Shown: positions 1 through 64,000 of the stretch, one piece after another
Position numbering within the stretch: the first letter of the stretch is position 1
Layout of the letters: each line of letters starts with the position of its first letter
Source: Stutzerimonas sp. S1
GTDB lineage: Bacteria > Pseudomonadota > Gammaproteobacteria > Pseudomonadales > Pseudomonadaceae
Assembly: GCF_025966695.1 (NCBI RefSeq)
Contig: NZ_JAOEIY010000001.1
Location: 186,001-250,000, forward strand
DNA: 64,000 nt
Direction: 5' to 3'
Position numbers and translations under genes: made by a program
Notes under the pieces: generated by a model
Databases searched by the model: none
What the model saw: the letters and a program-made list of their open reading frames with translations, nothing else
What the model was told of the DNA's origin: nothing

Positions 1-103
1 GCCGTTCAGCGCCAGCAACGGCCTGGCCACCGCCAACGGCCGGCTGCGCCGCAACGCCCTCTTCGATCATTACCAATCGGCGATCAACGCCCTTCAGCCC
101 TGA
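1..103 (+). CDS. C-terminal end of an adenylate-forming acyl-CoA ligase/synthetase (partial)
   Basis: Only the last 33 codons and the TGA at 101-103 are in the window. The frame beginning at base 2 reads a tail with LTANGRL-type character (seen: TANGRLRRNAL). This resembles the C-terminal lysine-loop region of ANL-superfamily enzymes such as long-chain acyl-CoA ligases, where the catalytic Lys follows 'LT.NGK' and is Arg here. The stop lies 15 bases before the next gene, so it is probably part of the same operon. The family call rests on a very short tail and its direction, and substrate cannot be told. Confidence 0.5.
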   Translation, partial: PFSASNGLATANGRLRRNALFDHYQSAINALQP

Positions 104-118
104 CTTTCGAGGTTCACC

Positions 119-790
119 ATGGATTTCTTCGACCAACTGCAACACCAGACCAGTGCCCAGCGCGAATACCTGCTGGCCTCGCCGATCATCCACGCCGCGC
201 TCGCCGGCACCGCCACCCGCGCGCAGTACATCGCCTTCCTGACCCAGGCCTATCACCACGTCAAGCACACCGTACCGCTGCTGATGGCCTGCGGTGCGCG
301 CCTGCCGGAGCGGCTGGAGTGGCTGCGCGAGGCGATCGCCGAGTACATCGAGGAAGAGATCGGCCATCAGGAATGGATCCTCAACGACATCCGCGCCTGC
401 GGCGGCGATGCCGAGGCGGTGCGCCACGGCCAGCCGGCACTGCCCACCGAGCTGATGGTCGCCTACGTCTACGACCGCATCGCGCGGCACAACCCGGCGA
501 GCTTCTTCGGCATGGTCAACGTGCTGGAGGGCACCAGCATCGCCCTGGCGACCCAGGCCGCCGGCGTGCTGCAGGACAAGCTCCAGCTGCCGGCCAAGGC
601 GTTCAGCTACCTGACTTCCCATGGCAGCCTGGACCTGGAGCACATCGAGTTCTTCAAGAAGCTGATGAACCGCCTCGACGACGAGGACGACAAGGCCGCG
701 GTGGTGCACACCGCCCGCGTGGTCTATCGCCTCTACGGCGATATCTTCCGCAGCCTGACAGCACAGGAGCACGATCATGCAACTGCGTGA
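119..790 (+). CDS. Heme-oxygenase-fold (TenA_2/diiron oxidase-like) protein
   Basis: The 223-residue, all-helical, Glu/His-rich protein belongs to the iron-containing redox / TenA-like heme-oxygenase fold group. Candidate diiron ligands are visible as E80-x-x-H83, E137 (in VLEGTS) and D172-x-x-H175, with a His cluster at 46-50 on an early helix. Family members (UndA, CADD, SznF) use iron and O2 for oxidative decarboxylation or amine oxidation, and true TenA is a thiaminase. The ATG at 119 is preceded by GAGGTTC. It follows an acyl ligase tail by 15 bases and overlaps the next gene by 14 bases. Its partners suggest action on an activated acyl or aryl acid, which is inference. Confidence 0.72.
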   Translation: MDFFDQLQHQTSAQREYLLASPIIHAALAGTATRAQYIAFLTQAYHHVKHTVPLLMACGARLPERLEWLREAIAEYIEEEIGHQEWILNDIRACGGDAEAVRHGQPALPTELMVAYVYDRIARHNPASFFGMVNVLEGTSIALATQAAGVLQDKLQLPAKAFSYLTSHGSLDLEHIEFFKKLMNRLDDEDDKAAVVHTARVVYRLYGDIFRSLTAQEHDHATA

Positions 791-1613
791 CGCGCGCATC
801 CTGCTCACCGGCGCCAGTGGCGGCATCGGCCAGGTGCTGGTCGAGCGGCTCTGCGCCGGCGGTGCGCAGTTGCTGCTGGTCGGTCGCGACAGCCTGGCGT
901 TGGAAGCGCTGGCGCGCCGCCATCCGGGGCAGGTCAGCCTGGTCTGCGCCGACCTCGCCCAGCGCAGCGGCCGGCATACGGTGCTGGATGCCGCGCGGCG
1001 CTTCGGCGGGCTCAACTGCGTGATCAACGCCGCCGGGATCAACCAGTTCAGCCTGCTCGAACAGCAGGACGAGGACGCCATCGCCCGGCTGATCGGCGTC
1101 AACGTCACCGCCACACTGCAGCTGACCCACCTGTTGCTGCCGCTGCTGCGCCAGCAGCCGCAAGCGCTGCTGGTCAATCTCGGCTCGACCTTCGGCTCCA
1201 TCGGCTACCCGGGCTTCGCCGCGTACTGCGCGAGCAAGTTCGCCCTGCGCGGTTTCTCCGAGGCGTTGCGCCGCGAGCTGGCCGACAGCCACGTCAAGGT
1301 GCTCTACATCGCCCCGCGCGCCACCCGCACGGCAATGAACAGCGCCGACGTGGTGGCGATGAACGATGCGCTGAAGGTCGGCATGGACGACCCGCAAGCC
1401 GTGGCGCGGCAGATCGTCCACGCCATCGCCGCCGAACGCGAAGAGCTGTACCTCGGCTGGCCGGAAAAACTCTTCGTGCGCCTCAACAGCCTGCTGCCAC
1501 GCGTGGTCGACCAGGCGCTGCGCAAGCAGTTGCCGGTGATCAAACGCTTCGCCCGTGCTGAACAGTCGCTGCCACCCGCCCACCAATCCAACTCAACCGG
1601 AGAACACCCATGA
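777..1613 (+). CDS. SDR-family oxidoreductase
   Basis: The 278-residue short-chain dehydrogenase/reductase has the Rossmann motif TGASGGIG at about residues 11-18, an NAAG-like motif near 85, a catalytic Ser in NLGSTFGS and the Y-x-x-x-K pair in YCASK. The enzyme should use NAD(P)H to reduce a carbonyl or oxidise an alcohol in the cytoplasm. Its start lies inside the end of the preceding diiron-type gene and its stop overlaps the next start (ATGA at 1610-1613). The three genes are therefore probably translationally coupled and act in one pathway. Substrate is unknown. Confidence 0.9.
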   Translation: MQLRDARILLTGASGGIGQVLVERLCAGGAQLLLVGRDSLALEALARRHPGQVSLVCADLAQRSGRHTVLDAARRFGGLNCVINAAGINQFSLLEQQDEDAIARLIGVNVTATLQLTHLLLPLLRQQPQALLVNLGSTFGSIGYPGFAAYCASKFALRGFSEALRRELADSHVKVLYIAPRATRTAMNSADVVAMNDALKVGMDDPQAVARQIVHAIAAEREELYLGWPEKLFVRLNSLLPRVVDQALRKQLPVIKRFARAEQSLPPAHQSNSTGEHP

Positions 1614-2260
1614 AGCGTCTGCTCGGCCTTTGCGCACTGATGCTGGCCCTGGCCAGCCAACCCTCCTTCGCCCTCAGCGCGGCCGGCGAATCGTCGCTGC
1701 AGCAGATCCAGACGCGCTGGGCGGAAATCAACTACCAGCTGCCGGCGGCGCAGCGCGAAGCGGCCTTCGCCCGGCTCGCCTCGGAGGCCGAAAGCGCGGT
1801 GGTCGGCGAACCGCAGGCCGCCGAGCTGCATATCTGGCACGGCATCGTGCTCAGCACCTGGGCTGGCGCCAAGGGCGGGCTCGGCGCGCTGGGCCTGGTC
1901 AAGCAGGCCAAGGCCGAACTGGAAAAAGCCATCGAGCTCGACGCGCAGGCACTCGACGGCTCGGCCTATACCAGTCTGGCCAGCCTCTACTACCAGGTGC
2001 CCGGCTGGCCGATCGGCTTCGGTGACGAGGACAAGGCCGAGGCGCTGTTCCAGCAGGCACTGGCGCTGAATCCGAACGGCATCGACCCGAACTATTTCCA
2101 CGGCGATTTCCTGCTGCGCCAGAAGCGCTATGGCGAAGCGCGCACGGCGCTGGAAAAGGCCCTCGCCGCGCCAGCTCGCCCCGGTCGTGAGGTTGCCGAT
2201 GCCGGCCGCCGCGACGAAGCCCGCGCGCTGCTCGCACAGGTCAAGGAAAAGCTGGAATAA
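1610..2260 (+). CDS. Exported TPR-like protein
   Basis: The 216-residue protein has a Sec signal peptide (positively charged MKR, hydrophobic run, likely cleavage after SFA near residue 20). Helix-turn-helix repeats typical of tetratricopeptides follow, for example the KAELEKAIELDAQAL segment and the later EALFQQALALNP and ARTALEKAL segments. It resembles the TatT-like/TPR proteins of periplasmic assemblies. No lipobox is seen. It is coupled to the SDR by an ATGA overlap, so it should be part of the ligase/diiron/SDR operon. TPR proteins are scaffolds, so no enzymatic role is assigned. Confidence 0.75.
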   Translation: MKRLLGLCALMLALASQPSFALSAAGESSLQQIQTRWAEINYQLPAAQREAAFARLASEAESAVVGEPQAAELHIWHGIVLSTWAGAKGGLGALGLVKQAKAELEKAIELDAQALDGSAYTSLASLYYQVPGWPIGFGDEDKAEALFQQALALNPNGIDPNYFHGDFLLRQKRYGEARTALEKALAAPARPGREVADAGRRDEARALLAQVKEKLE

Positions 2261-2322
2261 CCAGGTGCGGCGGCGTTGAATGCACAGCAATGCCGCGCCC
2301 CCCTCAAGACGACAGGAACGAC

Positions 2323-2982
2323 ATGCGCATTCTGCTGGTGGAAGACGATCGCGCCCTCGGCGAGGGCATCCGCACCGCACTCAAGCCCGAGGGCTACACC
2401 GTCGACTGGCTGCAGGACGGCGCCAGCGCGCTGCATGCACTGAGCCACGAGAGCTTCGAGCTGGCCATCCTCGATCTCGGTCTGCCGCGCTTGGACGGCC
2501 TGGAAGTGCTCAAGCGTTTGCGCGCGGCAGCCAACCCGGTGCCGGTACTGGTGCTCACCGCCCGCGATGCCACCAGCGACCGTATCGCCGGGCTGGACGC
2601 CGGCGCCGACGATTACCTGGTCAAGCCATTCGACGTCGCCGAACTCAAGGCGCGCCTGCGCGCGCTGCTGCGGCGCAGCTTCAATCGCCCGGAACCGGCG
2701 CTGGAATACCGCGGCATCCTGCTAGATCCAGTCAACCAGCAGGTCAGCTACCAGGGCGCGCCGGTCAGCCTGCCACGCAAGGAGTTCGTCCTGCTGCATG
2801 AACTGCTCGCCCAGCCCGGTCGCGTGCTGACCCGTGATCGCCTGCAGCAGGTGCTCTACGGTTGGGACGAGGAGGTCGAAAGCAACGCGCTGGAGGTGCA
2901 CATCCATCACCTGCGCAGGAAGTTCTTTCCCGAGCTGATCCGCACCGTGCGCGGGGTCGGCTATCTGGTGGACAAATGCTGA
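2323..2982 (+). CDS. Response regulator, OmpR/PhoB class (QseB/PmrA-like)
   Basis: The 219-residue regulator has a receiver domain with the acidic pair E7-D8-D9, phospho-acceptor D51 (ILDLGLP) and the conserved Lys in DYLVKPF. A winged-helix DNA-binding domain follows (RVLTRDRL, SNALEVHIHHLRRKF, IRTVRGVGYLVD). The ATG at 2323 is chosen because MRILLVEDD is the canonical start. An upstream ATG at 2290 would add an unrelated charged leader. Its TGA overlaps the sensor kinase ATG (2976-2982), giving a standard coupled pair. A PmrA-like box lies upstream of the cytochrome b561 gene just downstream, a plausible target. Confidence 0.93.
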   Translation: MRILLVEDDRALGEGIRTALKPEGYTVDWLQDGASALHALSHESFELAILDLGLPRLDGLEVLKRLRAAANPVPVLVLTARDATSDRIAGLDAGADDYLVKPFDVAELKARLRALLRRSFNRPEPALEYRGILLDPVNQQVSYQGAPVSLPRKEFVLLHELLAQPGRVLTRDRLQQVLYGWDEEVESNALEVHIHHLRRKFFPELIRTVRGVGYLVDKC

Positions 2983-4415
2983 AACGCTCGATCCGCCAGC
3001 GCACCCTCGCGCTGCTGCTCGGCACCCTGCTGGTTTCGCTGAGCCTGATCTCCTGGCAGAGCTACCGCGACGCCCGCCACGAGACCGAGGAACTGTTCGA
3101 TGCGCAGCTGGCGCAAAGTGCGCGGCTGGTGCAGGGCCTGGTGATGCGCGAGATGAATCCACAAGCCCGCCACGCGCTGCAGGAAGCGCTGGATGCGGCG
3201 GTGAACGCGCGGCGCGATCAGGGTGTGCCGGGGCACAACTACGAGACCAAGCTGGGCTTTCAGGTCTATGCCGCCGATGGCAGCACCGTGCTGCAATCGG
3301 CTGGCGCACCGGACGGCGCACTGCAGCAGCTGCTGGCGCCGGTCGGTGACTCATCGCCCTCCCCATTCGCCCGCCTGCCTGGCGGCTATCACGACGTGGT
3401 GCTCGACGGCCGCGACTGGCGACTGTTCCTGCTGCAGGACCGCGAAGACGACCTGTGGGTGCTGGTCAGCGAGCGCGGCGACGTGCGCGGCGAGCTGGTC
3501 AGCAAGATCGCCCGGCGCAGCCTGCTGCCGGATCTCATCGGCCTGCCGCTGCTGGCGCTGCTGATCTGGCTGGCGGTGGGTTGGGGCCTGCGGCCGCTGG
3601 CACGCATGGCCCAGCTGCTGAAAAGCCGCGACCCAGACAATCTCGCGCCGCTGCTGCTGGCGCCGCTGCCGCAGGAATTGGAGCCGGTCGCCGCCTCGCT
3701 CAATCGCCTGCTGCAACAGGTTCACCAGCTCATCGAGCGGGAGAAGCGCTTCATTGCCGACGCCGCCCACGAATTGCGCACGCCGCTGGCGGTGCTGCGC
3801 ATCCATGCGCAGAACGCGCAGCAGGCGCAAAACGAAGACGAGCGTGAAGAAGCGCTCGAGCAGCTGGTGGTCGGCGTCGACCGCACCACCCGCGTGGTCA
3901 CCCAGCTACTCACCCTGGCCCGCCTGGAGCCCAATGCCCAGCAACTGAGCCTGGCGCCGCTGGATCTGCGCGCACTGACTCGCGAGACACTCGCCGAACT
4001 GACCCCGCTGGCCATCGCCCGTGAGCAGGAGCTGACCCTGGAGGTGGACGAGCAGGTTGACTGCCGCCTCAATGGCGACGCGGCGAGCCTGGCTACGCTG
4101 CTGCAGAACCTGGTGAGCAACGCACTGGACTACACGCCACGCGGCGGGCGGATCGAGGTGCAGCTGCAGGGCGACGCCAACCAGCTGATGCTTGACGTCG
4201 CCGACAGCGGGCCGGGCATCGCCGCCGAGCTGCGCCCGCAGCTGTTCGAGCGCTTCTTTCGTCTCGGCGACGGCCAGGGCGCCGGCCTCGGGCTGTCGAT
4301 CGTCGCCCGCATCGCCGAACTGCACGGTGCCACGATCGAACTGCTCGACTCGCCGCTGGGCGGCCTGCGGGTCGCGGTGCGACTGCCCAGGCAGCTACAG
4401 TCGGCGGCTGGATAA
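2976..4415 (+). CDS. Sensor histidine kinase, QseC/PmrB-like
   Basis: The 479-residue membrane kinase has a first transmembrane helix at about 9-27 and a periplasmic sensor of roughly 150 residues. A second helix (PDLIGLPLLALLIWLAVGW) lies near 190-207, followed by a HAMP-like linker. The HisKA motif FIADAAHELRTPLAVL has phospho-acceptor H265, and the HATPase domain has N, G1 (DSGPGI) and G2 (GAGLGLSI) boxes. The start at 2976 overlaps the regulator stop. It should phosphorylate the adjacent regulator. The ligand is unknown; relatives respond to metals, cationic peptides or catechols. Confidence 0.92.
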   Translation: MLKRSIRQRTLALLLGTLLVSLSLISWQSYRDARHETEELFDAQLAQSARLVQGLVMREMNPQARHALQEALDAAVNARRDQGVPGHNYETKLGFQVYAADGSTVLQSAGAPDGALQQLLAPVGDSSPSPFARLPGGYHDVVLDGRDWRLFLLQDREDDLWVLVSERGDVRGELVSKIARRSLLPDLIGLPLLALLIWLAVGWGLRPLARMAQLLKSRDPDNLAPLLLAPLPQELEPVAASLNRLLQQVHQLIEREKRFIADAAHELRTPLAVLRIHAQNAQQAQNEDEREEALEQLVVGVDRTTRVVTQLLTLARLEPNAQQLSLAPLDLRALTRETLAELTPLAIAREQELTLEVDEQVDCRLNGDAASLATLLQNLVSNALDYTPRGGRIEVQLQGDANQLMLDVADSGPGIAAELRPQLFERFFRLGDGQGAGLGLSIVARIAELHGATIELLDSPLGGLRVAVRLPRQLQSAAG

Positions 4416-4502
4416 GCACCGCCGTGCGGCGTCGGGGCTGCGGTGGAAAAGCGCTACGCGCGTGCTCCACTCTACGCCCGCAGAAGTGCCGACACCGCAG
4501 GT

Positions 4503-4528
4503 GTGGATAACGGCGCAGCCTTATCCAC
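4503..4528. repeat. Intergenic inverted repeat (GTGGATAA / TTATCCAC)
   Basis: Perfect 8-base arms at 4503-4510 and 4521-4528 are separated by 10 bases. The left arm with its preceding T (4502-4510) is an exact DnaA-box sequence in reverse. The right arm TTATCCACC differs from a DnaA box by one base. The form is like the hairpin at 8495-8520. I read it as a member of a dispersed extragenic repeat family rather than a replication site. Confidence 0.55.
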
Positions 4529-4590
4529 CGAACCGCCCCCGCACACAGACAGGCTGGCCATCACCGATGACAGATGACTGGTCCGGCCCG

Positions 4591-4623
4591 GCTAAGCTTC
4601 GCTTAAGTTTCGCTGCCTAGAAT
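4591..4623 (+). promoter_or_regulatory. PmrA/QseB-type box with -10 element, cytochrome b561 promoter
   Basis: GCTAAG (4591-4596), a 5-base spacer and CTTAAG (4602-4607) match the direct-repeat PmrA pattern CTTAAG-N5-CTTAAG at 4/6 and 6/6. A TAGAAT -10 element follows at 4618-4623, 33 bases before the ATG at 4656, and no good -35 is present. That arrangement suits an activator bound over the -35 region. The adjacent two-component pair is the obvious candidate regulator. This is a by-eye motif call. Confidence 0.5.
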
Positions 4624-4655
4624 CGCATCAGTTACCCCCATGTGGAGCAGGTGAA

Positions 4656-5195
4656 ATGAACGGTAAAGCGGGAGCGGCAAGCTATGGGCGACTGTCCATC
4701 GGCCTGCACTGGTTGATGCTGCTGTTGATCGCGGCGGTTTACGCGACCATCGAACTCAAGGGCAATTTCCCCAAGGGCAGCGAGCCACGCGAACTGCTCA
4801 AGCACTGGCATTTCATGCTCGGCATGACGGTATTCGCCCTGGTCTGGCTACGCCTGCTGGCGCGCTGGCTGCATCCGGCGCCAAAGGCAGTCCCCGGCGC
4901 CGGCTGGGAACAGGCGCTGGCAAAACTGATGCACCTGGCGCTGTACGGCCTGATGATCGGTCTGCCGCTGCTCGGCTGGCTGACGCTGAGCGCGGCGGAC
5001 AAGCCGATTCCGTTCTTCGGTCTGCAGCTACCGACACTGATGGGCACCAACGAACGGCTGGCCGGCCAGTTCAAGGAGCTGCACGAGACGCTGGCGGTGG
5101 CCGGTTACTGGCTGATCGGTTTGCACGCGGCGGCGGCGCTGTTCCACCAGTACGTGCGCCGTGACGGCACCCTGCAGCGGATGCTGCCGCACTAG
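4656..5195 (+). CDS. Cytochrome b561 family protein
   Basis: The 179-residue integral membrane protein has four hydrophobic helices. Candidate haem-ligand histidines are in SIGLHWLM, LLKHWHFML, KELHETL and IGLHAAAALFHQY, the layout of the bacterial di-haem cytochrome b561 family (CybB-like). It should transfer electrons between the quinone pool and a periplasmic acceptor such as superoxide or an electron donor protein. AGCAGG precedes the ATG. A PmrA-like box lies upstream and a strong hairpin terminator downstream, so it is probably monocistronic. Confidence 0.9.
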   Translation: MNGKAGAASYGRLSIGLHWLMLLLIAAVYATIELKGNFPKGSEPRELLKHWHFMLGMTVFALVWLRLLARWLHPAPKAVPGAGWEQALAKLMHLALYGLMIGLPLLGWLTLSAADKPIPFFGLQLPTLMGTNERLAGQFKELHETLAVAGYWLIGLHAAAALFHQYVRRDGTLQRMLPH

Positions 5196-5220
5196 CGGCA
5201 GGCCTGAGGCGCAGACGCAA

Positions 5221-5255
5221 AAACGCCCGGTCGACTGATCATCGACCGGGCGTTT
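5221..5255. terminator. Bidirectional rho-independent terminator
   Basis: A perfect 14-bp stem (5221-5234 with 5242-5255) has a 7-base loop, with A-tract and T-tract on either side. It lies between the convergent cytochrome b561 and moeA genes and can serve both. Confidence 0.92.
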
Positions 5256-5262
5256 TCGTGTC

Positions 5263-6495
5263 TCAGCCGAGCAGTTCGCTGAACGGCAGGTACTCCACCG
5301 TCTCACCCTCTTCCAGCGTGCGGTTGCGCTCGACGATGGCCAGGCCTTCGGCCCAGCTCGCCGAGGTCAGCATCGCCGAGCCCTGACGCGGGTGCAGGCA
5401 CACGCGCATCTCGCCGTCGACCTGCTCGAGCCGCGCGCGCAGGTACTGGCGGCGGTTGTTCGGCTTGCGCCAGGCGAAGCCGGCGGTCAGGCGCAGCGGC
5501 TTGGGCAGCACGTCGGTGCAACCCTGGGCACTGAGCAGGAACGGCCGCGCCACCACCAGCGAGGTGATCAGCGCCGCCGCCGGATTGCCCGGCAGGCCGA
5601 TCCACGGCTTGCCGTTGACCTCGCCGAAGGCCAGTGGCTTGCCGGGCTGGATTGCCAGACGCCACATGTGCAGCTCACCCAGTTCGCGAATGGCCTGCTT
5701 GAGGTGATCCTCCTCGCCCACCGATACGCCACCGGAGGTGATCAGCATGTCCCATTCGGAGGCAGCCAGCGCCAAGGCGTCGCGGCTGGCGGCCAGTTCG
5801 TCGACGAGGATTTCGTAGTCATGCACTTCCATTCCGAGGCTGCGCAGCACGCTGAGCAGGCAGTAGCGGTTGGAGTTGTAGATCTGCCCCGGCGCCAGCG
5901 GCTCGCCGGGTTCGCGCAGCTCGTTACCGCTGGAGAGCAGACCGATACGCAGGCGCCGATAGACCGCCACGCGGGCAACGCCGAAGCTCGCCAGCAGGCC
6001 GATCTCCTGCGGGCGCAGGCGCTTGCCGGCCTGCAGCACCGCTGCACCGGCCTGCAGTTCCTCGCCCTGACGGCGCACATGGCCGCCCTGGGTGACCGCG
6101 GGCAGATGCACGCGCCCGTCCTCGATCTGGCAGTCTTCCTGCGCCACCACCGTATCGGCGCCCGGCGGCAGCGGTGCGCCGGTGAAGATGCGCACGGCGT
6201 GGCCGGCAGGCAGTTGCTGGTCGGCGGCATCACCGGCAGCAATGCGCCCGGCCAGCGGCAGCCAGCCGCCTTCGGCCGGCAGGTCGGCGGCACGCAGGGC
6301 GTAGCCGTCCATCGCGCTGTTGTCCCAGGCCGGCACCGGGAAGGGTGCATCGAGCGATTCGGCCAGCACCCGGCCGAGCGCATCGGACAGCGCCACATGT
6401 TCGATCGGCGGCAGCGCGGGCACCCGCGCCAGCAGTTCGGCAATGGCTTCGTCGACCGGCTTCAGTCCGCTGGTGTCGCAGCCACAGGCGCTCAT
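5263..6495 (-). CDS. moeA: Molybdopterin molybdenumtransferase MoeA
   Basis: The 410-residue enzyme inserts molybdenum into adenylylated molybdopterin, the last step of molybdenum cofactor synthesis. Family signatures include PVPAWDNSAMDGYA near the N-terminus, the MoCF-domain segment ITSGGVSVGEEDH and IQPGKPLAFG with GLPGNPAA. The start at 6495 gives an ATGA overlap with moaB, while a frame extended upstream would run into moaB. With moaB it forms the distal part of the cofactor cluster that feeds NarG. The N-terminal MSACGCD is unusually Cys-rich. Confidence 0.95.
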   Translation of the reverse strand: MSACGCDTSGLKPVDEAIAELLARVPALPPIEHVALSDALGRVLAESLDAPFPVPAWDNSAMDGYALRAADLPAEGGWLPLAGRIAAGDAADQQLPAGHAVRIFTGAPLPPGADTVVAQEDCQIEDGRVHLPAVTQGGHVRRQGEELQAGAAVLQAGKRLRPQEIGLLASFGVARVAVYRRLRIGLLSSGNELREPGEPLAPGQIYNSNRYCLLSVLRSLGMEVHDYEILVDELAASRDALALAASEWDMLITSGGVSVGEEDHLKQAIRELGELHMWRLAIQPGKPLAFGEVNGKPWIGLPGNPAAALITSLVVARPFLLSAQGCTDVLPKPLRLTAGFAWRKPNNRRQYLRARLEQVDGEMRVCLHPRQGSAMLTSASWAEGLAIVERNRTLEEGETVEYLPFSELLG

Positions 6496-7037
6496 GAGCG
6501 TGGCCCGCAATAGGCGACCGCGCTGGCCTTGAGGTGCGGCACGAAGTTGCAGGGCTTGGTGCGGCTGTCCAGCTGCTCGACGAGGATCTTGTTCCAGGCG
6601 GTGCGACAGGCATTGGTCGAGCCGGGCAGGCAGCAGACCAGGGTGCCGTTGCTCATCCCAGCCAGCGCGCGGGACTGCACGGTGGAGGTGCCGATCTCGC
6701 CCAGCGAGAAGTGGCGGAACAGTTCGCCGAAGCCGTCGACGGACTTGTCCAGCAGCGGCTGTACCGCCTGCGGGGTGTTGTCGCGGGCGGTGAAACCGGT
6801 GCCGCCGGTGATCAGCACGACCTGCACGTTCTCGCTGGCGATCCAGCTGCAGACGCGGGCGCGGATCTGCCAGATATCGTCCTTGACGATGGCGCGCTCG
6901 GCCAGGCTGTGGCCCGCGCTCAGCAGGCCGTCGATCAGGGCCTGGCCGGAGGTGTCGGAATCCAGGTTGCGGGTGTCGCTCACCGTGAGCACGGCAATGC
7001 TCAGCGGCTGAAATTCGGTGTTGGACAGGTGAGCCAT
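6492..7037 (-). CDS. moaB: Molybdenum cofactor biosynthesis protein MoaB (MogA/MoaB family)
   Basis: The 181-residue MoCF-domain protein has the pattern LTVSDTR near residue 17, VVLITGGTGF with DNTP, and the PGSTNACR segment. MoaB/MogA proteins adenylylate molybdopterin before MoeA inserts molybdenum. Its stop overlaps the moeA start, so the two are coupled. A TTGGAGGTA element at 7103-7111 upstream resembles the half-site in the narK1/narX intergenic NarL-type repeat. No gene lies between it and moaD 145 bases upstream, where moaE sits in related genomes. Confidence 0.93.
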   Translation of the reverse strand: MAHLSNTEFQPLSIAVLTVSDTRNLDSDTSGQALIDGLLSAGHSLAERAIVKDDIWQIRARVCSWIASENVQVVLITGGTGFTARDNTPQAVQPLLDKSVDGFGELFRHFSLGEIGTSTVQSRALAGMSNGTLVCCLPGSTNACRTAWNKILVEQLDSRTKPCNFVPHLKASAVAYCGPRS

Positions 7038-7104
7038 GGCTCGAAACTCCGTAGAAAATTAGCGGCAGGCTGGGCCAGTTGCAGGTCGGGGCCCATTCCC
7101 CGTT

Positions 7105-7111
7105 GGAGGTA
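7105..7111. promoter_or_regulatory. Possible NarL heptamer upstream of moaB
   Basis: GGAGGTA is preceded by TT and reads TACCTCC on the minus strand. It is identical to one arm of the 7-2-7 inverted repeat upstream of narK1. The facing arm (7096-7102) matches only about 4 of 7. It sits about 70 bases before the moaB start and would put cofactor genes under nitrate control. This is a weak single-site call. Confidence 0.35.
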
Positions 7112-7182
7112 TTTCCTCACCCTAGCCGGATGCGGCGATTCTCGCCGGCAGCTGCGACTGCAGGTCGCAAAGCGCGGGCGCT

Positions 7183-7431
7183 TCAGCCACCGGTGACCGG
7201 CGGGAAGAAGGCGATCTCGTCGCCATCTTGCAGGGGTTCAGCGGTATTGCACAGTTCCTGATTGCGCGCGCACATCAGGTTGCGCTCGGCGAGCAGCGCC
7301 CAGTGGCCACCGCGCTGCTGCAGGAACTGGCGCAGCTGTTCGATGGTAGCGAACTCGGCCTGCCACGGCAGGCGCTCGAATTCGCAGCCGAGCAGTTCGC
7401 GGTAACGGGCGAAGTAGTTGATGCGCAGCAT
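7183..7431 (-). CDS. moaD: Molybdopterin synthase sulfur carrier subunit MoaD
   Basis: The 82-residue beta-grasp ubiquitin-like protein ends in the required Gly-Gly (PPVTGG), which is thiocarboxylated and donates sulfur in molybdopterin synthesis. It starts MLRINYFARYRELLG. I place the start at the ATG at 7431 because GGAGG sits 8 bases before it; an upstream TTG overlapping moaA also exists. It follows moaA closely. The catalytic partner gene moaE is not next to it, so MoaE must be supplied from elsewhere. Confidence 0.92.
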   Translation of the reverse strand: MLRINYFARYRELLGCEFERLPWQAEFATIEQLRQFLQQRGGHWALLAERNLMCARNQELCNTAEPLQDGDEIAFFPPVTGG

Positions 7432-7460
7432 GCGGGCATCCTCCGGTTCGGTGCGCCAGC

Positions 7461-8450
7461 TCAACCGCCGCTGGCATTCATGAAACGCAATACCTGGACC
7501 TCGCCGCTGCTGGAGAATTCATGGCGCAGCGGTTTGCGTTGCAGCGCGGCGTGGATGGCGTCGATCACCGGCTGGTCGCTGGTCGGATGGCGACGCAGCA
7601 GCGCGCGCAGGTCGATGGAATTCTCGTGGCCGAGGCACAGCAGCAGGCGGCCTTCGACGGTCAGGCGCACGCGGTTGCAGGTGGCGCAGAAGTTGTGCGA
7701 GTGCGGCGAGATGAAGCCGATGCGCGTCTGCGGATGCTCCGGCAGGCGCACGTAGCGCGCCGGCCCGCCGCTCTGTTCGGCGGAATCGATCAGCGCGTGA
7801 CGCTCGGCGATCAGCACCTTCACCTCGTCGCTGGAGCAGAAGCTCTCGCCGCGCGAACGGCCGACATCGCCCAGCGGCATCTCCTCGATGAAACTCAGGT
7901 CCAGCCCGCTGGCGATGGCGAAATCCACCAGATCGGCGACTTCCTCGGCGTTGCGGCCCTTCATCACCACGGCGTTGAGCTTGATCCGCTCGAAACCGGC
8001 GGCACGCGCCGCATCGATGCCGTCGAGCACCTGCTGCAGCTCGCCGGTGCGGGTGATGGCGTGGAACTTAGCCGCGTCCAGGCTATCCAGGCTGATATTC
8101 AGCCGCTTGACCCCGGCGCGTGCCAGTGGCTCGGCGAGCTTGACCAGCTGCGAGCCGTTGGTGGTCATCACCAGTTCGCGCAGCCCCGGCAGCGCGGCGA
8201 TGCGCTCGCAGAGGCCGACGATGCCCTGGCGCACCAGCGGCTCGCCGCCGGTGAGGCGAATCTTCTTCACCCCCAGGCTGACGAAGATGCGCGCGATGCG
8301 CTCCAGTTCCTCCAGACCGAGCACCTGCTGGCGCGGCAGGAAGGTCATGTCCTCGGCCATGCAGTAGACGCAGCGGAAATCGCAGCGATCGGTCACCGAC
8401 ATGCGCAGGTAGTCGATCTGGCGGTTGTGGGCATCGCGTAGTTGAGTCAT
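7461..8450 (-). CDS. moaA: GTP 3',8-cyclase MoaA
   Basis: The 329-residue radical SAM enzyme makes the first step of molybdenum cofactor synthesis from GTP, together with MoaC. The N-terminal cluster motif is C-x3-C-x2-C in [13 protein letters not shown]. The C-terminal cluster cysteines are in [13 protein letters not shown] and LLLCLG. The essential C-terminal Gly-Gly is present (NASGG). The ATG at 8450 gives the canonical [10 protein letters not shown] start. No moaC is in the window. Confidence 0.96.
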
Positions 8451-8494
8451 CGCCAAGCTCTCTGTACTTCGTGGGGGATGGCGCGTCGCGAGAC

Positions 8495-8520
8495 GGTGGA
8501 TGGTCGAAACGCCATCCACC
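8495..8520. repeat. Intergenic hairpin repeat (GGTGGATGG / CCATCCACC)
   Basis: Perfect 9-base arms at 8495-8503 and 8512-8520 have an 8-base loop, followed by CTACCCG. It lies between the parvulin gene and moaA. The shape resembles the repeat at 4503-4528 and a degenerate copy at 30177-30207. It could also weaken read-through from the nar operon into moaA. Confidence 0.6.
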
Positions 8521-8530
8521 CTACCCGCCG

Positions 8531-9490
8531 TTACTGCATCAGCGGCGTTTCCGCACCCTGGATGCGAATGCCTTCGATGTTCGCCGCAGCGACCAGGTTC
8601 TGCAGGTACTGGCTGACGCCGATCTGCCAGACGCGCTGGTTGAGCTCGGCACGGATCGTCCCGGCCACCGCCTCGTAGGGCAGTTGCTGGCCTTCGATGC
8701 GCTGGTCGACGAACACCAGGTGGTAGCCGTAGCGACTTTCCAGCGGCTGGGCACAGAGCCCCTGCGGCAGACGGAACAGCTGACGCTCGAACTCGGGCAC
8801 GGTCTGGCCCTTGCTGATCTGGCCGAGCGCGCCGCCCTGAGCCTTGGATGGGCAGGCCGAATGCGCCTGCGCCAGCTCGGCGAAGCGCTGCGGCGCCTGC
8901 GCCAGTTGTTCGAGCAGCGTCAGCGCCTGCTCGCGGGCCAGGCTGCGGGCCTCGGCGTCATCCGCCGGACAGGCCAGCAGAATGTGCCGCGCGGCCAGCA
9001 GCGGTGCGCTGAAGAAGCGCTGCTGGTTGCCCTGGTAGTACTGCTGGCAGGCCGCATCGTCGGCCAGCGGTAGCGGGATTTCCTTTTCGATCAATGCGCG
9101 GGTCGCGGCCTCTTCCTCGCTCTCGCCGTTCTCGGCGGTCACTTGCAGGCCCAGCTCGGCGATGCGCTGCTGCAGCAGCTCGCGCAGCACCAGCGCCTGG
9201 GTGGCCAGGAACACCGCCTCGTTGCGCGTATCGGCCGGGTGGTACTGCAGCTCGCGGGCAATCGCCTCGGGGCTGATCGCCACACCGTTAACCTTGGCCC
9301 GCGGCCATTCCTGTTCGCTGGTAGCGATCAGCTGGACCGGAGCCGAGGCCTCTTGCGCCTCGTCATCGATCTCATCGTTCTCGTTTGGCAGCTCCTCGAA
9401 CAGAGGCGCGTTCACCGGCAACTCGACCGCCGGCCGCGTTTCGCCACCACAGCCACCGCCACCACCTGTACCGCCGCATCCACAACCCAT
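8531..9490 (-). CDS. Parvulin-type peptidyl-prolyl isomerase of the nar operon
   Basis: The 319-residue protein has a SurA/NifM-like N-terminal helical region and a rotamase (PpiC) domain at about 165-270, with [26 protein letters not shown] and [10 protein letters not shown]. No signal peptide is seen, so it is likely cytoplasmic. The first 16 residues are almost only Gly and Cys (MGCGCGG..., four Cys in the first 15 residues). It is followed by an acidic linker. It is the last gene after narGHJI, as in other pseudomonads, and may help fold or mature nitrate reductase by analogy with NifM. That role is inference. Confidence 0.87.
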
Positions 9491-9562
9491 GATGGTTACC
9501 TCTCAGACTCGAAATTCGGATCAGCCGTGGCGGCCGACGTCAGGCGCCGGCCGCCAGTCGAC

Positions 9563-10363
9563 TCAATGCATGCCGTCCTTGAGTTTGTTCGCGGCGAAGC
9601 CCGGCAGCGGAGCGGCAGCCCCACTGGTGTTTGCCGGTGCCTCGTAGCCGCGCGGACGCTGCGGACGCGGCACCGCCGGCTTGACGCCCTTCTGGCGGAC
9701 GATCTGGTAGCGCCGGCCCAGGTACCACACCGGCGCACTGACGATGTGCACCAGCCGGGTGAAGGGGAACAGCACGAACAGGGTCAGGCCGAGGAACACG
9801 TGCAGCTTGTAGACGATGCTGACCGACTCGATGGCGCCCGCGGCCTTGATCGGCTGCAGGGTGACCACGCTCTGCGCCCAGGTGCCCAGCAGCACCATCA
9901 CCGAGCCATCGAGGTGGCCGAGCGAGGCGAAGATGGTCAGCAGGCCGAGCACCAGCTGGACCAGCAGCACGAAGAGGATGGCGATGTCGGAACGGCTGGA
10001 CGAGGCGCGCACGCGCGGATCGTTCAGACGCCGCTTGATCAGCATGACCAGACCGATCAGACAGAGCACGCCGAAGAAGCCACCGGAGACCATCGCCACC
10101 ACCTGCTTCTGGCCGCTGGTGATGAAGGAGTGGTACAGCGCTTCAGGCATCAGCAGGCCGACGAAGTGGCCACAGAGGATGAAGATCACTCCGACGTGGA
10201 ACAGGTTGCTCGCCAGGCGCATGCCCTTGGGCTGAAGCATCTGGCTGGAACCGGCCTTCCAGCTGTACTGCGACAGGTCGAAGCGCGCCCAGCTGCCGAT
10301 CAGGCAGATCGCCAGGGCGATGTAGGGATAGACCCCGAACAGCAGGAAATTGAAGTTAGACAT
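9563..10363 (-). CDS. narI: Respiratory nitrate reductase gamma subunit (cytochrome b)
   Basis: The 266-residue membrane subunit has five hydrophobic helices and histidines for two b haems (LFHVGVIFILCGH, KLHVFLGL, TRLVHIVSAP). It oxidises quinol and passes electrons to NarH. The start overlaps the narJ stop by one base (TAATG). About 40 Pro/Ala-rich residues follow the usual end (near YQIVRQKG), so the protein is longer than the roughly 225 residues typical of enterobacterial NarI. The role of this cytoplasmic tail is unknown. Confidence 0.97.
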   Translation of the reverse strand: MSNFNFLLFGVYPYIALAICLIGSWARFDLSQYSWKAGSSQMLQPKGMRLASNLFHVGVIFILCGHFVGLLMPEALYHSFITSGQKQVVAMVSGGFFGVLCLIGLVMLIKRRLNDPRVRASSSRSDIAILFVLLVQLVLGLLTIFASLGHLDGSVMVLLGTWAQSVVTLQPIKAAGAIESVSIVYKLHVFLGLTLFVLFPFTRLVHIVSAPVWYLGRRYQIVRQKGVKPAVPRPQRPRGYEAPANTSGAAAPLPGFAANKLKDGMH

Positions 10364-11109
10364 TAACGCACCTCCTGGGCCAGCGCGGCTTGCCCGTCAT
10401 GCTTGAAATCGGTCCAGTGCAGCGGCACCGGGCTTTCCTCGCGGGCCTTGCCCGGACCACCCGGCAACGACGGGCAGCGATCCTGCTGCTCGGCCTGGAG
10501 GAAGTTCACCTGCTCCTCCTCCCAGACCTTGTCGAGCGCCTCCAGCGAATCGTCGCGCTCCTCCGCGGCGACCTGCTCGCGCAGTTCGCCAACGGCCTGC
10601 TCGACGGTCTCGCCGGCGATCTGCAGCAGCGCGTGGAAACACGCCGCGTGCGGGCTGTTGCGCTCTTCCAGGCGCGCCGCCAGCAGGGCCAGCAGATGCG
10701 CCACGTCGGCCAGTCCCTCGCGGGCCTCGAGGTCCTCGCGGGTGGCGAGGTACTCGAGGTACAGCGGGATGTAGTCGGGCAGCTCGCGCACGCCGATGGC
10801 AAACCCGGCGGCCTCGTATTGCGCCATCAGGTCGACCATCGCCTGGCCGCGATCACGCGACTCGCCGTGCACGTGTTCGAACAAGAGCAGCGACAGTGTG
10901 CGACCGCGGTCGAACAGCTCGGTGTAGCGTTCCTGCACGTCCATCAAGTCGCCGGCGGCCAGCTCATCGAGCAGCGCACGCAGCGCAGCACGCTGCGCCG
11001 GGCTGATCTCACGGGCCGCGGCAATCGCCTCGGCCAGCTCGGCATGAGCGTCGCGCAGCTGCTGTTCGGGATAGTCGAGCAGCAGGGAAATCACTTTAAG
11101 GATGCGCAT
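10363..11109 (-). CDS. narJ: Nitrate reductase molybdenum cofactor assembly chaperone NarJ
   Basis: The 248-residue, helical, acidic protein of the TorD/NarJ chaperone family starts MRILKVISLLLDYPEQQL and contains the conserved DYIPLYLEYLA region. It binds apo-NarG and holds it until the cofactor and the FS0 iron-sulfur cluster are inserted. The ATG at 11109 is preceded by GAGGACTGAG and lies 3 bases after narH, and a longer upstream frame lacks support. It overlaps narI by one base. Confidence 0.96.
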   Translation of the reverse strand: MRILKVISLLLDYPEQQLRDAHAELAEAIAAAREISPAQRAALRALLDELAAGDLMDVQERYTELFDRGRTLSLLLFEHVHGESRDRGQAMVDLMAQYEAAGFAIGVRELPDYIPLYLEYLATREDLEAREGLADVAHLLALLAARLEERNSPHAACFHALLQIAGETVEQAVGELREQVAAEERDDSLEALDKVWEEEQVNFLQAEQQDRCPSLPGGPGKAREESPVPLHWTDFKHDGQAALAQEVR

Positions 11110-11111
11110 GC

Positions 11112-12650
11112 TCAGTCCTCCCACAACTGGACGGTCTTGATCACGTCGCGGCGGTTGGCCTTCTTGGCGCCGAACATGTTGGTGTCCGAGGCGCCGGAAC
11201 AGCCGCTGCCGAAGCTGAAGCCACAGCCGGAACGCTCGGCGAAGGCGTCGCTCATGGCCTCTTCGCGGTGCGCGGTCGGGATCACGTAGCGGTCTTCGTA
11301 GTTGGCGATGGCCAGGTAGCGGTACATGTCCTCGACCTGGGCGACCGACAGCCCGACGCTCTCCAGCACCTTGAGGTCCTGCACGCCGTCGACCTGCTCG
11401 GCGCGCTTGTAGGCACGCATGGCGAGCATGCGCTTGAGCGCCAGCTTGACCGGCTTCTCGTCACCGGCGGTGAGCAGGTTGGCCAGGTAGCGCAGCGGAA
11501 TGCGCAGGCTGTCGACGTCCGGCAATACGCCGTCCATGCTGACGTGGCCGGCGCTGGCGGCGTTCTGGATCGGCGACAGCGGCGGCACGTACCAGACCAT
11601 CGGCAGCGTGCGGTATTCCGGGTGCAGCGGCAGGGCCAGCTTCCAGTCCACCGCCATCTTGTACACCGGCGACTTCTGCGCGGCCTCGATCACCGACATC
11701 GGCACGCCGTCGGCCTGCGCCTGGGCGATGACCTTCGGATCGAACGGGTCGAGGAAGATGTCCAGCTGCTTCTGGTAGAGGTCCTGCTCGTTGGGCGTGC
11801 TGGCCACTTCGTGGATGCGGTCGGCGTCATACAGCAGCACGCCGAGGTAGCGGATGCGGCCCACGCAGGTCTCGGCGCAGACGGTCGGCATGCCGGCCTC
11901 GATGCGCGGGAAGCAGAAGATGCACTTCTCGGATTTGCCGCTCTTCCAGTTGAAGTAGATCTTCTTGTACGGGCAGCCGCTGATGCACATGCGCCAGCCG
12001 CGGCACTTCTCCTGGTCGATGAGGACGATGCCGTCCTCCTCGCGCTTGTAGATCGCGCCGCTCGGGCAGGCCGCCGCGCACGCCGGGTTGAGGCAGTGCT
12101 CGCACAGGCGCGGCAGGTACATCATGAAGGTGTTCTCGTACTGGCCGTAGATGTCGGCCTGCACCTTGTCGAAGTTCTTGTCCTTGCGGCGCTTGGCGAA
12201 CTCGGTGCCGAGAATCTCCTCCCAGTTGGGACCCCACTCGATCTTCTCCATGCGCTGGCCGGAGATCAGCGAGCGCGGACGGGCCACCGGCTGGTGGTCG
12301 CCCAGCGGCGCGGTGTGCAGGTGCTGGTAGTCGAAATCGAACGGCTCGTAGTAGTCGTCGATGCTCGGCAGGTCCGGGTTGGCGAAGATGTTCGCCAGCA
12401 CGCGGAACTTGCCACCAATGCGCGGGTTGATGCTGCCATCGGTGTTACGCACCCAGCCGCCCTTCCACTTGTCCTGGTTTTCCCACTCTTTCGGGTAGCC
12501 GATACCGGGCTTGGTCTCGACGTTGTTGAACCAGGCGTATTCCATGCCTTCGCGGCTGGTCCAGACGTTCTTGCAGGTGATCGAACAGGTGTGGCACCCG
12601 ATGCACTTGTCCAGGTTCAACACCATGCCAACTTGTGAACGAATCTTCAT
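11112..12650 (-). CDS. narH: Respiratory nitrate reductase beta subunit
   Basis: The 512-residue electron-transfer subunit has four iron-sulfur centres. The Cys groups are C-x2-C-x2-C-x3-C in CIGCHTCSITC, CEHCLNPACAAAC, CRGWRMCISGC and CIFC with CAETC. The Trp in the CRGWRMC group is typical of the 3Fe-4S site. It carries electrons from NarI haems to NarG on the cytoplasmic face. It is 12 bases from narG and 2 from narJ in the nar operon. Length matches the family (about 512). Confidence 0.98.
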   Translation of the reverse strand: MKIRSQVGMVLNLDKCIGCHTCSITCKNVWTSREGMEYAWFNNVETKPGIGYPKEWENQDKWKGGWVRNTDGSINPRIGGKFRVLANIFANPDLPSIDDYYEPFDFDYQHLHTAPLGDHQPVARPRSLISGQRMEKIEWGPNWEEILGTEFAKRRKDKNFDKVQADIYGQYENTFMMYLPRLCEHCLNPACAAACPSGAIYKREEDGIVLIDQEKCRGWRMCISGCPYKKIYFNWKSGKSEKCIFCFPRIEAGMPTVCAETCVGRIRYLGVLLYDADRIHEVASTPNEQDLYQKQLDIFLDPFDPKVIAQAQADGVPMSVIEAAQKSPVYKMAVDWKLALPLHPEYRTLPMVWYVPPLSPIQNAASAGHVSMDGVLPDVDSLRIPLRYLANLLTAGDEKPVKLALKRMLAMRAYKRAEQVDGVQDLKVLESVGLSVAQVEDMYRYLAIANYEDRYVIPTAHREEAMSDAFAERSGCGFSFGSGCSGASDTNMFGAKKANRRDVIKTVQLWED

Positions 12651-12662
12651 GGCATCAAATCC

Positions 12663-15600
12663 TCAGATATCTTGCGGCAGGGGTTGCGGCAGCTCGTTGC
12701 CGTTCGGGCCATCGAGCCAGTCGACCTTGTTCATCTTGCGTACCACGACGAACTCGTCGCGGTTGCAACCGACCGTGCCGTAGTAGTTGAAGCCGTAGGC
12801 CAGCTGGGCGTAGCCACCGATCATGTGGGTGGGCTTGAGCACCACGCGGGTCACCGAGTTGTGGTGGCCGCCGCGGGTCTTGGTGCTCTCGGCGCCGGGC
12901 ACGTTCACGATGCGTTCCTGGGCGTGGTACATCATCACCATGCCTTCCATCACGCGCTGGCTGACCACCGCACGGGCGGTCAGGGCACCGTTGGCGTTGA
13001 AGCACTCGATCCAGTCGTTGTCCTCGATGCCGACCTTCTTGGCGTCGATCTCGGACATCCACACGATCGGGCCGCCGCGGCTGAGGGTCAGCATGATCAG
13101 GTTGTCGGTGTAGGTGGAGTGGATGCCCCACTTCTGGTGCGGAGTGATCCAGTTCAGGCAGATCTCCGGATTGCCGTTGCTCATCTTGCCCGCCACGTAA
13201 CCGGTGGAACGGGTGTTGATCGGCGGCCGGTAGCTCTGCATGCCTTCACCGAAAGCCAGCATCCACGGGTGATCCTGGTAGAACTGCTGGCGGCCGGTGA
13301 TGGTGCGCCACGGGATGTACTCGTGAACGTTGGTGTAGCCGGCGTTGTACGACACGTGCTCGTCTTCCAGGCCGGACCAGGTCGGGCTGGAGATGATCTT
13401 GCGCGGCTGTGCCTGGATGTCACGGAAGCGGATCGCCTCGTGCTCCTTGGGCAGCGCCAGGTGGCTGTGGTCGCGGCCGGTGAACTCCGACAGCGCGGCC
13501 CAGGCCTTCACGGCGACGTGGCCGTTGGTTTCCGGCGCCAGCGAGAGGATCACTTCTGCCGCGTCGATGGCCGATTCGATCTTCGGCCGGCCCTGGCTGA
13601 CGCCCTCTTCGCGCACCTTGTAGTTCAGCTCGCCGAGGAACTCGACCTCGTGCTCGGTGTTCCAGTTGATGCCCTTGCCGCCGTTGCCCAGTTTGTCCAG
13701 CAGCGGGCCGAGGGAGGTGAACTTCTTGTAGGTGTTCGGATAGTCGCGCTCGACCACGGTGATGTTCGGGCAGTTCTTGCCCGGCACCGGGTCCTTGCCC
13801 TCGGTTTTCCAGTCGGTGCCGCCGAACGGCTGCGCCAGCTCGCCGGGGGTGTCGTGCAGCAGCGGGATGGTGACCAGGTCCTGCTCGACGCCCAGCTGAC
13901 CGACCGCCATCTCGGAGAACGCCTTGGCGATGCCCTTGTAGATCTCCCAGTCGGACTTGGCTTCCCAGGCCGGGTCGATCGCCGCGGACAGCGGGTGGAT
14001 GAACGGGTGCATGTCCGAGGTGTTCATGTCGTCCTTCTCGTACCAGGTCGCGGTCGGCAGGACGATGTCGGAGTACACGCAGGTCGAGGACATGCGGAAG
14101 TCGAGGGTGGTAACCAGATCGAGCTTGCCGATAGCGCCCTCGTCGACCCACTCGGCCTCGGTCGGCTTGAAGCCGTCGGCGCGCTTGCCGAGGTCTTCGT
14201 TCATCACGCCGTTCTTGGTACCCAGCAGGTACTTGAGCATGTACTCGTGGCCCTTGCCCGAGGAGCCGAGCAGGTTGGAACGCCAGACGAACATGTTGCG
14301 CGGGAAGTTCTCCGGGCTGTCCGGCTGCTCGCAGGAGAAGCGCAGGCTGCCGTCCTTCAGCGACTTGGTGACGTAGTCGACCGGCGACATGCCAGCGGCC
14401 TTGGCATCACGGCAGATCTGCAGCGGGTTGCGGTTGAGCTGCGGGGCGCTCGGCAGCCAGCCGGCGCGTTCGGCGCGGATGTTGTAGTCGAGCATGTGCT
14501 CGGGGAACTGCGACTTGTCGGCCAGCGGCGAGAGCACCTCGTGGATGCTCATCTTCTCGTGACGCCACTGCGAGCTGTGGTTGTAGAAGAAGCTGGTGCC
14601 GTTCATCTGCCGCGGCGGACGGCTCCAGTCGAGGCCGAAGGCCAGCGGCAGCCAGCCGCACTGCGGACGCAGCTTCTCCTGGCCGACGTAGTGGGCCCAG
14701 CCACCACCGGTCTGGCCGACGCAGCCGCACAACATCAGCATGTTGATCAGGCCACGGTAGTTCATGTCCATGTGGTACCAGTGGTTCATCGCCGCACCGA
14801 CGATGATCATGGAGCGGCCATGGGTCTTGTCGGCGTTGTCGGCGAATTCACGAGCGATCTGGATGGCCTTCTCGCGCGAGACACCGGTGATCTTCTCCTG
14901 CCAGGCCGGGGTGCCCGGCACGCTGGCGTCGTCGTAGCTGGCGGCAACGTTGCTGCCACCCAGGCCGCGGGCGATACCCAGGTTGGCGGCCATCAGGTCG
15001 AACACGGTGGCGACCTTGGCGCTGCTGCCGTCGGCCAGGGTGACGCTGGTGACCGGCACGCGGCGCAGCTGGACTTCCTCACCCTCGACGGCGGTGAAGT
15101 GCTCGTGGGTCTGCCCGCCGAAGTAGGGGAAGGCGATCTCGGCGGTCTCGCCGCCATCGATCTGGCTGAGTCGCAGGTCGATATCACGACCGGCACCGCC
15201 CTCGCGGGCTTCGATGTTCCACTTGCCCTTCTCGCCCCAGCGATAGCCGATCGAACCCAGCGGCGAGACCAGCTCGCCATTGGCGTCGACGGCGATGGTC
15301 TTCCACTCGGGGTTGTTGTCCTGGCCGAGGTTGCCGGTCAGGTCCGAGGCGCGCAGGAAGCGGTCGGCGATGTAGCTGCCGTTCTTCTCGTTGAGCAGCA
15401 CCAGCATCGGCATGTCGGTGTAGCGCTTGGCGTAGTCGGTGAAGTAGGCGCTCGGCTTTTCGAGGTGGAATTCCTTGAAGATGACGTGGGCGAAGGCCTG
15501 CGCCAGCGCGGCGTCGGTGCCCTGCTTGGGGTTCAGCCAGAGGTCGGTGAGCTTGGCCACCTCGGAATAGTCCGGGGTGATCGACACGGTCTTGGTGCCC

Positions 15601-16418
15601 TTGTAGCGGACTTCGGTGAAGAAGTGCGCGTCCGGGGTACGCGTCTGCGGGACGTTGGAGCCCCAGGCAATGATGTAGTTGGAGTTGTACCAGTCAGCCG
15701 ATTCCGGCACGTCGGTCTGCTCGCCCCACACCTGCGGCGACGACGGCGGCAGGTCGCAGTACCAGTCGTAGAACGACAGGCACACGCCACCGATCAGCGA
15801 CAGGTAGCGGCTACCGGCGGCGTAGGAAACCATCGACATGGCCGGAATCGGCGAGAAGCCGACCACGCGGTCCGGGCCGTACTGCTTGACGGTGTAGACG
15901 TTGGCGGCAGCGATGATCTCGTTGACCTCGTCCCAGCTGGAGCGGATGAAGCCGCCCATGCCGCGCTTGCTCTTGTATGAGTCGGCCTTGGCCTTGTCCT
16001 CGACGATGCTGGCCCAGGCCTCCACCGGCGCCATGTTGCGGCGTGCCTCGCGCCACAGTTTTAGCAGCGGCTTGCGCACCTTCGGGTACTTCAGGCGGTT
16101 GGCGCTGTAGATGTACCAGCTGTAGCTGGCGCCACGCGGGCAGCCGCGCGGCTCGTGGTTGGGCAGATCGTTGCGGGTGCGCGGGTAGTCGGTCTGCTGG
16201 GTCTCCCAGGTGATCAGGCCGTTCTTCACGTAGATCTTCCAGGAGCACGACCCGGTGCAGTTCACCCCGTGGGTGGAACGCACGATCTTGTCGTACTGCC
16301 AGCGTGACCGGTAGACGTTCTCCCAGTCACGGGACTCGATGCGGGTCTCGCCGTGACCCTCAGCGAACTCTCCTTGCTTGCGATTGAAAAAGCGCAGCTG
16401 GTCGAGTAGGTGGCTCAT
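12663..16418 (-). CDS. narG: Respiratory nitrate reductase alpha (catalytic) subunit
   Basis: The 1251-residue molybdo-bis-MGD catalytic subunit reduces nitrate to nitrite in the cytoplasm. The N-terminal FS0 site with His ligand is seen as HGVNCTGSC, followed by QTDYP and PRGCPRGAS. The Mo-ligand Asp region is in YDWYCDLPPSSPQVWGEQTD. The start at 16418 (MSHLLDQLRFF) has AGAGGAAAG upstream; a longer frame to 16457 has no site. Length agrees with about 1250 for the family. No Tat signal is needed in this membrane-bound type. Confidence 0.98.
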   Translation of the reverse strand: MSHLLDQLRFFNRKQGEFAEGHGETRIESRDWENVYRSRWQYDKIVRSTHGVNCTGSCSWKIYVKNGLITWETQQTDYPRTRNDLPNHEPRGCPRGASYSWYIYSANRLKYPKVRKPLLKLWREARRNMAPVEAWASIVEDKAKADSYKSKRGMGGFIRSSWDEVNEIIAAANVYTVKQYGPDRVVGFSPIPAMSMVSYAAGSRYLSLIGGVCLSFYDWYCDLPPSSPQVWGEQTDVPESADWYNSNYIIAWGSNVPQTRTPDAHFFTEVRYKGTKTVSITPDYSEVAKLTDLWLNPKQGTDAALAQAFAHVIFKEFHLEKPSAYFTDYAKRYTDMPMLVLLNEKNGSYIADRFLRASDLTGNLGQDNNPEWKTIAVDANGELVSPLGSIGYRWGEKGKWNIEAREGGAGRDIDLRLSQIDGGETAEIAFPYFGGQTHEHFTAVEGEEVQLRRVPVTSVTLADGSSAKVATVFDLMAANLGIARGLGGSNVAASYDDASVPGTPAWQEKITGVSREKAIQIAREFADNADKTHGRSMIIVGAAMNHWYHMDMNYRGLINMLMLCGCVGQTGGGWAHYVGQEKLRPQCGWLPLAFGLDWSRPPRQMNGTSFFYNHSSQWRHEKMSIHEVLSPLADKSQFPEHMLDYNIRAERAGWLPSAPQLNRNPLQICRDAKAAGMSPVDYVTKSLKDGSLRFSCEQPDSPENFPRNMFVWRSNLLGSSGKGHEYMLKYLLGTKNGVMNEDLGKRADGFKPTEAEWVDEGAIGKLDLVTTLDFRMSSTCVYSDIVLPTATWYEKDDMNTSDMHPFIHPLSAAIDPAWEAKSDWEIYKGIAKAFSEMAVGQLGVEQDLVTIPLLHDTPGELAQPFGGTDWKTEGKDPVPGKNCPNITVVERDYPNTYKKFTSLGPLLDKLGNGGKGINWNTEHEVEFLGELNYKVREEGVSQGRPKIESAIDAAEVILSLAPETNGHVAVKAWAALSEFTGRDHSHLALPKEHEAIRFRDIQAQPRKIISSPTWSGLEDEHVSYNAGYTNVHEYIPWRTITGRQQFYQDHPWMLAFGEGMQSYRPPINTRSTGYVAGKMSNGNPEICLNWITPHQKWGIHSTYTDNLIMLTLSRGGPIVWMSEIDAKKVGIEDNDWIECFNANGALTARAVVSQRVMEGMVMMYHAQERIVNVPGAESTKTRGGHHNSVTRVVLKPTHMIGGYAQLAYGFNYYGTVGCNRDEFVVVRKMNKVDWLDGPNGNELPQPLPQDI

Positions 16419-16484
16419 CGTTTCTTTCCTCTCAGGCTGAGCGCAGGCCGGGCCCACGCTCTTCTTGTAATGCTCGAAGTCGAC

Positions 16485-17906
16485 TCAGCAGGGGGTCTCG
16501 GCGCCTTTGCGCGAGTACCACCACCAGGTCACCAAAATGCAGGTCACGTAGTAGGCAACGAAGCCGTAGAGGGCCATCTCCGGGCCGCCGGTGAGGGCGA
16601 TGGAGGAGCCGAACGACTTGGGAATGAAGAAGGCACCGAAGGCACCGATCGCCGAGCTGAAGCCCAGCACCGCCGCCGATTCCTTGCCGGCAGCGCGCAG
16701 CGCCTGCTCCTGCGCCGCTGCGCCCTTGCCGACCGCGGAACGCTCGTGGAGGGTGCGGAAGATCACCGGGATCATGCGGAAGGTGGAACCGTTACCGATG
16801 CCGGTGGTGACGAACAGCAGCATGAACATCGCCAGGAAGCCGTAGAAGTTGCCGCTCTGCCCGGCCACCGGCAGGAACTGCAGTACGCCGAACACCGCGG
16901 CGATCATCACCACGAAGTTCCACAGGGTGACGCGCGCACCGCCCAGCTTGTCTGCCACGAAGCCGCCCAGCGGACGCACCAGGGCGCCGACCAGCGGGCC
17001 GAGGAAGGCGAAGCTGAGCGCGTTGACTTCCGGGAAGGAGGTCTTGATCAGCATCGGGAAGGCGGCGGCGAAGCCGATGAACGAGCCGAAGGTGGCCAGG
17101 TACAGCCAGCACATCAGCCAGTTGTGCTTGCGCTTGAAGATCACCGCCTGCTCGCTGAACGAGGCGCGCGCGGAGGACAGATCGTTCATGCCGAACCAGG
17201 CCGCGAGGGTCACCGCGAGGATGAACGGCACCCAGATGAAGCCGGCGTTCTGCAGCCACAGCTGGCCGCCGTCGGCCAGTTCCTGCGGTGCGCCACCCGC
17301 AGCGCCGAACAGGCCCATGCCGATCAGCAGCGGCACGCAGAACTGCATCACCGACACGCCGAGGTTGCCCAGGCCGGCGTTCAGACCGAGCGCGGTGCCC
17401 TGCTGGGCCTTGGGGTAGAAGAAGCTGATGTTGGACATCGACGAGGCGAAGTTGCCGCCGCCGAAGCCGCACAGCAGCGCGATGATCACGAACACGCTGT
17501 AGGGCGTCTCCGGATTCTGCACGGCGAAGCCCATCCACAGCGCCGGAATCGCCAGCGAGGCGGTGCTGATCGCGGTCCAGCGGCGGCCGCCGAACACCGG
17601 CACCATGAACGAGTAGAAGATGCGCAGGGTGGCACCGGACAACCCGGGCAGCGCCGCCAGCCAGAACAGCTGGTCGGTGCTGAAGCCGAAACCGATGGCG
17701 TTCAACCGCACGATCACCGTGCTCCAGACCATCCACACGGCGAAGGCCAGCAGCAGCGCGGGAATCGAGATCCACAGGTTGCGCGTGGCGATCGCCTTGC
17801 CGGTCGATGCCCAGAACTGCGGGTCTTCGGGACGCCAGTCATGGATGACCGGTCCCTGTTTGGGCGGCCGGTTGGCCGCGGGCGAATCGAGAACTGTCAT
17901 GGACAT
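16485..17906 (-). CDS. narK2: Nitrate/nitrite transporter, NarK2 type
   Basis: The 473-residue major facilitator protein has about 12 hydrophobic helices and the nitrate signature regions GFGGGNFASSMSNISFF and GIGNGSTFRM. The N-terminal EDPQFWASTGKAIATRNLW is typical of the NarK2 branch that exchanges nitrate for nitrite. The ATG at 17906 has CTGGAG 5 bases upstream. It lies between narK1 (12 bases) and narG in one operon. The symbol follows the narK1K2GHJI convention of pseudomonads. Confidence 0.93.
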   Translation of the reverse strand: MSMTVLDSPAANRPPKQGPVIHDWRPEDPQFWASTGKAIATRNLWISIPALLLAFAVWMVWSTVIVRLNAIGFGFSTDQLFWLAALPGLSGATLRIFYSFMVPVFGGRRWTAISTASLAIPALWMGFAVQNPETPYSVFVIIALLCGFGGGNFASSMSNISFFYPKAQQGTALGLNAGLGNLGVSVMQFCVPLLIGMGLFGAAGGAPQELADGGQLWLQNAGFIWVPFILAVTLAAWFGMNDLSSARASFSEQAVIFKRKHNWLMCWLYLATFGSFIGFAAAFPMLIKTSFPEVNALSFAFLGPLVGALVRPLGGFVADKLGGARVTLWNFVVMIAAVFGVLQFLPVAGQSGNFYGFLAMFMLLFVTTGIGNGSTFRMIPVIFRTLHERSAVGKGAAAQEQALRAAGKESAAVLGFSSAIGAFGAFFIPKSFGSSIALTGGPEMALYGFVAYYVTCILVTWWWYSRKGAETPC

Positions 17907-17918
17907 GCTCCAGGTAGG

Positions 17919-19181
17919 TCAGGACGCGGAGGGCTGCTGGCCTTGGCCGGCCTTGCCCATCAGAGGGGTTCTGCGCACTTCGCTGAAGTACATCCAGATC
18001 AGGGAGACCCAGACCACGCCGTACAGCAGCATGAAAGCGGAGGAGCGCACGCCGGTGAGGTCCACCAGCGCGCCGAACATGATCGGCAGTACGAAGCCAC
18101 CGAGGCCGCCGGCCAGGCCGACGATGCCGGAGATAACCCCCATGTTCTCTGGGTAGTCATCGGAGATGTACTTGAACACCGAGGCCTTGCCGAAGGCGAA
18201 GGCGATGCCGACGATGAACATCAGCGCGGTGAACACCCAGACGTTGAGGCCGATGTGGAAGGTGCGCGAGCCCTCGACGGTCTGGATGGTGAAATCGGTC
18301 TGCGGGTAGGACAGCAGGAACAGGCACACCCAGCTCACCCACATCACCCACCAGGTCACGCTCTGCGCGCCCCACTTGTCCGACATCCAGCCACCCACCG
18401 CGCGCAGCACACCGCCGGGCAGCGAGAAGCAGGCAGCCAGCAGCGCGGCGCTCTGCAGGCTGAAGCCGTACTCCTGCACGTAGTACTTGGTCATCCACAG
18501 CGCCAGCGCGACGTAGCCGCCGAAGACGATCGAGTAGTACTGGCAGTAGCGCCACACGGCGGGATCCTTCAGCGCCAGCAGCTGGCTCTTGAGGGTGACC
18601 GTGCTGGACACCCGGTGCGCCTTGTTCTCGCTGGTGAGGAACCAGAACAGCAGCGCGGTGATGAACATGATCGCCGAGTAGACCTTGGGCACCATCTGCC
18701 AACTGCCGGCGGCGATGATCGCCGGGGCGATGAACTTGGTCAGCGCGGAACCGGCGTTGCCGGCGCCGAAGATGCCCATGGCGAAGCCCTGGTTGCTCTT
18801 GTCGAACCATTTGGCGACGTAGGCGATACCCACCGAGAACGAGCCACCGGCCAGACCGACGAACAGGCCGAGGACGAGGAAGTGCCAGTACTGCGTCGCC
18901 TCGGCGATCAGGTAGATCGGCAGCACGCAGACCATCATCAGCACGAAGAAGACGATGCGTCCGCCGAACTTGTCGGTGAGCATGCCCAGCGGCAGCCGCA
19001 CCAGCGAACCGGTAAGCACCGGCGTCGCGGCGAGCAGACCGAACTGGGTTTCGTTGAGTTGGAAGATTTCCTTGATCGGTACCCCGAGCACGGCAAACAT
19101 CATCCAGATCATGAAACAGATGGTGAATGCGACGGTGCTCATCCCCAGCACCAGGCCCTGCTGCATGTTCAACTTAGCCAT
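17919..19181 (-). CDS. narK1: Nitrate transporter, NarK1 type
   Basis: The 420-residue major facilitator protein starts MAKLNMQQGLVLGMSTVAF and has about 12 helices. The signature GGSFSVGIAYVAKWF lies in helix 5, and GIVGLAGGLGGFVLP near the end. NarK1-type carriers are thought to be nitrate/proton symporters. It is the first gene of the narK1K2GHJI operon, with GGGGGAG before the ATG. An ANR/DNR box 62 bases upstream and a NarL-type inverted repeat about 115 bases upstream fit control by low oxygen and nitrate. Confidence 0.93.
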   Translation of the reverse strand: MAKLNMQQGLVLGMSTVAFTICFMIWMMFAVLGVPIKEIFQLNETQFGLLAATPVLTGSLVRLPLGMLTDKFGGRIVFFVLMMVCVLPIYLIAEATQYWHFLVLGLFVGLAGGSFSVGIAYVAKWFDKSNQGFAMGIFGAGNAGSALTKFIAPAIIAAGSWQMVPKVYSAIMFITALLFWFLTSENKAHRVSSTVTLKSQLLALKDPAVWRYCQYYSIVFGGYVALALWMTKYYVQEYGFSLQSAALLAACFSLPGGVLRAVGGWMSDKWGAQSVTWWVMWVSWVCLFLLSYPQTDFTIQTVEGSRTFHIGLNVWVFTALMFIVGIAFAFGKASVFKYISDDYPENMGVISGIVGLAGGLGGFVLPIMFGALVDLTGVRSSAFMLLYGVVWVSLIWMYFSEVRRTPLMGKAGQGQQPSAS

Positions 19182-19242
19182 GTCGGACTCCCCCGAACGG
19201 TCGACTTGGCTCGCACGCTAGTGACGCGAGGACTGGATTCCG

Positions 19243-19256
19243 TTGACTTGGATCAA
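19243..19256. promoter_or_regulatory. ANR/DNR (FNR-type) box upstream of narK1
   Basis: TTGAC-TTGG-ATCAA matches the FNR-type consensus TTGAT-N4-ATCAA at 9 of 10 bases. Its centre (19249.5) would be at -41.5 for a narK1 transcript starting near 19208, with a weak -10 (TAGCGT on the minus strand, 19215-19220). That is the class II activator position. Confidence 0.85.
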
Positions 19257-19294
19257 GAAGGTATTTCCGACCAAAAGAGTATGATTTACCCCGC

Positions 19295-19310
19295 TACCAC
19301 CTTGGAGGTA
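19295..19310. promoter_or_regulatory. NarL-type 7-2-7 inverted repeat in the narK1/narX gap
   Basis: TACCACC, TT, GGAGGTA form two facing heptamers separated by 2 bases, the NarL 7-2-7 arrangement. Each arm differs from the TACYNMT consensus at the last base. A further heptamer TACCCCG lies at 19287-19293. The site is shared by divergent narK1 and narX. Confidence 0.65.
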
Positions 19311-19411
19311 GCTCATTTTTTCAGGGTTATTTCCTTATCGATCAGCTACTTACATAGTCCTCTCCAGAACGGACAAGCGAAGCGGCGAGCCCGGAACTCT
19401 TTGGAGGTAGC

Positions 19412-21220
19412 GTGCGGATATTCCAGTGGATCAGGGCATCCCTGCCGGCGCGGGCCGGCATTGCCGTCCTGCTGATCGGTACGCTGGCGCTCGGCAGCGC
19501 GGTGAGTGCCGGACTGATCGCCTGGCTCAGCGAGGACGATGCCGCGGCAATCAATACCGCCGGTTCGCTGCGCATGGCGGTGTACAAGCTGAGCTGGCAA
19601 CTGGAAGCCGACGCGCCCACCGAGGACATCCAGAAACTGGGGCGCAACTTCCAGCACCGCCTGGAAAGCATCAACCTGACGCGCATTCTCAAGAACGATC
19701 CGCAGTCGGATCTCAACCTGGCCTATGCCGGCCTGCGCGAGCGTTGGCGCGGTCAGCTCAGCCCGGCGCTGGAACGCGGCGACGCTCGCGCCTTCCATGC
19801 CAACGCCGATGATTTCGTCGAGCAGCTCAACCAGTTCGTCTTCCTGCTGCAACGCCAGAGCGAGCGCAAGCAGAGCTGGCAGCTGGCGATCCAGGGCACC
19901 GCGCTGTTCGTCACCGTGATGGTGCTGATGGTCGGTATGTACAGCCTGCAGAGCGGCGTGCTCAACCCTTTGCAGGAACTGGTGAGCGCCACCGAACGCT
20001 TCCGCGCCGGCGATCTCACCGCGCGAGTGCAGTACAGCTCCGAGGACGAGCTGGGGCGCATGGCCTACAGCTTCAACACCATGGCCGACGCACTGGAGCA
20101 GTCCCATCACACCCTGGAAAGCCGCGTCGCGCAGAAGACCGCCCACCTTGCGCAGGCCAACGCCGCCCTGCAGCTGCTTTTCCAGGGCAGCCGCAGCCTG
20201 GCCAGCGGGCCGGCCAGTGCCGAGTCGCTGGACAAGCTGATCGACAGCTTCCAGAACCGCCTGCCAGGGCTGCGCCTGACCCTGTGCATGCACGGTGATC
20301 CTCGCGAGCCGGCCGAACAACTGATTGCCCTGCACGGCAGCGAGCTGCGCGAGATCTGCTCGCCGGGCGACTGCGCCACCTGCACCCTGCAGAAGCGCCG
20401 CAACGTCATGGCCTGCCCGGTGGTGAACCAGGGCAGCGAGCTGGGCGAGCTGCGCGCCGCCTTCGCCGATGGCCGCGCCCCGCAGCAGTGGGAAATGGAA
20501 CTGATCGAGGCGCTGGCCAACCTGATCGGCACCGCGCTGTCGCTGGAGCGGCGCCGCGAGCAGGATCATCGCCTGCTGCTGTTCGAAGAGCGCGCCATCA
20601 TCGCCCGGGAGCTGCACGACTCGCTGGCCCAGGCGCTGTCTTACATGAAGCTGCAGGTCAGCCGCCTGCAGACACTCATGTACCGCGGCGAGCCGCCGGA
20701 GCAGCTGGAGAAGGTCACCGAGGAAATCCGCGACGGGCTGAACAACGCCTATCGCCAGCTGCGCGAGCTGCTCACCACCTTCCGCCTGAAGATCCAGGAC
20801 GGCGGACTGGGCAAGGCGCTGGAAGACACCGCCCGCGAGTTCTCCGAGCGTGGCCAGTTCCCGGTGCGGCTGAACGTCAAGGCGCTGCCCTTCGACCTGT
20901 CGGCCAGCGAGCAGATCCACCTGCTGCAGATCGCCCGCGAGGCGCTGTCCAACTGCGCCCGCCATTCCGGCGCCGACCACGTATGGATCACCCTGCAGCA
21001 GGCCGGAGCGGAGGTCGAGATGCTCATCGAGGACGACGGCTGCGGCGTCTCCGGCGATTTCGACAAGCGCCAGCACCACGGCCTGACCATCATGCTCGAG
21101 CGCGCCCGCCACCTGCACGGCAGCCTTCGAATCGAACCGCGCGAGCCCAACGGCACGCGTGTCCATCTGCACTTCGCGCCAGAGTTCCTTGGTCGCGATC
21201 TCGAGAGACAACACGCATGA
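19412..21220 (+). CDS. narX: Nitrate/nitrite sensor kinase NarX
   Basis: The 602-residue membrane kinase has a first transmembrane helix near 16-38 and the periplasmic P-box (NTAGSLRMAVYKL, 48-60) that binds nitrate. A second helix lies near 165-185, followed by HAMP. The cytoplasmic Cys cluster is C316, C321, C324 and C335. The HisKA_3 motif has H402 (ARELHDSLAQAL), followed by a short HATPase with DDGCGV. The start is GTG with GGAGG 5 bases upstream. It overlaps narL by ATGA and is divergent from narK1. Confidence 0.97.
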   Translation: MRIFQWIRASLPARAGIAVLLIGTLALGSAVSAGLIAWLSEDDAAAINTAGSLRMAVYKLSWQLEADAPTEDIQKLGRNFQHRLESINLTRILKNDPQSDLNLAYAGLRERWRGQLSPALERGDARAFHANADDFVEQLNQFVFLLQRQSERKQSWQLAIQGTALFVTVMVLMVGMYSLQSGVLNPLQELVSATERFRAGDLTARVQYSSEDELGRMAYSFNTMADALEQSHHTLESRVAQKTAHLAQANAALQLLFQGSRSLASGPASAESLDKLIDSFQNRLPGLRLTLCMHGDPREPAEQLIALHGSELREICSPGDCATCTLQKRRNVMACPVVNQGSELGELRAAFADGRAPQQWEMELIEALANLIGTALSLERRREQDHRLLLFEERAIIARELHDSLAQALSYMKLQVSRLQTLMYRGEPPEQLEKVTEEIRDGLNNAYRQLRELLTTFRLKIQDGGLGKALEDTAREFSERGQFPVRLNVKALPFDLSASEQIHLLQIAREALSNCARHSGADHVWITLQQAGAEVEMLIEDDGCGVSGDFDKRQHHGLTIMLERARHLHGSLRIEPREPNGTRVHLHFAPEFLGRDLERQHA

Positions 21221-21861
21221 ACGACACCCGCCACAGCATCCTGCTCGTCGACGACCACCCGATGATGCGTCGCGGCATGCGCCAGCTGCTCGAACTGGAG
21301 GACGACTTCGTCATCGTCGGCGAAGCCAGCGATGGTGAGGAGGCCCTGCGCCGGGTGCCGGAGCTGCAGCCGGCGCTGATCCTGCTGGACAACAACATGC
21401 CCACGCTCAACGGCATCGAGACGCTCAAACGCCTGCGCCAGGACGGTTACGAGGGTAAGGTGCTGCTGTTCACCGTCTCCGATGCCGAGGAAGACGTGCG
21501 CGACGCGCTGCGCTTCGGCGCCGATGGCTACCTGCTCAAGGACATGGAGCCGGAGAAGCTGATCCAGCAGATCCGCGAGGTGCTGCAGGGTGATCTGGTG
21601 GTCAGCCCGGCGCTGGCGCGGGTCATGGCCCAGGCGCTGCGCGTCACCGGCAGCACGCCGGAGATCGAGCTCACCGAGCGCGAGCGCCAGGTACTGAAGA
21701 TGATCGCCGGCGGCAACAGCAACAAGATGATCGGCCGCAAGCTGGGCATCACCGAAGGCACGGTGAAGGTCCACGTGAAGAATCTGCTGCACAAGCTCGG
21801 TTTGCGCTCGCGGGTCGAGGCCGCCGTGTGGGCGCTGGAGAACGAGCGCCTGCGCGGCTGA
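21217..21861 (+). CDS. narL: Nitrate response regulator NarL
   Basis: The 214-residue LuxR/NarL-class regulator has a receiver domain with the DDHPMMRRG acidic site, phospho-acceptor D58 (ILLDNNMP) and the Lys in GYLLKDMEP. The C-terminal helix-turn-helix is LTERERQVLKMIAGG...TVKVHVKNLLHKL. Its ATG overlaps the narX stop. Phosphorylated NarL would bind the heptamer sites seen upstream of narK1 and possibly moaB and the sensor-like gene at 22157. Confidence 0.97.
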   Translation: MNDTRHSILLVDDHPMMRRGMRQLLELEDDFVIVGEASDGEEALRRVPELQPALILLDNNMPTLNGIETLKRLRQDGYEGKVLLFTVSDAEEDVRDALRFGADGYLLKDMEPEKLIQQIREVLQGDLVVSPALARVMAQALRVTGSTPEIELTERERQVLKMIAGGNSNKMIGRKLGITEGTVKVHVKNLLHKLGLRSRVEAAVWALENERLRG

Positions 21862-22023
21862 TCCGCGCACGGCGGTGCCCCTGGGGTAGTCCGAAAGGCA
21901 TAGCGCCCGGCCCGCCGCGAAGCCTCGCCACGCCTGCCCGACAACACCACCCCTGCAGCCCGGAGCCGTACTCGGCTGCCGGTCGGGCGCCATAAAGACA
22001 TACCTCCTTCGGCTCGGCGTCGC

Positions 22024-22064
22024 TTGATCGCCATCATGGGCCGCCCGACAAAGCCGCCTATCGT
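22024..22064 (+). promoter_or_regulatory. ANR/DNR-type box and -10 upstream of the tandem-sensor gene
   Basis: TTGAT-CGCC-ATCAT (22024-22037) matches the FNR-type consensus at 9 of 10 bases. A TATCGT -10 candidate at 22059-22064 would start transcription near 22071, which puts the box centre at about -41.5. Two NarL-like heptamers lie upstream, TGGGGTA at 21882-21888 and TACCTCC at 22001-22007. The predicted leader is about 85 bases. Confidence 0.6.
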
Positions 22065-22156
22065 CTGCCGCGACCTCGCGCGCCGGCCTGTCCGAGACGG
22101 GTAGCGGCGGCGGACTGCCGAGCCTGCGTGCTCGCCCATCCCGAAGGAGCCGTTCC

Positions 22157-22942
22157 ATGTTTCAGCACCTGCTGCCCGCTTCGCTGCTGCTCGGCCTGCT
22201 GCTGGGCGCCCTGCCCTGCCAGGCGGCCATCAGCGATGCCGAAGCCGTCAACCGCGCCGGCCTGCAACGCATGCTCGGCCAGCGCATCGCCAGGAGTTAC
22301 CTGATGCTCGGTACCGAGACGCGCACCGAGTTGGCGCAGGCGCAGCTCGACAGCAGCATCGCCAGCGTCGAGGAAAACAGCCAGCTGCTCGGCGACTATG
22401 CGCCGAGCGCCGCCATCCGCAATGCCGTGGGCGAAGCCGGACTGACCTGGCAGCAATTCCGCGAGCTGGCGCTGGGCCGGCCGGACAAGACACAGGCGCT
22501 GGAGATGCTGCGGCTGGCCGAAAGCTTTCTCGGCCAGAGCGAGGTGCTGGTGCAGCAGATCGAACAGCACAGCGGCAGCCAGACCGCGCGCCTGGTCAAC
22601 CACAGCGGCCGTCTGCGCATGCTCAGCCAGCGGATCGCGATGCTCTACCTGGCGCTGAGCTGGAACCTGCCGGATGCCGGGCTGCAGCGCAAGTTCGACA
22701 CCGCCGTGGAAGAATTCGATCAGGGGCTGAGCGAGCTGCACGCGGCGAAGCAGAACACCGAAGAGATCAACGATCGTCTCGAGCACATCAGCAACCAGTG
22801 GCGCTTCGCCCGCGTCGGCTTCCAGCTGGCCCACGATTCGCGCTACGTGCCGACGGTGATCGTCACCACCAGCGACTCGCTGCTGCAGAAACTGGAGGCA
22901 TTGACCGCCGACTATGCGCAGCTGGCGCAGGCGGCACGCTGA
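22157..22942 (+). CDS. Periplasmic protein with two tandem NarX/PilJ-type sensor modules
   Basis: The 261-residue protein has a Sec signal peptide (cleavage near CQA, residue 23) and no later membrane helix, so it should be a free periplasmic protein. Two related four-helix modules follow. Each begins with a P-box-like motif, VNRAGLQRMLGQRIA near 30 and VNHSGRLRMLSQRIA near 148. The NarX P-box in this window is NTAGSLRMAVYKL. It corresponds to the type IV pili methyl-accepting transducer N-terminal domain (PilJ_N). No kinase or signalling part is present. It lies downstream of narL behind its own ANR-type box. A nitrate/nitrite-binding accessory role is inference. Confidence 0.8.
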   Translation: MFQHLLPASLLLGLLLGALPCQAAISDAEAVNRAGLQRMLGQRIARSYLMLGTETRTELAQAQLDSSIASVEENSQLLGDYAPSAAIRNAVGEAGLTWQQFRELALGRPDKTQALEMLRLAESFLGQSEVLVQQIEQHSGSQTARLVNHSGRLRMLSQRIAMLYLALSWNLPDAGLQRKFDTAVEEFDQGLSELHAAKQNTEEINDRLEHISNQWRFARVGFQLAHDSRYVPTVIVTTSDSLLQKLEALTADYAQLAQAAR

Positions 22943-22966
22943 GCGAGCGGCGCACGCCGGCCGGCG

Positions 22967-23509
22967 TCAGGGGACGGGGTCGCCACGGCGGAACGGCTGG
23001 GGCATCAGTTCGCTCGACGCGCCGGAGTCCGGCTGCGCATCACCCAGGCGGAACGGCTGCGGGGGCTCATCGACCAGCCGCCGGGTCGGCGGCTCGACGC
23101 GCTCCGCCGGCACCTCGGGCTCGCCCGGCTCGCGCAGCAACCCCAGCGCCAGCGCCGCCAGCGCTGCGGCCAGCAGACGATAGACCAGCGAGACCAGATC
23201 GAAGCCGATCAGCGCGCCGCCATCCAGCCATAGCGAAACCAGCCGCCCCCCCACTAGCGCGAGCATGGTGATCACCAGCATTACCAGCGCGGCGCGCGCT
23301 CGTTCCGGCGCTCGCATCGCCCAGAACAGGAACAGCGCCAGCCCAAGTTGCAGGCCACCGTAGTAGACCCGCATGTGGCTGATCGAGGCGGACTCCATCA
23401 AGAGCATGCCGTTCAGGTTCGCCATCTCGTACGGGCGCAGCCAGTACGCCAGGCTGAGCCCGGCCATGAGCAGCGCCTGGACGGCCAGTACGAAGCGAGC
23501 AAAACGCAT
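22967..23509 (-). CDS. DUF4345-type four-helix membrane protein
   Basis: The 180-residue protein has four hydrophobic helices (from FVLAVQALLMAGLSLAYW to LVYRLLAAALAALALGLL) and the HMRVYYGGLQLGLALFLFW region typical of DUF4345. The function is unknown. The start at 23509 is preceded by GGAGAG. The last roughly 55 residues form a soluble Pro/Glu-rich tail with a repeated PQPFR-x-GD motif. The stop adjoins a 14-base GC palindrome (22954-22967) between this gene and the convergent sensor-like gene. Confidence 0.78.
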   Translation of the reverse strand: MRFARFVLAVQALLMAGLSLAYWLRPYEMANLNGMLLMESASISHMRVYYGGLQLGLALFLFWAMRAPERARAALVMLVITMLALVGGRLVSLWLDGGALIGFDLVSLVYRLLAAALAALALGLLREPGEPEVPAERVEPPTRRLVDEPPQPFRLGDAQPDSGASSELMPQPFRRGDPVP

Positions 23510-23743
23510 CGAAAACTCTCCTGATGTGCGACTGGGTATCCCGCTGGGCATCGGACCGTTCATCCGCTGTTTCGTTCGTCGCCGGCCGCTCTGCCACCGC
23601 CCTCTTCGACCGGTCCGGCACGGCGGCCGCGCTGACGAAACGGCGCTGGCGCGAACGGGGCCTGCCGGCGCGGCGCAGGTGCAGCTATTCTGCCGTCTGA
23701 CCGGTCTGATACCGGGAACCATGCCAACAGAAGGAATACCGCC

Positions 23744-24601
23744 ATGCGCTGGAATCGGGCTCGTCGCAGCGACAACGTAGTGGATGCCAGGGGTCGCAGC
23801 GGTATGCGCCTCGGCGGCGGGCTGAGCCTGGGCGGCATCGCCATCGTCGTGGTGCTCGGCCTGCTCTCCGGCCAGGACCCGTTGCAGATTCTCGGCCAGC
23901 TGGCCAACCAGGGCGGCCCGGCGGTGTCGCAGCAGGGCGAGCGCCCGGCCGCGGATGACCCGCAGGTGGAGTTCGTCCGCGCCGTGCTCGGCGACACCGA
24001 GGACACCTGGCGCGCGCTGTTCCAGCAAAGTGGCGCGCAATACCGCGACCCGACCCTGGTGCTGTTCCGGGGCGGCGTCAGTTCGGCCTGCGGCTTCGCC
24101 AGTTCGGCGGTGGGCCCGTTCTACTGCCCCGGCGACCAGCAGGTCTATCTCGATCTGCAGTTCTTCGACGACATGGCGCAGCGCTTCTCCGCCGCCGGCG
24201 ATTTCGCCCAGGCTTACGTCATTGCCCACGAGGTCGGCCACCATGTGCAGACCCTGCTGGGCATCTCCCAGAAGATGCAGACCGCCCGCCAGCGCGGCGC
24301 CCGGATGGAGGGCGACAACGGCTTGCTGGTGCGCCAGGAGCTGCAGGCCGACTGCTTCGCCGGGGTTTGGGCCTACCATGCACAGCAGCGCCTCGACTAG
24401 TTGGAGGAAGGCGATCTGGAGGAGGCGTTGAATGCCGCCAACGCCATCGGCGACGATCGTCTGCAGCATCAGAGCCAGGGACGGGTGGTGCCGGATGCGT
24501 TCACCCACGGCACCTCGGCGCAGCGCGTGCGCTGGTTCCGCGCCGGCTTCGAACATGGCGAGCCGGGCCGCTGCGACACCTTCAAGGCAGCGCGCCTGTG
24601 A
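23744..24601 (+). pseudogene. Neutral zinc metallopeptidase (YpfJ family) with in-frame amber codon
   Basis: The frame encodes a membrane-anchored zinc peptidase. A basic N-terminus is followed by a helix near residues 27-42 (GGIAIVVVLGLL). The zinc motif HEVGH lies near 165 and ELQADCFAGVWA follows. TAG at 24398-24400 (codon 219) stops it after AYHAQQRLD. The same frame then continues [19 protein letters not shown] to a stop at 24601, and this reads as the family's normal C-terminus. A single G-to-A change from TGG (Trp) would explain it. The truncated 218-residue product keeps the HEXXH site but loses about 66 residues. Confidence 0.85.
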
Positions 24602-24673
24602 GTGTGTCGCGCGACTGCGCCGCGACGGACCGGGCGGTTTTAGGGAAGGACGGTCGCTAAACGATCTGTGCGG

Positions 24674-25267
24674 TCAGCCGGAAAGCAGACCGCGCAGCGC
24701 ATGACAATCCGGCACATGCAGGTCGGCCAGCTCCGGCCACTCGTTGTGCGGCACGTTGACCAGCACACCGCGCGCTCCGGCGGCGCGGGCGCACTCCAGG
24801 TCGAAGCGATAATCGCCGACCATCACCATTTCCTGCGGTGCCACGCCCCACTGGCTGGCCAGCTGCAGCAGGCCGCCCGGATGCGGCTTGGGCGGCGCCT
24901 CGTCGCGACCGAGGATGTCCTCGGGCCGAAAGCAGTCCCCCATGCCCACCGCCTGCAGAGTCAGCAATGCCAGCTCGTGGGCGTTGCGGGTGAGCACCCC
25001 GAGGCGGCAGTCGCGCTCACGCAGCACGTGCAGCAGCTCGCGGGCGCCGGCCGCCGGCCGTGCCGCATAGGCCAGCTCGCGCTCGTGTTCGAGCAGCCAG
25101 GCACGCTTGGCGGCGGCCACCTCGGCCGGCAACGCGGCGAGGTGATGGAGGATGTCGTCGCTCTCCGGGATCTCCAGCGCGCGGCGGATCGCCGCAAAAT
25201 CGTGCACGGCGACGGTCAGGGTGCCGTCCATGTCGAACACCCAGTAACGGACGCCGGCCAGGTTCAC
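24674..25267 (-). CDS. HAD-superfamily hydrolase (phosphoglycolate phosphatase-like)
   Basis: The 197-residue HAD protein has motif I FDMDGTL near residue 11, a motif II Thr in GVLTRN, a motif III Lys in PPKPHP and motif IV GDYRFDLECA. The helical cap between motifs I and II is short. It should dephosphorylate a small phosphorylated metabolite. The GTG start at 25267 overlaps the tesB stop (GTGA), which implies translational coupling. Substrate is unknown. Confidence 0.9.
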   Translation of the reverse strand: MNLAGVRYWVFDMDGTLTVAVHDFAAIRRALEIPESDDILHHLAALPAEVAAAKRAWLLEHERELAYAARPAAGARELLHVLRERDCRLGVLTRNAHELALLTLQAVGMGDCFRPEDILGRDEAPPKPHPGGLLQLASQWGVAPQEMVMVGDYRFDLECARAAGARGVLVNVPHNEWPELADLHVPDCHALRGLLSG

Positions 25268-26133
25268 ATCCAGTCCTCGCGCACGCGAATCAGCCCTTCC
25301 TGCGCCACCGACGCCACCAGCTGGCCGGCACGGTTGAAGATGCTGCCGCGGGCAAACCCGCGCGCATTGCCGGCCCAGGGGCTGTCGACCGAATACAGCA
25401 GCCAGTCGTCCATCTTCACCTCACGGTGGAACCAGATGGCGTGGTCCAGGCTGGCCAGCTGGATGAACTTGCTCCAGGAACTCACGCCATGCGGCTGCAG
25501 CGCGGTACCGATGAAGCTGAAGTCCGAGGCGTAGGCCAGCAGGTATTTGTGCAGCGCCGGGCTGTCGGGCAGCGTGCCGTCGGCGCGGAACCACAGGTGG
25601 CGTACCGGCTCGATGGGCTGCGGATTGGCCGGATCGACCAGGGTGATCGGGCGGATCTCGATCGGCTTGGGCCGCCGCAGCTTTTCCATCACCCGCTCCG
25701 GCACCAGCGGCGACAGCTTGTGCAGCAGATCCCACTCGTTGGGCAGATCGTCCGGACCGACCACGTCAGGCATCGGCAACTGGTGCTCGTAGCCGCTCTC
25801 CTCGGCCTGGAACGAGGCGATACCGGTGAAGATGGTCTGGCCCTTCTGGATCGCGCTGACCCGACGCGTGGTGAAGCTGCCGCCGTCGCGCACGCGGTCG
25901 ACGTCATACACCACCGGCTGGTGGGAATCACCCGGACGCAGGAAGTAGCCGTGCAGCGAATGCACGTGACGCTCCGCGCTGACCGTCTGGCTGGCAGCGG
26001 AGATCACCTGGCCGAGGACCTGCCCGCCGAATAGCTGGGGGAAGCCGAGATCCTGGCTGGCGCCGCGGAACAGGTTCTCCTCGATGCGCTCCAGCGTCAG
26101 CAGGTTGACCAGGGTGTCGAGTGTCTGGGTCAT
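25264..26133 (-). CDS. tesB: Acyl-CoA thioesterase II
   Basis: The 289-residue double-hotdog thioesterase hydrolyses medium- and long-chain acyl-CoA in the cytoplasm. Family segments are visible as FRGASQDLGFPQLFGGQVLGQ, HSLHGYFLRPGD, RVRDGGSFTTRRV and, near the C-terminus, SLDHAIWFHR with GFARGSIFNRAGQLVASVAQEGL. The length equals E. coli TesB (about 286). The ATG at 26133 follows a short gap after the acetyltransferase gene. Confidence 0.96.
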   Translation of the reverse strand: MTQTLDTLVNLLTLERIEENLFRGASQDLGFPQLFGGQVLGQVISAASQTVSAERHVHSLHGYFLRPGDSHQPVVYDVDRVRDGGSFTTRRVSAIQKGQTIFTGIASFQAEESGYEHQLPMPDVVGPDDLPNEWDLLHKLSPLVPERVMEKLRRPKPIEIRPITLVDPANPQPIEPVRHLWFRADGTLPDSPALHKYLLAYASDFSFIGTALQPHGVSSWSKFIQLASLDHAIWFHREVKMDDWLLYSVDSPWAGNARGFARGSIFNRAGQLVASVAQEGLIRVREDWM

Positions 26134-26205
26134 GGCGGCATCCTTGATATGGCACGAGGCGGGCGGGCAATGTTACGGACTTCGCCGGCATCGCTCCAGC
26201 ATCGG

Positions 26206-26754
26206 TCAGCATCTGCGCCAATCACAGCGGCGTTGTCGATAGCGGCGCTGGCGCCGCAGTGGATGCCCTTCCGCCAGCGCCGGATGGACGAAATCGTCCC
26301 GGGGATCGTGGCGCATGCCGAGGCTTTCCAGCAGTTGCTGCGCCGGTTCGTCGAGCGCAGCGGCCACAGCACTCACCTCGTCCAGACCGAGCGGCCCGAA
26401 GGCACAGTCCAGCGTTGCCTGCAGCGCTTCGCGTGCCAGGCCCTTGCCCCAGTGGCGGTAGCCCAGCCGCCAGATAACTTCCGCCGTCGAGCCTTCCGTC
26501 TGTGCGACGAGCCCGCAGAAGCCGATGAGCTGCTGGCTCTGTCGGTACTCCAGCGCCCACAGACCGAAGCCATGCTGGAGAAACTGCAGGCGGCAGCGCA
26601 CCAGCAGCGCAGCGCACTCATCACGTGACAGCAGCGCCGGCGCGTAACGCATCACCTCGGGATCGGCGCACAGCTGTGCCAACGCGTCGAGATCCGTGTC
26701 GCGCCAGTGGCGCAGACGCAGCCGCGCCGTGTCCAGCTCGAGGCGGCTAGCCAT
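26206..26754 (-). CDS. GNAT-family N-acetyltransferase (RimJ/RimL-like)
   Basis: The 182-residue protein begins with LDTARLRLRHWRDTD, the classic start of RimJ/RimL-type GNATs. The acetyl-CoA-binding segment follows the WRLGYRHWGKGLAREAL pattern (Q/R-x-x-G-x-G/A loop). These enzymes acetylate protein N-termini or small amines. The start is the ATG at 26754. The C-terminus is rich in Arg and Cys and looks atypical, so the exact end of the homologous domain may be near residue 160. Confidence 0.87.
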   Translation of the reverse strand: MASRLELDTARLRLRHWRDTDLDALAQLCADPEVMRYAPALLSRDECAALLVRCRLQFLQHGFGLWALEYRQSQQLIGFCGLVAQTEGSTAEVIWRLGYRHWGKGLAREALQATLDCAFGPLGLDEVSAVAAALDEPAQQLLESLGMRHDPRDDFVHPALAEGHPLRRQRRYRQRRCDWRRC

Positions 26755-26825
26755 CGCGGCGCCTTGAGAGCGTCGCCGGCGAGCCGGCATACTCCCGCGC
26801 TCCAGCCAATGATTTCTCTGGGTTC

Positions 26826-27746
26826 ATGCCGCTACCTCTGGTCTTTCACGACGATTACAGCCCGCCGCTGCCGCCGGGACATCGCTTCCCGATGGAGAAG
26901 TTCCGGCTGCTGCGCGACCACCTGGTCGATAGTGGTGTGACCACGGACGCGGCGCTGTTGCGTCCGACGTTGTGTCACCACGACGTGCTGGCGCTGGCGC
27001 ACGACCCCGCATACGTCGCGCGCTACTGCAGCGGCGACATGAGTCCCGCGGAGCTGCGCCGGCTCGGCCTGCCCTGGAGTCCGGCACTGGCGCAGCGCAC
27101 CGTGCGCGCGGTGGGCGGCTCGCTGCTGACTGCCGAACTGGCGCTGCGCCATGGCCTGGCCTGCCACTTGGCCGGCGGCACGCACCACGCCCATCGCGAC
27201 CACGCTTCGGGGTTCTGCATCTTCAACGACCTGGCCGTGGTTGCGCTCTATCTGCTGGAAAGCGGACAGGTCGGCCGCGTGCTGATCTTCGACTGCGACG
27301 TGCATCAGGGCGACGGCACCGCGCGCATCCTCGACGGCGTGGCGGATGCGGTAACGGTGTCACTGCACTGCGAGAAGAATTTCCCGGCACGCAAGGCCCG
27401 CAGCGACTGGGACATTCCCCTGGCGCCGGGCCTGGGCGACGCGGACTACCTCAAGGTAGTGAATGACACGCTGAACTATCTGCTGCCGCTGTATCAGCCG
27501 GACCTGGTGCTCTACGACGCCGGGGTCGATGTACATCGCGACGACGCTCTCGGCCTGCTCGATCTCAGCGATGCGGGGCTGACGGCCCGTGACAGTGCCG
27601 TCATCGAGCATTGCCTCGGCCGCGATATTCCGCTGGCCGGGCTGATCGGCGGTGGCTACGACAAGGACCGCAACCGGCTCGCGCGCCGCCACGCGCAGCT
27701 ACACCTCAGCGCAGCGCGGGCCTGGCAACAGTACGGTCTGGATTGA
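26826..27746 (+). CDS. Histone deacetylase-superfamily protein
   Basis: The 306-residue class II/IV-type deacetylase-like hydrolase has the active-site His pair and loop in GGTHHAHRDHASGFCIFNDLA. Zinc ligands are in IFDCDVHQGDGTA and in LYDAGVDVHRDD, and a catalytic Tyr region is GGGYDKD. Bacterial members act on acetylpolyamines or acetylated small molecules and proteins. It stands alone on the plus strand, divergent from the acetyltransferase gene 71 bases away. Substrate is unknown. Confidence 0.93.
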   Translation: MPLPLVFHDDYSPPLPPGHRFPMEKFRLLRDHLVDSGVTTDAALLRPTLCHHDVLALAHDPAYVARYCSGDMSPAELRRLGLPWSPALAQRTVRAVGGSLLTAELALRHGLACHLAGGTHHAHRDHASGFCIFNDLAVVALYLLESGQVGRVLIFDCDVHQGDGTARILDGVADAVTVSLHCEKNFPARKARSDWDIPLAPGLGDADYLKVVNDTLNYLLPLYQPDLVLYDAGVDVHRDDALGLLDLSDAGLTARDSAVIEHCLGRDIPLAGLIGGGYDKDRNRLARRHAQLHLSAARAWQQYGLD

Positions 27747-27794
27747 GACGGCGCCGGCCCCGGGCGGGACCGACGCAGAGGACGGAAGGCGCGG

Positions 27795-28685
27795 CTATTG
27801 GCGCATCCACGGCGGCGTCGGCGGCTCGTCCTTCGGCGCATCGTCGGCATTGCGCAACGCCTCGCGACGCGCCTGCTCGGCCAGGGTGGCCTTGATCTCG
27901 CGCATCACCGCATCGAGGTCAGCCGCGTCCTCCGGCTCGGCGAACTCCCCGGTCAGCTCGCTCTCCGGCGTCAACTTGCCCTGCTCGTAGAGCGCCCACA
28001 TTTCCTTGGCGTAGCGGGTGTACTTCAGCTCCGGGGCGAAGCGCCCGAAGTACGCCGCCATGTTGCCGACATCACGCTCGAGCATCTCGAAGGCGTGATT
28101 GTTGCCGGCGGCATCCACCGCCTGCGGCAGGTCGATGATCACCGGGCCGTGCTCGTCGAGCAGTACGTTGAACTCCGACAGATCGCCATGCACCAGCCCT
28201 GCGCAGAGCATCTTGACGATCTCGTGGATCATGAAGGCATGAAACTCGCGGGCATCGTCCGGGTGCAACTCGACGTCGTTGAGACGCGGCGCGGCATCGC
28301 CATCCTCGCCAGCGATCATCTCCATCAGCAGCACGCCATCGAGAAAATCGTAGGGCTTGGGCACCCGCACGCCGGCATCGGCGAGACGGAACAGCGCCGC
28401 GACCTCGGCGTTCTGCCAGTTTTCTTCCTTCTCCTTGCGGCCATGCTTGGAGCCCTTGGCCATCGCGCGCGCATCACGGCTACTGCGAACCTTGCGTCCT
28501 TCCTGGTACTTCACCGCCTGGCGAAAACTGCGTTTATTGGCCTCCTTGTAGACCTTCGCGCAGCGCAGCTCATCGCCACAGCGCACTACATATACCGCTG
28601 CTTCCTTGCCGCTCATCAGCGGCCGCAGCACCTCGTCGATCAGGCCATCCTCGATCAGTGGTTCGAGTCGTTTAGGCGTTTTCAT
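27795..28685 (-). CDS. RIO-type serine/threonine protein kinase
   Basis: The 296-residue RIO1-like kinase has GKEAAVYVVRCGDE as nucleotide loop, a catalytic Lys in CAKVYK, the RIO flexible loop (RSFRQAVKYQEGRKVRSSRDARAM), the catalytic loop HGDLSEFNVLL and the metal-binding Asp in VIIDLPQAVD. The ATG at 28685 is chosen at the MKTPKRL start; the frame is open further upstream but without family sequence. In eukaryotes and archaea RIO kinases act in ribosome maturation. The bacterial role is not established. Confidence 0.9.
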   Translation of the reverse strand: MKTPKRLEPLIEDGLIDEVLRPLMSGKEAAVYVVRCGDELRCAKVYKEANKRSFRQAVKYQEGRKVRSSRDARAMAKGSKHGRKEKEENWQNAEVAALFRLADAGVRVPKPYDFLDGVLLMEMIAGEDGDAAPRLNDVELHPDDAREFHAFMIHEIVKMLCAGLVHGDLSEFNVLLDEHGPVIIDLPQAVDAAGNNHAFEMLERDVGNMAAYFGRFAPELKYTRYAKEMWALYEQGKLTPESELTGEFAEPEDAADLDAVMREIKATLAEQARREALRNADDAPKDEPPTPPWMRQ

Positions 28686-28771
28686 CAGCGACTTGCAGAT
28701 CCTTCTCGGTGGGTGCGGGCTTGCAGGGTACGGCAATCGCCTGCCCGCTTCCATGTTCTGCCTCCAGTTTG

Positions 28772-28779
28772 AAAGCGCA
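28772..28779 (+). promoter_or_regulatory. Ada box upstream of ada
   Basis: AAAGCGCA equals the core of the E. coli Ada operator, 65 bases before the ada ATG. A related GAAAGCGG follows at 28803-28810. Methylated Ada would bind here and activate its own gene. Confidence 0.6.
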
Positions 28780-28843
28780 GTTCGGATTGGCGCTCGCCAC
28801 ATGAAAGCGGACAATCCCACACAACCCTCTGCGGAGCATCGCC

Positions 28844-29884
28844 ATGCTCGACACCGACCGCTGCTGGGAGGCGCTCTGCGCACGCGACGCCGCGTTCGAC
28901 GGGCGCTTCGTGTTCGCCGTGCAGTCGACCGGCATCTTCTGTCGCCCCAGTTGCCCGGCCCGCCGGCCACGGCGTGACCGGGTGCGCTTCTTCCACAACG
29001 CCGACGACGCCGAAGCTGCCGGTTTTCGCCCGTGCCGGCGCTGCTGGCCGCAGGCACAGAGCCCGGCCGAGCAGCTGGATGCGCTGGTGATCGCCGCCTG
29101 TCGCCTGCTGGACGACGCACCACAGCCACTGTCACTGGCGCGACTGGCCGCGAAGATCGGCCTGTCACCCTCGCACCTGGCCCGCGCATTCAAGGCGCGC
29201 ACCGGCCTTACGCCCAATGCCTGGGCTGCGGCACGACGCCGCGAACGGCTGCACGCACAGCTACCCGCGGCGAACAACGTGCTCGATGCTGTCCTGGCCG
29301 CCGGTTATCCGAGTACCCGCGCCGTCTACGCGGATGGCGATGCCTTGAGTCCGGCGCAGCGTCGGCGCAAAGGCGCCGGGGAAATCCTGCGCTACGCCAT
29401 CGCACCTTGCCCGCTGGGGCTGTTGCTGCTCGCCGCCAGCGACCGGGGCGTCTGCGCACTGCTGTTCGGCGACGATGAGCCAGCCCTGGAGCAGGAGTTG
29501 CGCGAACGCTTCGCCGCCGCTCACCTGCAGCGCGACCAGATGGGGCTTGGCGACTGGCTGCAGGCCGTCATCACTCAGCTGGAGGAGCCGGCCCGCGCCG
29601 CGCAGCTGCCGCTGGACTTGCGCGGCAGCGCCTTCCAGCAGCGCGTCTGGCAGGCGTTGCAGGCCATTCCGCCGGGACAGACGCGGCGTTACGGCGAACT
29701 TGCCAGCACGCTCAACAGCCACGCCCGCGCAGTCGCCCGCGCCTGCGCAAGCAACCCGATCGCCCTGCTGGTGCCCTGTCATCGGGTGGTTGGCGCGCAG
29801 CAGGCGCTGACCGGCTATCGCTGGGGGCTGGCGCGCAAGGCGGCACTGCTCGCGCGCGAAGCGCAGGATGACACGGGAGACTGA
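28844..29884 (+). CDS. ada: Bifunctional methylphosphotriester/O6-alkylguanine repair protein and regulator Ada
   Basis: The 346-residue protein is fully collinear with E. coli Ada. The N-terminal zinc domain has four cysteines (FCRPSCPA and FRPCRRC), including the methyl-acceptor Cys. An AraC-type DNA-binding region follows (LARLAAKIGLSPSHLARAFK, near 95-160). The C-terminal methyltransferase domain has the acceptor Cys in LVPCHRVV. It repairs alkylated DNA and activates the adaptive response. A candidate Ada box lies 65 bases upstream. A small gene overlaps its 3' end by 17 bases. Confidence 0.96.
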   Translation: MLDTDRCWEALCARDAAFDGRFVFAVQSTGIFCRPSCPARRPRRDRVRFFHNADDAEAAGFRPCRRCWPQAQSPAEQLDALVIAACRLLDDAPQPLSLARLAAKIGLSPSHLARAFKARTGLTPNAWAAARRRERLHAQLPAANNVLDAVLAAGYPSTRAVYADGDALSPAQRRRKGAGEILRYAIAPCPLGLLLLAASDRGVCALLFGDDEPALEQELRERFAAAHLQRDQMGLGDWLQAVITQLEEPARAAQLPLDLRGSAFQQRVWQALQAIPPGQTRRYGELASTLNSHARAVARACASNPIALLVPCHRVVGAQQALTGYRWGLARKAALLAREAQDDTGD

Positions 29885-30176
29885 CGGTTTATTTGCGGTC
29901 CGATGGCAGACAGCCGCCGAACCGAGAGCCGTCATCACCGAACTGAAGCGTTACCGCATCCACTACCGCATCAACGGCGCACCTGCCTCGCTGCTGATGA
30001 GCGCCTTCGAGGAACCCAGCCTGGAGCAGATCGAGCTGGAAATCCTGCTTGGCCACGTACGCAACCCTCAGGCCGCCATCGATGCCCCCTGGGAAGCCCC
30101 GGAGCGCGCCAGCGAGCACCGGCGCATGGCGGACCTCGGCGTCAGCGACATCCAGATCGAAGAGGACCGCCACTGA
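29868..30176 (+). CDS. Small hypothetical protein overlapping ada
   Basis: This is a 102-residue soluble protein of unknown family. It overlaps the 3' end of ada by 17 bases in another frame. The first roughly 25 residues are encoded by this overlap and the ada downstream region and look unstructured. The segment from LKRYRIHYRINGAPASLLMSAF to LGHVRNPQAA looks like a compact alpha/beta domain. No alternative ATG is available before that segment, so 29868 is used; a non-ATG start closer to the domain is possible. Confidence 0.6.
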   Translation: MTRETDGLFAVRWQTAAEPRAVITELKRYRIHYRINGAPASLLMSAFEEPSLEQIELEILLGHVRNPQAAIDAPWEAPERASEHRRMADLGVSDIQIEEDRH

Positions 30177-30207
30177 GCGGTAGGATGGGCACCATTCATC
30201 CTCCGCC
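30177..30207. repeat. Degenerate intergenic hairpin upstream of tatD
   Basis: GCGG-T-AGGATG and CATCCT-C-CGC form an imperfect hairpin in the 43-base gap before tatD. It resembles the GGTGGATGG/CCATCCACC repeat at 8495-8520. The family membership is a by-eye impression. Confidence 0.35.
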
Positions 30208-30219
30208 AGGCCGAAAAGC

Positions 30220-31017
30220 ATGCCCGTGCCGCTGATCGACACCCACACCCATCTCGATTTCGAGGCGTTCGACGCCGACCGGCAGGCCGTGCTGGCCCGC
30301 AGCGCGGCCAACGGTGTCGAGCGCATCGTCGTGCTGGGGGTGCATGCCGACAACTGGCAGCGAGTCTGGCAGCTCGCCTGCGCGGAACCCGCGGTGCATG
30401 CCGCGCTGGGCCTGCATCCGGTGTTTCTCGCACAGCATCGGCCGGAGCACCTGACGCAGCTGCGCGACTGGCTGGAGCGCCTGCGCGGCGACGCCAGGCT
30501 GTGCGCCATCGGCGAGATCGGCCTGGACTTCTACATCGCCGACCCGCAACCCGAGCGCCAGCAGCAGCTGCTCGACGCTCAGCTGCAGCTGGCCGCCGAG
30601 TTCGACCTGCCGGTGCTGCTGCACGTGCGGCGTGCCCATGCGGCGATGATCGCCACGCTCAAGCACCATCGCTTACGCCGCAGCGGCATCGTGCATGCGT
30701 TCAGTGGCAGCTGGGAGGAAGCGCGGGAGTATCTGCGCCTGGGCTTCAAACTGGGGCTCGGCGGCGCCGGGACCTGGCCACAGGCCAAGCGCATGCAGCG
30801 GGTGCTCAGACAGCTGCCGCTGGAGAGCATCGTGCTGGAGACCGATGCGCCGGACATGCCGCCGGCCAGCCATCCCGGCGAACGCAACAGCCCGGAATAC
30901 CTGGCCGAGATCTGTCAGACCCTGGCCGACTTGCGCGGCATCGACAGCGAGACGCTTGCGCGGGCCAGCTACCGCACCAGCTGCGAGCTGTTCGGCTGGC
31001 CGGATCGCGCCGGCTAG
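30220..31017 (+). CDS. TatD-family metal-dependent hydrolase (DNase-like)
   Basis: The 265-residue TIM-barrel hydrolase has metal ligands in [30 protein letters not shown] and ETDAPDMPP. This is the complete TatD signature, with [11 protein letters not shown] after the last motif. Such enzymes hydrolyse DNA ends or related phosphoesters. It could be the paralogue YjjV rather than TatD itself, so no symbol is given. Its TAG shares the palindrome CTAG with the stop of the convergent chemoreceptor gene. Confidence 0.93.
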
Positions 31018-33044
31018 ACACGGAAGGCGCCGATCAACTGCTGCAACTGCCCCACCAGCTGGGTCAGTTCGCGGCTGGCCTGCTCGGTATGCCCGGCGCC
31101 CTCCGCAGTGCGCTTGCCGGCCTCATTGATCGCCACGATATTGCGATCGATATCGTGCGCCACTGCGGTCTGCTGCTCGGCCGCCGCTGCGATCTGCTGA
31201 CTCTGGTCGACGATGGTGCCGACCGCACCGAGGATGTGTTCCAGCGCCTGCTCGACCTGCGCCGACTGGCTGACGGTACCTTCGGCCAGCGCATGGCTGG
31301 CATGCATGGTCTTCACCGCAGCACCAACGCCCCCCTGCAGGCGGGCGATCATCTGCTCGATTTCCTCGGTGGATTGCTGCGTCCGGCGTGCCAGGTTGCG
31401 CACCTCATCAGCCACCACGGCGAACCCACGACCCTGCTCGCCGGCACGCGCCGCCTCGATCGCGGCATTAAGCGCGAGCAGGTTGGTCTGCTCGGCGATG
31501 CCTTTGATCACGTCGAGCACCTGACTGATGGCCGCGCTGTCGTCCGCCAGGCGATTGATCACCTGCACCGACTGTGCAATCTCCTCGGCCAGACGCTGGA
31601 TGCCGCTCACCTGCGCAACCACCAGGCCGCGGCCGGAGACGGTTTCCGCATTCACGCTCTGCGCGCTGCCGACCGCCGCCTCGGCGCTGCTGGCCACCGC
31701 CTGAGCGGTGGCCGACATCTGATTCATCGCCGTGGCGACCTGCTCGATCTGGCTGCGCTGCTCGGAAACCGTCTGGTTGCTTTCGCCGGAGACATTCTCG
31801 ACCCGCCCGGCCTGGCGCTCGACCTCGCCGACGGTCAGGCCGACCCGCTCGATCAGCTCGCGAATCCGCGCCACGCTATCGTTGAACAGTTGCCCCAGCT
31901 CGCCCAGTTCGTCGTGACTCTGCACCTGATAGCGTGCGGTCATGTCGCCGTCGGCGACGCGGTCCATCACCCGACCGAGGCCACTCAGCGAGGCCCGGGT
32001 CGACACGTAGAAACCGCTATAAAGATAGGCCACCAGCAGCAGCACCACGCCCAGTGCGCTCAGCAGCAGGATCATCAGCAGGCGTTTCTGCGCCAGGCGC
32101 TCGGCGAGATCGCCCTCGAGCAGCTGCAGGATCCGGTCGTTGAGCTGGTAGGTCTTCGCCATTTCGGCGCTGATCCGGTCGTAGAACTGCTCCCACGGAC
32201 GATCGAAGGCATCCGCCATGATCACCTCGTCCTGCAGGATTTCACTGCTGGCCGTCAGCGAGTCGCGACTGGCGCTGGCGTACTGGTCGAGCTGCGCGCG
32301 GGCGGCCGCGCTGCTGCCGATGCTGTCCTGCAGCTGCGCCGCGTACTGCGCCTGCAGCTTGTCCAACTCGAGCACCAGGTTGTCCAGCGTGTTGCTGGCA
32401 TCGGAATTCAGATAGCCCTGGCCGAAGGTATAGGAACCCACCGCCCGGCCCTGACCCAGCGCCGCGGTGATCGTCGGTGTGGCACTGGTCAGCAGTTCCG
32501 CCAGCTGACGCACCTCGCGCTGAGTATCCTGGCTGAGGCCGGACTGACTGGCGATCAGCCTGATCATCACCTGCGAACGGCCCAGCAGGCTGGCAGCCAT
32601 GGCGGACTTGGATTGCAGCGACTGCTCCGCCTGCGCGGTGCTCAATGCGTTGCTCAGCTCGTCGCGGCGCGTGCGAAATTCGGCAACCTGCTCCGGATCG
32701 TCGCTCACTGGCTGCAGGGCCTGCAGGCGCGCCGACAACTGACTCTCGACCTTGCCGCGACGGTCGGCGAGGGCCGCGACGTTGCCCGTCTGGCCGATGA
32801 TCGCCTCAATCTGCACCAGGTCGTGCCAGTCCTCCATGTCGCGACGCAGCAGCATCGCCGAGCCGAGCAGCTCCAGGCTCTGTAGTTCGTTGCGCGTGCC
32901 GACGAACTCCCGATACGAATCACGCACCAGATAGAAGTTGGTCAGCAGCATGGGGACGAAGAACAACAGACTGACCAGGCTGAACTTCATGCCGAAGCTC
33001 AGGCGGTTCATGAACGCGACTGCGGGATACAACAAGCTTTTCAC
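31014..33044 (-). CDS. Methyl-accepting chemotaxis protein
   Basis: The 676-residue chemoreceptor has a first membrane helix near 21-40 and a long helical periplasmic sensor of about 280 residues. A second helix lies near 320-345, followed by HAMP. The signalling hairpin contains [32 protein letters not shown]-type sequence near 515-550. The start is GTG at 33044, chosen for GGGAG 5 bases upstream; the internal ATG 33 bases downstream lacks a site. In pseudomonads a receptor of this type lies beside ampE/ampD. Ligand is unknown. No CheR-binding pentapeptide is seen. Confidence 0.93.
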
Positions 33045-33267
33045 ACGACGTCTCCCAAATATTATTGGTATGTGCTTGCGGCAGTTGCAGCCACAGCAAG
33101 GGTTCGTCAGAGAGGTGGTATCGGGGCGAGTTATACGGGATATCGGTACGGGCTTTTGTAACTTAAGGTAATGGCGATATGGTATCGCGCCCGATCTGAG
33201 TGGCATGCCAGGCGTGAAGCCTACGAGGTGACGGGCCGCAGCGGCAGCCCGCCGGAGGGAGCATCTA

Positions 33268-33284
33268 GCGGCTGTATGAGCCGC
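33268..33284. terminator. Short hairpin downstream of ampE
   Basis: GCGGCT and AGCCGC (33268-33273, 33279-33284) form a 6-bp stem with a 5-base loop, 30 bases past the ampE stop. There is no T-tract. The rest of the gap up to the chemoreceptor start (33045-33267) shows no gene. Confidence 0.3.
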
Positions 33285-33313
33285 CATTCAGCGGAGCTAG
33301 CGCGGCGGAGCGC

Positions 33314-34150
33314 TCAGGCAAGGAGGATCCATAGCGCGAGCACGGCATACCAGAGCACGCGGGTGCGAACCAGCAGAGCGCCGAGGGCATCGAGCCGGGC
33401 AACCCCCGCCTCCCCCGAGCCGAGCGGGTCGAGGTCGGCCGCCACCACCCCGACCTCGGCAAGCAGACGGTTGGCAGGAATGTCCCAATTGAGCAGCTCG
33501 TGCAGCAGGGCACGATTGACCGCGACGAAATTGCCGACCAGGGCGAAGCTGGCCAGCAGCACGCGTACCGGCAGCCAGTCGAACGCGTGACGCAACTGTC
33601 CGGCGCGCTCGCGCAGCGCCTCCAGCCGAGCGTGCTCGGTGCACAGCGCCAGCAGTCGGTACGCCAGCGCGGCCATCGGGCCGAGCAACACGTACCAGAA
33701 GATCACCGCGAAGAAGCCCTGGTAACTCCGCCACAGCAGGTGGCCCTGCACCGCCTGCAGCAGACTCGGCGGGTCCAGCTCGCGCAGCTGCAGATCGCGT
33801 TCGGCCACCAGTGCCGCGGCTTCCTCATCACCGCGGCGCCAGGCATCGCGGAACGGGCCCAGCTCGCGCTTCACGTCGCCACGACCGAGGCTGTACAGAA
33901 CCACCAGCAGGTGCAGCGGCAGGCTCAGCCAACCGTAGGCGAGCGGCTCGAGCATCCATAGCACGCCGCCGAGCAGCAGTACCGGCAGCAGCACCAGCAG
34001 CGCGAGTGCCAGCCAGGGCGAACCGGCCAGACGCGGATGGTCTTCGAGTCGACGCAACTGGCCTAGCCAGGGACCGTCATGCTGCAGCCTGGGCCGCCAA
34101 TCGGAGAATTTCTCGACCAGCAGCACCAGTAGAACCACCAGAAAACTCAT
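33314..34150 (-). CDS. ampE: Regulatory signalling modulator AmpE
   Basis: The 278-residue integral membrane protein starts MSFLVVLLVLLVEKFSDWRP, the usual AmpE start. It has hydrophobic segments near 1-10, 46-85, 150-175 and at the C-terminus. AmpE lies next to ampD in gammaproteobacteria and has been linked to beta-lactamase induction, though its biochemical role is unclear. It is 21 bases downstream of ampD on the same strand. Confidence 0.93.
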   Translation of the reverse strand: MSFLVVLLVLLVEKFSDWRPRLQHDGPWLGQLRRLEDHPRLAGSPWLALALLVLLPVLLLGGVLWMLEPLAYGWLSLPLHLLVVLYSLGRGDVKRELGPFRDAWRRGDEEAAALVAERDLQLRELDPPSLLQAVQGHLLWRSYQGFFAVIFWYVLLGPMAALAYRLLALCTEHARLEALRERAGQLRHAFDWLPVRVLLASFALVGNFVAVNRALLHELLNWDIPANRLLAEVGVVAADLDPLGSGEAGVARLDALGALLVRTRVLWYAVLALWILLA

Positions 34151-34171
34151 CGTCTCGTCCTTGCTGCCTGC

Positions 34172-34723
34172 TCAGCAGCTGATAGTGGCGGCGCGCAGGC
34201 GCAGCCAGTCGAATGCCGGGCCCGGATCGGTCTTGCGCCCCGGGGCGATGTCGCTGTGGCCGCAGACGCGCTCGGCGGTGATTTCCGGATAGGCGCGCTG
34301 CAGCAACTGGCACAGCTCGATCAGCGCGCTGTACTGCGCGTCGCTGTACGGCTCGTGGTCGGTGCCTTCCAACTCGATGCCGAGGGAGAAGTCGTTGCAA
34401 CCTTCCCGGTCACCGAAGCGCGATACGCCAGCGTGCCACGCCCGGTCGAGGCAGGAGACGAACTGGGTGATCGCCCCATCCCGCTCGATCAGAAAATGTG
34501 CGGAGACCTGCAGCTCGGCGATCTCGGCGAAAAACGGATGCTCGCCGGACACCAGGCAGTTCTGGAAGAACTCTTGGACCTTGCCGGTGCCGAAGCAACC
34601 CGGCGGCAGGCTGATGTTGTGAATGACCAACAGCGAAATCTCGCCATCCGGACGCTGATTGAAATTGGGCGAAGGACAATGGCGAACACCCTGGCACCAG
34701 CCAGTCGCGGAATCCAGATGCAT
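34172..34723 (-). CDS. ampD: 1,6-anhydro-N-acetylmuramyl-L-alanine amidase AmpD
   Basis: The 183-residue cytoplasmic zinc amidase recycles cell-wall anhydromuropeptides and so keeps the AmpR inducer low. Zinc ligands are in VIHNISLP, RAWHAGVS and CGHSDIAPGRKTDPG, and the substrate region GIELEGTD is intact. The N-terminal CPSPNFNQRP is typical of AmpD. It is followed closely by ampE. Confidence 0.96.
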   Translation of the reverse strand: MHLDSATGWCQGVRHCPSPNFNQRPDGEISLLVIHNISLPPGCFGTGKVQEFFQNCLVSGEHPFFAEIAELQVSAHFLIERDGAITQFVSCLDRAWHAGVSRFGDREGCNDFSLGIELEGTDHEPYSDAQYSALIELCQLLQRAYPEITAERVCGHSDIAPGRKTDPGPAFDWLRLRAATISC

Positions 34724-34809
34724 GAGGTGATCCTAGGGACTATTCCCGTTGCGTTGCGGCTGCAGGCTATCCGCAGCAGGGCCGCAGCCGCAAGCCGAAC
34801 AGGCCATCG

Positions 34810-35535
34810 TCACCGCTGGAGAGCGCGTGCGGCGGCCGCCTTCTCGTCCCGACGCGACGCCAGCCGATCGGCCAGCCGGGTGGGTTCGGGCAGACGATAG
34901 CGGGTGACGAACTGCATCACCAGCCGTGGCGCGCTGAGCAGGCTGACCCGATTGCCCGGCGAGACAATCAGCGGCCGCACCTTGTCCTTGCTACGCAGCA
35001 CGGTACCGAGAACCTCGCCCGTCTTGCCGTCGCGCAGCTCCACCTGCGAGCCACGCGCCGCTGCCAGCTCGTCGTGCACGCCGGTGAGAATCTTCTTCGC
35101 CACGCCAATGGTCGGCAGCCCCGTCACTACTCCCAGGTGTGCCGCGATGCCGAGTCGCCGCGGATGGGCGATGCCGTGGCCGTCCGAGAAGATCAGGTCG
35201 GGGATCGCCGGCAAAGCCTCCAGCGCCTGCAACACCGCCGGCAGCTCGCGGAACGACAGCAGGCCCGGGATATAGGGCATTGAGGTAGGAATGCGGGCCA
35301 GGCTCTGGGCAACCACTTCCAGGGTCTGCGCATCCAGCAGTACAACCGCCGCGCGGGTGATCTGACCCTGCTCCTCGAACCCCACATCCACCCCGGCGAC
35401 CAGCCGTAGCGGAGGGAAGTCATCCGCCAGACGGACCTGCGCCGCGAGGCTCTTCTGCATGGCGCGCGCAGCGGCGGGGCTGCCATCCCAGTCGCCGAAC
35501 GGCCGGGTGGGATAGGGGTTGTGCAGAATGGTCAT
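34810..35535 (-). CDS. nfi: Deoxyinosine 3'-endonuclease V
   Basis: The 241-residue endonuclease V nicks DNA near deoxyinosine. Key motifs are VAGVDVGF (metal Asp), YIPGLLSFRELP, LIFSDGHGIAHPRRLGIAAHLGV and GVAKKILTG, all in the usual order. The C-terminus is basic and Ala/Arg-rich. It is on the same strand as ampD, 86 bases upstream, and divergent from the GlxA-type regulator. Confidence 0.95.
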   Translation of the reverse strand: MTILHNPYPTRPFGDWDGSPAAARAMQKSLAAQVRLADDFPPLRLVAGVDVGFEEQGQITRAAVVLLDAQTLEVVAQSLARIPTSMPYIPGLLSFRELPAVLQALEALPAIPDLIFSDGHGIAHPRRLGIAAHLGVVTGLPTIGVAKKILTGVHDELAAARGSQVELRDGKTGEVLGTVLRSKDKVRPLIVSPGNRVSLLSAPRLVMQFVTRYRLPEPTRLADRLASRRDEKAAAARALQR

Positions 35536-35694
35536 TCACGCCTCCTCGACTACGGCCTGCCAGCGACCCGCCGGCAAACAGCTGACGGAGAAAGTACCGC
35601 GACAGGCTGGACACCCGTCAGAAAAAATACGACGCTTCAGCCGCACCACGGCAGTTTCATCCTGCCTATCGCTCACATAACAATCAGAACGAGC

Positions 35695-36687
35695 ATGTCA
35701 AATCCCAACGCCCTGAGTCGCATCAGCATCCTGGCCACCGAAGGGGTCTTCGCTTCGACCCTCATGCACGCCAAGGATTTCTTCCACATGGCGAGCCTGC
35801 GCCTCGGCAGGCAACTGGGTCAGGGCCTCACGCCCGCCTTCGAGACCCGGCTGGTAAGCCCGGACGGTGAGCCGGTAATGACCTTCAGCGGCACCACTAT
35901 AGCCGTGGACGGCGGACTGCAAGACACCGACGTGGTAATCCTGCCGGCATTCTGGGGCGATTTCGATGCCCTCTGCGCACAGTATCCACAGGTCGTACCA
36001 TGGCTGCGTCAATGCCACGCGGCCGGTAGCGCAATCTGTGGCGAGGCCACCGGTGCGTTCTGGATGGCTCAGGCCGGGCTGCTGGATCAGCGCGAAGCCA
36101 CGACCCACTGGCGCTTCGCCGGCGAGTTCGCCGAACGCTTCCCGCACGTGCAGTTCAGCCCGGACAAGCATCTGACCGACAGCGACAATCTCTACTGCGC
36201 CGGCGGCACCACGTCGTCCTGCGACCTTTACATGTACCTGGTCGAACGCTTCTGCGGGGCCAATGTCGCTCAGGGCATGGCGCGTGATGTGCTGTTCGAA
36301 GTGCAGCGCAACTATCGGCCAGGCAGGCTCGGCTTCGGCGGGCAGAAGCTGCATCTGGACAGCCGCGTGCTGCAGATTCAGGAGTGGCTGGAAGAGCACT
36401 TCGCCGAAAAGTTCCGCTTCGAGGACGTCGCCCGCGAGCATGGCATGAGCATCCGCAACTTCATGCGGCGCTTCCAGGCCGCCACCGGCGACAAGCCGTT
36501 GCACTACCTGCAGCGGTTGCGCATCGAGACAGCCAAGAATCTGCTGTCGACCACGCGCAAGAGCATCAAGACCATCAGTTACGAAATCGGTTACGACGAT
36601 GCCAGCTTCTTCGCCCGACTGTTCCGCCAGCACACCGAGCTGTCACCGAATCAATACCGCCAGCAGTACCGGCACAAAGGCACCTAG
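35695..36687 (+). CDS. GlxA-family transcriptional regulator (DJ-1/PfpI + AraC)
   Basis: The 330-residue regulator has an N-terminal DJ-1/PfpI-like domain at about 1-190, where the nucleophile-elbow region CGEATGAFWMAQAGLL replaces a catalytic amidase site. A C-terminal double AraC helix-turn-helix follows at about 225-325 (FEDVAREHGMSIRNFMRRF and TISYEIGYDDASFFARLF). Relatives control amino-acid or quaternary amine catabolism. The start is placed at MSNPNALSR (35695); the open frame runs to 35521 without family sequence. No target genes are nearby. Confidence 0.9.
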   Translation: MSNPNALSRISILATEGVFASTLMHAKDFFHMASLRLGRQLGQGLTPAFETRLVSPDGEPVMTFSGTTIAVDGGLQDTDVVILPAFWGDFDALCAQYPQVVPWLRQCHAAGSAICGEATGAFWMAQAGLLDQREATTHWRFAGEFAERFPHVQFSPDKHLTDSDNLYCAGGTTSSCDLYMYLVERFCGANVAQGMARDVLFEVQRNYRPGRLGFGGQKLHLDSRVLQIQEWLEEHFAEKFRFEDVAREHGMSIRNFMRRFQAATGDKPLHYLQRLRIETAKNLLSTTRKSIKTISYEIGYDDASFFARLFRQHTELSPNQYRQQYRHKGT

Positions 36688-36705
36688 CCCGCCTGCACGA
36701 GACAT

Positions 36706-36734
36706 AAAAAAAGGTGCGCCATGCGCACCTTTTT
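36706..36734. terminator. Bidirectional rho-independent terminator
   Basis: A seven-base GC stem (36713-36719 with 36723-36729) has a 3-base loop, extended by an A-tract on the left and T-tract on the right. It lies between the convergent GlxA-type gene and zapE. Confidence 0.92.
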
Positions 36735-36749
36735 CGACTGCCGAGGGCA

Positions 36750-37844
36750 TCACGGCTTGTGCGGACGCGCCAGGTACTCGTGCGACTGCATCTCCAGCAG
36801 CCGGCTCAGGGTGCGCTGGAACTCGAATTCCAGACGGCCGCCGGCATACAGATCCTTGAGTTCCACCTCGGCGGAGAGAATCAGCTTGACGTTGCGATCG
36901 TAGAATTCGTCGACCATGTTGATGAAGCGGCGGGCCATGTCGTCCTTGGCCACGTTCATCTGCTCGATGTTGGAAACCAGCACCGCCTCGAAGATCTTGC
37001 CCAGCTCGATGTAGTCGTTCTGGCTGCGCGGACCGTCGCAGAGTGCGCGGAAGTCGAACCAGGCGACATCGTTGGCAACCTTGCGCGCCATGATTTCGCG
37101 ATTCTCGATCAGCAGCGCCTCGTTTTCCTGCACCGTGCAGTTTTCCGTCAGCAGGCTGCGAAAGCTCTTCTCCAGACTCAGCTCGGCTTCGGCATCCAGC
37201 GGGAAGTGATACAGCTCCGCCTGTTCCAGCGCACGCAGGCGATAGTCGATGCCGCTGTCGACGTTGACGATCTCGGTATGCTTCTTCAGCAGCTCGATTG
37301 CCGGTAGGAAACGCGCGCGTTGCAGGCCGTCCTTGTACAGGCCGTCCGGCACGATATTGGAGGTCGCCACCAGACTCACGCCGTTCTTGAACAGCTCCTC
37401 GAGCAGGGTCGCGAGGATCATGGCATCGGTGATGTCGGAAACGAAGAACTCGTCGAAGCAGATCACGCGGGCCTCGTCGGCAAAACGCTTGCCGATGATG
37501 GTCAGCGGGTTCTTCTCGCCCTTGAGGGTTTTCATCTCCTCGTGCACGCGCTTCATGAAGCGGTGAAAGTGCGTACGCATCTTCTGCTTGAACGGCAGGG
37601 CGTCGAAGAAGGTGTCGACCAGGTAGGTCTTGCCACGACCGACGCCGCCCCAGAAATAGATGCCTTTGATCGGCCCCTGCTGCTTCTTGCCGAACAGCTT
37701 GCCGAACAGGCCGGTGTTGCCGCGGTCATCGGCAACTAGCTCGTCGTACAGCCGCTGCAGATGCCGCACCGCGTTTTCCTGGGCCGCATCATGGAAGAAG
37801 TCAGGGCGTTGCAGGTCGGCCTGATAGCGCTCAAGAGGGGTCAT
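36750..37844 (-). CDS. zapE: Cell division protein ZapE (AFG1-like ATPase)
   Basis: The 364-residue AFG1-family ATPase has a Walker A GGVGRGKT near residue 67, a Walker B ICFDEFFVSD and an RFxPAIELL segment typical of the family. ZapE associates with the FtsZ ring under low oxygen or heat in E. coli. The start at the ATG at 37844 (MTPLERYQ) is the family start. It is 170 bases from trpS on the same strand. Confidence 0.95.
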   Translation of the reverse strand: MTPLERYQADLQRPDFFHDAAQENAVRHLQRLYDELVADDRGNTGLFGKLFGKKQQGPIKGIYFWGGVGRGKTYLVDTFFDALPFKQKMRTHFHRFMKRVHEEMKTLKGEKNPLTIIGKRFADEARVICFDEFFVSDITDAMILATLLEELFKNGVSLVATSNIVPDGLYKDGLQRARFLPAIELLKKHTEIVNVDSGIDYRLRALEQAELYHFPLDAEAELSLEKSFRSLLTENCTVQENEALLIENREIMARKVANDVAWFDFRALCDGPRSQNDYIELGKIFEAVLVSNIEQMNVAKDDMARRFINMVDEFYDRNVKLILSAEVELKDLYAGGRLEFEFQRTLSRLLEMQSHEYLARPHKP

Positions 37845-38014
37845 GGCAGCATCTGGGTAGTCAAACGGGGCCGACACTTTAGCGGCGCCCTCGGTCGTTG
37901 GCAATTTGCTCAGATTGGTCAAACCTCTGCCCTCCTGTATTAGTTCCGCCGCACACCACATGGAGCCAACGGGGCGAGCGCAGCACGACGTGCCCTCGGT
38001 ACGCCCCTCCAGGC

Positions 38015-39373
38015 TTACTCGACGAGCGTCGCCAGAGCCTCGCGTACGCGCAGCATGGCGGCATCCATCGCTTCGGGATTGTCGTAGCTGGGACTATCGG
38101 CGATGCACTCGTCATCCAGCCACAGGGTGAACTGGCTGCCTTCGTCTTCACGCAGTTCAAGTGCATCCGGCCCGCCGGCGATCAGTCGTTGGGTCAGGCT
38201 GCCGATCGCCTTGGGATTGCTCAGCGGCCGCGACAGCAACAATTCCTCGCCATCGGCGGCGAAGAAACGGAACCGAAATGCGCCGTCAGCCTCACGGAAG
38301 CTGGCAAATCGCGCGACCTTGCTGGCTTTCTTCTTGCTCGGTGCGCTGCCCTGCACGCTGCTACGGAAGTTACGCAGCCCAACTGCCTCACGCAATTCGC
38401 CAAGGAACGGCGTGGCGATCCGGCGGGCCTTGGCCGCACCGGCCTGGAGGATTTCCTCAAGCTCGGCGGGCTTGTCGATCAGCTTGTGGTAAAGCTCGCG
38501 TGCCTCGCCCAGTTCGTTGTCCAGCAACTCGAACAGCTGCTGTTTGGCCTCGCCCCAGGCCAGGCCTTCGAGCAGTGCAGCGCGGAAGGCGGTCAGCTGC
38601 GGCGGCGTGGCAAAGGCCTGATAGAGCGTGAACAGGTGCGAGCTGTCTGGATCCTTTGGCTCGCCCGGCAGCTTCGAGTCGGTGACGATACGCGCGACCG
38701 CATTCTTCAGCTCCTTGGCGCTGCCGAACAACGGAATGGTGTTGTCGTAACTCTTCGACATCTTGCGACCATCGAGGCCCGGCAATGTCGCCACACTTTC
38801 CTCGACCACCGCCTCGGGCAGCGTGAACAGCTCCTTGCCTTGGCCGAACAGGTGATTGAAGCGCTGGGCGATGTCGCGTGCCATCTCGACATGCTGAATC
38901 TGGTCGCGCCCTACTGGCACCTTGTGCGCGTTGAACATGAGGATATCGGCTGCCATCAGCACCGGGTAACTGAAGAGGCCCATGCTGACGCCGGCGTCCG
39001 GGTCCTCGCCGTTCTCGACATTCTTGTCTACCGACGCCTTATAGGCATGCGCGCGATTGAGCAGGCCTTTGGCAGTGACACAGGTGAGCAGCCAGGTCAG
39101 CTCCGGAATTTCCGGCACGTCAGACTGGCGATAGAAGGTCACGCGCTCGGCATCCAGCCCGCAGGCCAGCCAAGTCGCGGCGATTTCCAGACGCGAGCGC
39201 TGAATCCGCAGCGGGTCATCGCATTTGATCAGCGCGTGGTAGTCGGCGAGGAAATAGAACGAGTCGGCAGACGCCGCGCGGCTGGCGACGATCGCCGGAC
39301 GAATGGCACCGGCATAGTTGCCCAGATGAGGCGTGCCGGTGGTGGTGATACCGGTGAGAATTCGGGTTTTCAT
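38015..39373 (-). CDS. trpS: Tryptophanyl-tRNA synthetase
   Basis: The 452-residue class I synthetase has the HIGH-like motif [11 protein letters not shown] and the KMSKS motif GRKMSKSYD near residue 205. It charges tRNA-Trp in the cytoplasm. A roughly 110-residue C-terminal extension beyond the catalytic/anticodon fold (after residue about 335) makes it longer than E. coli TrpS (334). This form occurs in pseudomonads. The start ATG at 39373 gives [16 protein letters not shown]. Confidence 0.96.
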
Positions 39374-39450
39374 CGCAGTCAATCTCGATTCAAGCGGCGC
39401 AGGCACGGCGCAAGGCAGCGGCCGCACCTAAAGGTGACAGGAACAGCGCG

Positions 39451-40077
39451 CTACAGCCGCGGCGCTACCAGCTCCTTCAGCTCCACCAGCTTGCCGTGGA
39501 AAAAGTGGCCGCATTCTGCCACTTTCAGCAGCTCATGGGGACGCCGCAGTGTTGCCGAGAAGGCGTACACCGAGGCGGGATCGATCACCTCGTCCTGCTC
39601 GGGCTGGATGATGGTCAGCTCGCAATGCTCGGCCGGCGCGTGCTCGGTCAGCCGGGAAACCGCCGGCGCTACCATGAACAGCTTATTCAACGATTGCCCT
39701 TGCGCCTCGAGGCGAGCCGCCAGGCTGGCCGCCACGAAGCCGCCGAAGGAAAAGCCCAGCAGGGTCAGCGGCAGATCGGGACGCTGCTCGACCAGCCAGC
39801 GCAGAGCGGCTTCGGCGTCGTCAACCTCGCCTTCCTGCATGTCGTGCACGCCAGCACTGCCACCGACTCCGCGATAGTTGAACCGCAGGGTACTGTAGTC
39901 CGCGTCGCGAGCAGTGCGCTGCAGGGTCGAGACGACCTTGTTCAGCATGGTGCCACCCTTTACCGGGTTCGGGTGACAGATCAGCGCAAGCCCTTTGGCA
40001 TCGGGCTGATCGAAATACAGGGCCTCCAGCACACCACAGGGGCCGTCAAGAGAGATGGGGATTTCACGTTTCAGCAA
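39451..40077 (-). CDS. Alpha/beta-hydrolase (dienelactone hydrolase/YpfH-like)
   Basis: The 208-residue hydrolase has a nucleophile elbow GFSFGG, an acid in EQDEVID and a catalytic His in CGHFFHG. An HPNP motif near residue 36 and LRFNYRGVGGSAG mark the small bacterial alpha/beta-hydrolase group. It is probably a cytoplasmic esterase or thioesterase with unknown substrate. In related genomes it sits next to trpS and the zapE gene. Confidence 0.9.
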   Translation of the reverse strand: MLKREIPISLDGPCGVLEALYFDQPDAKGLALICHPNPVKGGTMLNKVVSTLQRTARDADYSTLRFNYRGVGGSAGVHDMQEGEVDDAEAALRWLVEQRPDLPLTLLGFSFGGFVAASLAARLEAQGQSLNKLFMVAPAVSRLTEHAPAEHCELTIIQPEQDEVIDPASVYAFSATLRRPHELLKVAECGHFFHGKLVELKELVAPRL

Positions 40078-40218
40078 AGGAGGAACTCCGTGACCTTGGG
40101 ACGAGTCGACTCGTCTTGCTTACCAGCTGCCGGATGACCGTCGCATTGCGCCGCGGTATACAGAGCAGGTACGAGAAGTTAACGTAAGCACAGCCGTTTT
40201 ATATAGAAGGAAGGACTC

Positions 40219-40650
40219 GTGGAACAGACCCTCGCGACCTGGTTGCTCCCGATTGTTGGCCTGATCGCCGGCATCGCTATTGGTTATCTGGTGGCCCGCA
40301 GCAGCGCGCCTAACCGCACGCAACGCCAGGTGGACGACCTGCAGGAGCGTTTCGACACTTACCAGAGCGAAGTGGTTACTCACTTCAACACCACCGCCAG
40401 CCTACTGCGCAAGCTCACCAACAGCTATCAGGATATCCAGGACCATCTGACCGAGGGTGCCGACCGCCTGGCGCTCGACGAACAGACCCGCCAGCGTCTG
40501 CTCGCTGCCCTGCACAGCGAAGACCATCACGGCTCGCGCGAGCGGTTGTCGTCGCCAGCATTCACCGAACCGCCGAAGGACTATGCACCCAAGGAAGACG
40601 ACACGCCCGGCACCCTGCACGAAAATTTCGGCTTCAAGAACCGCCACTGA
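40219..40650 (+). CDS. zapG: ZapG/YhcB (DUF1043) inner-membrane protein
   Basis: The 143-residue protein has one N-terminal membrane helix (WLLPIVGLIAGIAIGYLVA). A coiled-coil segment follows (QVDDLQERFDTYQSEV...ASLLRKLTNSYQDIQDHL), then a disordered acidic tail. This is the YhcB pattern, a cell-envelope/division protein. The start is GTG at 40219 with AAGGAAGGA upstream. It is convergent with nadC. Confidence 0.9.
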   Translation: MEQTLATWLLPIVGLIAGIAIGYLVARSSAPNRTQRQVDDLQERFDTYQSEVVTHFNTTASLLRKLTNSYQDIQDHLTEGADRLALDEQTRQRLLAALHSEDHHGSRERLSSPAFTEPPKDYAPKEDDTPGTLHENFGFKNRH

Positions 40651-40658
40651 GGCCCTGT

Positions 40659-40683
40659 ACCGGAGCAGGCACGCTGCTCCGGT
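40659..40683. terminator. Hairpin between zapG and nadC
   Basis: ACCGGAGCAG and CTGCTCCGGT form a 10-bp perfect stem (40659-40668, 40674-40683) with a 5-base loop, placed between convergent genes. There is no T-tract. Confidence 0.6.
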
Positions 40684-40692
40684 TGCGCCACC

Positions 40693-41541
40693 CTACTGAC
40701 GCAGACGCATCGACAGATCCACTGCCTGCACATGCTTGGTCAGTGCGCCGATCGAGATGTAATCCACCCCCGTCTCCGCGACCACGCGCAAGGTCTCTTC
40801 GCTGATCCCGCCGGAGGCCTCGAGCTTGGCTCGCCCCCGGGCAAGGTCGACAGCCGTACGCATGTCGTCGAGGCTCAGCTCGTCCAGCATGACGATGTCC
40901 GCGCCGGCCTGCAGCGCTTGCTCCAGTTCGTCAAGACTCTCCACTTCGACCTCTACCGGCTTGCCCGGCGCGATCCGGTGCGCCGTCGCGATCGCTTGAG
41001 CGATGCTTCCGCAGGCTGCGATATGGTTTTCCTTGATCAGAAACGCGTCGTAAAGACCGATGCGGTGATTGTGACAACCGCCACAGGTGACCGCGTACTT
41101 CTGCGCCAATCGCAACCCGGGTAGCGTCTTGCGCGTGTCGAGCAGCTGCACCCCGGTGCCCTCGACCAGATCGGCATAGTGCCGACAGCGTGTCGCGACA
41201 CCGGACAGCGTCTGCAGGAAATTCAACGCGGTACGCTCACCGGTCAACAGTGCCCGCGCCGGGCCTTCGAGATGAAACAGCACTCGATCAGCCTCGACTC
41301 GCTCACCATCGCTCACCTGCCAGTGGACCGCGACCCGCGGATCAAGCTGACGAAAGACCGCATCGACCCACGCCACTCCACTGACCACAGCCGTTTCGCG
41401 GGTGATGATCGACGCGTGCGCCAGACGCTCGGCAGGGATCAACTGGGCGGTGATATCGCCAGTGCCGACATCTTCGGCCAAAGCCCGACGGACATTGGCA
41501 TCGATTTCGGCGGAAAGATCGGCAAGGCTCAGATTAGGCAT
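40693..41541 (-). CDS. nadC: Nicotinate-nucleotide pyrophosphorylase (quinolinate phosphoribosyltransferase)
   Basis: The 282-residue enzyme makes nicotinate mononucleotide from quinolinate and PRPP in NAD synthesis. The signature segments are [47 protein letters not shown] and the phosphate loop ASGGI with YISIGALTK. The ATG at 41541 gives the usual length. It is divergent from the DUF1631 gene, the arrangement seen in other pseudomonads. Confidence 0.97.
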
Positions 41542-41621
41542 GGCAGACTCCACATGGTTTGGCCGGAAGTATAAAGGCTGACTTGGGAGTGCGCGCGATA
41601 GAAGGGTCGCCAGGCTGGTTG

Positions 41622-41677
41622 CCCGGGTTTTTTTACCGTTCGGCAGAAAACCCGGGAGCATCTGTGATGCGGATCAT
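41622..41677. promoter_or_regulatory. Hairpin and FNR-like box in the nadC/DUF1631 gap
   Basis: CCCGGGTTTT (41622-41631) and AAAACCCGGG (41647-41656) form a 10-bp stem with a 15-base loop. GTGAT-GCGG-ATCAT at 41664-41677 has the TGAT-N4-ATCA core of an FNR-type site but misses both outer bases. An exact TATAAT at 41718-41723 is a possible -10 for the DUF1631 gene, 115 bases before its ATG. No small gene was seen in this 297-base gap. Confidence 0.4.
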
Positions 41678-41838
41678 GTCGAACACAAATCCGGATCTAC
41701 CCTGGCACCACCGTGCTTATAATTGCGCTTACTAATTCTGGCGCCACATTAATGACGCCATGCCGGCACCCTTGTTACTTTAACGCTCACAAAGCGTGGT
41801 GACCCGCCCAACAGGCCGGCGACCGTAGGAGAGTCTCG

Positions 41839-44094
41839 ATGCGAACCGATGCGAAAGTGGTGCACCTGAACAAGGCCGCCCCTGAGCACAAGCCGACGTC
41901 ACCGGCCGCCAAGCTGCCGGTAGCGCTTATCAGCGTGCGCGACAAAGCCGCTCAGCAGTTGCGCCAAGCATTGCAAACACTGCTCGACAATGCCGATGAC
42001 TCGCTGTTCGAGATCGCCGATCGGGCCAGCAGCAACACCGAACAGAACGCGTTCTTCGAGGCCATGCGCGATCTGCGCATGAAGCGACGCACCATCGAGC
42101 GCAGCTTCCTGCAGCAACTGTTCGAGGCCTTCTCCACGCTCAACCAGTACGAAATCGGCAAACCCAGTCTGACCGAGCCCGTTTCGTTCGATAGCCTGAG
42201 CCTGGTGCAGAACGATGAGCTGGAGGAATCTGTCGCCATTGACACCATGGTGACCAAGGTGACCGGGCGTACGGGCACGTCCCTGAGTCATCTGACCACC
42301 CGCATGAATGCAGTGGTCAGCAAGAAACTCGACGACAAGACCAATCCGCTAGGCCCCAGCGCAATCTGCGACTACTTCCTCGAGGCTTGCAGCAGCCTGG
42401 GCGTCGAGATCAAGGTCAAGCTGATCATTCTCAAGCTGTTTGAAAAGTACGTGCTTGCAGAGCTGGACCAGCTCTACGCCGAGGCCAACCTGACACTAAC
42501 GGCCGCCGGCATCCTGCCTGAATTGCAGTCCGCCCCCCCGCGCCGCCCGCAAACCTCGGGAGCGGGACTCGGGCCGGGGGCCAATACGTCATCGCCCGCA
42601 CCAACCACCAGTCAATCGGCCGCAACCGAAAGCGGTCAGCAGGAGGCTGCCTTCGGCGCCCTGCTCGGCTTGTTGTCCGAGCTGCGCAACAGCAGCGCAC
42701 TCCCCACGCGCAGCGTTCCCAGCGATGCAGTACCGATCTCCAGCAACGACTTGATGCGCCTGCTCTCTCACATGCAGGCGCGCGCGCCACAAACGGTCGA
42801 TGAATACGACCTGCAGGACCAACTGGGCCAACTGCTGCAGCGCGTCAGCGCCAAGAGCGGAAAATCACGTGTAGTGGGCGAGGTCGACGAGGATGTCATC
42901 AATCTCGTGTCGATGCTCTTCGAGTTCATCCTCGACGATCGCAACCTGCCGGACTCGCTGAAGGCACTGATCGGTCGCCTGCAGATCCCCCTGCTCAAGG
43001 TTGCCGTACTGGACAAGACCTTCTTCAGCCGTGGCAGTCATCCAGCGCGGCGCCTGCTCAACGAAATCGCCTCCGCGGCCATGGGCTGGAGTGATCAGGA
43101 CGAGGCCCAGCGCGATAGTCTGTATCAAAAAATCGAGCAGATCGTCGCGCGCCTGCTGAACGATTTCACTGATGATCCGACAATCTTTTCCGAGCTATTG
43201 GCGGATTTCCTCGCGTTCATCGGTGACGAGCGTCGCCGCAGCGAATTGCTCGAACAACGCACCCGCGACGCTGAAGAAGGGCGGGCAAAAGCCGAAGTTG
43301 CACGCCAGGCAGTCGAACAGGCGCTGAACGAGCGACTGCTTGGCAAGACGCTTCCGGAAGTGGTTGTGCGCCTGTTACAGGAAGCCTGGAGCAAGGTGCT
43401 GCTACTGACCTGCCTGAAACATGGCACCCAGTCGCAGCAGTGGGACGACGCGCTGACCACCATGGACGAATTGATCTGGAGCGTCACACCACACGCCGAT
43501 GAAGCGTCTCGCGCCAAACTCTTGGAGCTGGTGCCCAGCCTCCTTAAGTCGCTACGTGAAGGCCTGGTCAGCGCGGCATTCGACCCATTCTCCACCGGTG
43601 AATTCTTCACGCAGCTGGAGGCACTGCATGTGCAGACGCTCCAGCAGTTCGAGCAACCGCCAGCCAACGACAGCGTCAAGCAAGCGGCCGCGCCCATGAA
43701 CGAGCAGGAGCAGCGATCGCCGCCTGCCATGGTCGAAGTGGTGGAAGAGATCCTTCTGCTTGCGCCTGGCGAGAGCCGCGAGCGCGAACCCGAGATTGAC
43801 CTTGCAGATAACGACGCAGCACTAGCCAAGGTCGACAACCTGCGGGTTGGCAGTTGGGTAGAGTTTCAGGAGGACGAGGAGCACAAGCTGCGCTGCAAGC
43901 TGGCCGCGATCATCAAGCCCACCGGCAAGTATATTTTCGTCAACCGGACAGGCATGAAAGTTCTGGAAAAGACCCGCACAGGCCTGGCAATGGAGTTTCG
44001 TCGCGAGGCGATCAGCCTGCTCAACGACACCCTGCTGTTCGATCGGGCACTGGAATCGGTGATCGGCAACCTGCGGCGCCTGAAAAACACCTGA
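41839..44094 (+). CDS. DUF1631 family protein
   Basis: The 751-residue soluble protein of the DUF1631 family starts MRTDAKVVHLNKAAP. The N-terminal helical region is followed by a low-complexity Pro/Ser/Ala linker near 235-275, then more helices with a coiled-coil stretch around 465-505. The C-terminal part (LRVGSWVEFQEDE...IFVNRTGMKVLEKTRTGLA) resembles a PilZ-like barrel, which could bind c-di-GMP, but the RxxxR and D/NxSxxG motifs are not clear. It has AGGAG before the ATG. Its function is unknown. It is conserved beside nadC. Confidence 0.85.
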   Translation: MRTDAKVVHLNKAAPEHKPTSPAAKLPVALISVRDKAAQQLRQALQTLLDNADDSLFEIADRASSNTEQNAFFEAMRDLRMKRRTIERSFLQQLFEAFSTLNQYEIGKPSLTEPVSFDSLSLVQNDELEESVAIDTMVTKVTGRTGTSLSHLTTRMNAVVSKKLDDKTNPLGPSAICDYFLEACSSLGVEIKVKLIILKLFEKYVLAELDQLYAEANLTLTAAGILPELQSAPPRRPQTSGAGLGPGANTSSPAPTTSQSAATESGQQEAAFGALLGLLSELRNSSALPTRSVPSDAVPISSNDLMRLLSHMQARAPQTVDEYDLQDQLGQLLQRVSAKSGKSRVVGEVDEDVINLVSMLFEFILDDRNLPDSLKALIGRLQIPLLKVAVLDKTFFSRGSHPARRLLNEIASAAMGWSDQDEAQRDSLYQKIEQIVARLLNDFTDDPTIFSELLADFLAFIGDERRRSELLEQRTRDAEEGRAKAEVARQAVEQALNERLLGKTLPEVVVRLLQEAWSKVLLLTCLKHGTQSQQWDDALTTMDELIWSVTPHADEASRAKLLELVPSLLKSLREGLVSAAFDPFSTGEFFTQLEALHVQTLQQFEQPPANDSVKQAAAPMNEQEQRSPPAMVEVVEEILLLAPGESREREPEIDLADNDAALAKVDNLRVGSWVEFQEDEEHKLRCKLAAIIKPTGKYIFVNRTGMKVLEKTRTGLAMEFRREAISLLNDTLLFDRALESVIGNLRRLKNT

Positions 44095-44217
44095 CTCCAC
44101 CCACTCAGCGAGCCGCCACGGCTCGCTATGCGCACCACTGCGGAAGAAGCTGGCGGACACTTTCCTCACGATGCCAAGGTCCGGCTAGACTGAGTTCACT
44201 CTCGTCGAGGTAACCCC

Positions 44218-44391
44218 ATGCCCAGCCGACTAACTCCCGAAGACCAGCAACGCGTCGACGATTATCTGCGCGCGCCACAGCACCGAATTGAACGACGTCC
44301 ATTTCGTCCGCTGCTGCTCCTGACGCTGGTACTCACCGTGGTCATTGGTCTGGGACTGCTGAGCCGCTTACTCAGCAGCCTGGCACTATAA
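44218..44391 (+). CDS. DUF3094-type small membrane protein
   Basis: This 57-residue protein reads MPSRLTPEDQQRVDDYL at the N-terminus, followed by a basic RRPFRP segment and one transmembrane helix (LLLLTLVLTVVIGLGLLSRLL). This is the pattern of the DUF3094 family in pseudomonads. Its function is unknown. The ATG follows CGAGGTAACCCC. It lies 123 bases after the DUF1631 gene on the same strand. Confidence 0.82.
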   Translation: MPSRLTPEDQQRVDDYLRAPQHRIERRPFRPLLLLTLVLTVVIGLGLLSRLLSSLAL

Positions 44392-44496
44392 GCATCACCT
44401 GCCCGGCATACGCACAACAGAACAGCTCATCACTTCAGCACCGAGCAATTGGCTGGGCGGAGGCCGGCCATTTTGACCAGGGGTTAGATAGGCAAT

Positions 44497-44534
44497 AAAA
44501 AAGCTGGAAGGTCTTATTCAGACACTTCCAGCTT
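44497..44534 (-). terminator. Terminator of the tRNA operon
   Basis: AAAAGCTGGAAG and CTTCCAGCTTTT form a 12-bp stem downstream of tRNA-Lys. On the minus strand a T6 tract follows. It also lies after the DUF3094 gene and may stop both directions. Confidence 0.88.
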
Positions 44535-44557
44535 TTGTACTTCTTGCGAAGCTTGGA

Positions 44558-44633
44558 TGGTGGGTCGTGTAGGATTCGAACCTACGACCAATTGGTTAAA
44601 AGCCAACTGCTCTACCAACTGAGCTAACGACCC
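44558..44633 (-). tRNA. tRNA-Lys (anticodon TTT)
   Basis: The 76-base sequence folds as a cloverleaf. The acceptor GGGTCGT pairs with ACGACCC, the D-arm is AGCTCAGTTGGTAGAGC, the anticodon loop CTTTTAA carries TTT, and the T-arm GTTCGAATC is present. CCA is encoded. It is the last tRNA in the operon Asn-Pro-Lys. Confidence 0.97.
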
Positions 44634-44638
44634 AAAAA

Positions 44639-44715
44639 TGGTCGGGGTAGGGGGATTCGAACTCCCGACATCCTGCTCCCAAAGCAGGCGCGCTACCGGA
44701 CTGCGCTATACCCCG
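44639..44715 (-). tRNA. tRNA-Pro (anticodon TGG)
   Basis: The 77-base cloverleaf has acceptor CGGGGTA, anticodon loop CTTTGGGA carrying TGG, T-arm GTTCGAATC and encoded CCA. It lies 5 bases upstream of tRNA-Lys. Confidence 0.97.
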
Positions 44716-44724
44716 ATTGGAAAT

Positions 44725-44800
44725 TGGCTCCGCGACCTGGACTCGAACCAGGGACCCAATGATTAACAGTCATTTGCTCTACCGACTGAGCTATCGCGGA
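44725..44800 (-). tRNA. tRNA-Asn (anticodon GTT)
   Basis: The 76-base cloverleaf has acceptor TCCGCGA, anticodon loop CTGTTAA carrying GTT, T-arm GTTCGAGTC and encoded CCA. It is the first tRNA of the operon, 45 bases after the predicted transcription start. Confidence 0.97.
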
Positions 44801-44843
44801 ACTAAATCTTCCAGCCTCCTCAGCGTTACGTTAGCGCTTCAGA

Positions 44844-44879
44844 GGCGCGCCATTTTACGGCTCCCGCGCAGGCTGTCAA
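44844..44879 (-). promoter_or_regulatory. Sigma-70 stable-RNA promoter of the tRNA operon
   Basis: On the minus strand TTGACA (44874-44879), a 16-base spacer and TAAAAT (44852-44857) are followed by the GC-rich discriminator GGCGCGCC (44844-44851). Such discriminators are typical of stringently controlled stable-RNA promoters. Confidence 0.85.
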
Positions 44880-44959
44880 GCCTGAAAACACGATTCACGA
44901 CAACAGTTTGCATTCTTCGCCCGACGGGAGCGCACGACAGTCGAACGGCCAAGATATAA

Positions 44960-44980
44960 GCCCGGACGCGAGGTCCGGGC
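44960..44980 (-). terminator. Terminator hairpin downstream of clpB
   Basis: GCCCGGAC and GTCCGGGC (44960-44967, 44973-44980) form an 8-bp stem with a 5-base loop, 11 bases after the clpB stop. TTATAT follows on the minus strand. Confidence 0.7.
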
Positions 44981-44990
44981 GACAAGGCCA

Positions 44991-47555
44991 TTAGCCAAAG
45001 ACGATCTGCTCATCCTCCACCTTTGCGGTGACGGTCGTACCCGGCGCGAATTGGCCGGCGAGAATTTGCTGTGCCAGCGGATTCTCGATCCAACGCTGGA
45101 TAGCACGCTTGAGCGGACGGGCACCATATACCGGGTCGTAGCCAACGGCGATCAGCTTGTCCATCGCCTCCTGGCTGAGTTCCAGGCTTAGTTCACGCTC
45201 GGCCAAACGCTTGCGCAGGCGTCCCAACTGAATATCCGCGATGCCGGCGATCTGCTCCCGACCCAGCGGGTCGAAGACCACCACCTCGTCGATACGGTTG
45301 ATGAACTCCGGGCGGAAGTGGTGCGCCACCGCATCCATCACCGCCGCGCGCTGGGCATCTGGATCGCCGACCAACTCTTGGATCTGGGTTGAACCGAGAT
45401 TGGAGGTCATCACGATCACGGTGTTCTTGAAGTCCACGGTGCGCCCGTGACTGTCGGTCAGACGCCCGTCCTCGAGCACCTGCAACAGTACGTTGAAAAC
45501 GTCGGGATGAGCCTTCTCCACCTCGTCCATCAGCACTACAGAGTAGGGCTTGCGACGAACCGCTTCGGTCAGGTAACCGCCCTCCTCATAACCGACATAA
45601 CCCGGCGGCGCACCGATCAGACGCGCGACCGAATGCTTCTCCATGAACTCGGACATGTCGATGCGGATCATCGCCTCCTCGGTATCGAAGAGGAACTCGG
45701 CCAGCGCCTTGCACAGTTCGGTCTTGCCCACCCCGGTCGGGCCGAGGAAGAGGAATGAACCGCTCGGCCGATTCGGGTCGGCGAGCCCCGCACGCGAACG
45801 ACGCACAGCATTGGCCACCGCGACCACCGCCTCATGCTGGCCAATGACCCGCTGGTGCAGCATGTCTTCCATACGCAGCAGCTTCTCCCGCTCACCTTCG
45901 AGCATCTTGCTCACCGGGATGCCGGTCCACTTGGAGACCACTTCGGCGATTTCCTCGTCAGTCACCTTGTTGCGCAACAGCTGGTTCTCCGCCTTGCCGT
46001 GCTGATCAACCATCTGCAGACTGCGTTCGAGGTCGGGGATGATGCCGTACTGCAGTTCGGCCATACGTGCCAGATCGCCTTTGCGACGCGCGGTCTCCAA
46101 CTCGGCCTTGGACTGCTCGATCTTCTGCTGGATCTGCGCCGAGCCCTGCACTTCAGCCTTCTCCGACTTCCAGATCTCCTCGAGGTCGGCGTACTCCTTT
46201 TCCAGCTTGGCGATATCGCCTTCGAGCTTGGCCAGGCGTTTTTTGGTGGCCTCGTCGTCCTCCTTCTTCAGCGCCTCGCGCTCGATCTTCAACTGGATCA
46301 GGCGACGATCCAGGCGATCCAGCTCTTCCGGTTTGGAGTCGATCTCCATGCGGATGCGGCTGGCCGCCTCGTCGATCAGGTCGATGGCCTTGTCCGGCAA
46401 TTGCCGGTCGGTGATATAGCGGTGGCTGAGCTTGGCCGCAGCGATGATCGCGCCATCGGTAATGGTGACGCCGTGGTGTACCTCATAGCGCTCCTTCAAA
46501 CCGCGCAGGATAGCGATGGTGTCTTCCTCGCTCGGCTCGTCGACTAGCACCTTCTGGAAGCGACGCTCCAGCGCGGCGTCCTTCTCGATGTACTGACGAT
46601 ACTCGTCCAACGTCGTGGCACCGACGCAGTGCAGCTCACCGCGCGCCAGCGCCGGTTTCAGCATGTTGCCGGCGTCCATCGCGCCTTCAGCCTTGCCGGC
46701 ACCGACCATGGTGTGCAACTCATCGATGAACAGGATCACCCGGCCTTCCTGCTTGGACAGCTCGTTGAGCACAGCTTTGAGGCGCTCCTCGAACTCGCCA
46801 CGGAACTTGGCGCCGGCGATCAGCGAGCCCATGTCCAACGCCAGTAGACGCTTGTCCTTGAGGCCGTCCGGCACCTCACCATTAACGATGCGCTGTGCCA
46901 GCCCCTCGACGATCGCGGTCTTGCCCACACCGGGCTCCCCGATCAACACCGGATTGTTCTTGGTACGCCGCTGCAGAACCTGAATGGTGCGGCGAATCTC
47001 ATCGTCGCGACCGATCACCGGATCGAGCTTGCCGTCCTCGGCGCGCTTGGTCATGTCCACGGTGTACTTGTCGAGCGCCTGGCGCGACTCCTCGGCATTG
47101 GGATCGTTGACCGCCTCGCCACCGCGCAGGTTGGCGATGGCATTCTCCAGCGCCTTCTTGCTCACCCCTTGCGCGAGCAGCAGCTTGCCCAGGCGAGTGT
47201 TCGGATCCAGCGCGGCGAGCAGCACCAATTCGCTGGAGATGTATTGATCACCCTTCTGCTGAGCCAGGCGATCGGCCTGGTTGAGCAGGCGCGCCAGGTC
47301 CTGCGACATATTCATGTCACCGGTGGGATTCTGCAGCTTGGGTAGCTGGTCAAGCTCCTTGGTCAGCGCTTGGCGCAGGGCTGCAATATCGAAGCCGACC
47401 TGCATCAGTAGCGGCTTGATAGAGCCCCCCTGCTGCTCCAACAGGGCCTGCATCAGGTGCAGCGGCTCGATGGCCGGATGATCCAGCCCGACCGCAATGG
47501 ACTGCGCGTCGGAAAGTGCAAGCTGGAGCTTGCTGGTCAGACGATCAATACGCAT
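44991..47555 (-). CDS. clpB: ATP-dependent disaggregase ClpB
   Basis: The 854-residue Hsp100 chaperone has an N-terminal Clp domain (1-145) and a first AAA+ module with Walker A GEPGVGKT near 206. A middle coiled-coil lies near 410-530. The second AAA+ module has GPTGVGKT near 605, and ends with the C-terminal D2 lid. It rescues aggregated proteins with DnaK. Its promoter region carries a sigma-32-type element. Length equals E. coli ClpB (857). Confidence 0.98.
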
Positions 47556-47626
47556 GAAATTTTTTCCTCAAGGTGGAGCGGGCTGGCGCTGATCCGCCAA
47601 TAAGGAACACCCGCGCGATGCAGCAT

Positions 47627-47654
47627 AGATGAGGATGATTGCTGGAGATTCAAG
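47627..47654 (-). promoter_or_regulatory. Heat-shock (sigma-32/RpoH) promoter of clpB
   Basis: On the minus strand CTTGAA (47649-47654), a 14-base spacer and CCTCATCT (47627-47634) match the RpoH consensus CTTGAA-N13/14-CCCCATNT with one mismatch. The transcription start would be about 65 bases before the clpB ATG. Confidence 0.8.
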
Positions 47655-47710
47655 CGAGGGGTTTGATTCAGGTCATGCGCGCCGGGACACCCAGACAGCG
47701 ATGTAGGCGT

Positions 47711-48445
47711 CTACTGCAGCCAGATCAGACTGGCGAAGCGCCCGGTACGCGGCACCCGGCGGTAGGAATAAAATCGGGTATCGCTGTAAGTACAGAACCC
47801 GCCACCGTACACGGCGGTCACGCCGCAGGCAGCCAGGCGAATTTTCGCCAGCTGATAAAGGTCGGCCATGAAGCGCCCTTCATGGCCGCTTGGACGGAAC
47901 GCTTCGACGGCCTCGGCATGAGTTGCCACGAAGGCTGCACGCACCTCCGGACCGACTTCGAAAGCGCCCGGCCCGATCGCCGGCCCGAGCCAGACGAGCA
48001 ACTCACCAGCCGGCACCGCAAGCTCGCGTAACGTAGCCTCCAGCACACCGCCCGCAAGCCCGCGCCAACCGGCATGCGCGGCGGCGACCCGTGTGCCGGC
48101 ACGATCGCAGAACAGCACGGGCAGGCAGTCGGCCGTCAGTACCGCACAGGCAACTCCGGGCAAAGCGCTCCAAAGCGCGTCTGCCGTGGCTACCTCCGCG
48201 GGATCTGCCTGCACCGCGTGCGCGGAGTGCACCTGATTCAACCAAGCGGGCCGGCACCCCAGCAGCTGCTGCAGGCAGGCCCGATTACGCGTCACCGCAA
48301 TCGGGTCGTCGCCCACATGATCACCGAGATTGAGACTCTCAAATGGCGGCCGGCTCACCCCACCCTCGCGAGTGGTCACGCAGGCCCGAACGCTCGCCGG
48401 GGCCGGCCACTCTGGTAGCAGCCAGCCATGCGGCCAGCCACTCAC
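47711..48445 (-). CDS. pgeF: Peptidoglycan editing factor / multicopper-like laccase-domain protein PgeF (YfiH)
   Basis: The 244-residue YfiH-family protein has metal-site motifs NQVHSAHA, LTADCLPVLFCD and AAHAGWRGLAGG. PgeF removes mis-incorporated serine from muropeptide precursors; relatives have purine-nucleosidase activity. The GTG start at 48445 overlaps the rluD stop (GTGA), a coupled arrangement. It precedes clpB on the same strand, but clpB has its own heat-shock promoter. Confidence 0.94.
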   Translation of the reverse strand: MSGWPHGWLLPEWPAPASVRACVTTREGGVSRPPFESLNLGDHVGDDPIAVTRNRACLQQLLGCRPAWLNQVHSAHAVQADPAEVATADALWSALPGVACAVLTADCLPVLFCDRAGTRVAAAHAGWRGLAGGVLEATLRELAVPAGELLVWLGPAIGPGAFEVGPEVRAAFVATHAEAVEAFRPSGHEGRFMADLYQLAKIRLAACGVTAVYGGGFCTYSDTRFYSYRRVPRTGRFASLIWLQ

Positions 48446-49416
48446 CCGACGAACGCCTCACGGTCCTGCTGCAATAGAGTCAGCAGCCAGACGAAATCGT
48501 CCGGCAACGGCGACTCCCACTTCATCCGCTTGCCGGTAACCGGATGGTCGAGCTCCAGGAAGCGCGCATGCAAAGCCTGACGTGGAAACTCGCGCAGGGT
48601 CTGCACCAACGTCGGATTGGCCGCTGGCGGAATACGGAAGCGGCCGGCATAGAGCGGATCGCCCACCAGCGGATAACCGATGTGGGTCATGTGCACACGA
48701 ATCTGGTGGGTCCGCCCTGTTTCCAGCTTCACCCGCACGTGGGTGTGCGAGCGAAAACGTTCAAGCACACGGAAGTGGCTGACCGCGGGTTTGCCGCCCT
48801 CCACCACCGCCATACGCTGGCGCTGCTGGCCGTGGCGTCCGATTGGCGCGTCGACGGTCCCGCCGGTGATCACCACCCCGACGACGATCGCTTCGTAGAT
48901 CCGACTGACGCTGCGTGCCTGCAGTTGCTCGACCAGTCGCGTCTGCGCTTGAAGAGTCTTGGCCACCACCATCAGCCCTGTGGTGTCCTTGTCCAGGCGG
49001 TGCACGATGCCGGCGCGCGGCACGTTGATCAGATCCGGCACATGATGCAGCAGAGCATTGAGCAACGTGCCGTCAGCATGCCCGGCGGCCGGGTGCACGA
49101 CCAGTCCGGCCGGCTTGTCGATCACCAGGATGTGCTCGTCCTCGTAAACGATATCGAGCGGTATGTCCTGCGCCTGCCATTCGCCCTGCGCCTGCTGTTC
49201 AGCGTTCAATTCGATGATGGCGCCGGCATGCACCGTATCGCGCGGCCGCAGCACCGCACCGTCGACCGTCAGTAACCCGTCTTTGATCCAGGCAGCCAGA
49301 CGCGAGCGGGAGTGCTCGGAGAACAGTTGCGCCGCGACCTGATCGAGGCGTTGACCACCAAGGTCGAACGGCACCTCGGCGCGGAGATGAATAGCCTGTT
49401 TGGAATTCGCGGACAT
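48442..49416 (-). CDS. rluD: 23S rRNA pseudouridine(1911/1915/1917) synthase RluD
   Basis: The 324-residue protein has an N-terminal S4 domain ([26 protein letters not shown]) and a catalytic domain with the Asp motif [18 protein letters not shown]. The last motif segment is [23 protein letters not shown]. It modifies helix 69 of 23S rRNA. It is coupled to pgeF and divergent from bamD. Confidence 0.97.
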
Positions 49417-49563
49417 AGGGGCACTGCGGCGGGGGCGCAGACTTTGGTTTCGTCTGCACGCTTGTGTTTAAATACGGCGTCTTTGTCCCGGCTGACCGGG
49501 GCGCTCATCATAACAGGACGGCTTCGCGCGAGACAGCCAGCCGTCACAGGGACGCAAGCCGCC

Positions 49564-50553
49564 ATGCAAGTGAAACACCTGCTGCTGATCGCCATCCTCG
49601 CCCTCACCGCCGCCTGCTCATCCACCGAGACCGTCGACGAGAATCTGGGCGAAGTCGAACTGTATCAGCAGGCGCAAGCCGACCTGGACAACAAGAGCTA
49701 CACCAGCGCGATCAGCAAACTCAAAGCGCTGGAATCGCGCTATCCGTTCGGCCGTTTTGCCGAGCAGGCTCAGCTGGAACTGATCTACGCCTATTACCGG
49801 AATCTCGAGCCGGAAGCGGCGCGCTCTTCTGCCGAGCGGTTCATCCGACTGCACCCGCAGCATCCGAATGTCGACTACGCCTACTACCTCAAGGGCCTGG
49901 CGTCCTTCGACCAGGACCGTGGCCTGCTTGCCCGCTTCCTGCCGCTGGACATGACCAAACGCGACCCAGGCGCCGCCCGTGACTCGTTCAACGAGTTCGC
50001 CCAGCTCACCAGCCGCTACCCCAACAGCCGCTACGCCCCGGATGCCAAGGCGCGGATGATCTATCTGCGCAACCTGCTGGCCGCCAATGAAATTCACGTC
50101 GCCCACTACTACCTCAAGCGCCAGGCCTACGTTGCCGCGGCCAACCGCGGGCGCTACGTGGTGGAAAATTTCCAGGGTACGCCGGCGGTGGCCGACGGGC
50201 TCGCCGTCATGACCGAGTCCTACCAGCGCCTGGGCCTGGAAGAACTGGCAGCTACCAGCCTGAAGACTCTCGAGGCCAACTATCCGGACCACGAGACACT
50301 GGAAGATGGCAAGTTCACCCCACGCGAGACCGAGGCCGATAATCGCAGCTGGCTGAGCCAGGCCACACTCGGCCTGATCGAGAGCGAGGCGCCACGCCCG
50401 GATACCTCGCGCGCCAACCGCGACGTCATTCGCCAATATGAAACAGCCGTGCAGGACCTCCCGGAAGAACTGCGTCCAGCACTCAAGGATGCCGAACAAC
50501 CGAGCGAGACGCGCTCCTGGTGGAGCTACCTGACCTTCGGCCTGTTCGACTGA
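49564..50553 (+). CDS. bamD: Outer membrane protein assembly factor BamD (ComL)
   Basis: The 329-residue lipoprotein has a signal peptide with lipobox LTAAC (Cys at 19) and five TPR-like units through [31 protein letters not shown] and onward. It is the essential BAM-complex partner of BamA. The start at the ATG at 49564 fits the signal peptide; upstream in-frame sequence is non-homologous. The C-terminal roughly 85 residues form an acidic extension beyond the E. coli length (245). Confidence 0.97.
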
Positions 50554-50661
50554 GTCCTCACTCGAACCTCCATCGGCTCGGCCGTGCGACTCCCCGCCTT
50601 CGCCGGGCCGAAAAAGCCTCGCTGATCGGCCGGGCTCAGCGCTTAAGCCAGGAATAAAAAT

Positions 50662-50895
50662 ATGGGCCTGTTTCGCCTACTGTTCTGGATCGCCCTGATC
50701 GCCGTCGCCATCTGGCTGTGGCGGCGCATGGTCCGCAAACCCGTGCGACGCAAACCCGAGCCTAGCGCGCTGCCGATGGTGCGCTGCGCCCACTGCGGGG
50801 TGCACCTGCCGCAGGATCAGGCCGTGCAGGACAAGGAGCGCTGGTACTGCAGCCGAGCCCACCTGGAACAGGACGGCAAGGCTGGTGGGCACTGA
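50662..50895 (+). CDS. PP0621-type small membrane zinc-ribbon protein
   Basis: The 77-residue protein has one N-terminal helix (LFWIALIAVAIWLWRRM), a basic stretch and a zinc-ribbon-like C-terminus (RCAHCGVHLPQDQAV...RWYCSRAH, four possible Cys/His ligands). Its last codons overlap the pilS GTG start by 11 bases. It is conserved before pilS in pseudomonads. Function is unknown. Confidence 0.85.
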   Translation: MGLFRLLFWIALIAVAIWLWRRMVRKPVRRKPEPSALPMVRCAHCGVHLPQDQAVQDKERWYCSRAHLEQDGKAGGH

Positions 50896-52477
50896 GAACC
50901 TGGTGTTTCTCGGCGACCAGGGCCAGCGCATTCTGCGGCTGTACCACTTTTATCGCCTGACCATCGGCCTGGCCCTGGTACTGCTGATCAGCAGCGACCT
51001 GTACGACAACCTGCTGCAGATGAGCAATCCGTTACTGTTCCGCAACGGTGCCTGGCTCTACCTGATCCTCAACATCGTCGTCTCGGTACTGGTCCAGAAT
51101 CCGAAACAGGACTTGCCGGTGCTGGGCTTGGCACTGATGGACGTGATCCTGCTCTCCGGGTTGTTCTACTTCGCCGGCGGAACACCCAGCGGCATCGGCA
51201 ACCTGCTGATCATCGCCGTTGCCATCGCCAACGTGCTCCTGCGCGGGCGTGTCGGATTCTTCGTCGCAGCCGTCGCGGCCACTGGTCTGATCTACCTGAC
51301 CTTCTATCTCAGCCTGAACCAGCCGGAGGCCAGTCGCCAGTTCGTGCAGGCTGGCGCGCTCGGCACCCTATGCTTTGCCGCGGCCCTGCTGGTACAGGGA
51401 CTGACCCACCGCTTGCAGGCCAGCGAGCATCTGGCCCGACAACGCGCCGAGGACGTCGCCAACCTGGAGGCGCTGAACGCGCTGATCCTGCAACGCATGC
51501 GCACCGGCATCCTGGTCCTTGATCCGCAGCAACAGGTGCTGCTGGCCAACCAGGGCGCACTGCAACTGCTCGAACGGCCGTCGCTCGCCGGCGCCACGCT
51601 CGCTTCGGACTGCCCGGAGCTACTGGCCCGACTGAAGCAATGGCAGGGCAATCCGACCTTGCGCCCGGCGCATCTACAGATCAGCCCGGGCGGGCCGACC
51701 GTGCAACCGAGCTTTGCCTCGCTGCAGCACGGCGAGAAGCGCAACACACTGGTGTTCCTCGAAGACAGCTCGCAAATCGCCCAGAAAGCCCAGCAACTCA
51801 AGCTCGCCTCGCTCGGTCGACTGACCGCCAGCATCGCCCACGAAATCCGCAACCCGCTCGGGGCGATCAGCCATGCGGCGCAGCTGCTACAGGAATCAGA
51901 AGCCCTCGACGGACCTGACCGGCGTCTGGCGCAGATCATTCAGGATCATTCGCGACGCATGAACCTAGTGATCGAGAACGTCCTGCAGCTGTCGCGCCGC
52001 CGGCAGGCTGAACCGCAGCTGCTGGACCTCAAATACTGGCTGCACCGTTTCGTCAGCGAGTTTCGCAGCGGGCTTACCCCGCAGCAGGCCGTGCATCTGG
52101 AAACCATCGGTAGCTCGCTGCAGACACGGATGGACCCCAACCAGCTCACCCAGGTGCTCACCAATCTGGTGCAGAACGGCCTGCGTTACAGCGGTCAGCT
52201 CCATTCGCAGGCGCAGGTATGGCTGCGACTCTATCGCGACCCGGCCAGTGACTTGCCGGTGGTTGAAGTTCTCGACGACGGTCCCGGCGTGGCCGCCGAC
52301 CAGCTGCAGAACATCTTTGAGCCCTTCTTCACGACCGAAAGCAAGGGCACCGGGCTGGGCCTGTATATCTCCCGCGAGCTATGCGAGAGCAATCAGGCGC
52401 GACTCGACTACAGCGCACGCGAGCAGGGCGGCAGCTGTTTCCGCATCGTCTTCGCCCACCCGCGCAAACTGGGTTGA
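50885..52477 (+). CDS. pilS: Type IV pilus sensor kinase PilS
   Basis: The 530-residue kinase has about six N-terminal membrane helices and a PAS-like linker. The HisKA motif SIAHEIRNPLGAI has H319, and the HATPase domain has DDGPGV and GTGLGLYIS. It phosphorylates or dephosphorylates PilR to control pilA. The start is the GTG at 50885, which gives 530 residues, the length known for P. aeruginosa PilS with phospho-His 319. It overlaps the small gene upstream. Confidence 0.96.
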   Translation: MGTENLVFLGDQGQRILRLYHFYRLTIGLALVLLISSDLYDNLLQMSNPLLFRNGAWLYLILNIVVSVLVQNPKQDLPVLGLALMDVILLSGLFYFAGGTPSGIGNLLIIAVAIANVLLRGRVGFFVAAVAATGLIYLTFYLSLNQPEASRQFVQAGALGTLCFAAALLVQGLTHRLQASEHLARQRAEDVANLEALNALILQRMRTGILVLDPQQQVLLANQGALQLLERPSLAGATLASDCPELLARLKQWQGNPTLRPAHLQISPGGPTVQPSFASLQHGEKRNTLVFLEDSSQIAQKAQQLKLASLGRLTASIAHEIRNPLGAISHAAQLLQESEALDGPDRRLAQIIQDHSRRMNLVIENVLQLSRRRQAEPQLLDLKYWLHRFVSEFRSGLTPQQAVHLETIGSSLQTRMDPNQLTQVLTNLVQNGLRYSGQLHSQAQVWLRLYRDPASDLPVVEVLDDGPGVAADQLQNIFEPFFTTESKGTGLGLYISRELCESNQARLDYSAREQGGSCFRIVFAHPRKLG

Positions 52478-52608
52478 TGGCAGATACAGGCAGACGCAAC
52501 AGATCACACATCGACCAAGGTGATAGGCATGCCGGGCTAGTGTCGAGTTAACATGGCCGCCCACCCGACCGGGTGACCCACCGCTTCACCGATTAAAAAG
52601 AACGGACC

Positions 52609-53949
52609 ATGAGCGCGCGCCAAAAAGCACTGATCATCGATGACGAGCCAGATATTCGCGAACTGCTGGAAATTACCCTGGGGCGCATGAAGCTCGATAC
52701 CCGGAGCGCTCGCAACGTCAAGGAAGCCCGGGAATGGCTGGCGCGCGAGCACTACGACCTGTGTCTGACCGACATGCGCCTGCCGGACGGCAGCGGACTG
52801 GAACTGGTACAGCTCATCCAGCAGCAGTATCCGCAATTGCCGGTAGCGATGATCACCGCCTACGGCAGCCTGGACACCGCGATCAGCGCACTCAAGGCCG
52901 GCGCGTTCGATTTCGTCACCAAGCCGGTCGACCTCAACCGCCTACGCGAGCTGGTCAGCACTGCCCTGCGCCTGCGCGCTCCCGCGGTCGAAGAGCCGCA
53001 GGGGGACAACCGTCTGCTCGGTAGCTCGCCACCGATGAAGATCCTGCGCAAGCAGATCGGCAAGCTCGCACGCAGCCAGGCCCCGGTCTACATCAGCGGC
53101 GAATCCGGCAGCGGCAAGGAGCTGGTGGCCCGCCTGATCCATGAGCAGGGGCCGCGTAGTGAGAGGCCGTTCGTGCCCGTGAACTGCGGCGCGATCCCCT
53201 CCGAGCTGATGGAAAGCGAGTTCTTCGGTCACAAGAAAGGCAGCTTCAGCGGAGCCATCGAAGACAAGCCCGGGCTGTTCCAGGCAGCCAATGGCGGCAC
53301 CCTGTTCCTCGACGAAGTCGCCGACCTGCCGCTACCGATGCAGGTCAAGCTGCTGCGGGCCATTCAGGAGAAGGCCGTGCGCGCGGTCGGCGGCGCACAG
53401 GAAGTCATGGTCGATGTACGCATCCTCTGCGCCACTCACAAGGACCTCGCCAGCGAAGTCGCGGCCGGGCGCTTCCGTCAGGATCTTTACTACCGGCTGA
53501 ACGTCATCGAATTGCGCGTACCACCGTTGCGCGAACGCCGGGAGGACATCGCCCTACTTGCCGACGCCATGCTCAAGCGCCTGGCGCAGGAGTGCGGCGA
53601 CAGCAGCGCCCGCCTGCATCCGGATGCCCTGGCGAAACTGCTGAGTTACCGCTTCCCGGGCAACGTGCGCGAACTGGAGAACATGCTGGAGCGCGCCTAT
53701 ACGCTGTGCGAAGACGACGAGATCAAAGCCAGCGATCTGCGTCTGGCCGACTGCCCCGGCTCTGCCGAAGGCGGCGAGGCCAGCCTGGCACAGATCGACA
53801 ACCTGGAAGATCACCTGGAAGAGATCGAGCGTAAGCTGATCATGCAGGCGCTCGAAGAAACGCGCTGGAACCGCACGGCGGCGGCACAGCGCCTGGGCCT
53901 GACGTTCCGCTCGATGCGTTACCGTCTGAAGAAACTGGGGCTGGATTGA
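52609..53949 (+). CDS. pilR: Type IV pilus response regulator PilR (sigma-54 activator)
   Basis: The 446-residue NtrC-class regulator has a receiver domain with D55 (LTDMRLPDG) and an AAA+ sigma-54 interaction domain with GESGSGKE and the GAFTGA-variant loop GSFSGA. The Fis-type HTH near the C-terminus is NRTAAAQRLGLTFRSMRYRLKKL. It activates pilA with RpoN. It lies 131 bases after pilS; the pilA gene is not in the window. Confidence 0.96.
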   Translation: MSARQKALIIDDEPDIRELLEITLGRMKLDTRSARNVKEAREWLAREHYDLCLTDMRLPDGSGLELVQLIQQQYPQLPVAMITAYGSLDTAISALKAGAFDFVTKPVDLNRLRELVSTALRLRAPAVEEPQGDNRLLGSSPPMKILRKQIGKLARSQAPVYISGESGSGKELVARLIHEQGPRSERPFVPVNCGAIPSELMESEFFGHKKGSFSGAIEDKPGLFQAANGGTLFLDEVADLPLPMQVKLLRAIQEKAVRAVGGAQEVMVDVRILCATHKDLASEVAAGRFRQDLYYRLNVIELRVPPLRERREDIALLADAMLKRLAQECGDSSARLHPDALAKLLSYRFPGNVRELENMLERAYTLCEDDEIKASDLRLADCPGSAEGGEASLAQIDNLEDHLEEIERKLIMQALEETRWNRTAAAQRLGLTFRSMRYRLKKLGLD

Positions 53950-53971
53950 CGCCTGCCGCCAGCCCCTGACA

Positions 53972-54001
53972 TTGCGCCCCGCTTGCCCAGGCGGGGCGCA
54001 A
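53972..54001. terminator. Hairpin between pilR and the DUF2333 gene
   Basis: TTGCGCCCCGC and GCGGGGCGCAA form an 11-bp perfect stem (53972-53982, 53991-54001) with an 8-base loop, between convergent genes. There is no T-tract. Confidence 0.75.
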
Positions 54002-54012
54002 CAACACTCCGG

Positions 54013-55071
54013 TCAGCCCTGCGACAGCAGGTTGCGCAGATCGATAATCGCCGCATTGGCCCGGGAAATGTAATTCGCCATCACCAGTGAGTGATTGGCC
54101 AGCACCCCATAGCCGCTGCCATTGAGCACCATCGGGCTCCATAGCGGCTCCTGCACCGCCTCCAGCTCGCGGATGATCTGCCGCACGCTGATCGTCGCGT
54201 TCTTCTTGGCCAGCACGTCGGCGAAATCGACCTCGATCGCCCGCAGCAGATGCGAAAGCGCCCAGGCCTGGCCGCGCGCCTCATAGAACACGTTGTCGAT
54301 CTGCACCCAAGGCGTCTCCACCACCTCTTCCTTGACCTCCGGGACAATACCGGAGCGCTCCTGCTCAGGCGCTAGATTGGTGTCCAGGCGTACCCGGCCG
54401 ACACTCGCCGATAACCGCTGCGACAGCGAACCCAGACGGGTCGCGACATCACCAAGCCAGTTATTCAGGTTGTCGGCACGCGTGTAGAACAACGCCTTTG
54501 GTGCCGGATCGCTCAGACGCGCGAGGTAGCGATCCAGCGCACGGATGCCATTGCGGTACTCGGATTCGGATGCCGGCAGTGCCCAGCTGCGGTTGTCAAA
54601 GTTGAACAGTGGCTCGCCTTTCGACAGATCCGGATCCTCGGTCGACTGCGACTGCGAACGAGTGAAATCCTTGCGCAGGGCCCGGCTGAGATCGCGCACC
54701 TGAACCAGCACGCCGTATTCCCAGCTTGGCATGTTGTCCAGCCAGAGACCGGGGGGGGCGATGTCGTTGCTCAGATAACCACCCGGCTTGTCCAGCAAGG
54801 TGCTGGCCACCCGCTTGAGCGTCTCCACGGTGGTGTAGCCATTGACCAGCTGACGCTGCGATGCCTCCGCGGCCTGTCGCGCATGCTGCTGGACCGGGAA
54901 CAGCGCCGGTTCGCGACTCCAGTACCAGCCCAGGACAAGCGCTGCCAGCAGGAGCAAGCCGACGACGACGGCCACCGCCGACCACAGCGGATTGCGATCG
55001 CGAAGCGCAGTGGTCGCCGAGCCGCCGCTCGAACGACCGAGACGGGCGAAGCGGTTCTTCCAATCCAACAT
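54013..55071 (-). CDS. DUF2333 family membrane-anchored protein
   Basis: The 352-residue protein has one membrane helix near 30-50 (WSAVAVVVGLLLLAALVLGWYW) and a large helical periplasmic part. Conserved-looking segments include GGYLSNDIAPPGLWLDNMP and GVLANHSLVMANYISRANAA. Function is unknown. The ATG at 55071 is used; an in-frame TTG 6 bases upstream has AAGGA closer to it. It is divergent from the diguanylate cyclase gene. Confidence 0.9.
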   Translation of the reverse strand: MLDWKNRFARLGRSSGGSATTALRDRNPLWSAVAVVVGLLLLAALVLGWYWSREPALFPVQQHARQAAEASQRQLVNGYTTVETLKRVASTLLDKPGGYLSNDIAPPGLWLDNMPSWEYGVLVQVRDLSRALRKDFTRSQSQSTEDPDLSKGEPLFNFDNRSWALPASESEYRNGIRALDRYLARLSDPAPKALFYTRADNLNNWLGDVATRLGSLSQRLSASVGRVRLDTNLAPEQERSGIVPEVKEEVVETPWVQIDNVFYEARGQAWALSHLLRAIEVDFADVLAKKNATISVRQIIRELEAVQEPLWSPMVLNGSGYGVLANHSLVMANYISRANAAIIDLRNLLSQG

Positions 55072-55292
55072 GGGCAATATGTCCTTCTCTTTCGAATTCA
55101 GAGGTTCGACCGCATGACGCCAGCCGCGTTGCGGTGAGGGCGATCACTATAGCGCAGCTCCCTGGCAACTCTGCGGCAATTTGCGAACCACTACCGCTAC
55201 CGGCAGCTTCGTCAGCAGCGTCGCAGTGATAGCATGCGGCTATCACAGAAAAAGCGCAGGAACAGGGTTCCAAGGCGCATCGGAAGACCACC

Positions 55293-56894
55293 ATGTCGGA
55301 TCAGGATGAACTCAAGCAGCATTTCGCCCAACGCGTGATCCATCAGGCGCGCGAACTGTTGGAAGTCTGGCAGCAACTGCAGCGCAGCGAATGGAGCGAT
55401 CGTTATCACACCGCCCTGACCGACGCCACGCTGCGCCTGCGCCGTTTCGCCGAGCGTTTCGAGCAGACCGAGCACAGTGAACTGGCGCTCGGTATCGAGG
55501 ATTGCCTGGGTGACATCCAGGACAATCGCGGCCGCCTGTCCAGCGACACCATCGCCACTCTCAGCCAGCTGATCTATCGCCTCGCCCGCACCGGCCTGCG
55601 CCACAATGACCCGCAAACGCAGCCGTTCATCCCGCCGCTGAGCAAACCGGTCTATATCGCCCTGCAGGATCAGCAGCGCGCCGAACACCTGGTTCGTCAG
55701 CTGGACTTCTTCAGCATGTCGGCGCAAGCTTTCAGCACCGACAGTGCCTTTCAGGCCGCGATGCACCAGCGCCATCCTGCCGCCATCGTCATGGAGGTCG
55801 ACTTCAACGGCCCCGGGGAAGGCCTGCAGTTGGCCGAACGGATTCAGCAGGGGCTCGACGAAAAACTCCCCATGCTGTTCTTCAGCCACGCTGAAACCGA
55901 CACACCGACGCGGCTGGCCGCGGTCCGCGCCGGCGGCCTGGAATTCTTCACCGGGACCCTGGATGCCTCGAGCCTGCTGGAGAAAATCGAGATTTTCACC
56001 CGCACCGCATACTACGAGCCGATCCGCGTGCTGATCGTCGACGACTCCCGTGCCCAGGCCACGCATACCGAGCGCGTGCTTAACAACGCCGGCATCATCA
56101 CCCGCACGCTGACCGAGCCGATTCAGGCCATCGGTGCCCTGGCCGAGTTCCAACCGGATCTGATCATTCTCGACATGTACATGCCCGATTGTCAGGGCAC
56201 CGAGCTGGCCAAGGTCATCCGCCAACACGAGCGCTATGTCAGCGTGCCGATCATCTACCTCTCAGCCGAAGATGACCTGGACAAGCAGCTCGACGCCATG
56301 GGCGAAGGCGGCGACGATTTCCTCACCAAGCCGATCAAGCCGAGTCACCTGATCGCCACCGTGCGCACCCGAGCCGCCCGCGCCAGAAGTCTCAAGGCGC
56401 GCATCGTGCGCGACAGCCTCACCGGCCTGTACAACCACACGCATAGTCTCCAGCTGCTGGAAGACGCCCGTTTCCGGGCACGTCGCGACAACCGCCCGCT
56501 GAGTTTCGCCATGCTCGACATCGACCACTTCAAGCAGGTCAACGACACCTACGGGCACCCCATGGGCGATCGGGTAATCAAGAGCCTGGCGCTGTTTCTC
56601 AAGCAGCGTTTGCGCAAAACCGACCACATCGGCCGCTACGGTGGCGAGGAGTTCGCCGTGGTACTACCCGATACACCGGCGGACGCCGCGTGCAAGGTGC
56701 TCAATGATATCCGCCAGCGTTTCGCCGAAATCCGCTACCCGGCGCAGCCGCAGGATCTGAGCTGCACCTTCAGCTGCGGTATCACCGAGCTGAGCCCCGA
56801 CTCCGATACCGACGTCAAGACGCTCACCCAGCAGGCCGACGAGGCGCTGTATCGCGCCAAGCATGGCGGGCGCAACCGCGTCGAACGTTTCTGA
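55293..56894 (+). CDS. gcbA: Diguanylate cyclase with two receiver domains (GcbA-type)
   Basis: The 533-residue protein has a helical N-terminal domain (1-105) and a degenerate receiver (about 118-235) in which the phospho-Asp position is E168. A full receiver follows, with D294 (IILDMYMP) and Lys in DFLTKPIK, and then a GGDEF domain (about 370-533). The active site is GGEEF (450-454). An inhibitory I-site RKTD (441-444) lies five residues before it. It should make c-di-GMP with product feedback. The neighbours (DUF2333, CtpL-type receptor) are those of P. aeruginosa gcbA, which affects attachment and motility. Confidence 0.9.
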   Translation: MSDQDELKQHFAQRVIHQARELLEVWQQLQRSEWSDRYHTALTDATLRLRRFAERFEQTEHSELALGIEDCLGDIQDNRGRLSSDTIATLSQLIYRLARTGLRHNDPQTQPFIPPLSKPVYIALQDQQRAEHLVRQLDFFSMSAQAFSTDSAFQAAMHQRHPAAIVMEVDFNGPGEGLQLAERIQQGLDEKLPMLFFSHAETDTPTRLAAVRAGGLEFFTGTLDASSLLEKIEIFTRTAYYEPIRVLIVDDSRAQATHTERVLNNAGIITRTLTEPIQAIGALAEFQPDLIILDMYMPDCQGTELAKVIRQHERYVSVPIIYLSAEDDLDKQLDAMGEGGDDFLTKPIKPSHLIATVRTRAARARSLKARIVRDSLTGLYNHTHSLQLLEDARFRARRDNRPLSFAMLDIDHFKQVNDTYGHPMGDRVIKSLALFLKQRLRKTDHIGRYGGEEFAVVLPDTPADAACKVLNDIRQRFAEIRYPAQPQDLSCTFSCGITELSPDSDTDVKTLTQQADEALYRAKHGGRNRVERF

Positions 56895-56929
56895 GGGGAA
56901 CTGTCGGCATACTCCACGACGCTGACGAT

Positions 56930-56984
56930 GCAAGCCGGACGGAAGCGCTTAGCGCCGAAGCCCGGCTTGCACGGTAGCGCTTCC
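56930..56984. repeat. Overlapping inverted repeats downstream of gcbA
   Basis: GCAAGCCGG (56930-56938) pairs with CCGGCTTGC (56962-56970). GGAAGCGCT (56941-56949) pairs with AGCGCTTCC (56976-56984). The two stems interleave, so only one can form at once (or a pseudoknot). It lies 36 bases after gcbA. No T-tract follows. Confidence 0.6.
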
Positions 56985-57029
56985 GCAGCCCGACCTCAGC
57001 CACACTTCAGCGGCGGGTGCTATCGCCAG

Positions 57030-57063
57030 CTGTCACTTAAATGACATCAAAGCGCCATACATT
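57030..57063 (+). promoter_or_regulatory. Pho-box-like element and -10 upstream of the CtpL-type receptor
   Basis: CTGTCAC-TTAA-ATGACAT (57030-57047) resembles the PhoB box CTGTCAT-N4-CTGTCAT at 6/7 and 5/7. A TACATT -10 follows after 10 bases (57058-57063), the spacing of PhoB-dependent promoters that lack a -35. The gene starts at 57096. The element also reads as a palindrome, TGTCA-N6-TGACA. Confidence 0.55.
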
Positions 57064-57095
57064 GCCAGCCTCCTGCATTTATCTGCGAGGCGAAG

Positions 57096-59057
57096 ATGCG
57101 CCTGAAGTCGCTCACCACGCTCAACACCCTGCTGCTCGTCGCCGTCTGCCTGGCGCTTGGCGCTACGCTCTGGTGGTCGGAGCGCGCCATGGAGCGCCCC
57201 TATCAGCTGATGGCGCGCTACTTGGGCCTATCCCAACAGTTCCAGCACCAGGCCGCCGAGAATATCCACGGCTATCTGGCCCGCGGCGATGCGCTGCGCC
57301 ATAGCCAGGCGCAGCAGGCACTCGCAGCGCTCCAACGCGATACTGCCGAACTGCCCGAAGAGCTCGCACACAGGCTACGCCCCAGCCTGGACGAACTGAT
57401 CAGATTCACCGCCGACGACCTGCTCGCCGCGGGAAAGCTGGCCGGCGATCCGCAGGGGCTGTTGCTGCAGGCAGAACGCGAGATGGCCGGAGTGTTGGCG
57501 CAGCTCGACGTTTACCGAACGCAGGCGGACCATCCGAGTACCTTGGACTACCAGCGACCGCTGGTCGCCGCTGGCCAGCAGTTGCTTCGCCTGAGCCACG
57601 CACGCGGCAAGCTGGTGAACAGCGGTCGAGACGAGCTGGCCGGAGAAGTCGAACAGGCATTGCGCAACCTCGAGCAGGAAGCCCGGGAGCTCGACGCGCT
57701 GCCGCTGCTGGGTGTCGTGACCACTGCGCAGTCGACTTCCAGCAGCTTCGCCGCCCTGCTCGACCTCAACGATGCGGCGGACCAGCACAGCGAGGACCGC
57801 GGGATTGCGCTCAAGCGCGAGCTTGCCAGTTTGGTCAAGCGCTACCCGGCCGAGCTGCAGCGTACCCGCCAGCTGATTCGGCAACGCAGCGAGCTAGTGG
57901 ATAGCAGTACCCGCAAGGTCGCTGCCGTACAACAGGCGCTGGCCGAACTGGAGCCTACGGTACGCGCCGAGCATGGACGGATACAACGTGAGGTTCGACT
58001 GATCCAGGGCAGCATCATCGGCCTGATCCTGCTGATTGCCCTGGCAGTCGACCGCCTGCAGCGGCAACTGACCCGCACCTTGGCCCAACTGGTACCGAGC
58101 CTGTCGGCCTGGGCCGAAGGCGACTTCACTGCAAACGCGCGCATCGACTCGAAGATTCGCGAAATCGCCGACATCGAAGCCTCACTGAACCGCCTGCGCA
58201 GCTATTTGCTGCAACTGATCGGCACGCTGCGTCAGCAGGCCGAACAGGTGGCCGCCAGCAGCCGCAACCTCGATGAGATGAACAGCGATCTGCATGACGG
58301 CGCGCAGCGTCAGACCGGCGATACCGCACAGATTCGCGACTCGCTGGGAGAACTTGAAGCCACCATTCAGCAAGTGGCCGATGGCGCCGGCGAGGCGGCC
58401 GAAGCGAGTCGCGCCGCGGCACGCGCCGTCGGTCACGGTCAGCAGGTGATCGGCCAGAGTCTGACTGGATTGCACGGTCTGGTCAGCGAGGTGCAGGACA
58501 ACGCGCTGGCCATCGAGCGCCTGGCCGACGAAACCACTACCATCGGCAACGTGCTGACGGTGATCCGCTCGATCGCCGAACAAACCAACCTGCTGGCGCT
58601 GAACGCCGCTATCGAGGCGGCTCGCGCCGGCGGACATGGCCGCGGGTTCGCCGTGGTGGCCGACGAAGTACGATCACTGGCGCAGCGCACCAGCGGTGCC
58701 ACTGAGGAAATCCAGCAGCTGATCGCCCGGCTGCAGCAGGCCGCCCGACAATCGGTCGAGGCCATGCGCAGCCAAGTGGAGCATGCCGAAAGCACCGCGA
58801 ATCTCGCCCAGAGTGCCGATCGGGCGCTGGACGAGATTGTCTCGACCATCGCCACCATCAGCCGCATGGCCGAGCAAATCGCCGATGCCACCTCGCAGCA
58901 GGGCGAGGCGGTCAGCGAGATCCGCGGACACAGCGAACGAATTCATCAACTCGGCGACGCCAACCTGAACCACATCAGCCGGGGCCGTGAGCAGAGCGCG
59001 CAGATGCTGCGCCTGGGCAGCGAACTGGATCGCGCGACCCAGGCGTTCAGGTTCTAA
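57096..59057 (+). CDS. ctpL: Methyl-accepting chemotaxis protein (CtpL-type)
   Basis: The 653-residue chemoreceptor has a first membrane helix near 9-27 and a helical periplasmic domain to about 300. A second helix lies near 303-320, followed by HAMP. The signalling tip [24 protein letters not shown] lies near 492-515. P. aeruginosa ctpL (next to gcbA) mediates low-phosphate taxis with PstS. The position after gcbA, the length and the Pho-box-like site support that identity, but the sensor domain was not compared. Confidence 0.8.
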
Positions 59058-59061
59058 AGAA

Positions 59062-59086
59062 AAAACGGAGCCTGGCGCTCCGTTTT
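59062..59086. terminator. Rho-independent terminator after the chemoreceptor
   Basis: AAAACGGAGC and GCTCCGTTTT form a 10-bp stem (59062-59071, 59077-59086) with a 5-base loop, A-tract before and T-tract within. It lies between convergent ctpL and the YgiQ-type gene and can serve both. Confidence 0.9.
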
Positions 59087-59109
59087 CTTATGCCGAGGAA
59101 CCGCTACAG

Positions 59110-61389
<2,280 letters not shown>

Positions 61390-61443
61390 GGCGAGCAATG
61401 ACCTGAATCAAGGGGCGCGGAATATAGCACAAAAAATAACCAG

Positions 61444-61468
61444 AAGGCCGAGCGCATCACTCGGCCTT
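61444..61468 (-). terminator. Terminator downstream of alr
   Basis: AAGGCCGAG and CTCGGCCTT form a 9-bp stem (61444-61452, 61460-61468) with a 7-base loop. On the minus strand CTGGTTATTTTTTG follows. Confidence 0.8.
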
Positions 61469-61510
61469 TGCTGAGAAAAAGATGGATGGCCTCCGACCCG
61501 GTGAGCCGGT

Positions 61511-62590
61511 TCAGCCGCCGATATAGCGGCGCGGAACTCGCCCGGTGACCTTGGTCAGCAGCTCGTAGCCGATGGTGCCGCAGGCCTGAGCCAGCTCGTC
61601 GATTGGCATCTCGGCGCCCCACAACTCGACCTCATCACCGAGCTGTGCTTGTGGCAGGTCGGTCAGATCGACGGCGAGCATGTCCATCGATACGCGCCCG
61701 GCCAGCGGCACGCGCTGCCCGCGGATCACCACCGAGGTGCCGGAGGGCGCGGTTCTTGGGTAGCCGTCGGCATAGCCGCAGCTGACGGTACCGATCCGCG
61801 AAGTCCGTTGCGCCACCCAGCTGGCACCATAGCCGACGCTTTCACCCGCCTGCAGCTCGCGGATAGCAATCAGCGCGCCGGTCAGAGTCATCACGGGCTT
61901 GAGCCCCAGTTCCTTTGCGCTCAGCTCGGCGAAAGGCGTGGCGCCATACAGCATGATGCCCGGACGAATCCAGGCCATGTGCGCCTGCGGCAGAGTCAGC
62001 ACCGCAGCGGAGTTGGCCAGCGAACAGTTATCGAACTCCAGCGACAGCAGCTCGCCATAGCGCTCCAGCTGCGCCTCCGTCAGCGGATGGCCACGCTCGT
62101 CGGCACAGGCGAAGTGACTGATCAGATTCAGCTCGGCGACCTGCAACGCCCCCTTGAGCCGCGCGTAGCAGTCGCGCAACCCGTCCACCGAGAACCCCAG
62201 TCGGTGCATGCCCGAGTCGAGCTTCAGCCAGACGTTCAGCGGCCGTGCAAGGTCGGCGGCCAGCAACCAGTCGGCCTGACGCTGATCCTGCACCGCGATG
62301 TCCAGCCCCAGCTCCGCGGCGCGCAGGTACTCGGCCGGCTCGAAACAACCCTCGAGCAACAGGATCCGCGCGTCAGGCGCACCGCCACGAACCTCCTCGG
62401 CTTCCTCCAGGCAGGCCACGGCGAATCCGTCCGCGATATCCCGCAGCGCCGTCACGGCTTCGCGCGCCCCGTGCCCGTAGGCATTCGCCTTGACCACGGC
62501 AAAGGCCTTGCGCTCGGGCGCGCACTGTTTGGCAAGCAGGTAGTTATGACGAAGCGCGGTCAGATCGACCGTGGCAACCAGCGGACGCAT
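61511..62590 (-). CDS. alr: Alanine racemase
   Basis: The 359-residue PLP enzyme makes D-alanine for peptidoglycan. The PLP-Lys motif AVVKANAYGHG has Lys near residue 34. The catalytic Tyr is in SVGYGASW, and GCSYADGYPR-like CGYADGYPR and RVSMDMLAVDLT are present. The ATG at 62590 (MRPLVATVDLTALRHN) is the family start; an in-frame TTG 18 bases upstream is unlikely. It is downstream of dnaB on the same strand, as in other pseudomonads. Confidence 0.96.
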   Translation of the reverse strand: MRPLVATVDLTALRHNYLLAKQCAPERKAFAVVKANAYGHGAREAVTALRDIADGFAVACLEEAEEVRGGAPDARILLLEGCFEPAEYLRAAELGLDIAVQDQRQADWLLAADLARPLNVWLKLDSGMHRLGFSVDGLRDCYARLKGALQVAELNLISHFACADERGHPLTEAQLERYGELLSLEFDNCSLANSAAVLTLPQAHMAWIRPGIMLYGATPFAELSAKELGLKPVMTLTGALIAIRELQAGESVGYGASWVAQRTSRIGTVSCGYADGYPRTAPSGTSVVIRGQRVPLAGRVSMDMLAVDLTDLPQAQLGDEVELWGAEMPIDELAQACGTIGYELLTKVTGRVPRRYIGG

Positions 62591-62753
62591 GGGAAGATTC
62601 CTGAACAACGACGGTGAGGCGCAAGCTTACTCCTGTCAGCGTTGCTGCGCAGGCAGGGGGCATCCAGAACGGCGGCAACAGCGCGTCCCATTCACCGCAA
62701 CGAAGGGGTGGATCAGCGCCGGACAGCGCCCCAAGCCGACGCCTGTAGCCGTC

Positions 62754-64000
62754 TTACTCGTCGTCGAACTGGTAGCTGCCCGGCGCGAGGTTCTCGAAGC
62801 GCGAGTACTTGCCGAGGAACGCCAGTCGTGTGGTACCGATCGGGCCGTTCCGCTGCTTGCCGATGATGATTTCGGCGACGCCCTTGTACTCGGTCTCCGG
62901 GTGATACACCTCGTCGCGGTAGACGAACATGATGATATCCGCATCCTGCTCGATAGCCCCGGACTCGCGCAGGTCGGAGTTCACCGGGCGCTTATTGGGG
63001 CGCTGTTCCAGCGAGCGGTTGAGCTGCGAGAGCGCGATCACCGGGCAGTTGAATTCCTTCGCCAAGCCCTTGAGCGAGCGCGAGATCTCGGAGATCTCGT
63101 TGACGCGGCTGTCACCGCTGGATCCGGGAATCTGCATCAGCTGCAGGTAGTCGACCATGATCATCGCGATCTCGCCGTGCTCGCGGGCCAGACGCCGGGT
63201 GCGTGCACGCATCTCCGACGGACTGATGCCGGCAGTGTCGTCGATGAACAGCTTGCGATCATTGAGCAGATTGACCGCCGACGTCAGCCGCGGCCAGTCA
63301 TCGTCATCGAGCTTACCGGCGCGCACCTTGGTCTGGTCGATGCGTCCGAGTGAAGCGAGCATACGAATGACGATGGAGTCGGCGGGCATTTCCAGCGAGA
63401 ACACCAGCACCGCCTTGTCGGTGCGCAGCACCGCATTCTCCACCAGGTTCATGGCGAAGGTGGTCTTACCCATCGACGGACGGCCCGCAACGATGATCAG
63501 GTCGGCTGGTTGCAGGCCGCTGGTAGCCTCGTCCAGGTCAGTGAAGCCGGTGGACAGGCCGGTGATCGCCTCGCCGGCATTGAACAGGGTGTCGATGCGG
63601 TCGATGGCCTTGACCAGAATGTCGTTGATGCCGATCGGCCCGCCGGTCTTGGGCCGCGCCTCGGCGATCTGGAAAATCAGCCGCTCGGCCTCGTCGAGAA
63701 TCTCCTCGCCGGTGCGCCCCTGCGGCGCGTAGGCGCTGTCGGCGATCTCGTTGCTGATACCGATCAGCTGCCGCAGCGTGGCGCGCTCGCGGATGATCTG
63801 TGCGTAGGCCTTGATGTTCGCCACGGAGGGCGTGTTCTTCGCCAGCTCACCGAGATAGGCAAGCCCGCCGACCTGCGGCAGGTGCCCTTCCTTGTCCAGC
63901 TGCTCGGACAGCGTCACCACATCGAACGGCGAGTTGCGCTCAGCCAGCGTGTAGATGGCACGGAAGATGAGGCGATGATCATGGCGATAGAAGTCGCCGT
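62754..64000 (-). CDS. dnaB: Replicative DNA helicase DnaB (5' part outside window)
   Basis: The gene runs off the right edge; the visible 415 codons end at 62754. The N-terminal domain piece starts within GDFYRHDHRLIF. The RecA-like helicase domain shows Walker A GRPSMGKTTFA, IMVDYLQLM as Walker B, and ALSQLNRSLEQR. It unwinds DNA at the replication fork. No intein is seen in the part present. Confidence 0.97.
   Translation of the reverse strand, partial: GDFYRHDHRLIFRAIYTLAERNSPFDVVTLSEQLDKEGHLPQVGGLAYLGELAKNTPSVANIKAYAQIIRERATLRQLIGISNEIADSAYAPQGRTGEEILDEAERLIFQIAEARPKTGGPIGINDILVKAIDRIDTLFNAGEAITGLSTGFTDLDEATSGLQPADLIIVAGRPSMGKTTFAMNLVENAVLRTDKAVLVFSLEMPADSIVIRMLASLGRIDQTKVRAGKLDDDDWPRLTSAVNLLNDRKLFIDDTAGISPSEMRARTRRLAREHGEIAMIMVDYLQLMQIPGSSGDSRVNEISEISRSLKGLAKEFNCPVIALSQLNRSLEQRPNKRPVNSDLRESGAIEQDADIIMFVYRDEVYHPETEYKGVAEIIIGKQRNGPIGTTRLAFLGKYSRFENLAPGSYQFDDE

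Follow-up and report, generated by a model that had tools for sequence, protein, structure and literature searches.

A secreted protein of two PilJ/NarX-type modules encoded behind narXL in Stutzerimonas is a candidate free periplasmic nitrate/nitrite receptor with an ANR-type promoter

The window, the whole 64-kb stretch of Stutzerimonas DNA that was analyzed, carries a nitrate respiration cluster on both strands. On the minus strand lie moeA, a rotamase gene and narI-narJ-narH-narG-narK2-narK1, with further open reading frames (ORFs) between moeA and narI. Here narJ and narI (9563..11124) matched PF02613 and PF02665, narH (11112..12650) matched TIGR01660 with 1028 bits and narG (12663..16457) matched TIGR01580 with 2460 bits; TIGR00886 was matched by narK2 (16485..17906) with 371 bits, over the cut-off, and by narK1 (17919..19181) with 209.9 bits, below it. 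The plus strand reads narX-narL-P261, followed by a small minus-strand ORF without a Pfam match and then by a zinc-peptidase gene. The narX gene has a GTG start (19412..21220), and its product, whose P-box is AAINTAGSLRM, scored 414.3 bits with PRK10935 (NarQ) and 388.1 bits with PRK10600 (NarX), both below the cut-off; narL (21217..21861) gave 289.3 bits with PRK10651 (NarL), over the cut-off. An ANR-like box, TTGACTTGGATCAA, is located between narK1 and narX (19243..19256, no strand assigned, 9/10).

P261 (22157-22942, plus strand, ATG start) encodes 261 amino acids and is the single match of its kind (E ≤ 10) in the 4.2-Mb host genome. Its ORF, the Pfam result and the predicted model together describe a secreted protein with two PilJ/NarX-type four-helix modules and no output domain. 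As judged by reading the sequence, the first 23 or so residues (1-23, 22157..22225, plus strand) resemble a signal peptide ending in QAA, the position and type of which are conserved in the orthologues. A lipoprotein is unlikely because the Cys of LPCQ is not conserved among them. In the Pfam search only PF13675 exceeded its cut-off, matching in two stretches with 71.3 bits (cut-off 26.6); kinase, HAMP and MCP models did not match. These results agree with the sequence-only reading, which had proposed a soluble periplasmic protein of two NarX/PilJ-type modules lacking any kinase, HAMP or methyl-accepting part. The HAMP, DHp and ATPase domains of NarX/NarQ kinases are absent from the 261 residues, and neither the chemoreceptor model PF00015 nor PF08376 (NIT) matched P261 at E ≤ 1. 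When 20 family members were scanned at E ≤ 0.1, all 20 matched PF13675, and PF08376 did not appear among the best 25 of the 27 families found for them.

The genus survey covered 56 genomes, and intact P261 orthologues were found in 29. P261 is under purifying selection: dN/dS, obtained by a simple counting method, ranged from 0.04 to 0.34 in 12 pairs, and with the intact orthologues this led us to reject a pseudogene or chance ORF. As for a recent mobile import, no DNA match was found in the plasmid collection and no phage family matched at E ≤ 0.01; two distant homologues, detected at the protein level, are on Cupriavidus plasmids. The contig scan gave only two close relatives, in S. nitrititolerans GL14 and S. 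stutzeri V81.

The mature protein and two relatives, i.e. three sequences, were used for AlphaFold2 modelling, and the resulting model (pLDDT 90.5, pTM 0.89) consists of eight helices in two sets of four; mean pLDDT was at least 85.6 in four of the five models and 59.9 in the fifth. Module 1 (residues 26-139, helices 1-4, 22232..22573, plus strand) superposes on McpN 6gcv_C with Z 16.2 over 112 residues, and module 2 (residues 142-259, helices 5-8, 22580..22933, plus strand) superposes on NarQ 5iji with Z 14.7 and on NarX 3ezh with Z 13.1. The top structural match of the whole model was the NIT domain of NasR (4akk_B; Z 20.9, rmsd 3.0, 234 of 238 residues), and the next matches had Z of at most 16.6 over approximately 114 residues. 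These were single-half matches, to PilJ (16.6), LytS (16.5), McpN (16.2), NarQ (14.7) and NarX (13.1), and LytS, which senses another ligand, scored at least as well as the nitrate sensors. The aligner cautions that, for helical bundles, Z below about 13 may reflect a common arrangement alone; 14 was the typical best Z of helical models lacking a clear match. By this standard the single-half matches are weak. The whole-length match to NasR is, on the predicted model, well above them. Foldseek returned no match at E ≤ 0.001; the best E-values belonged to the PilJ structures 8wdf and 7zjr, and the highest query TM among the best 50 matches, 0.50-0.53, belonged to 4akk, with unrelated helical proteins reaching up to 0.43. 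A search of solved-structure sequences with P261 alone (phmmer) gave no significant match, and the family profile gave McpN as the best match (E 1.9e-8).

The earlier expectation of NarX-type bundles thus holds in the predicted model, where each half forms the four-helix bundle characteristic of PF13675 (Z 13-16, a score that other helical bundles reach equally). The two bundles are predicted to pack together within the chain as a pseudo-dimer, the arrangement of the NasR NIT domain and the one indicated by the match to 4akk_B. With such packing, a single P261 chain would suffice for the two-arginine site, which in NarX, NarQ and McpN arises through dimerization.

Both modules contain a P-box-like motif, as had been read from the sequence. 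N-box 1, VNRAGLQRMLGQ (22247..22282, plus strand), contains G35 and R38, and N-box 2, VNHSGRLRMLSQ (22595..22630, plus strand), contains G151 and R154. In an alignment of 121 of 124 rows, with the window's protein included and three very long-branch rows dropped, G35 was conserved in 98%, R38 in 100% and Q42 in 100% of the rows, and G151, R154 and Q158 in 99%, 99% and 100%, respectively. The N-box published for McpN is [IVL][ND]xAGxQRML[ST]Q (PMC6381276). Box 1 of the window's P261 agrees with it at 11 of 12 positions and box 2 at 10 of 12, with G-x-x-R intact in both; neither meets the exact PROSITE pattern, which is found in box 1 of some orthologues, e.g. VNRAGMQRMLSQ. The helices that carry the boxes had a mean column conservation of 0.70 and 0.69, the other six 0.47-0.52. 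This matching conservation of both box helices is what a shared two-arginine site requires, and it does not by itself prove nitrate as the ligand.

Comparison with known systems places P261 nearest to the NIT domain of NasR, the Klebsiella transcription antiterminator (4akk). Like the P261 model, it has two four-helix bundles per chain packed like the NarX dimer, and an arginine in the box of each bundle, Arg50 and Arg176 according to PMC7247690, of which R38 and R154 are the equivalents by motif. P261 differs from it in having no PF08376 match, a secretion-type start and no ANTAR output domain. The ligand-binding domain of McpN, the nitrate chemoreceptor of P. aeruginosa (6gcv), shares PF13675, the N-box and the four-helix bundle with P261; unlike P261, McpN has one module per chain and a chemoreceptor part, and is described as binding nitrate across a homodimer (PMC6381276). 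The NarX and NarQ sensors (3ezh, 5iji) have in common with P261 the four-helix bundle with a G-x-x-R P-box and the gene neighbourhood, but P261 lacks HAMP and kinase, and its box is of the QRML type versus SLRMQSYRL in NarX/NarQ (PMC8199190). The PilJ ectodomain (7zjr, 8wdf) also has two PilJ-type modules per chain and can be aligned by profile over the whole length, weakly, at E 0.02-0.03. Its overall arrangement nevertheless differs from that of P261 (query TM 0.29 versus 0.50-0.53 for NasR), and in the profile alignment G-x-x-R is present only in the first of the two PilJ modules and in both of P261. DrpA of Thermus thermophilus is periplasmic, encoded beside the nar operon, Dnr-dependent and proposed to be a nitrate sensor; unlike P261, it is described in PMC6282519 as having the unrelated domain DUF2249, no signal peptide and no nitrate-binding motif. 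The domain itself is already known, and what appears new is a secreted, free-standing protein of two such modules under an ANR-type promoter of its own, which full-text searches of an open-licence library did not turn up. The N-box/P-box nitrate sensors encountered in the consulted papers, NarX, NarQ, McpN and NasR, each include an output domain. A soluble sensor would mean that nitrate sensing in denitrifiers has a further, unsuspected layer.

P261 is preceded by an ANR/FNR box, TTGATCGCCATCAT (22024..22037, plus strand, 9/10), one of three sites of at least 9/10 in the window. A box of at least 8/10 occurs within 300 nt upstream of 24 of the 29 orthologues, compared with 2.2% of shuffled upstream regions, and a box of at least 9/10 upstream of 22, compared with 0.1%. 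The -10-like hexamer TATCGT (22059..22064, plus strand) starts 21 nt after the box, and TATCGT or TATCTT (TATCKT) starts at exactly this offset in all 24 box-bearing promoters. A box followed by a hexamer at this distance is the class II FNR-type layout, TTGAT-N4-ATCAA at a fixed spacing to the -10 hexamer, and the upstream sequences thus indicate that a conserved class II ANR/FNR-type promoter layout is present before P261. An FNR-type box with its centre near -41.5 had been proposed here; the orthologues confirm the box, and the centre fits the predicted -10. Five orthologues are boxless: in G013, G034, G037 and G051 a 9/10 box precedes a PF13372 porin-like gene situated, in the same orientation, between narL and P261, and in G014 there is only an 8/10 site at -301 from P261. 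For the diverged paralogue and two Cupriavidus homologues, no box above 7/10 was found within 400 nt.

Two NarL-like heptamers had been suggested as well, and one of them stands. TACCTCC (22001..22007, plus strand, 6/7) lies 23 nt upstream of the start of the ANR box, and TACCTCY at -23 is present in 6 of the 24 promoters, namely those of every genome (six) whose NarXL is of the window's type; in two of them the heptamer is the 7/7 form TACCTCT. The second heptamer found no support. Between narL and P261 in the window there is no 7/7 heptamer and there are five of 6/7, versus 1.6 expected from the whole window. TACCTCC also occurs twice between narK1 and narX. The other P261 promoters, those without TACCTCY, seem by eye to have a different common stretch, TTTCTGTGCG-like, and a search for this pattern in five loci gave one exact match (L064) and otherwise matches with two mismatches only.

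Within the genus, NarG was found in 27 of the 56 genomes and a full or contig-cut NarX also in 27; 32 matched NarX at E ≤ 1e-30, five of these as kinase fragments. P261 is present in 24 of the 27 narX-bearing genomes and lies downstream of narL in 22, directly in 18 and behind the porin in 4 (the placement in G051 was taken through locus L002), which is in line with the proposed linkage to nitrate respiration and position beside narXL in close relatives. A diverged paralogue (~37% identity) was found in 8 of the 56. None of the seven genomes having neither NarG nor NapA carries an orthologue, and the distribution of NarG and P261 (24/3/5/24 for both, NarG only, P261 only and neither) gives p = 5 × 10-8 by Fisher's test, which ignores ancestry, linkage and joint deletion. 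Six narG-less genomes (G008, G010, G021, G039, G048 and G054) have P261 remnants, so the co-occurrence is partly explicable by joint deletion. The genus association is therefore confounded, and linkage alone was rejected as proof of function.

The linkage could mean that P261 is a co-sensor specific to NarX, binding its periplasmic domain and altering its response to nitrate and nitrite. The position behind narL in 22 genomes speaks for this, as do a P261 homologue near narXL in G820 (L218) and the existence of accessory proteins of histidine kinases, such as the QseG-QseE pair (PMC12691602). The exceptions in the genus point the other way. G003 and G015 carry P261 apart from narXL and the other nar genes; G011, G043 and G053 have narX and narG without P261; and G049 and G055 have P261 and NapA without NarG and NarX (threshold for NarX, E ≤ 1e-30) and keep the promoter, with a dN/dS of 0.09 between their P261 genes (dS 1.19, near saturation). 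In addition, G004, G005 and G018 are without narG and most of narX and have kept narL and P261. NarX itself keeps its own P-box in the 15 sequences looked at.

Further evidence comes from the narK-narX-narL genes, of which there are two sets within the genus. For each window protein the best match was taken in 5 and 9 genomes. Identity between the sets was only 36.5% for NarX, 61% for NarL, 30% for NarK1 and 50% for NarK2 (in the other set a single ORF may be the best match of both NarK1 and NarK2), and within the window's set it was 82%, 83%, 95% and 95%, respectively. The flanks do not share this divergence: between the sets NarG is 92.9%, NarH 96.6% and the zinc peptidase 86.5% identical. 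P261 is 63% identical between the sets versus 68% (group B) and 77% within them (5 and 6 genomes for P261 and the zinc peptidase). Therefore P261 went with the flank while the cassette was swapped, and so it now lies beside two non-orthologous NarX types; a partner of NarX only might be expected to be swapped along with NarX. The cassette swap and the dN/dS of G049 and G055 are the strongest evidence against a NarX-specific role, which we regard as unlikely, and this part of the earlier proposal is not supported.

Beyond the genus, the family profiles matched at least 20 of 398 genomes in the phylum sample, at least 21 of 369 in the class sample and at least 80 of 298 in the family sample; the samples overlap, genus members and a few remnants are among them, and the counts are lower bounds because only the best few candidate stretches per genome were scored. 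Loci were taken from all 17 and 19 non-genus genomes with a match in the phylum and class samples and from 41 of the 46 in the family sample. The non-orthologue set comprised 80 loci from 73 genomes (L092-L111 and L164-L223), many of them short contigs. Firm nitrate genes were found within ~10 kb at 8 of the 80 loci (L095, L097, L099, L100, L102, L105, L171 and L218; proteins of the search panel came from, or were confirmed at, L095, L099, L102 and L105) and plausible ones at two (L186 and L221). The nitrate contexts are narGHI in L097 and nas/nir/nrt loci elsewhere, and NCBIfam supported, partly below the cut-off, NirB, NasA-like, NarK, nitrate ABC permease and ATPase, and NarG; one of two NrtA-like proteins was scanned and had no NCBIfam match. 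The genes of L218 run dnr, P261 homologue, porin, an unrelated gene, two ORFs of an McpN-like MCP, moeA, a gene for a carbonic-anhydrase-like protein, narL and narX; the MCP and carbonic-anhydrase-like assignments were made by reading the sequence.

A tree was built from 124 of 126 rows after removal of identical rows, with rows of fewer than 200 residues left out. The method was a quick one, and long branches are numerous. All 33 orthologue rows, from 29 genomes, fall in a single clade (100) close to rows linked to porins, and at least four changes are required to explain the nas context; the context labels were set by hand, and G018 (L021, narL beside P261) is under 'other'. In 19 distinct loci (4 from Stutzerimonas, 15 from outside it) a PF13372-like porin gene immediately precedes the P261 homologue, with both genes on one strand. 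The underlying list had 21 rows, but L001 and L063 represent a single locus, and L183, whose porin match is weak, has no P261 match.

The porin neighbours would suit a periplasmic buffer or carrier of nitrate or nitrite acting near an outer-membrane channel, Nap or NarK, and so would the relatives beside nrt-type transporter genes in L099, L100, L102 and L171. However, a search of the window's genome at E ≤ 1e-5 gave no such porin, the porin assignment depends on weak PF13372 matches, one of three being below the cut-off, and the predicted porin model has a pLDDT of only 27. To our knowledge, moreover, NarX/PilJ-type bundles are sensors and not carriers, and we consider the buffer or carrier improbable.

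The same neighbourhoods bear on the identity of the ligand. At 70 of the 80 loci nitrate-gene matches are absent or doubtful, and by sequence reading other neighbours are glp-, flagellar- and malonate-decarboxylase-like, which would be expected if P261 sensed another small anion, or none, and its linkage to nar were positional. One sub-family having the boxes MNMAGLQRS and NRSGWxRV favours this explanation too. So does PilJ of P. aeruginosa, whose ectodomain, a tandem of PilJ modules, showed no nitrate binding (PMC6381276); the PilJ fold alone is thus not enough to bind nitrate. Against another ligand stand the nearly invariant arginines and glycines of both boxes, the recurrence of several kinds of nitrate clusters and the ANR-type promoter beside narL, and we hold this explanation to be very unlikely. 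Nitrate or nitrite is the predicted ligand, and a probable one.

On balance, the evidence points about evenly toward and away from our preferred reading as a whole, in which P261 is an ANR-controlled free periplasmic nitrate/nitrite receptor, built as a NIT-like pseudo-dimer, whose partner is not exclusively NarX. P261 would be made when oxygen falls, through ANR, and its synthesis may be tuned by NarL in the window's lineage. One nitrate would be bound between R38 and R154, the ligand would change the packing of the bundles, and ligand-bound P261 would act on a membrane partner that carries the output; co-sensing toward NarX would be one option among such partners. As a compact single-chain protein, P261 is simple to assay.

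In 15 of the 29 orthologues a Crp/Fnr gene of the dnr type follows P261 on the same strand after 28-82 nt, with start codons for the gaps chosen by script. In the window's genome no dnr gene was found within 1.5 kb behind P261. The neighbour is probably dnrE, which lies in the nar cluster beside narXL (PMC13086519). According to that source, the intergenic region before dnrE has two putative NarL sites and no FNR box, the oxygen response of dnrE is unexplained, and the question is open for nitrite accumulation in Stutzerimonas. Except in G014, every genome with the pair (14 of 15) has an ANR box and its -10 no more than 300 nt from P261, and this ANR-type promoter lies ~1 kb upstream of the dnr gene. 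If P261 and dnrE form an ANR-controlled unit, the ANR promoter in front of P261 would also serve dnrE, and this promoter offers a direct test of the oxygen response of dnrE despite the lack of an FNR box before it. A wider reading, in which P261 belongs to a widespread family, absent from the literature that was searched, of free periplasmic single-chain two-N-box nitrate receptors, self-sufficient as pseudo-dimers and repeatedly recruited by nitrate respiration and assimilation clusters, and heads an ANR-controlled P261-dnrE unit in Stutzerimonas, is put forward tentatively and seems to us somewhat doubtful. In L064, the one locus scanned, no intrinsic terminator was found between P261 and the dnr gene, and the P261-dnr gap folds no better than shuffled sequences. 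This gap contains one or more perfect NarL heptamers in 14 of the 15, and those of G017 and G033 form an inverted pair.

The narK-narX-narL cassette differs between the two Stutzerimonas groups defined by their NarXL type. When the window (16485-21861) was compared with loci L058-L065 and L067, the cassette was found to be non-orthologous between the two groups, and narG, narH and the outer flank were orthologous across the same groups. In genome G044, two overlapping pieces match narK2 (L066 4896-6310), and this pattern suggests a frameshift, either in the assembly or in the gene itself.

The promoters of P261, the gene of the secreted protein with two PF13675 modules, have a TTTTGTGCG-like stretch in common in the second NarXL group (for example, at L064 12258). 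The ANR box lies approximately 40 nt downstream of this stretch, which occupies the place that the TACCTCY heptamer has in the window's group. A third FNR-like site of the window, TTGATCCGCAGCAA (9/10), was found at 51519-51532, remote from the nar genes.

At L064 (12463-13960) and 14 further Stutzerimonas loci, P261 is followed on the same strand by a dnr-type regulator gene after a gap of 28-82 nt, and NarL heptamers are present within this gap in all but one of the 15 loci. The dnr-type gene is very probably dnrE, and it could also be fed by the ANR-type promoter of P261. In genomes G003 and G015, a Crp/Fnr regulator gene is located behind narL at the site expected for P261 (L056 5245-6012 and L057 5724-6404, respectively); in both genomes P261 is found at another genomic place, with its promoter elements retained.

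Upstream of P261 homologues, a gene for a PF13372-like outer-membrane porin was found at 19 distinct loci, four of which belong to Stutzerimonas, and in these four an ANR box precedes the porin gene. Examples of these porin genes lie at L001 6483-7793, L062 14434-15750, L063 7198-8508 and L208 7721-9028.

Other neighbours were observed for some P261 homologues. On a plasmid of Cupriavidus sp. P-10 (L033 11686-15696), genes for a short PilJ-MCP protein and a di-haem MauG-like protein are followed by a distant P261 homologue. In nitrate assimilation clusters, genes for PP2C-like/kinase-like fusion proteins lie beside P261 homologues (L102 12000-13712 and L099 9928-11685), the NCBIfam matches of the L102 fusion being below the cut-off. 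Two adjacent ORFs at L218 5601-7259 were read as a split McpN-like chemoreceptor gene with an N-box (nitrate-sensor motif) module. Elsewhere in the window, the minus strand carries a cluster of tRNA genes at 44558-44800, one each for Lys, Pro and Asn.
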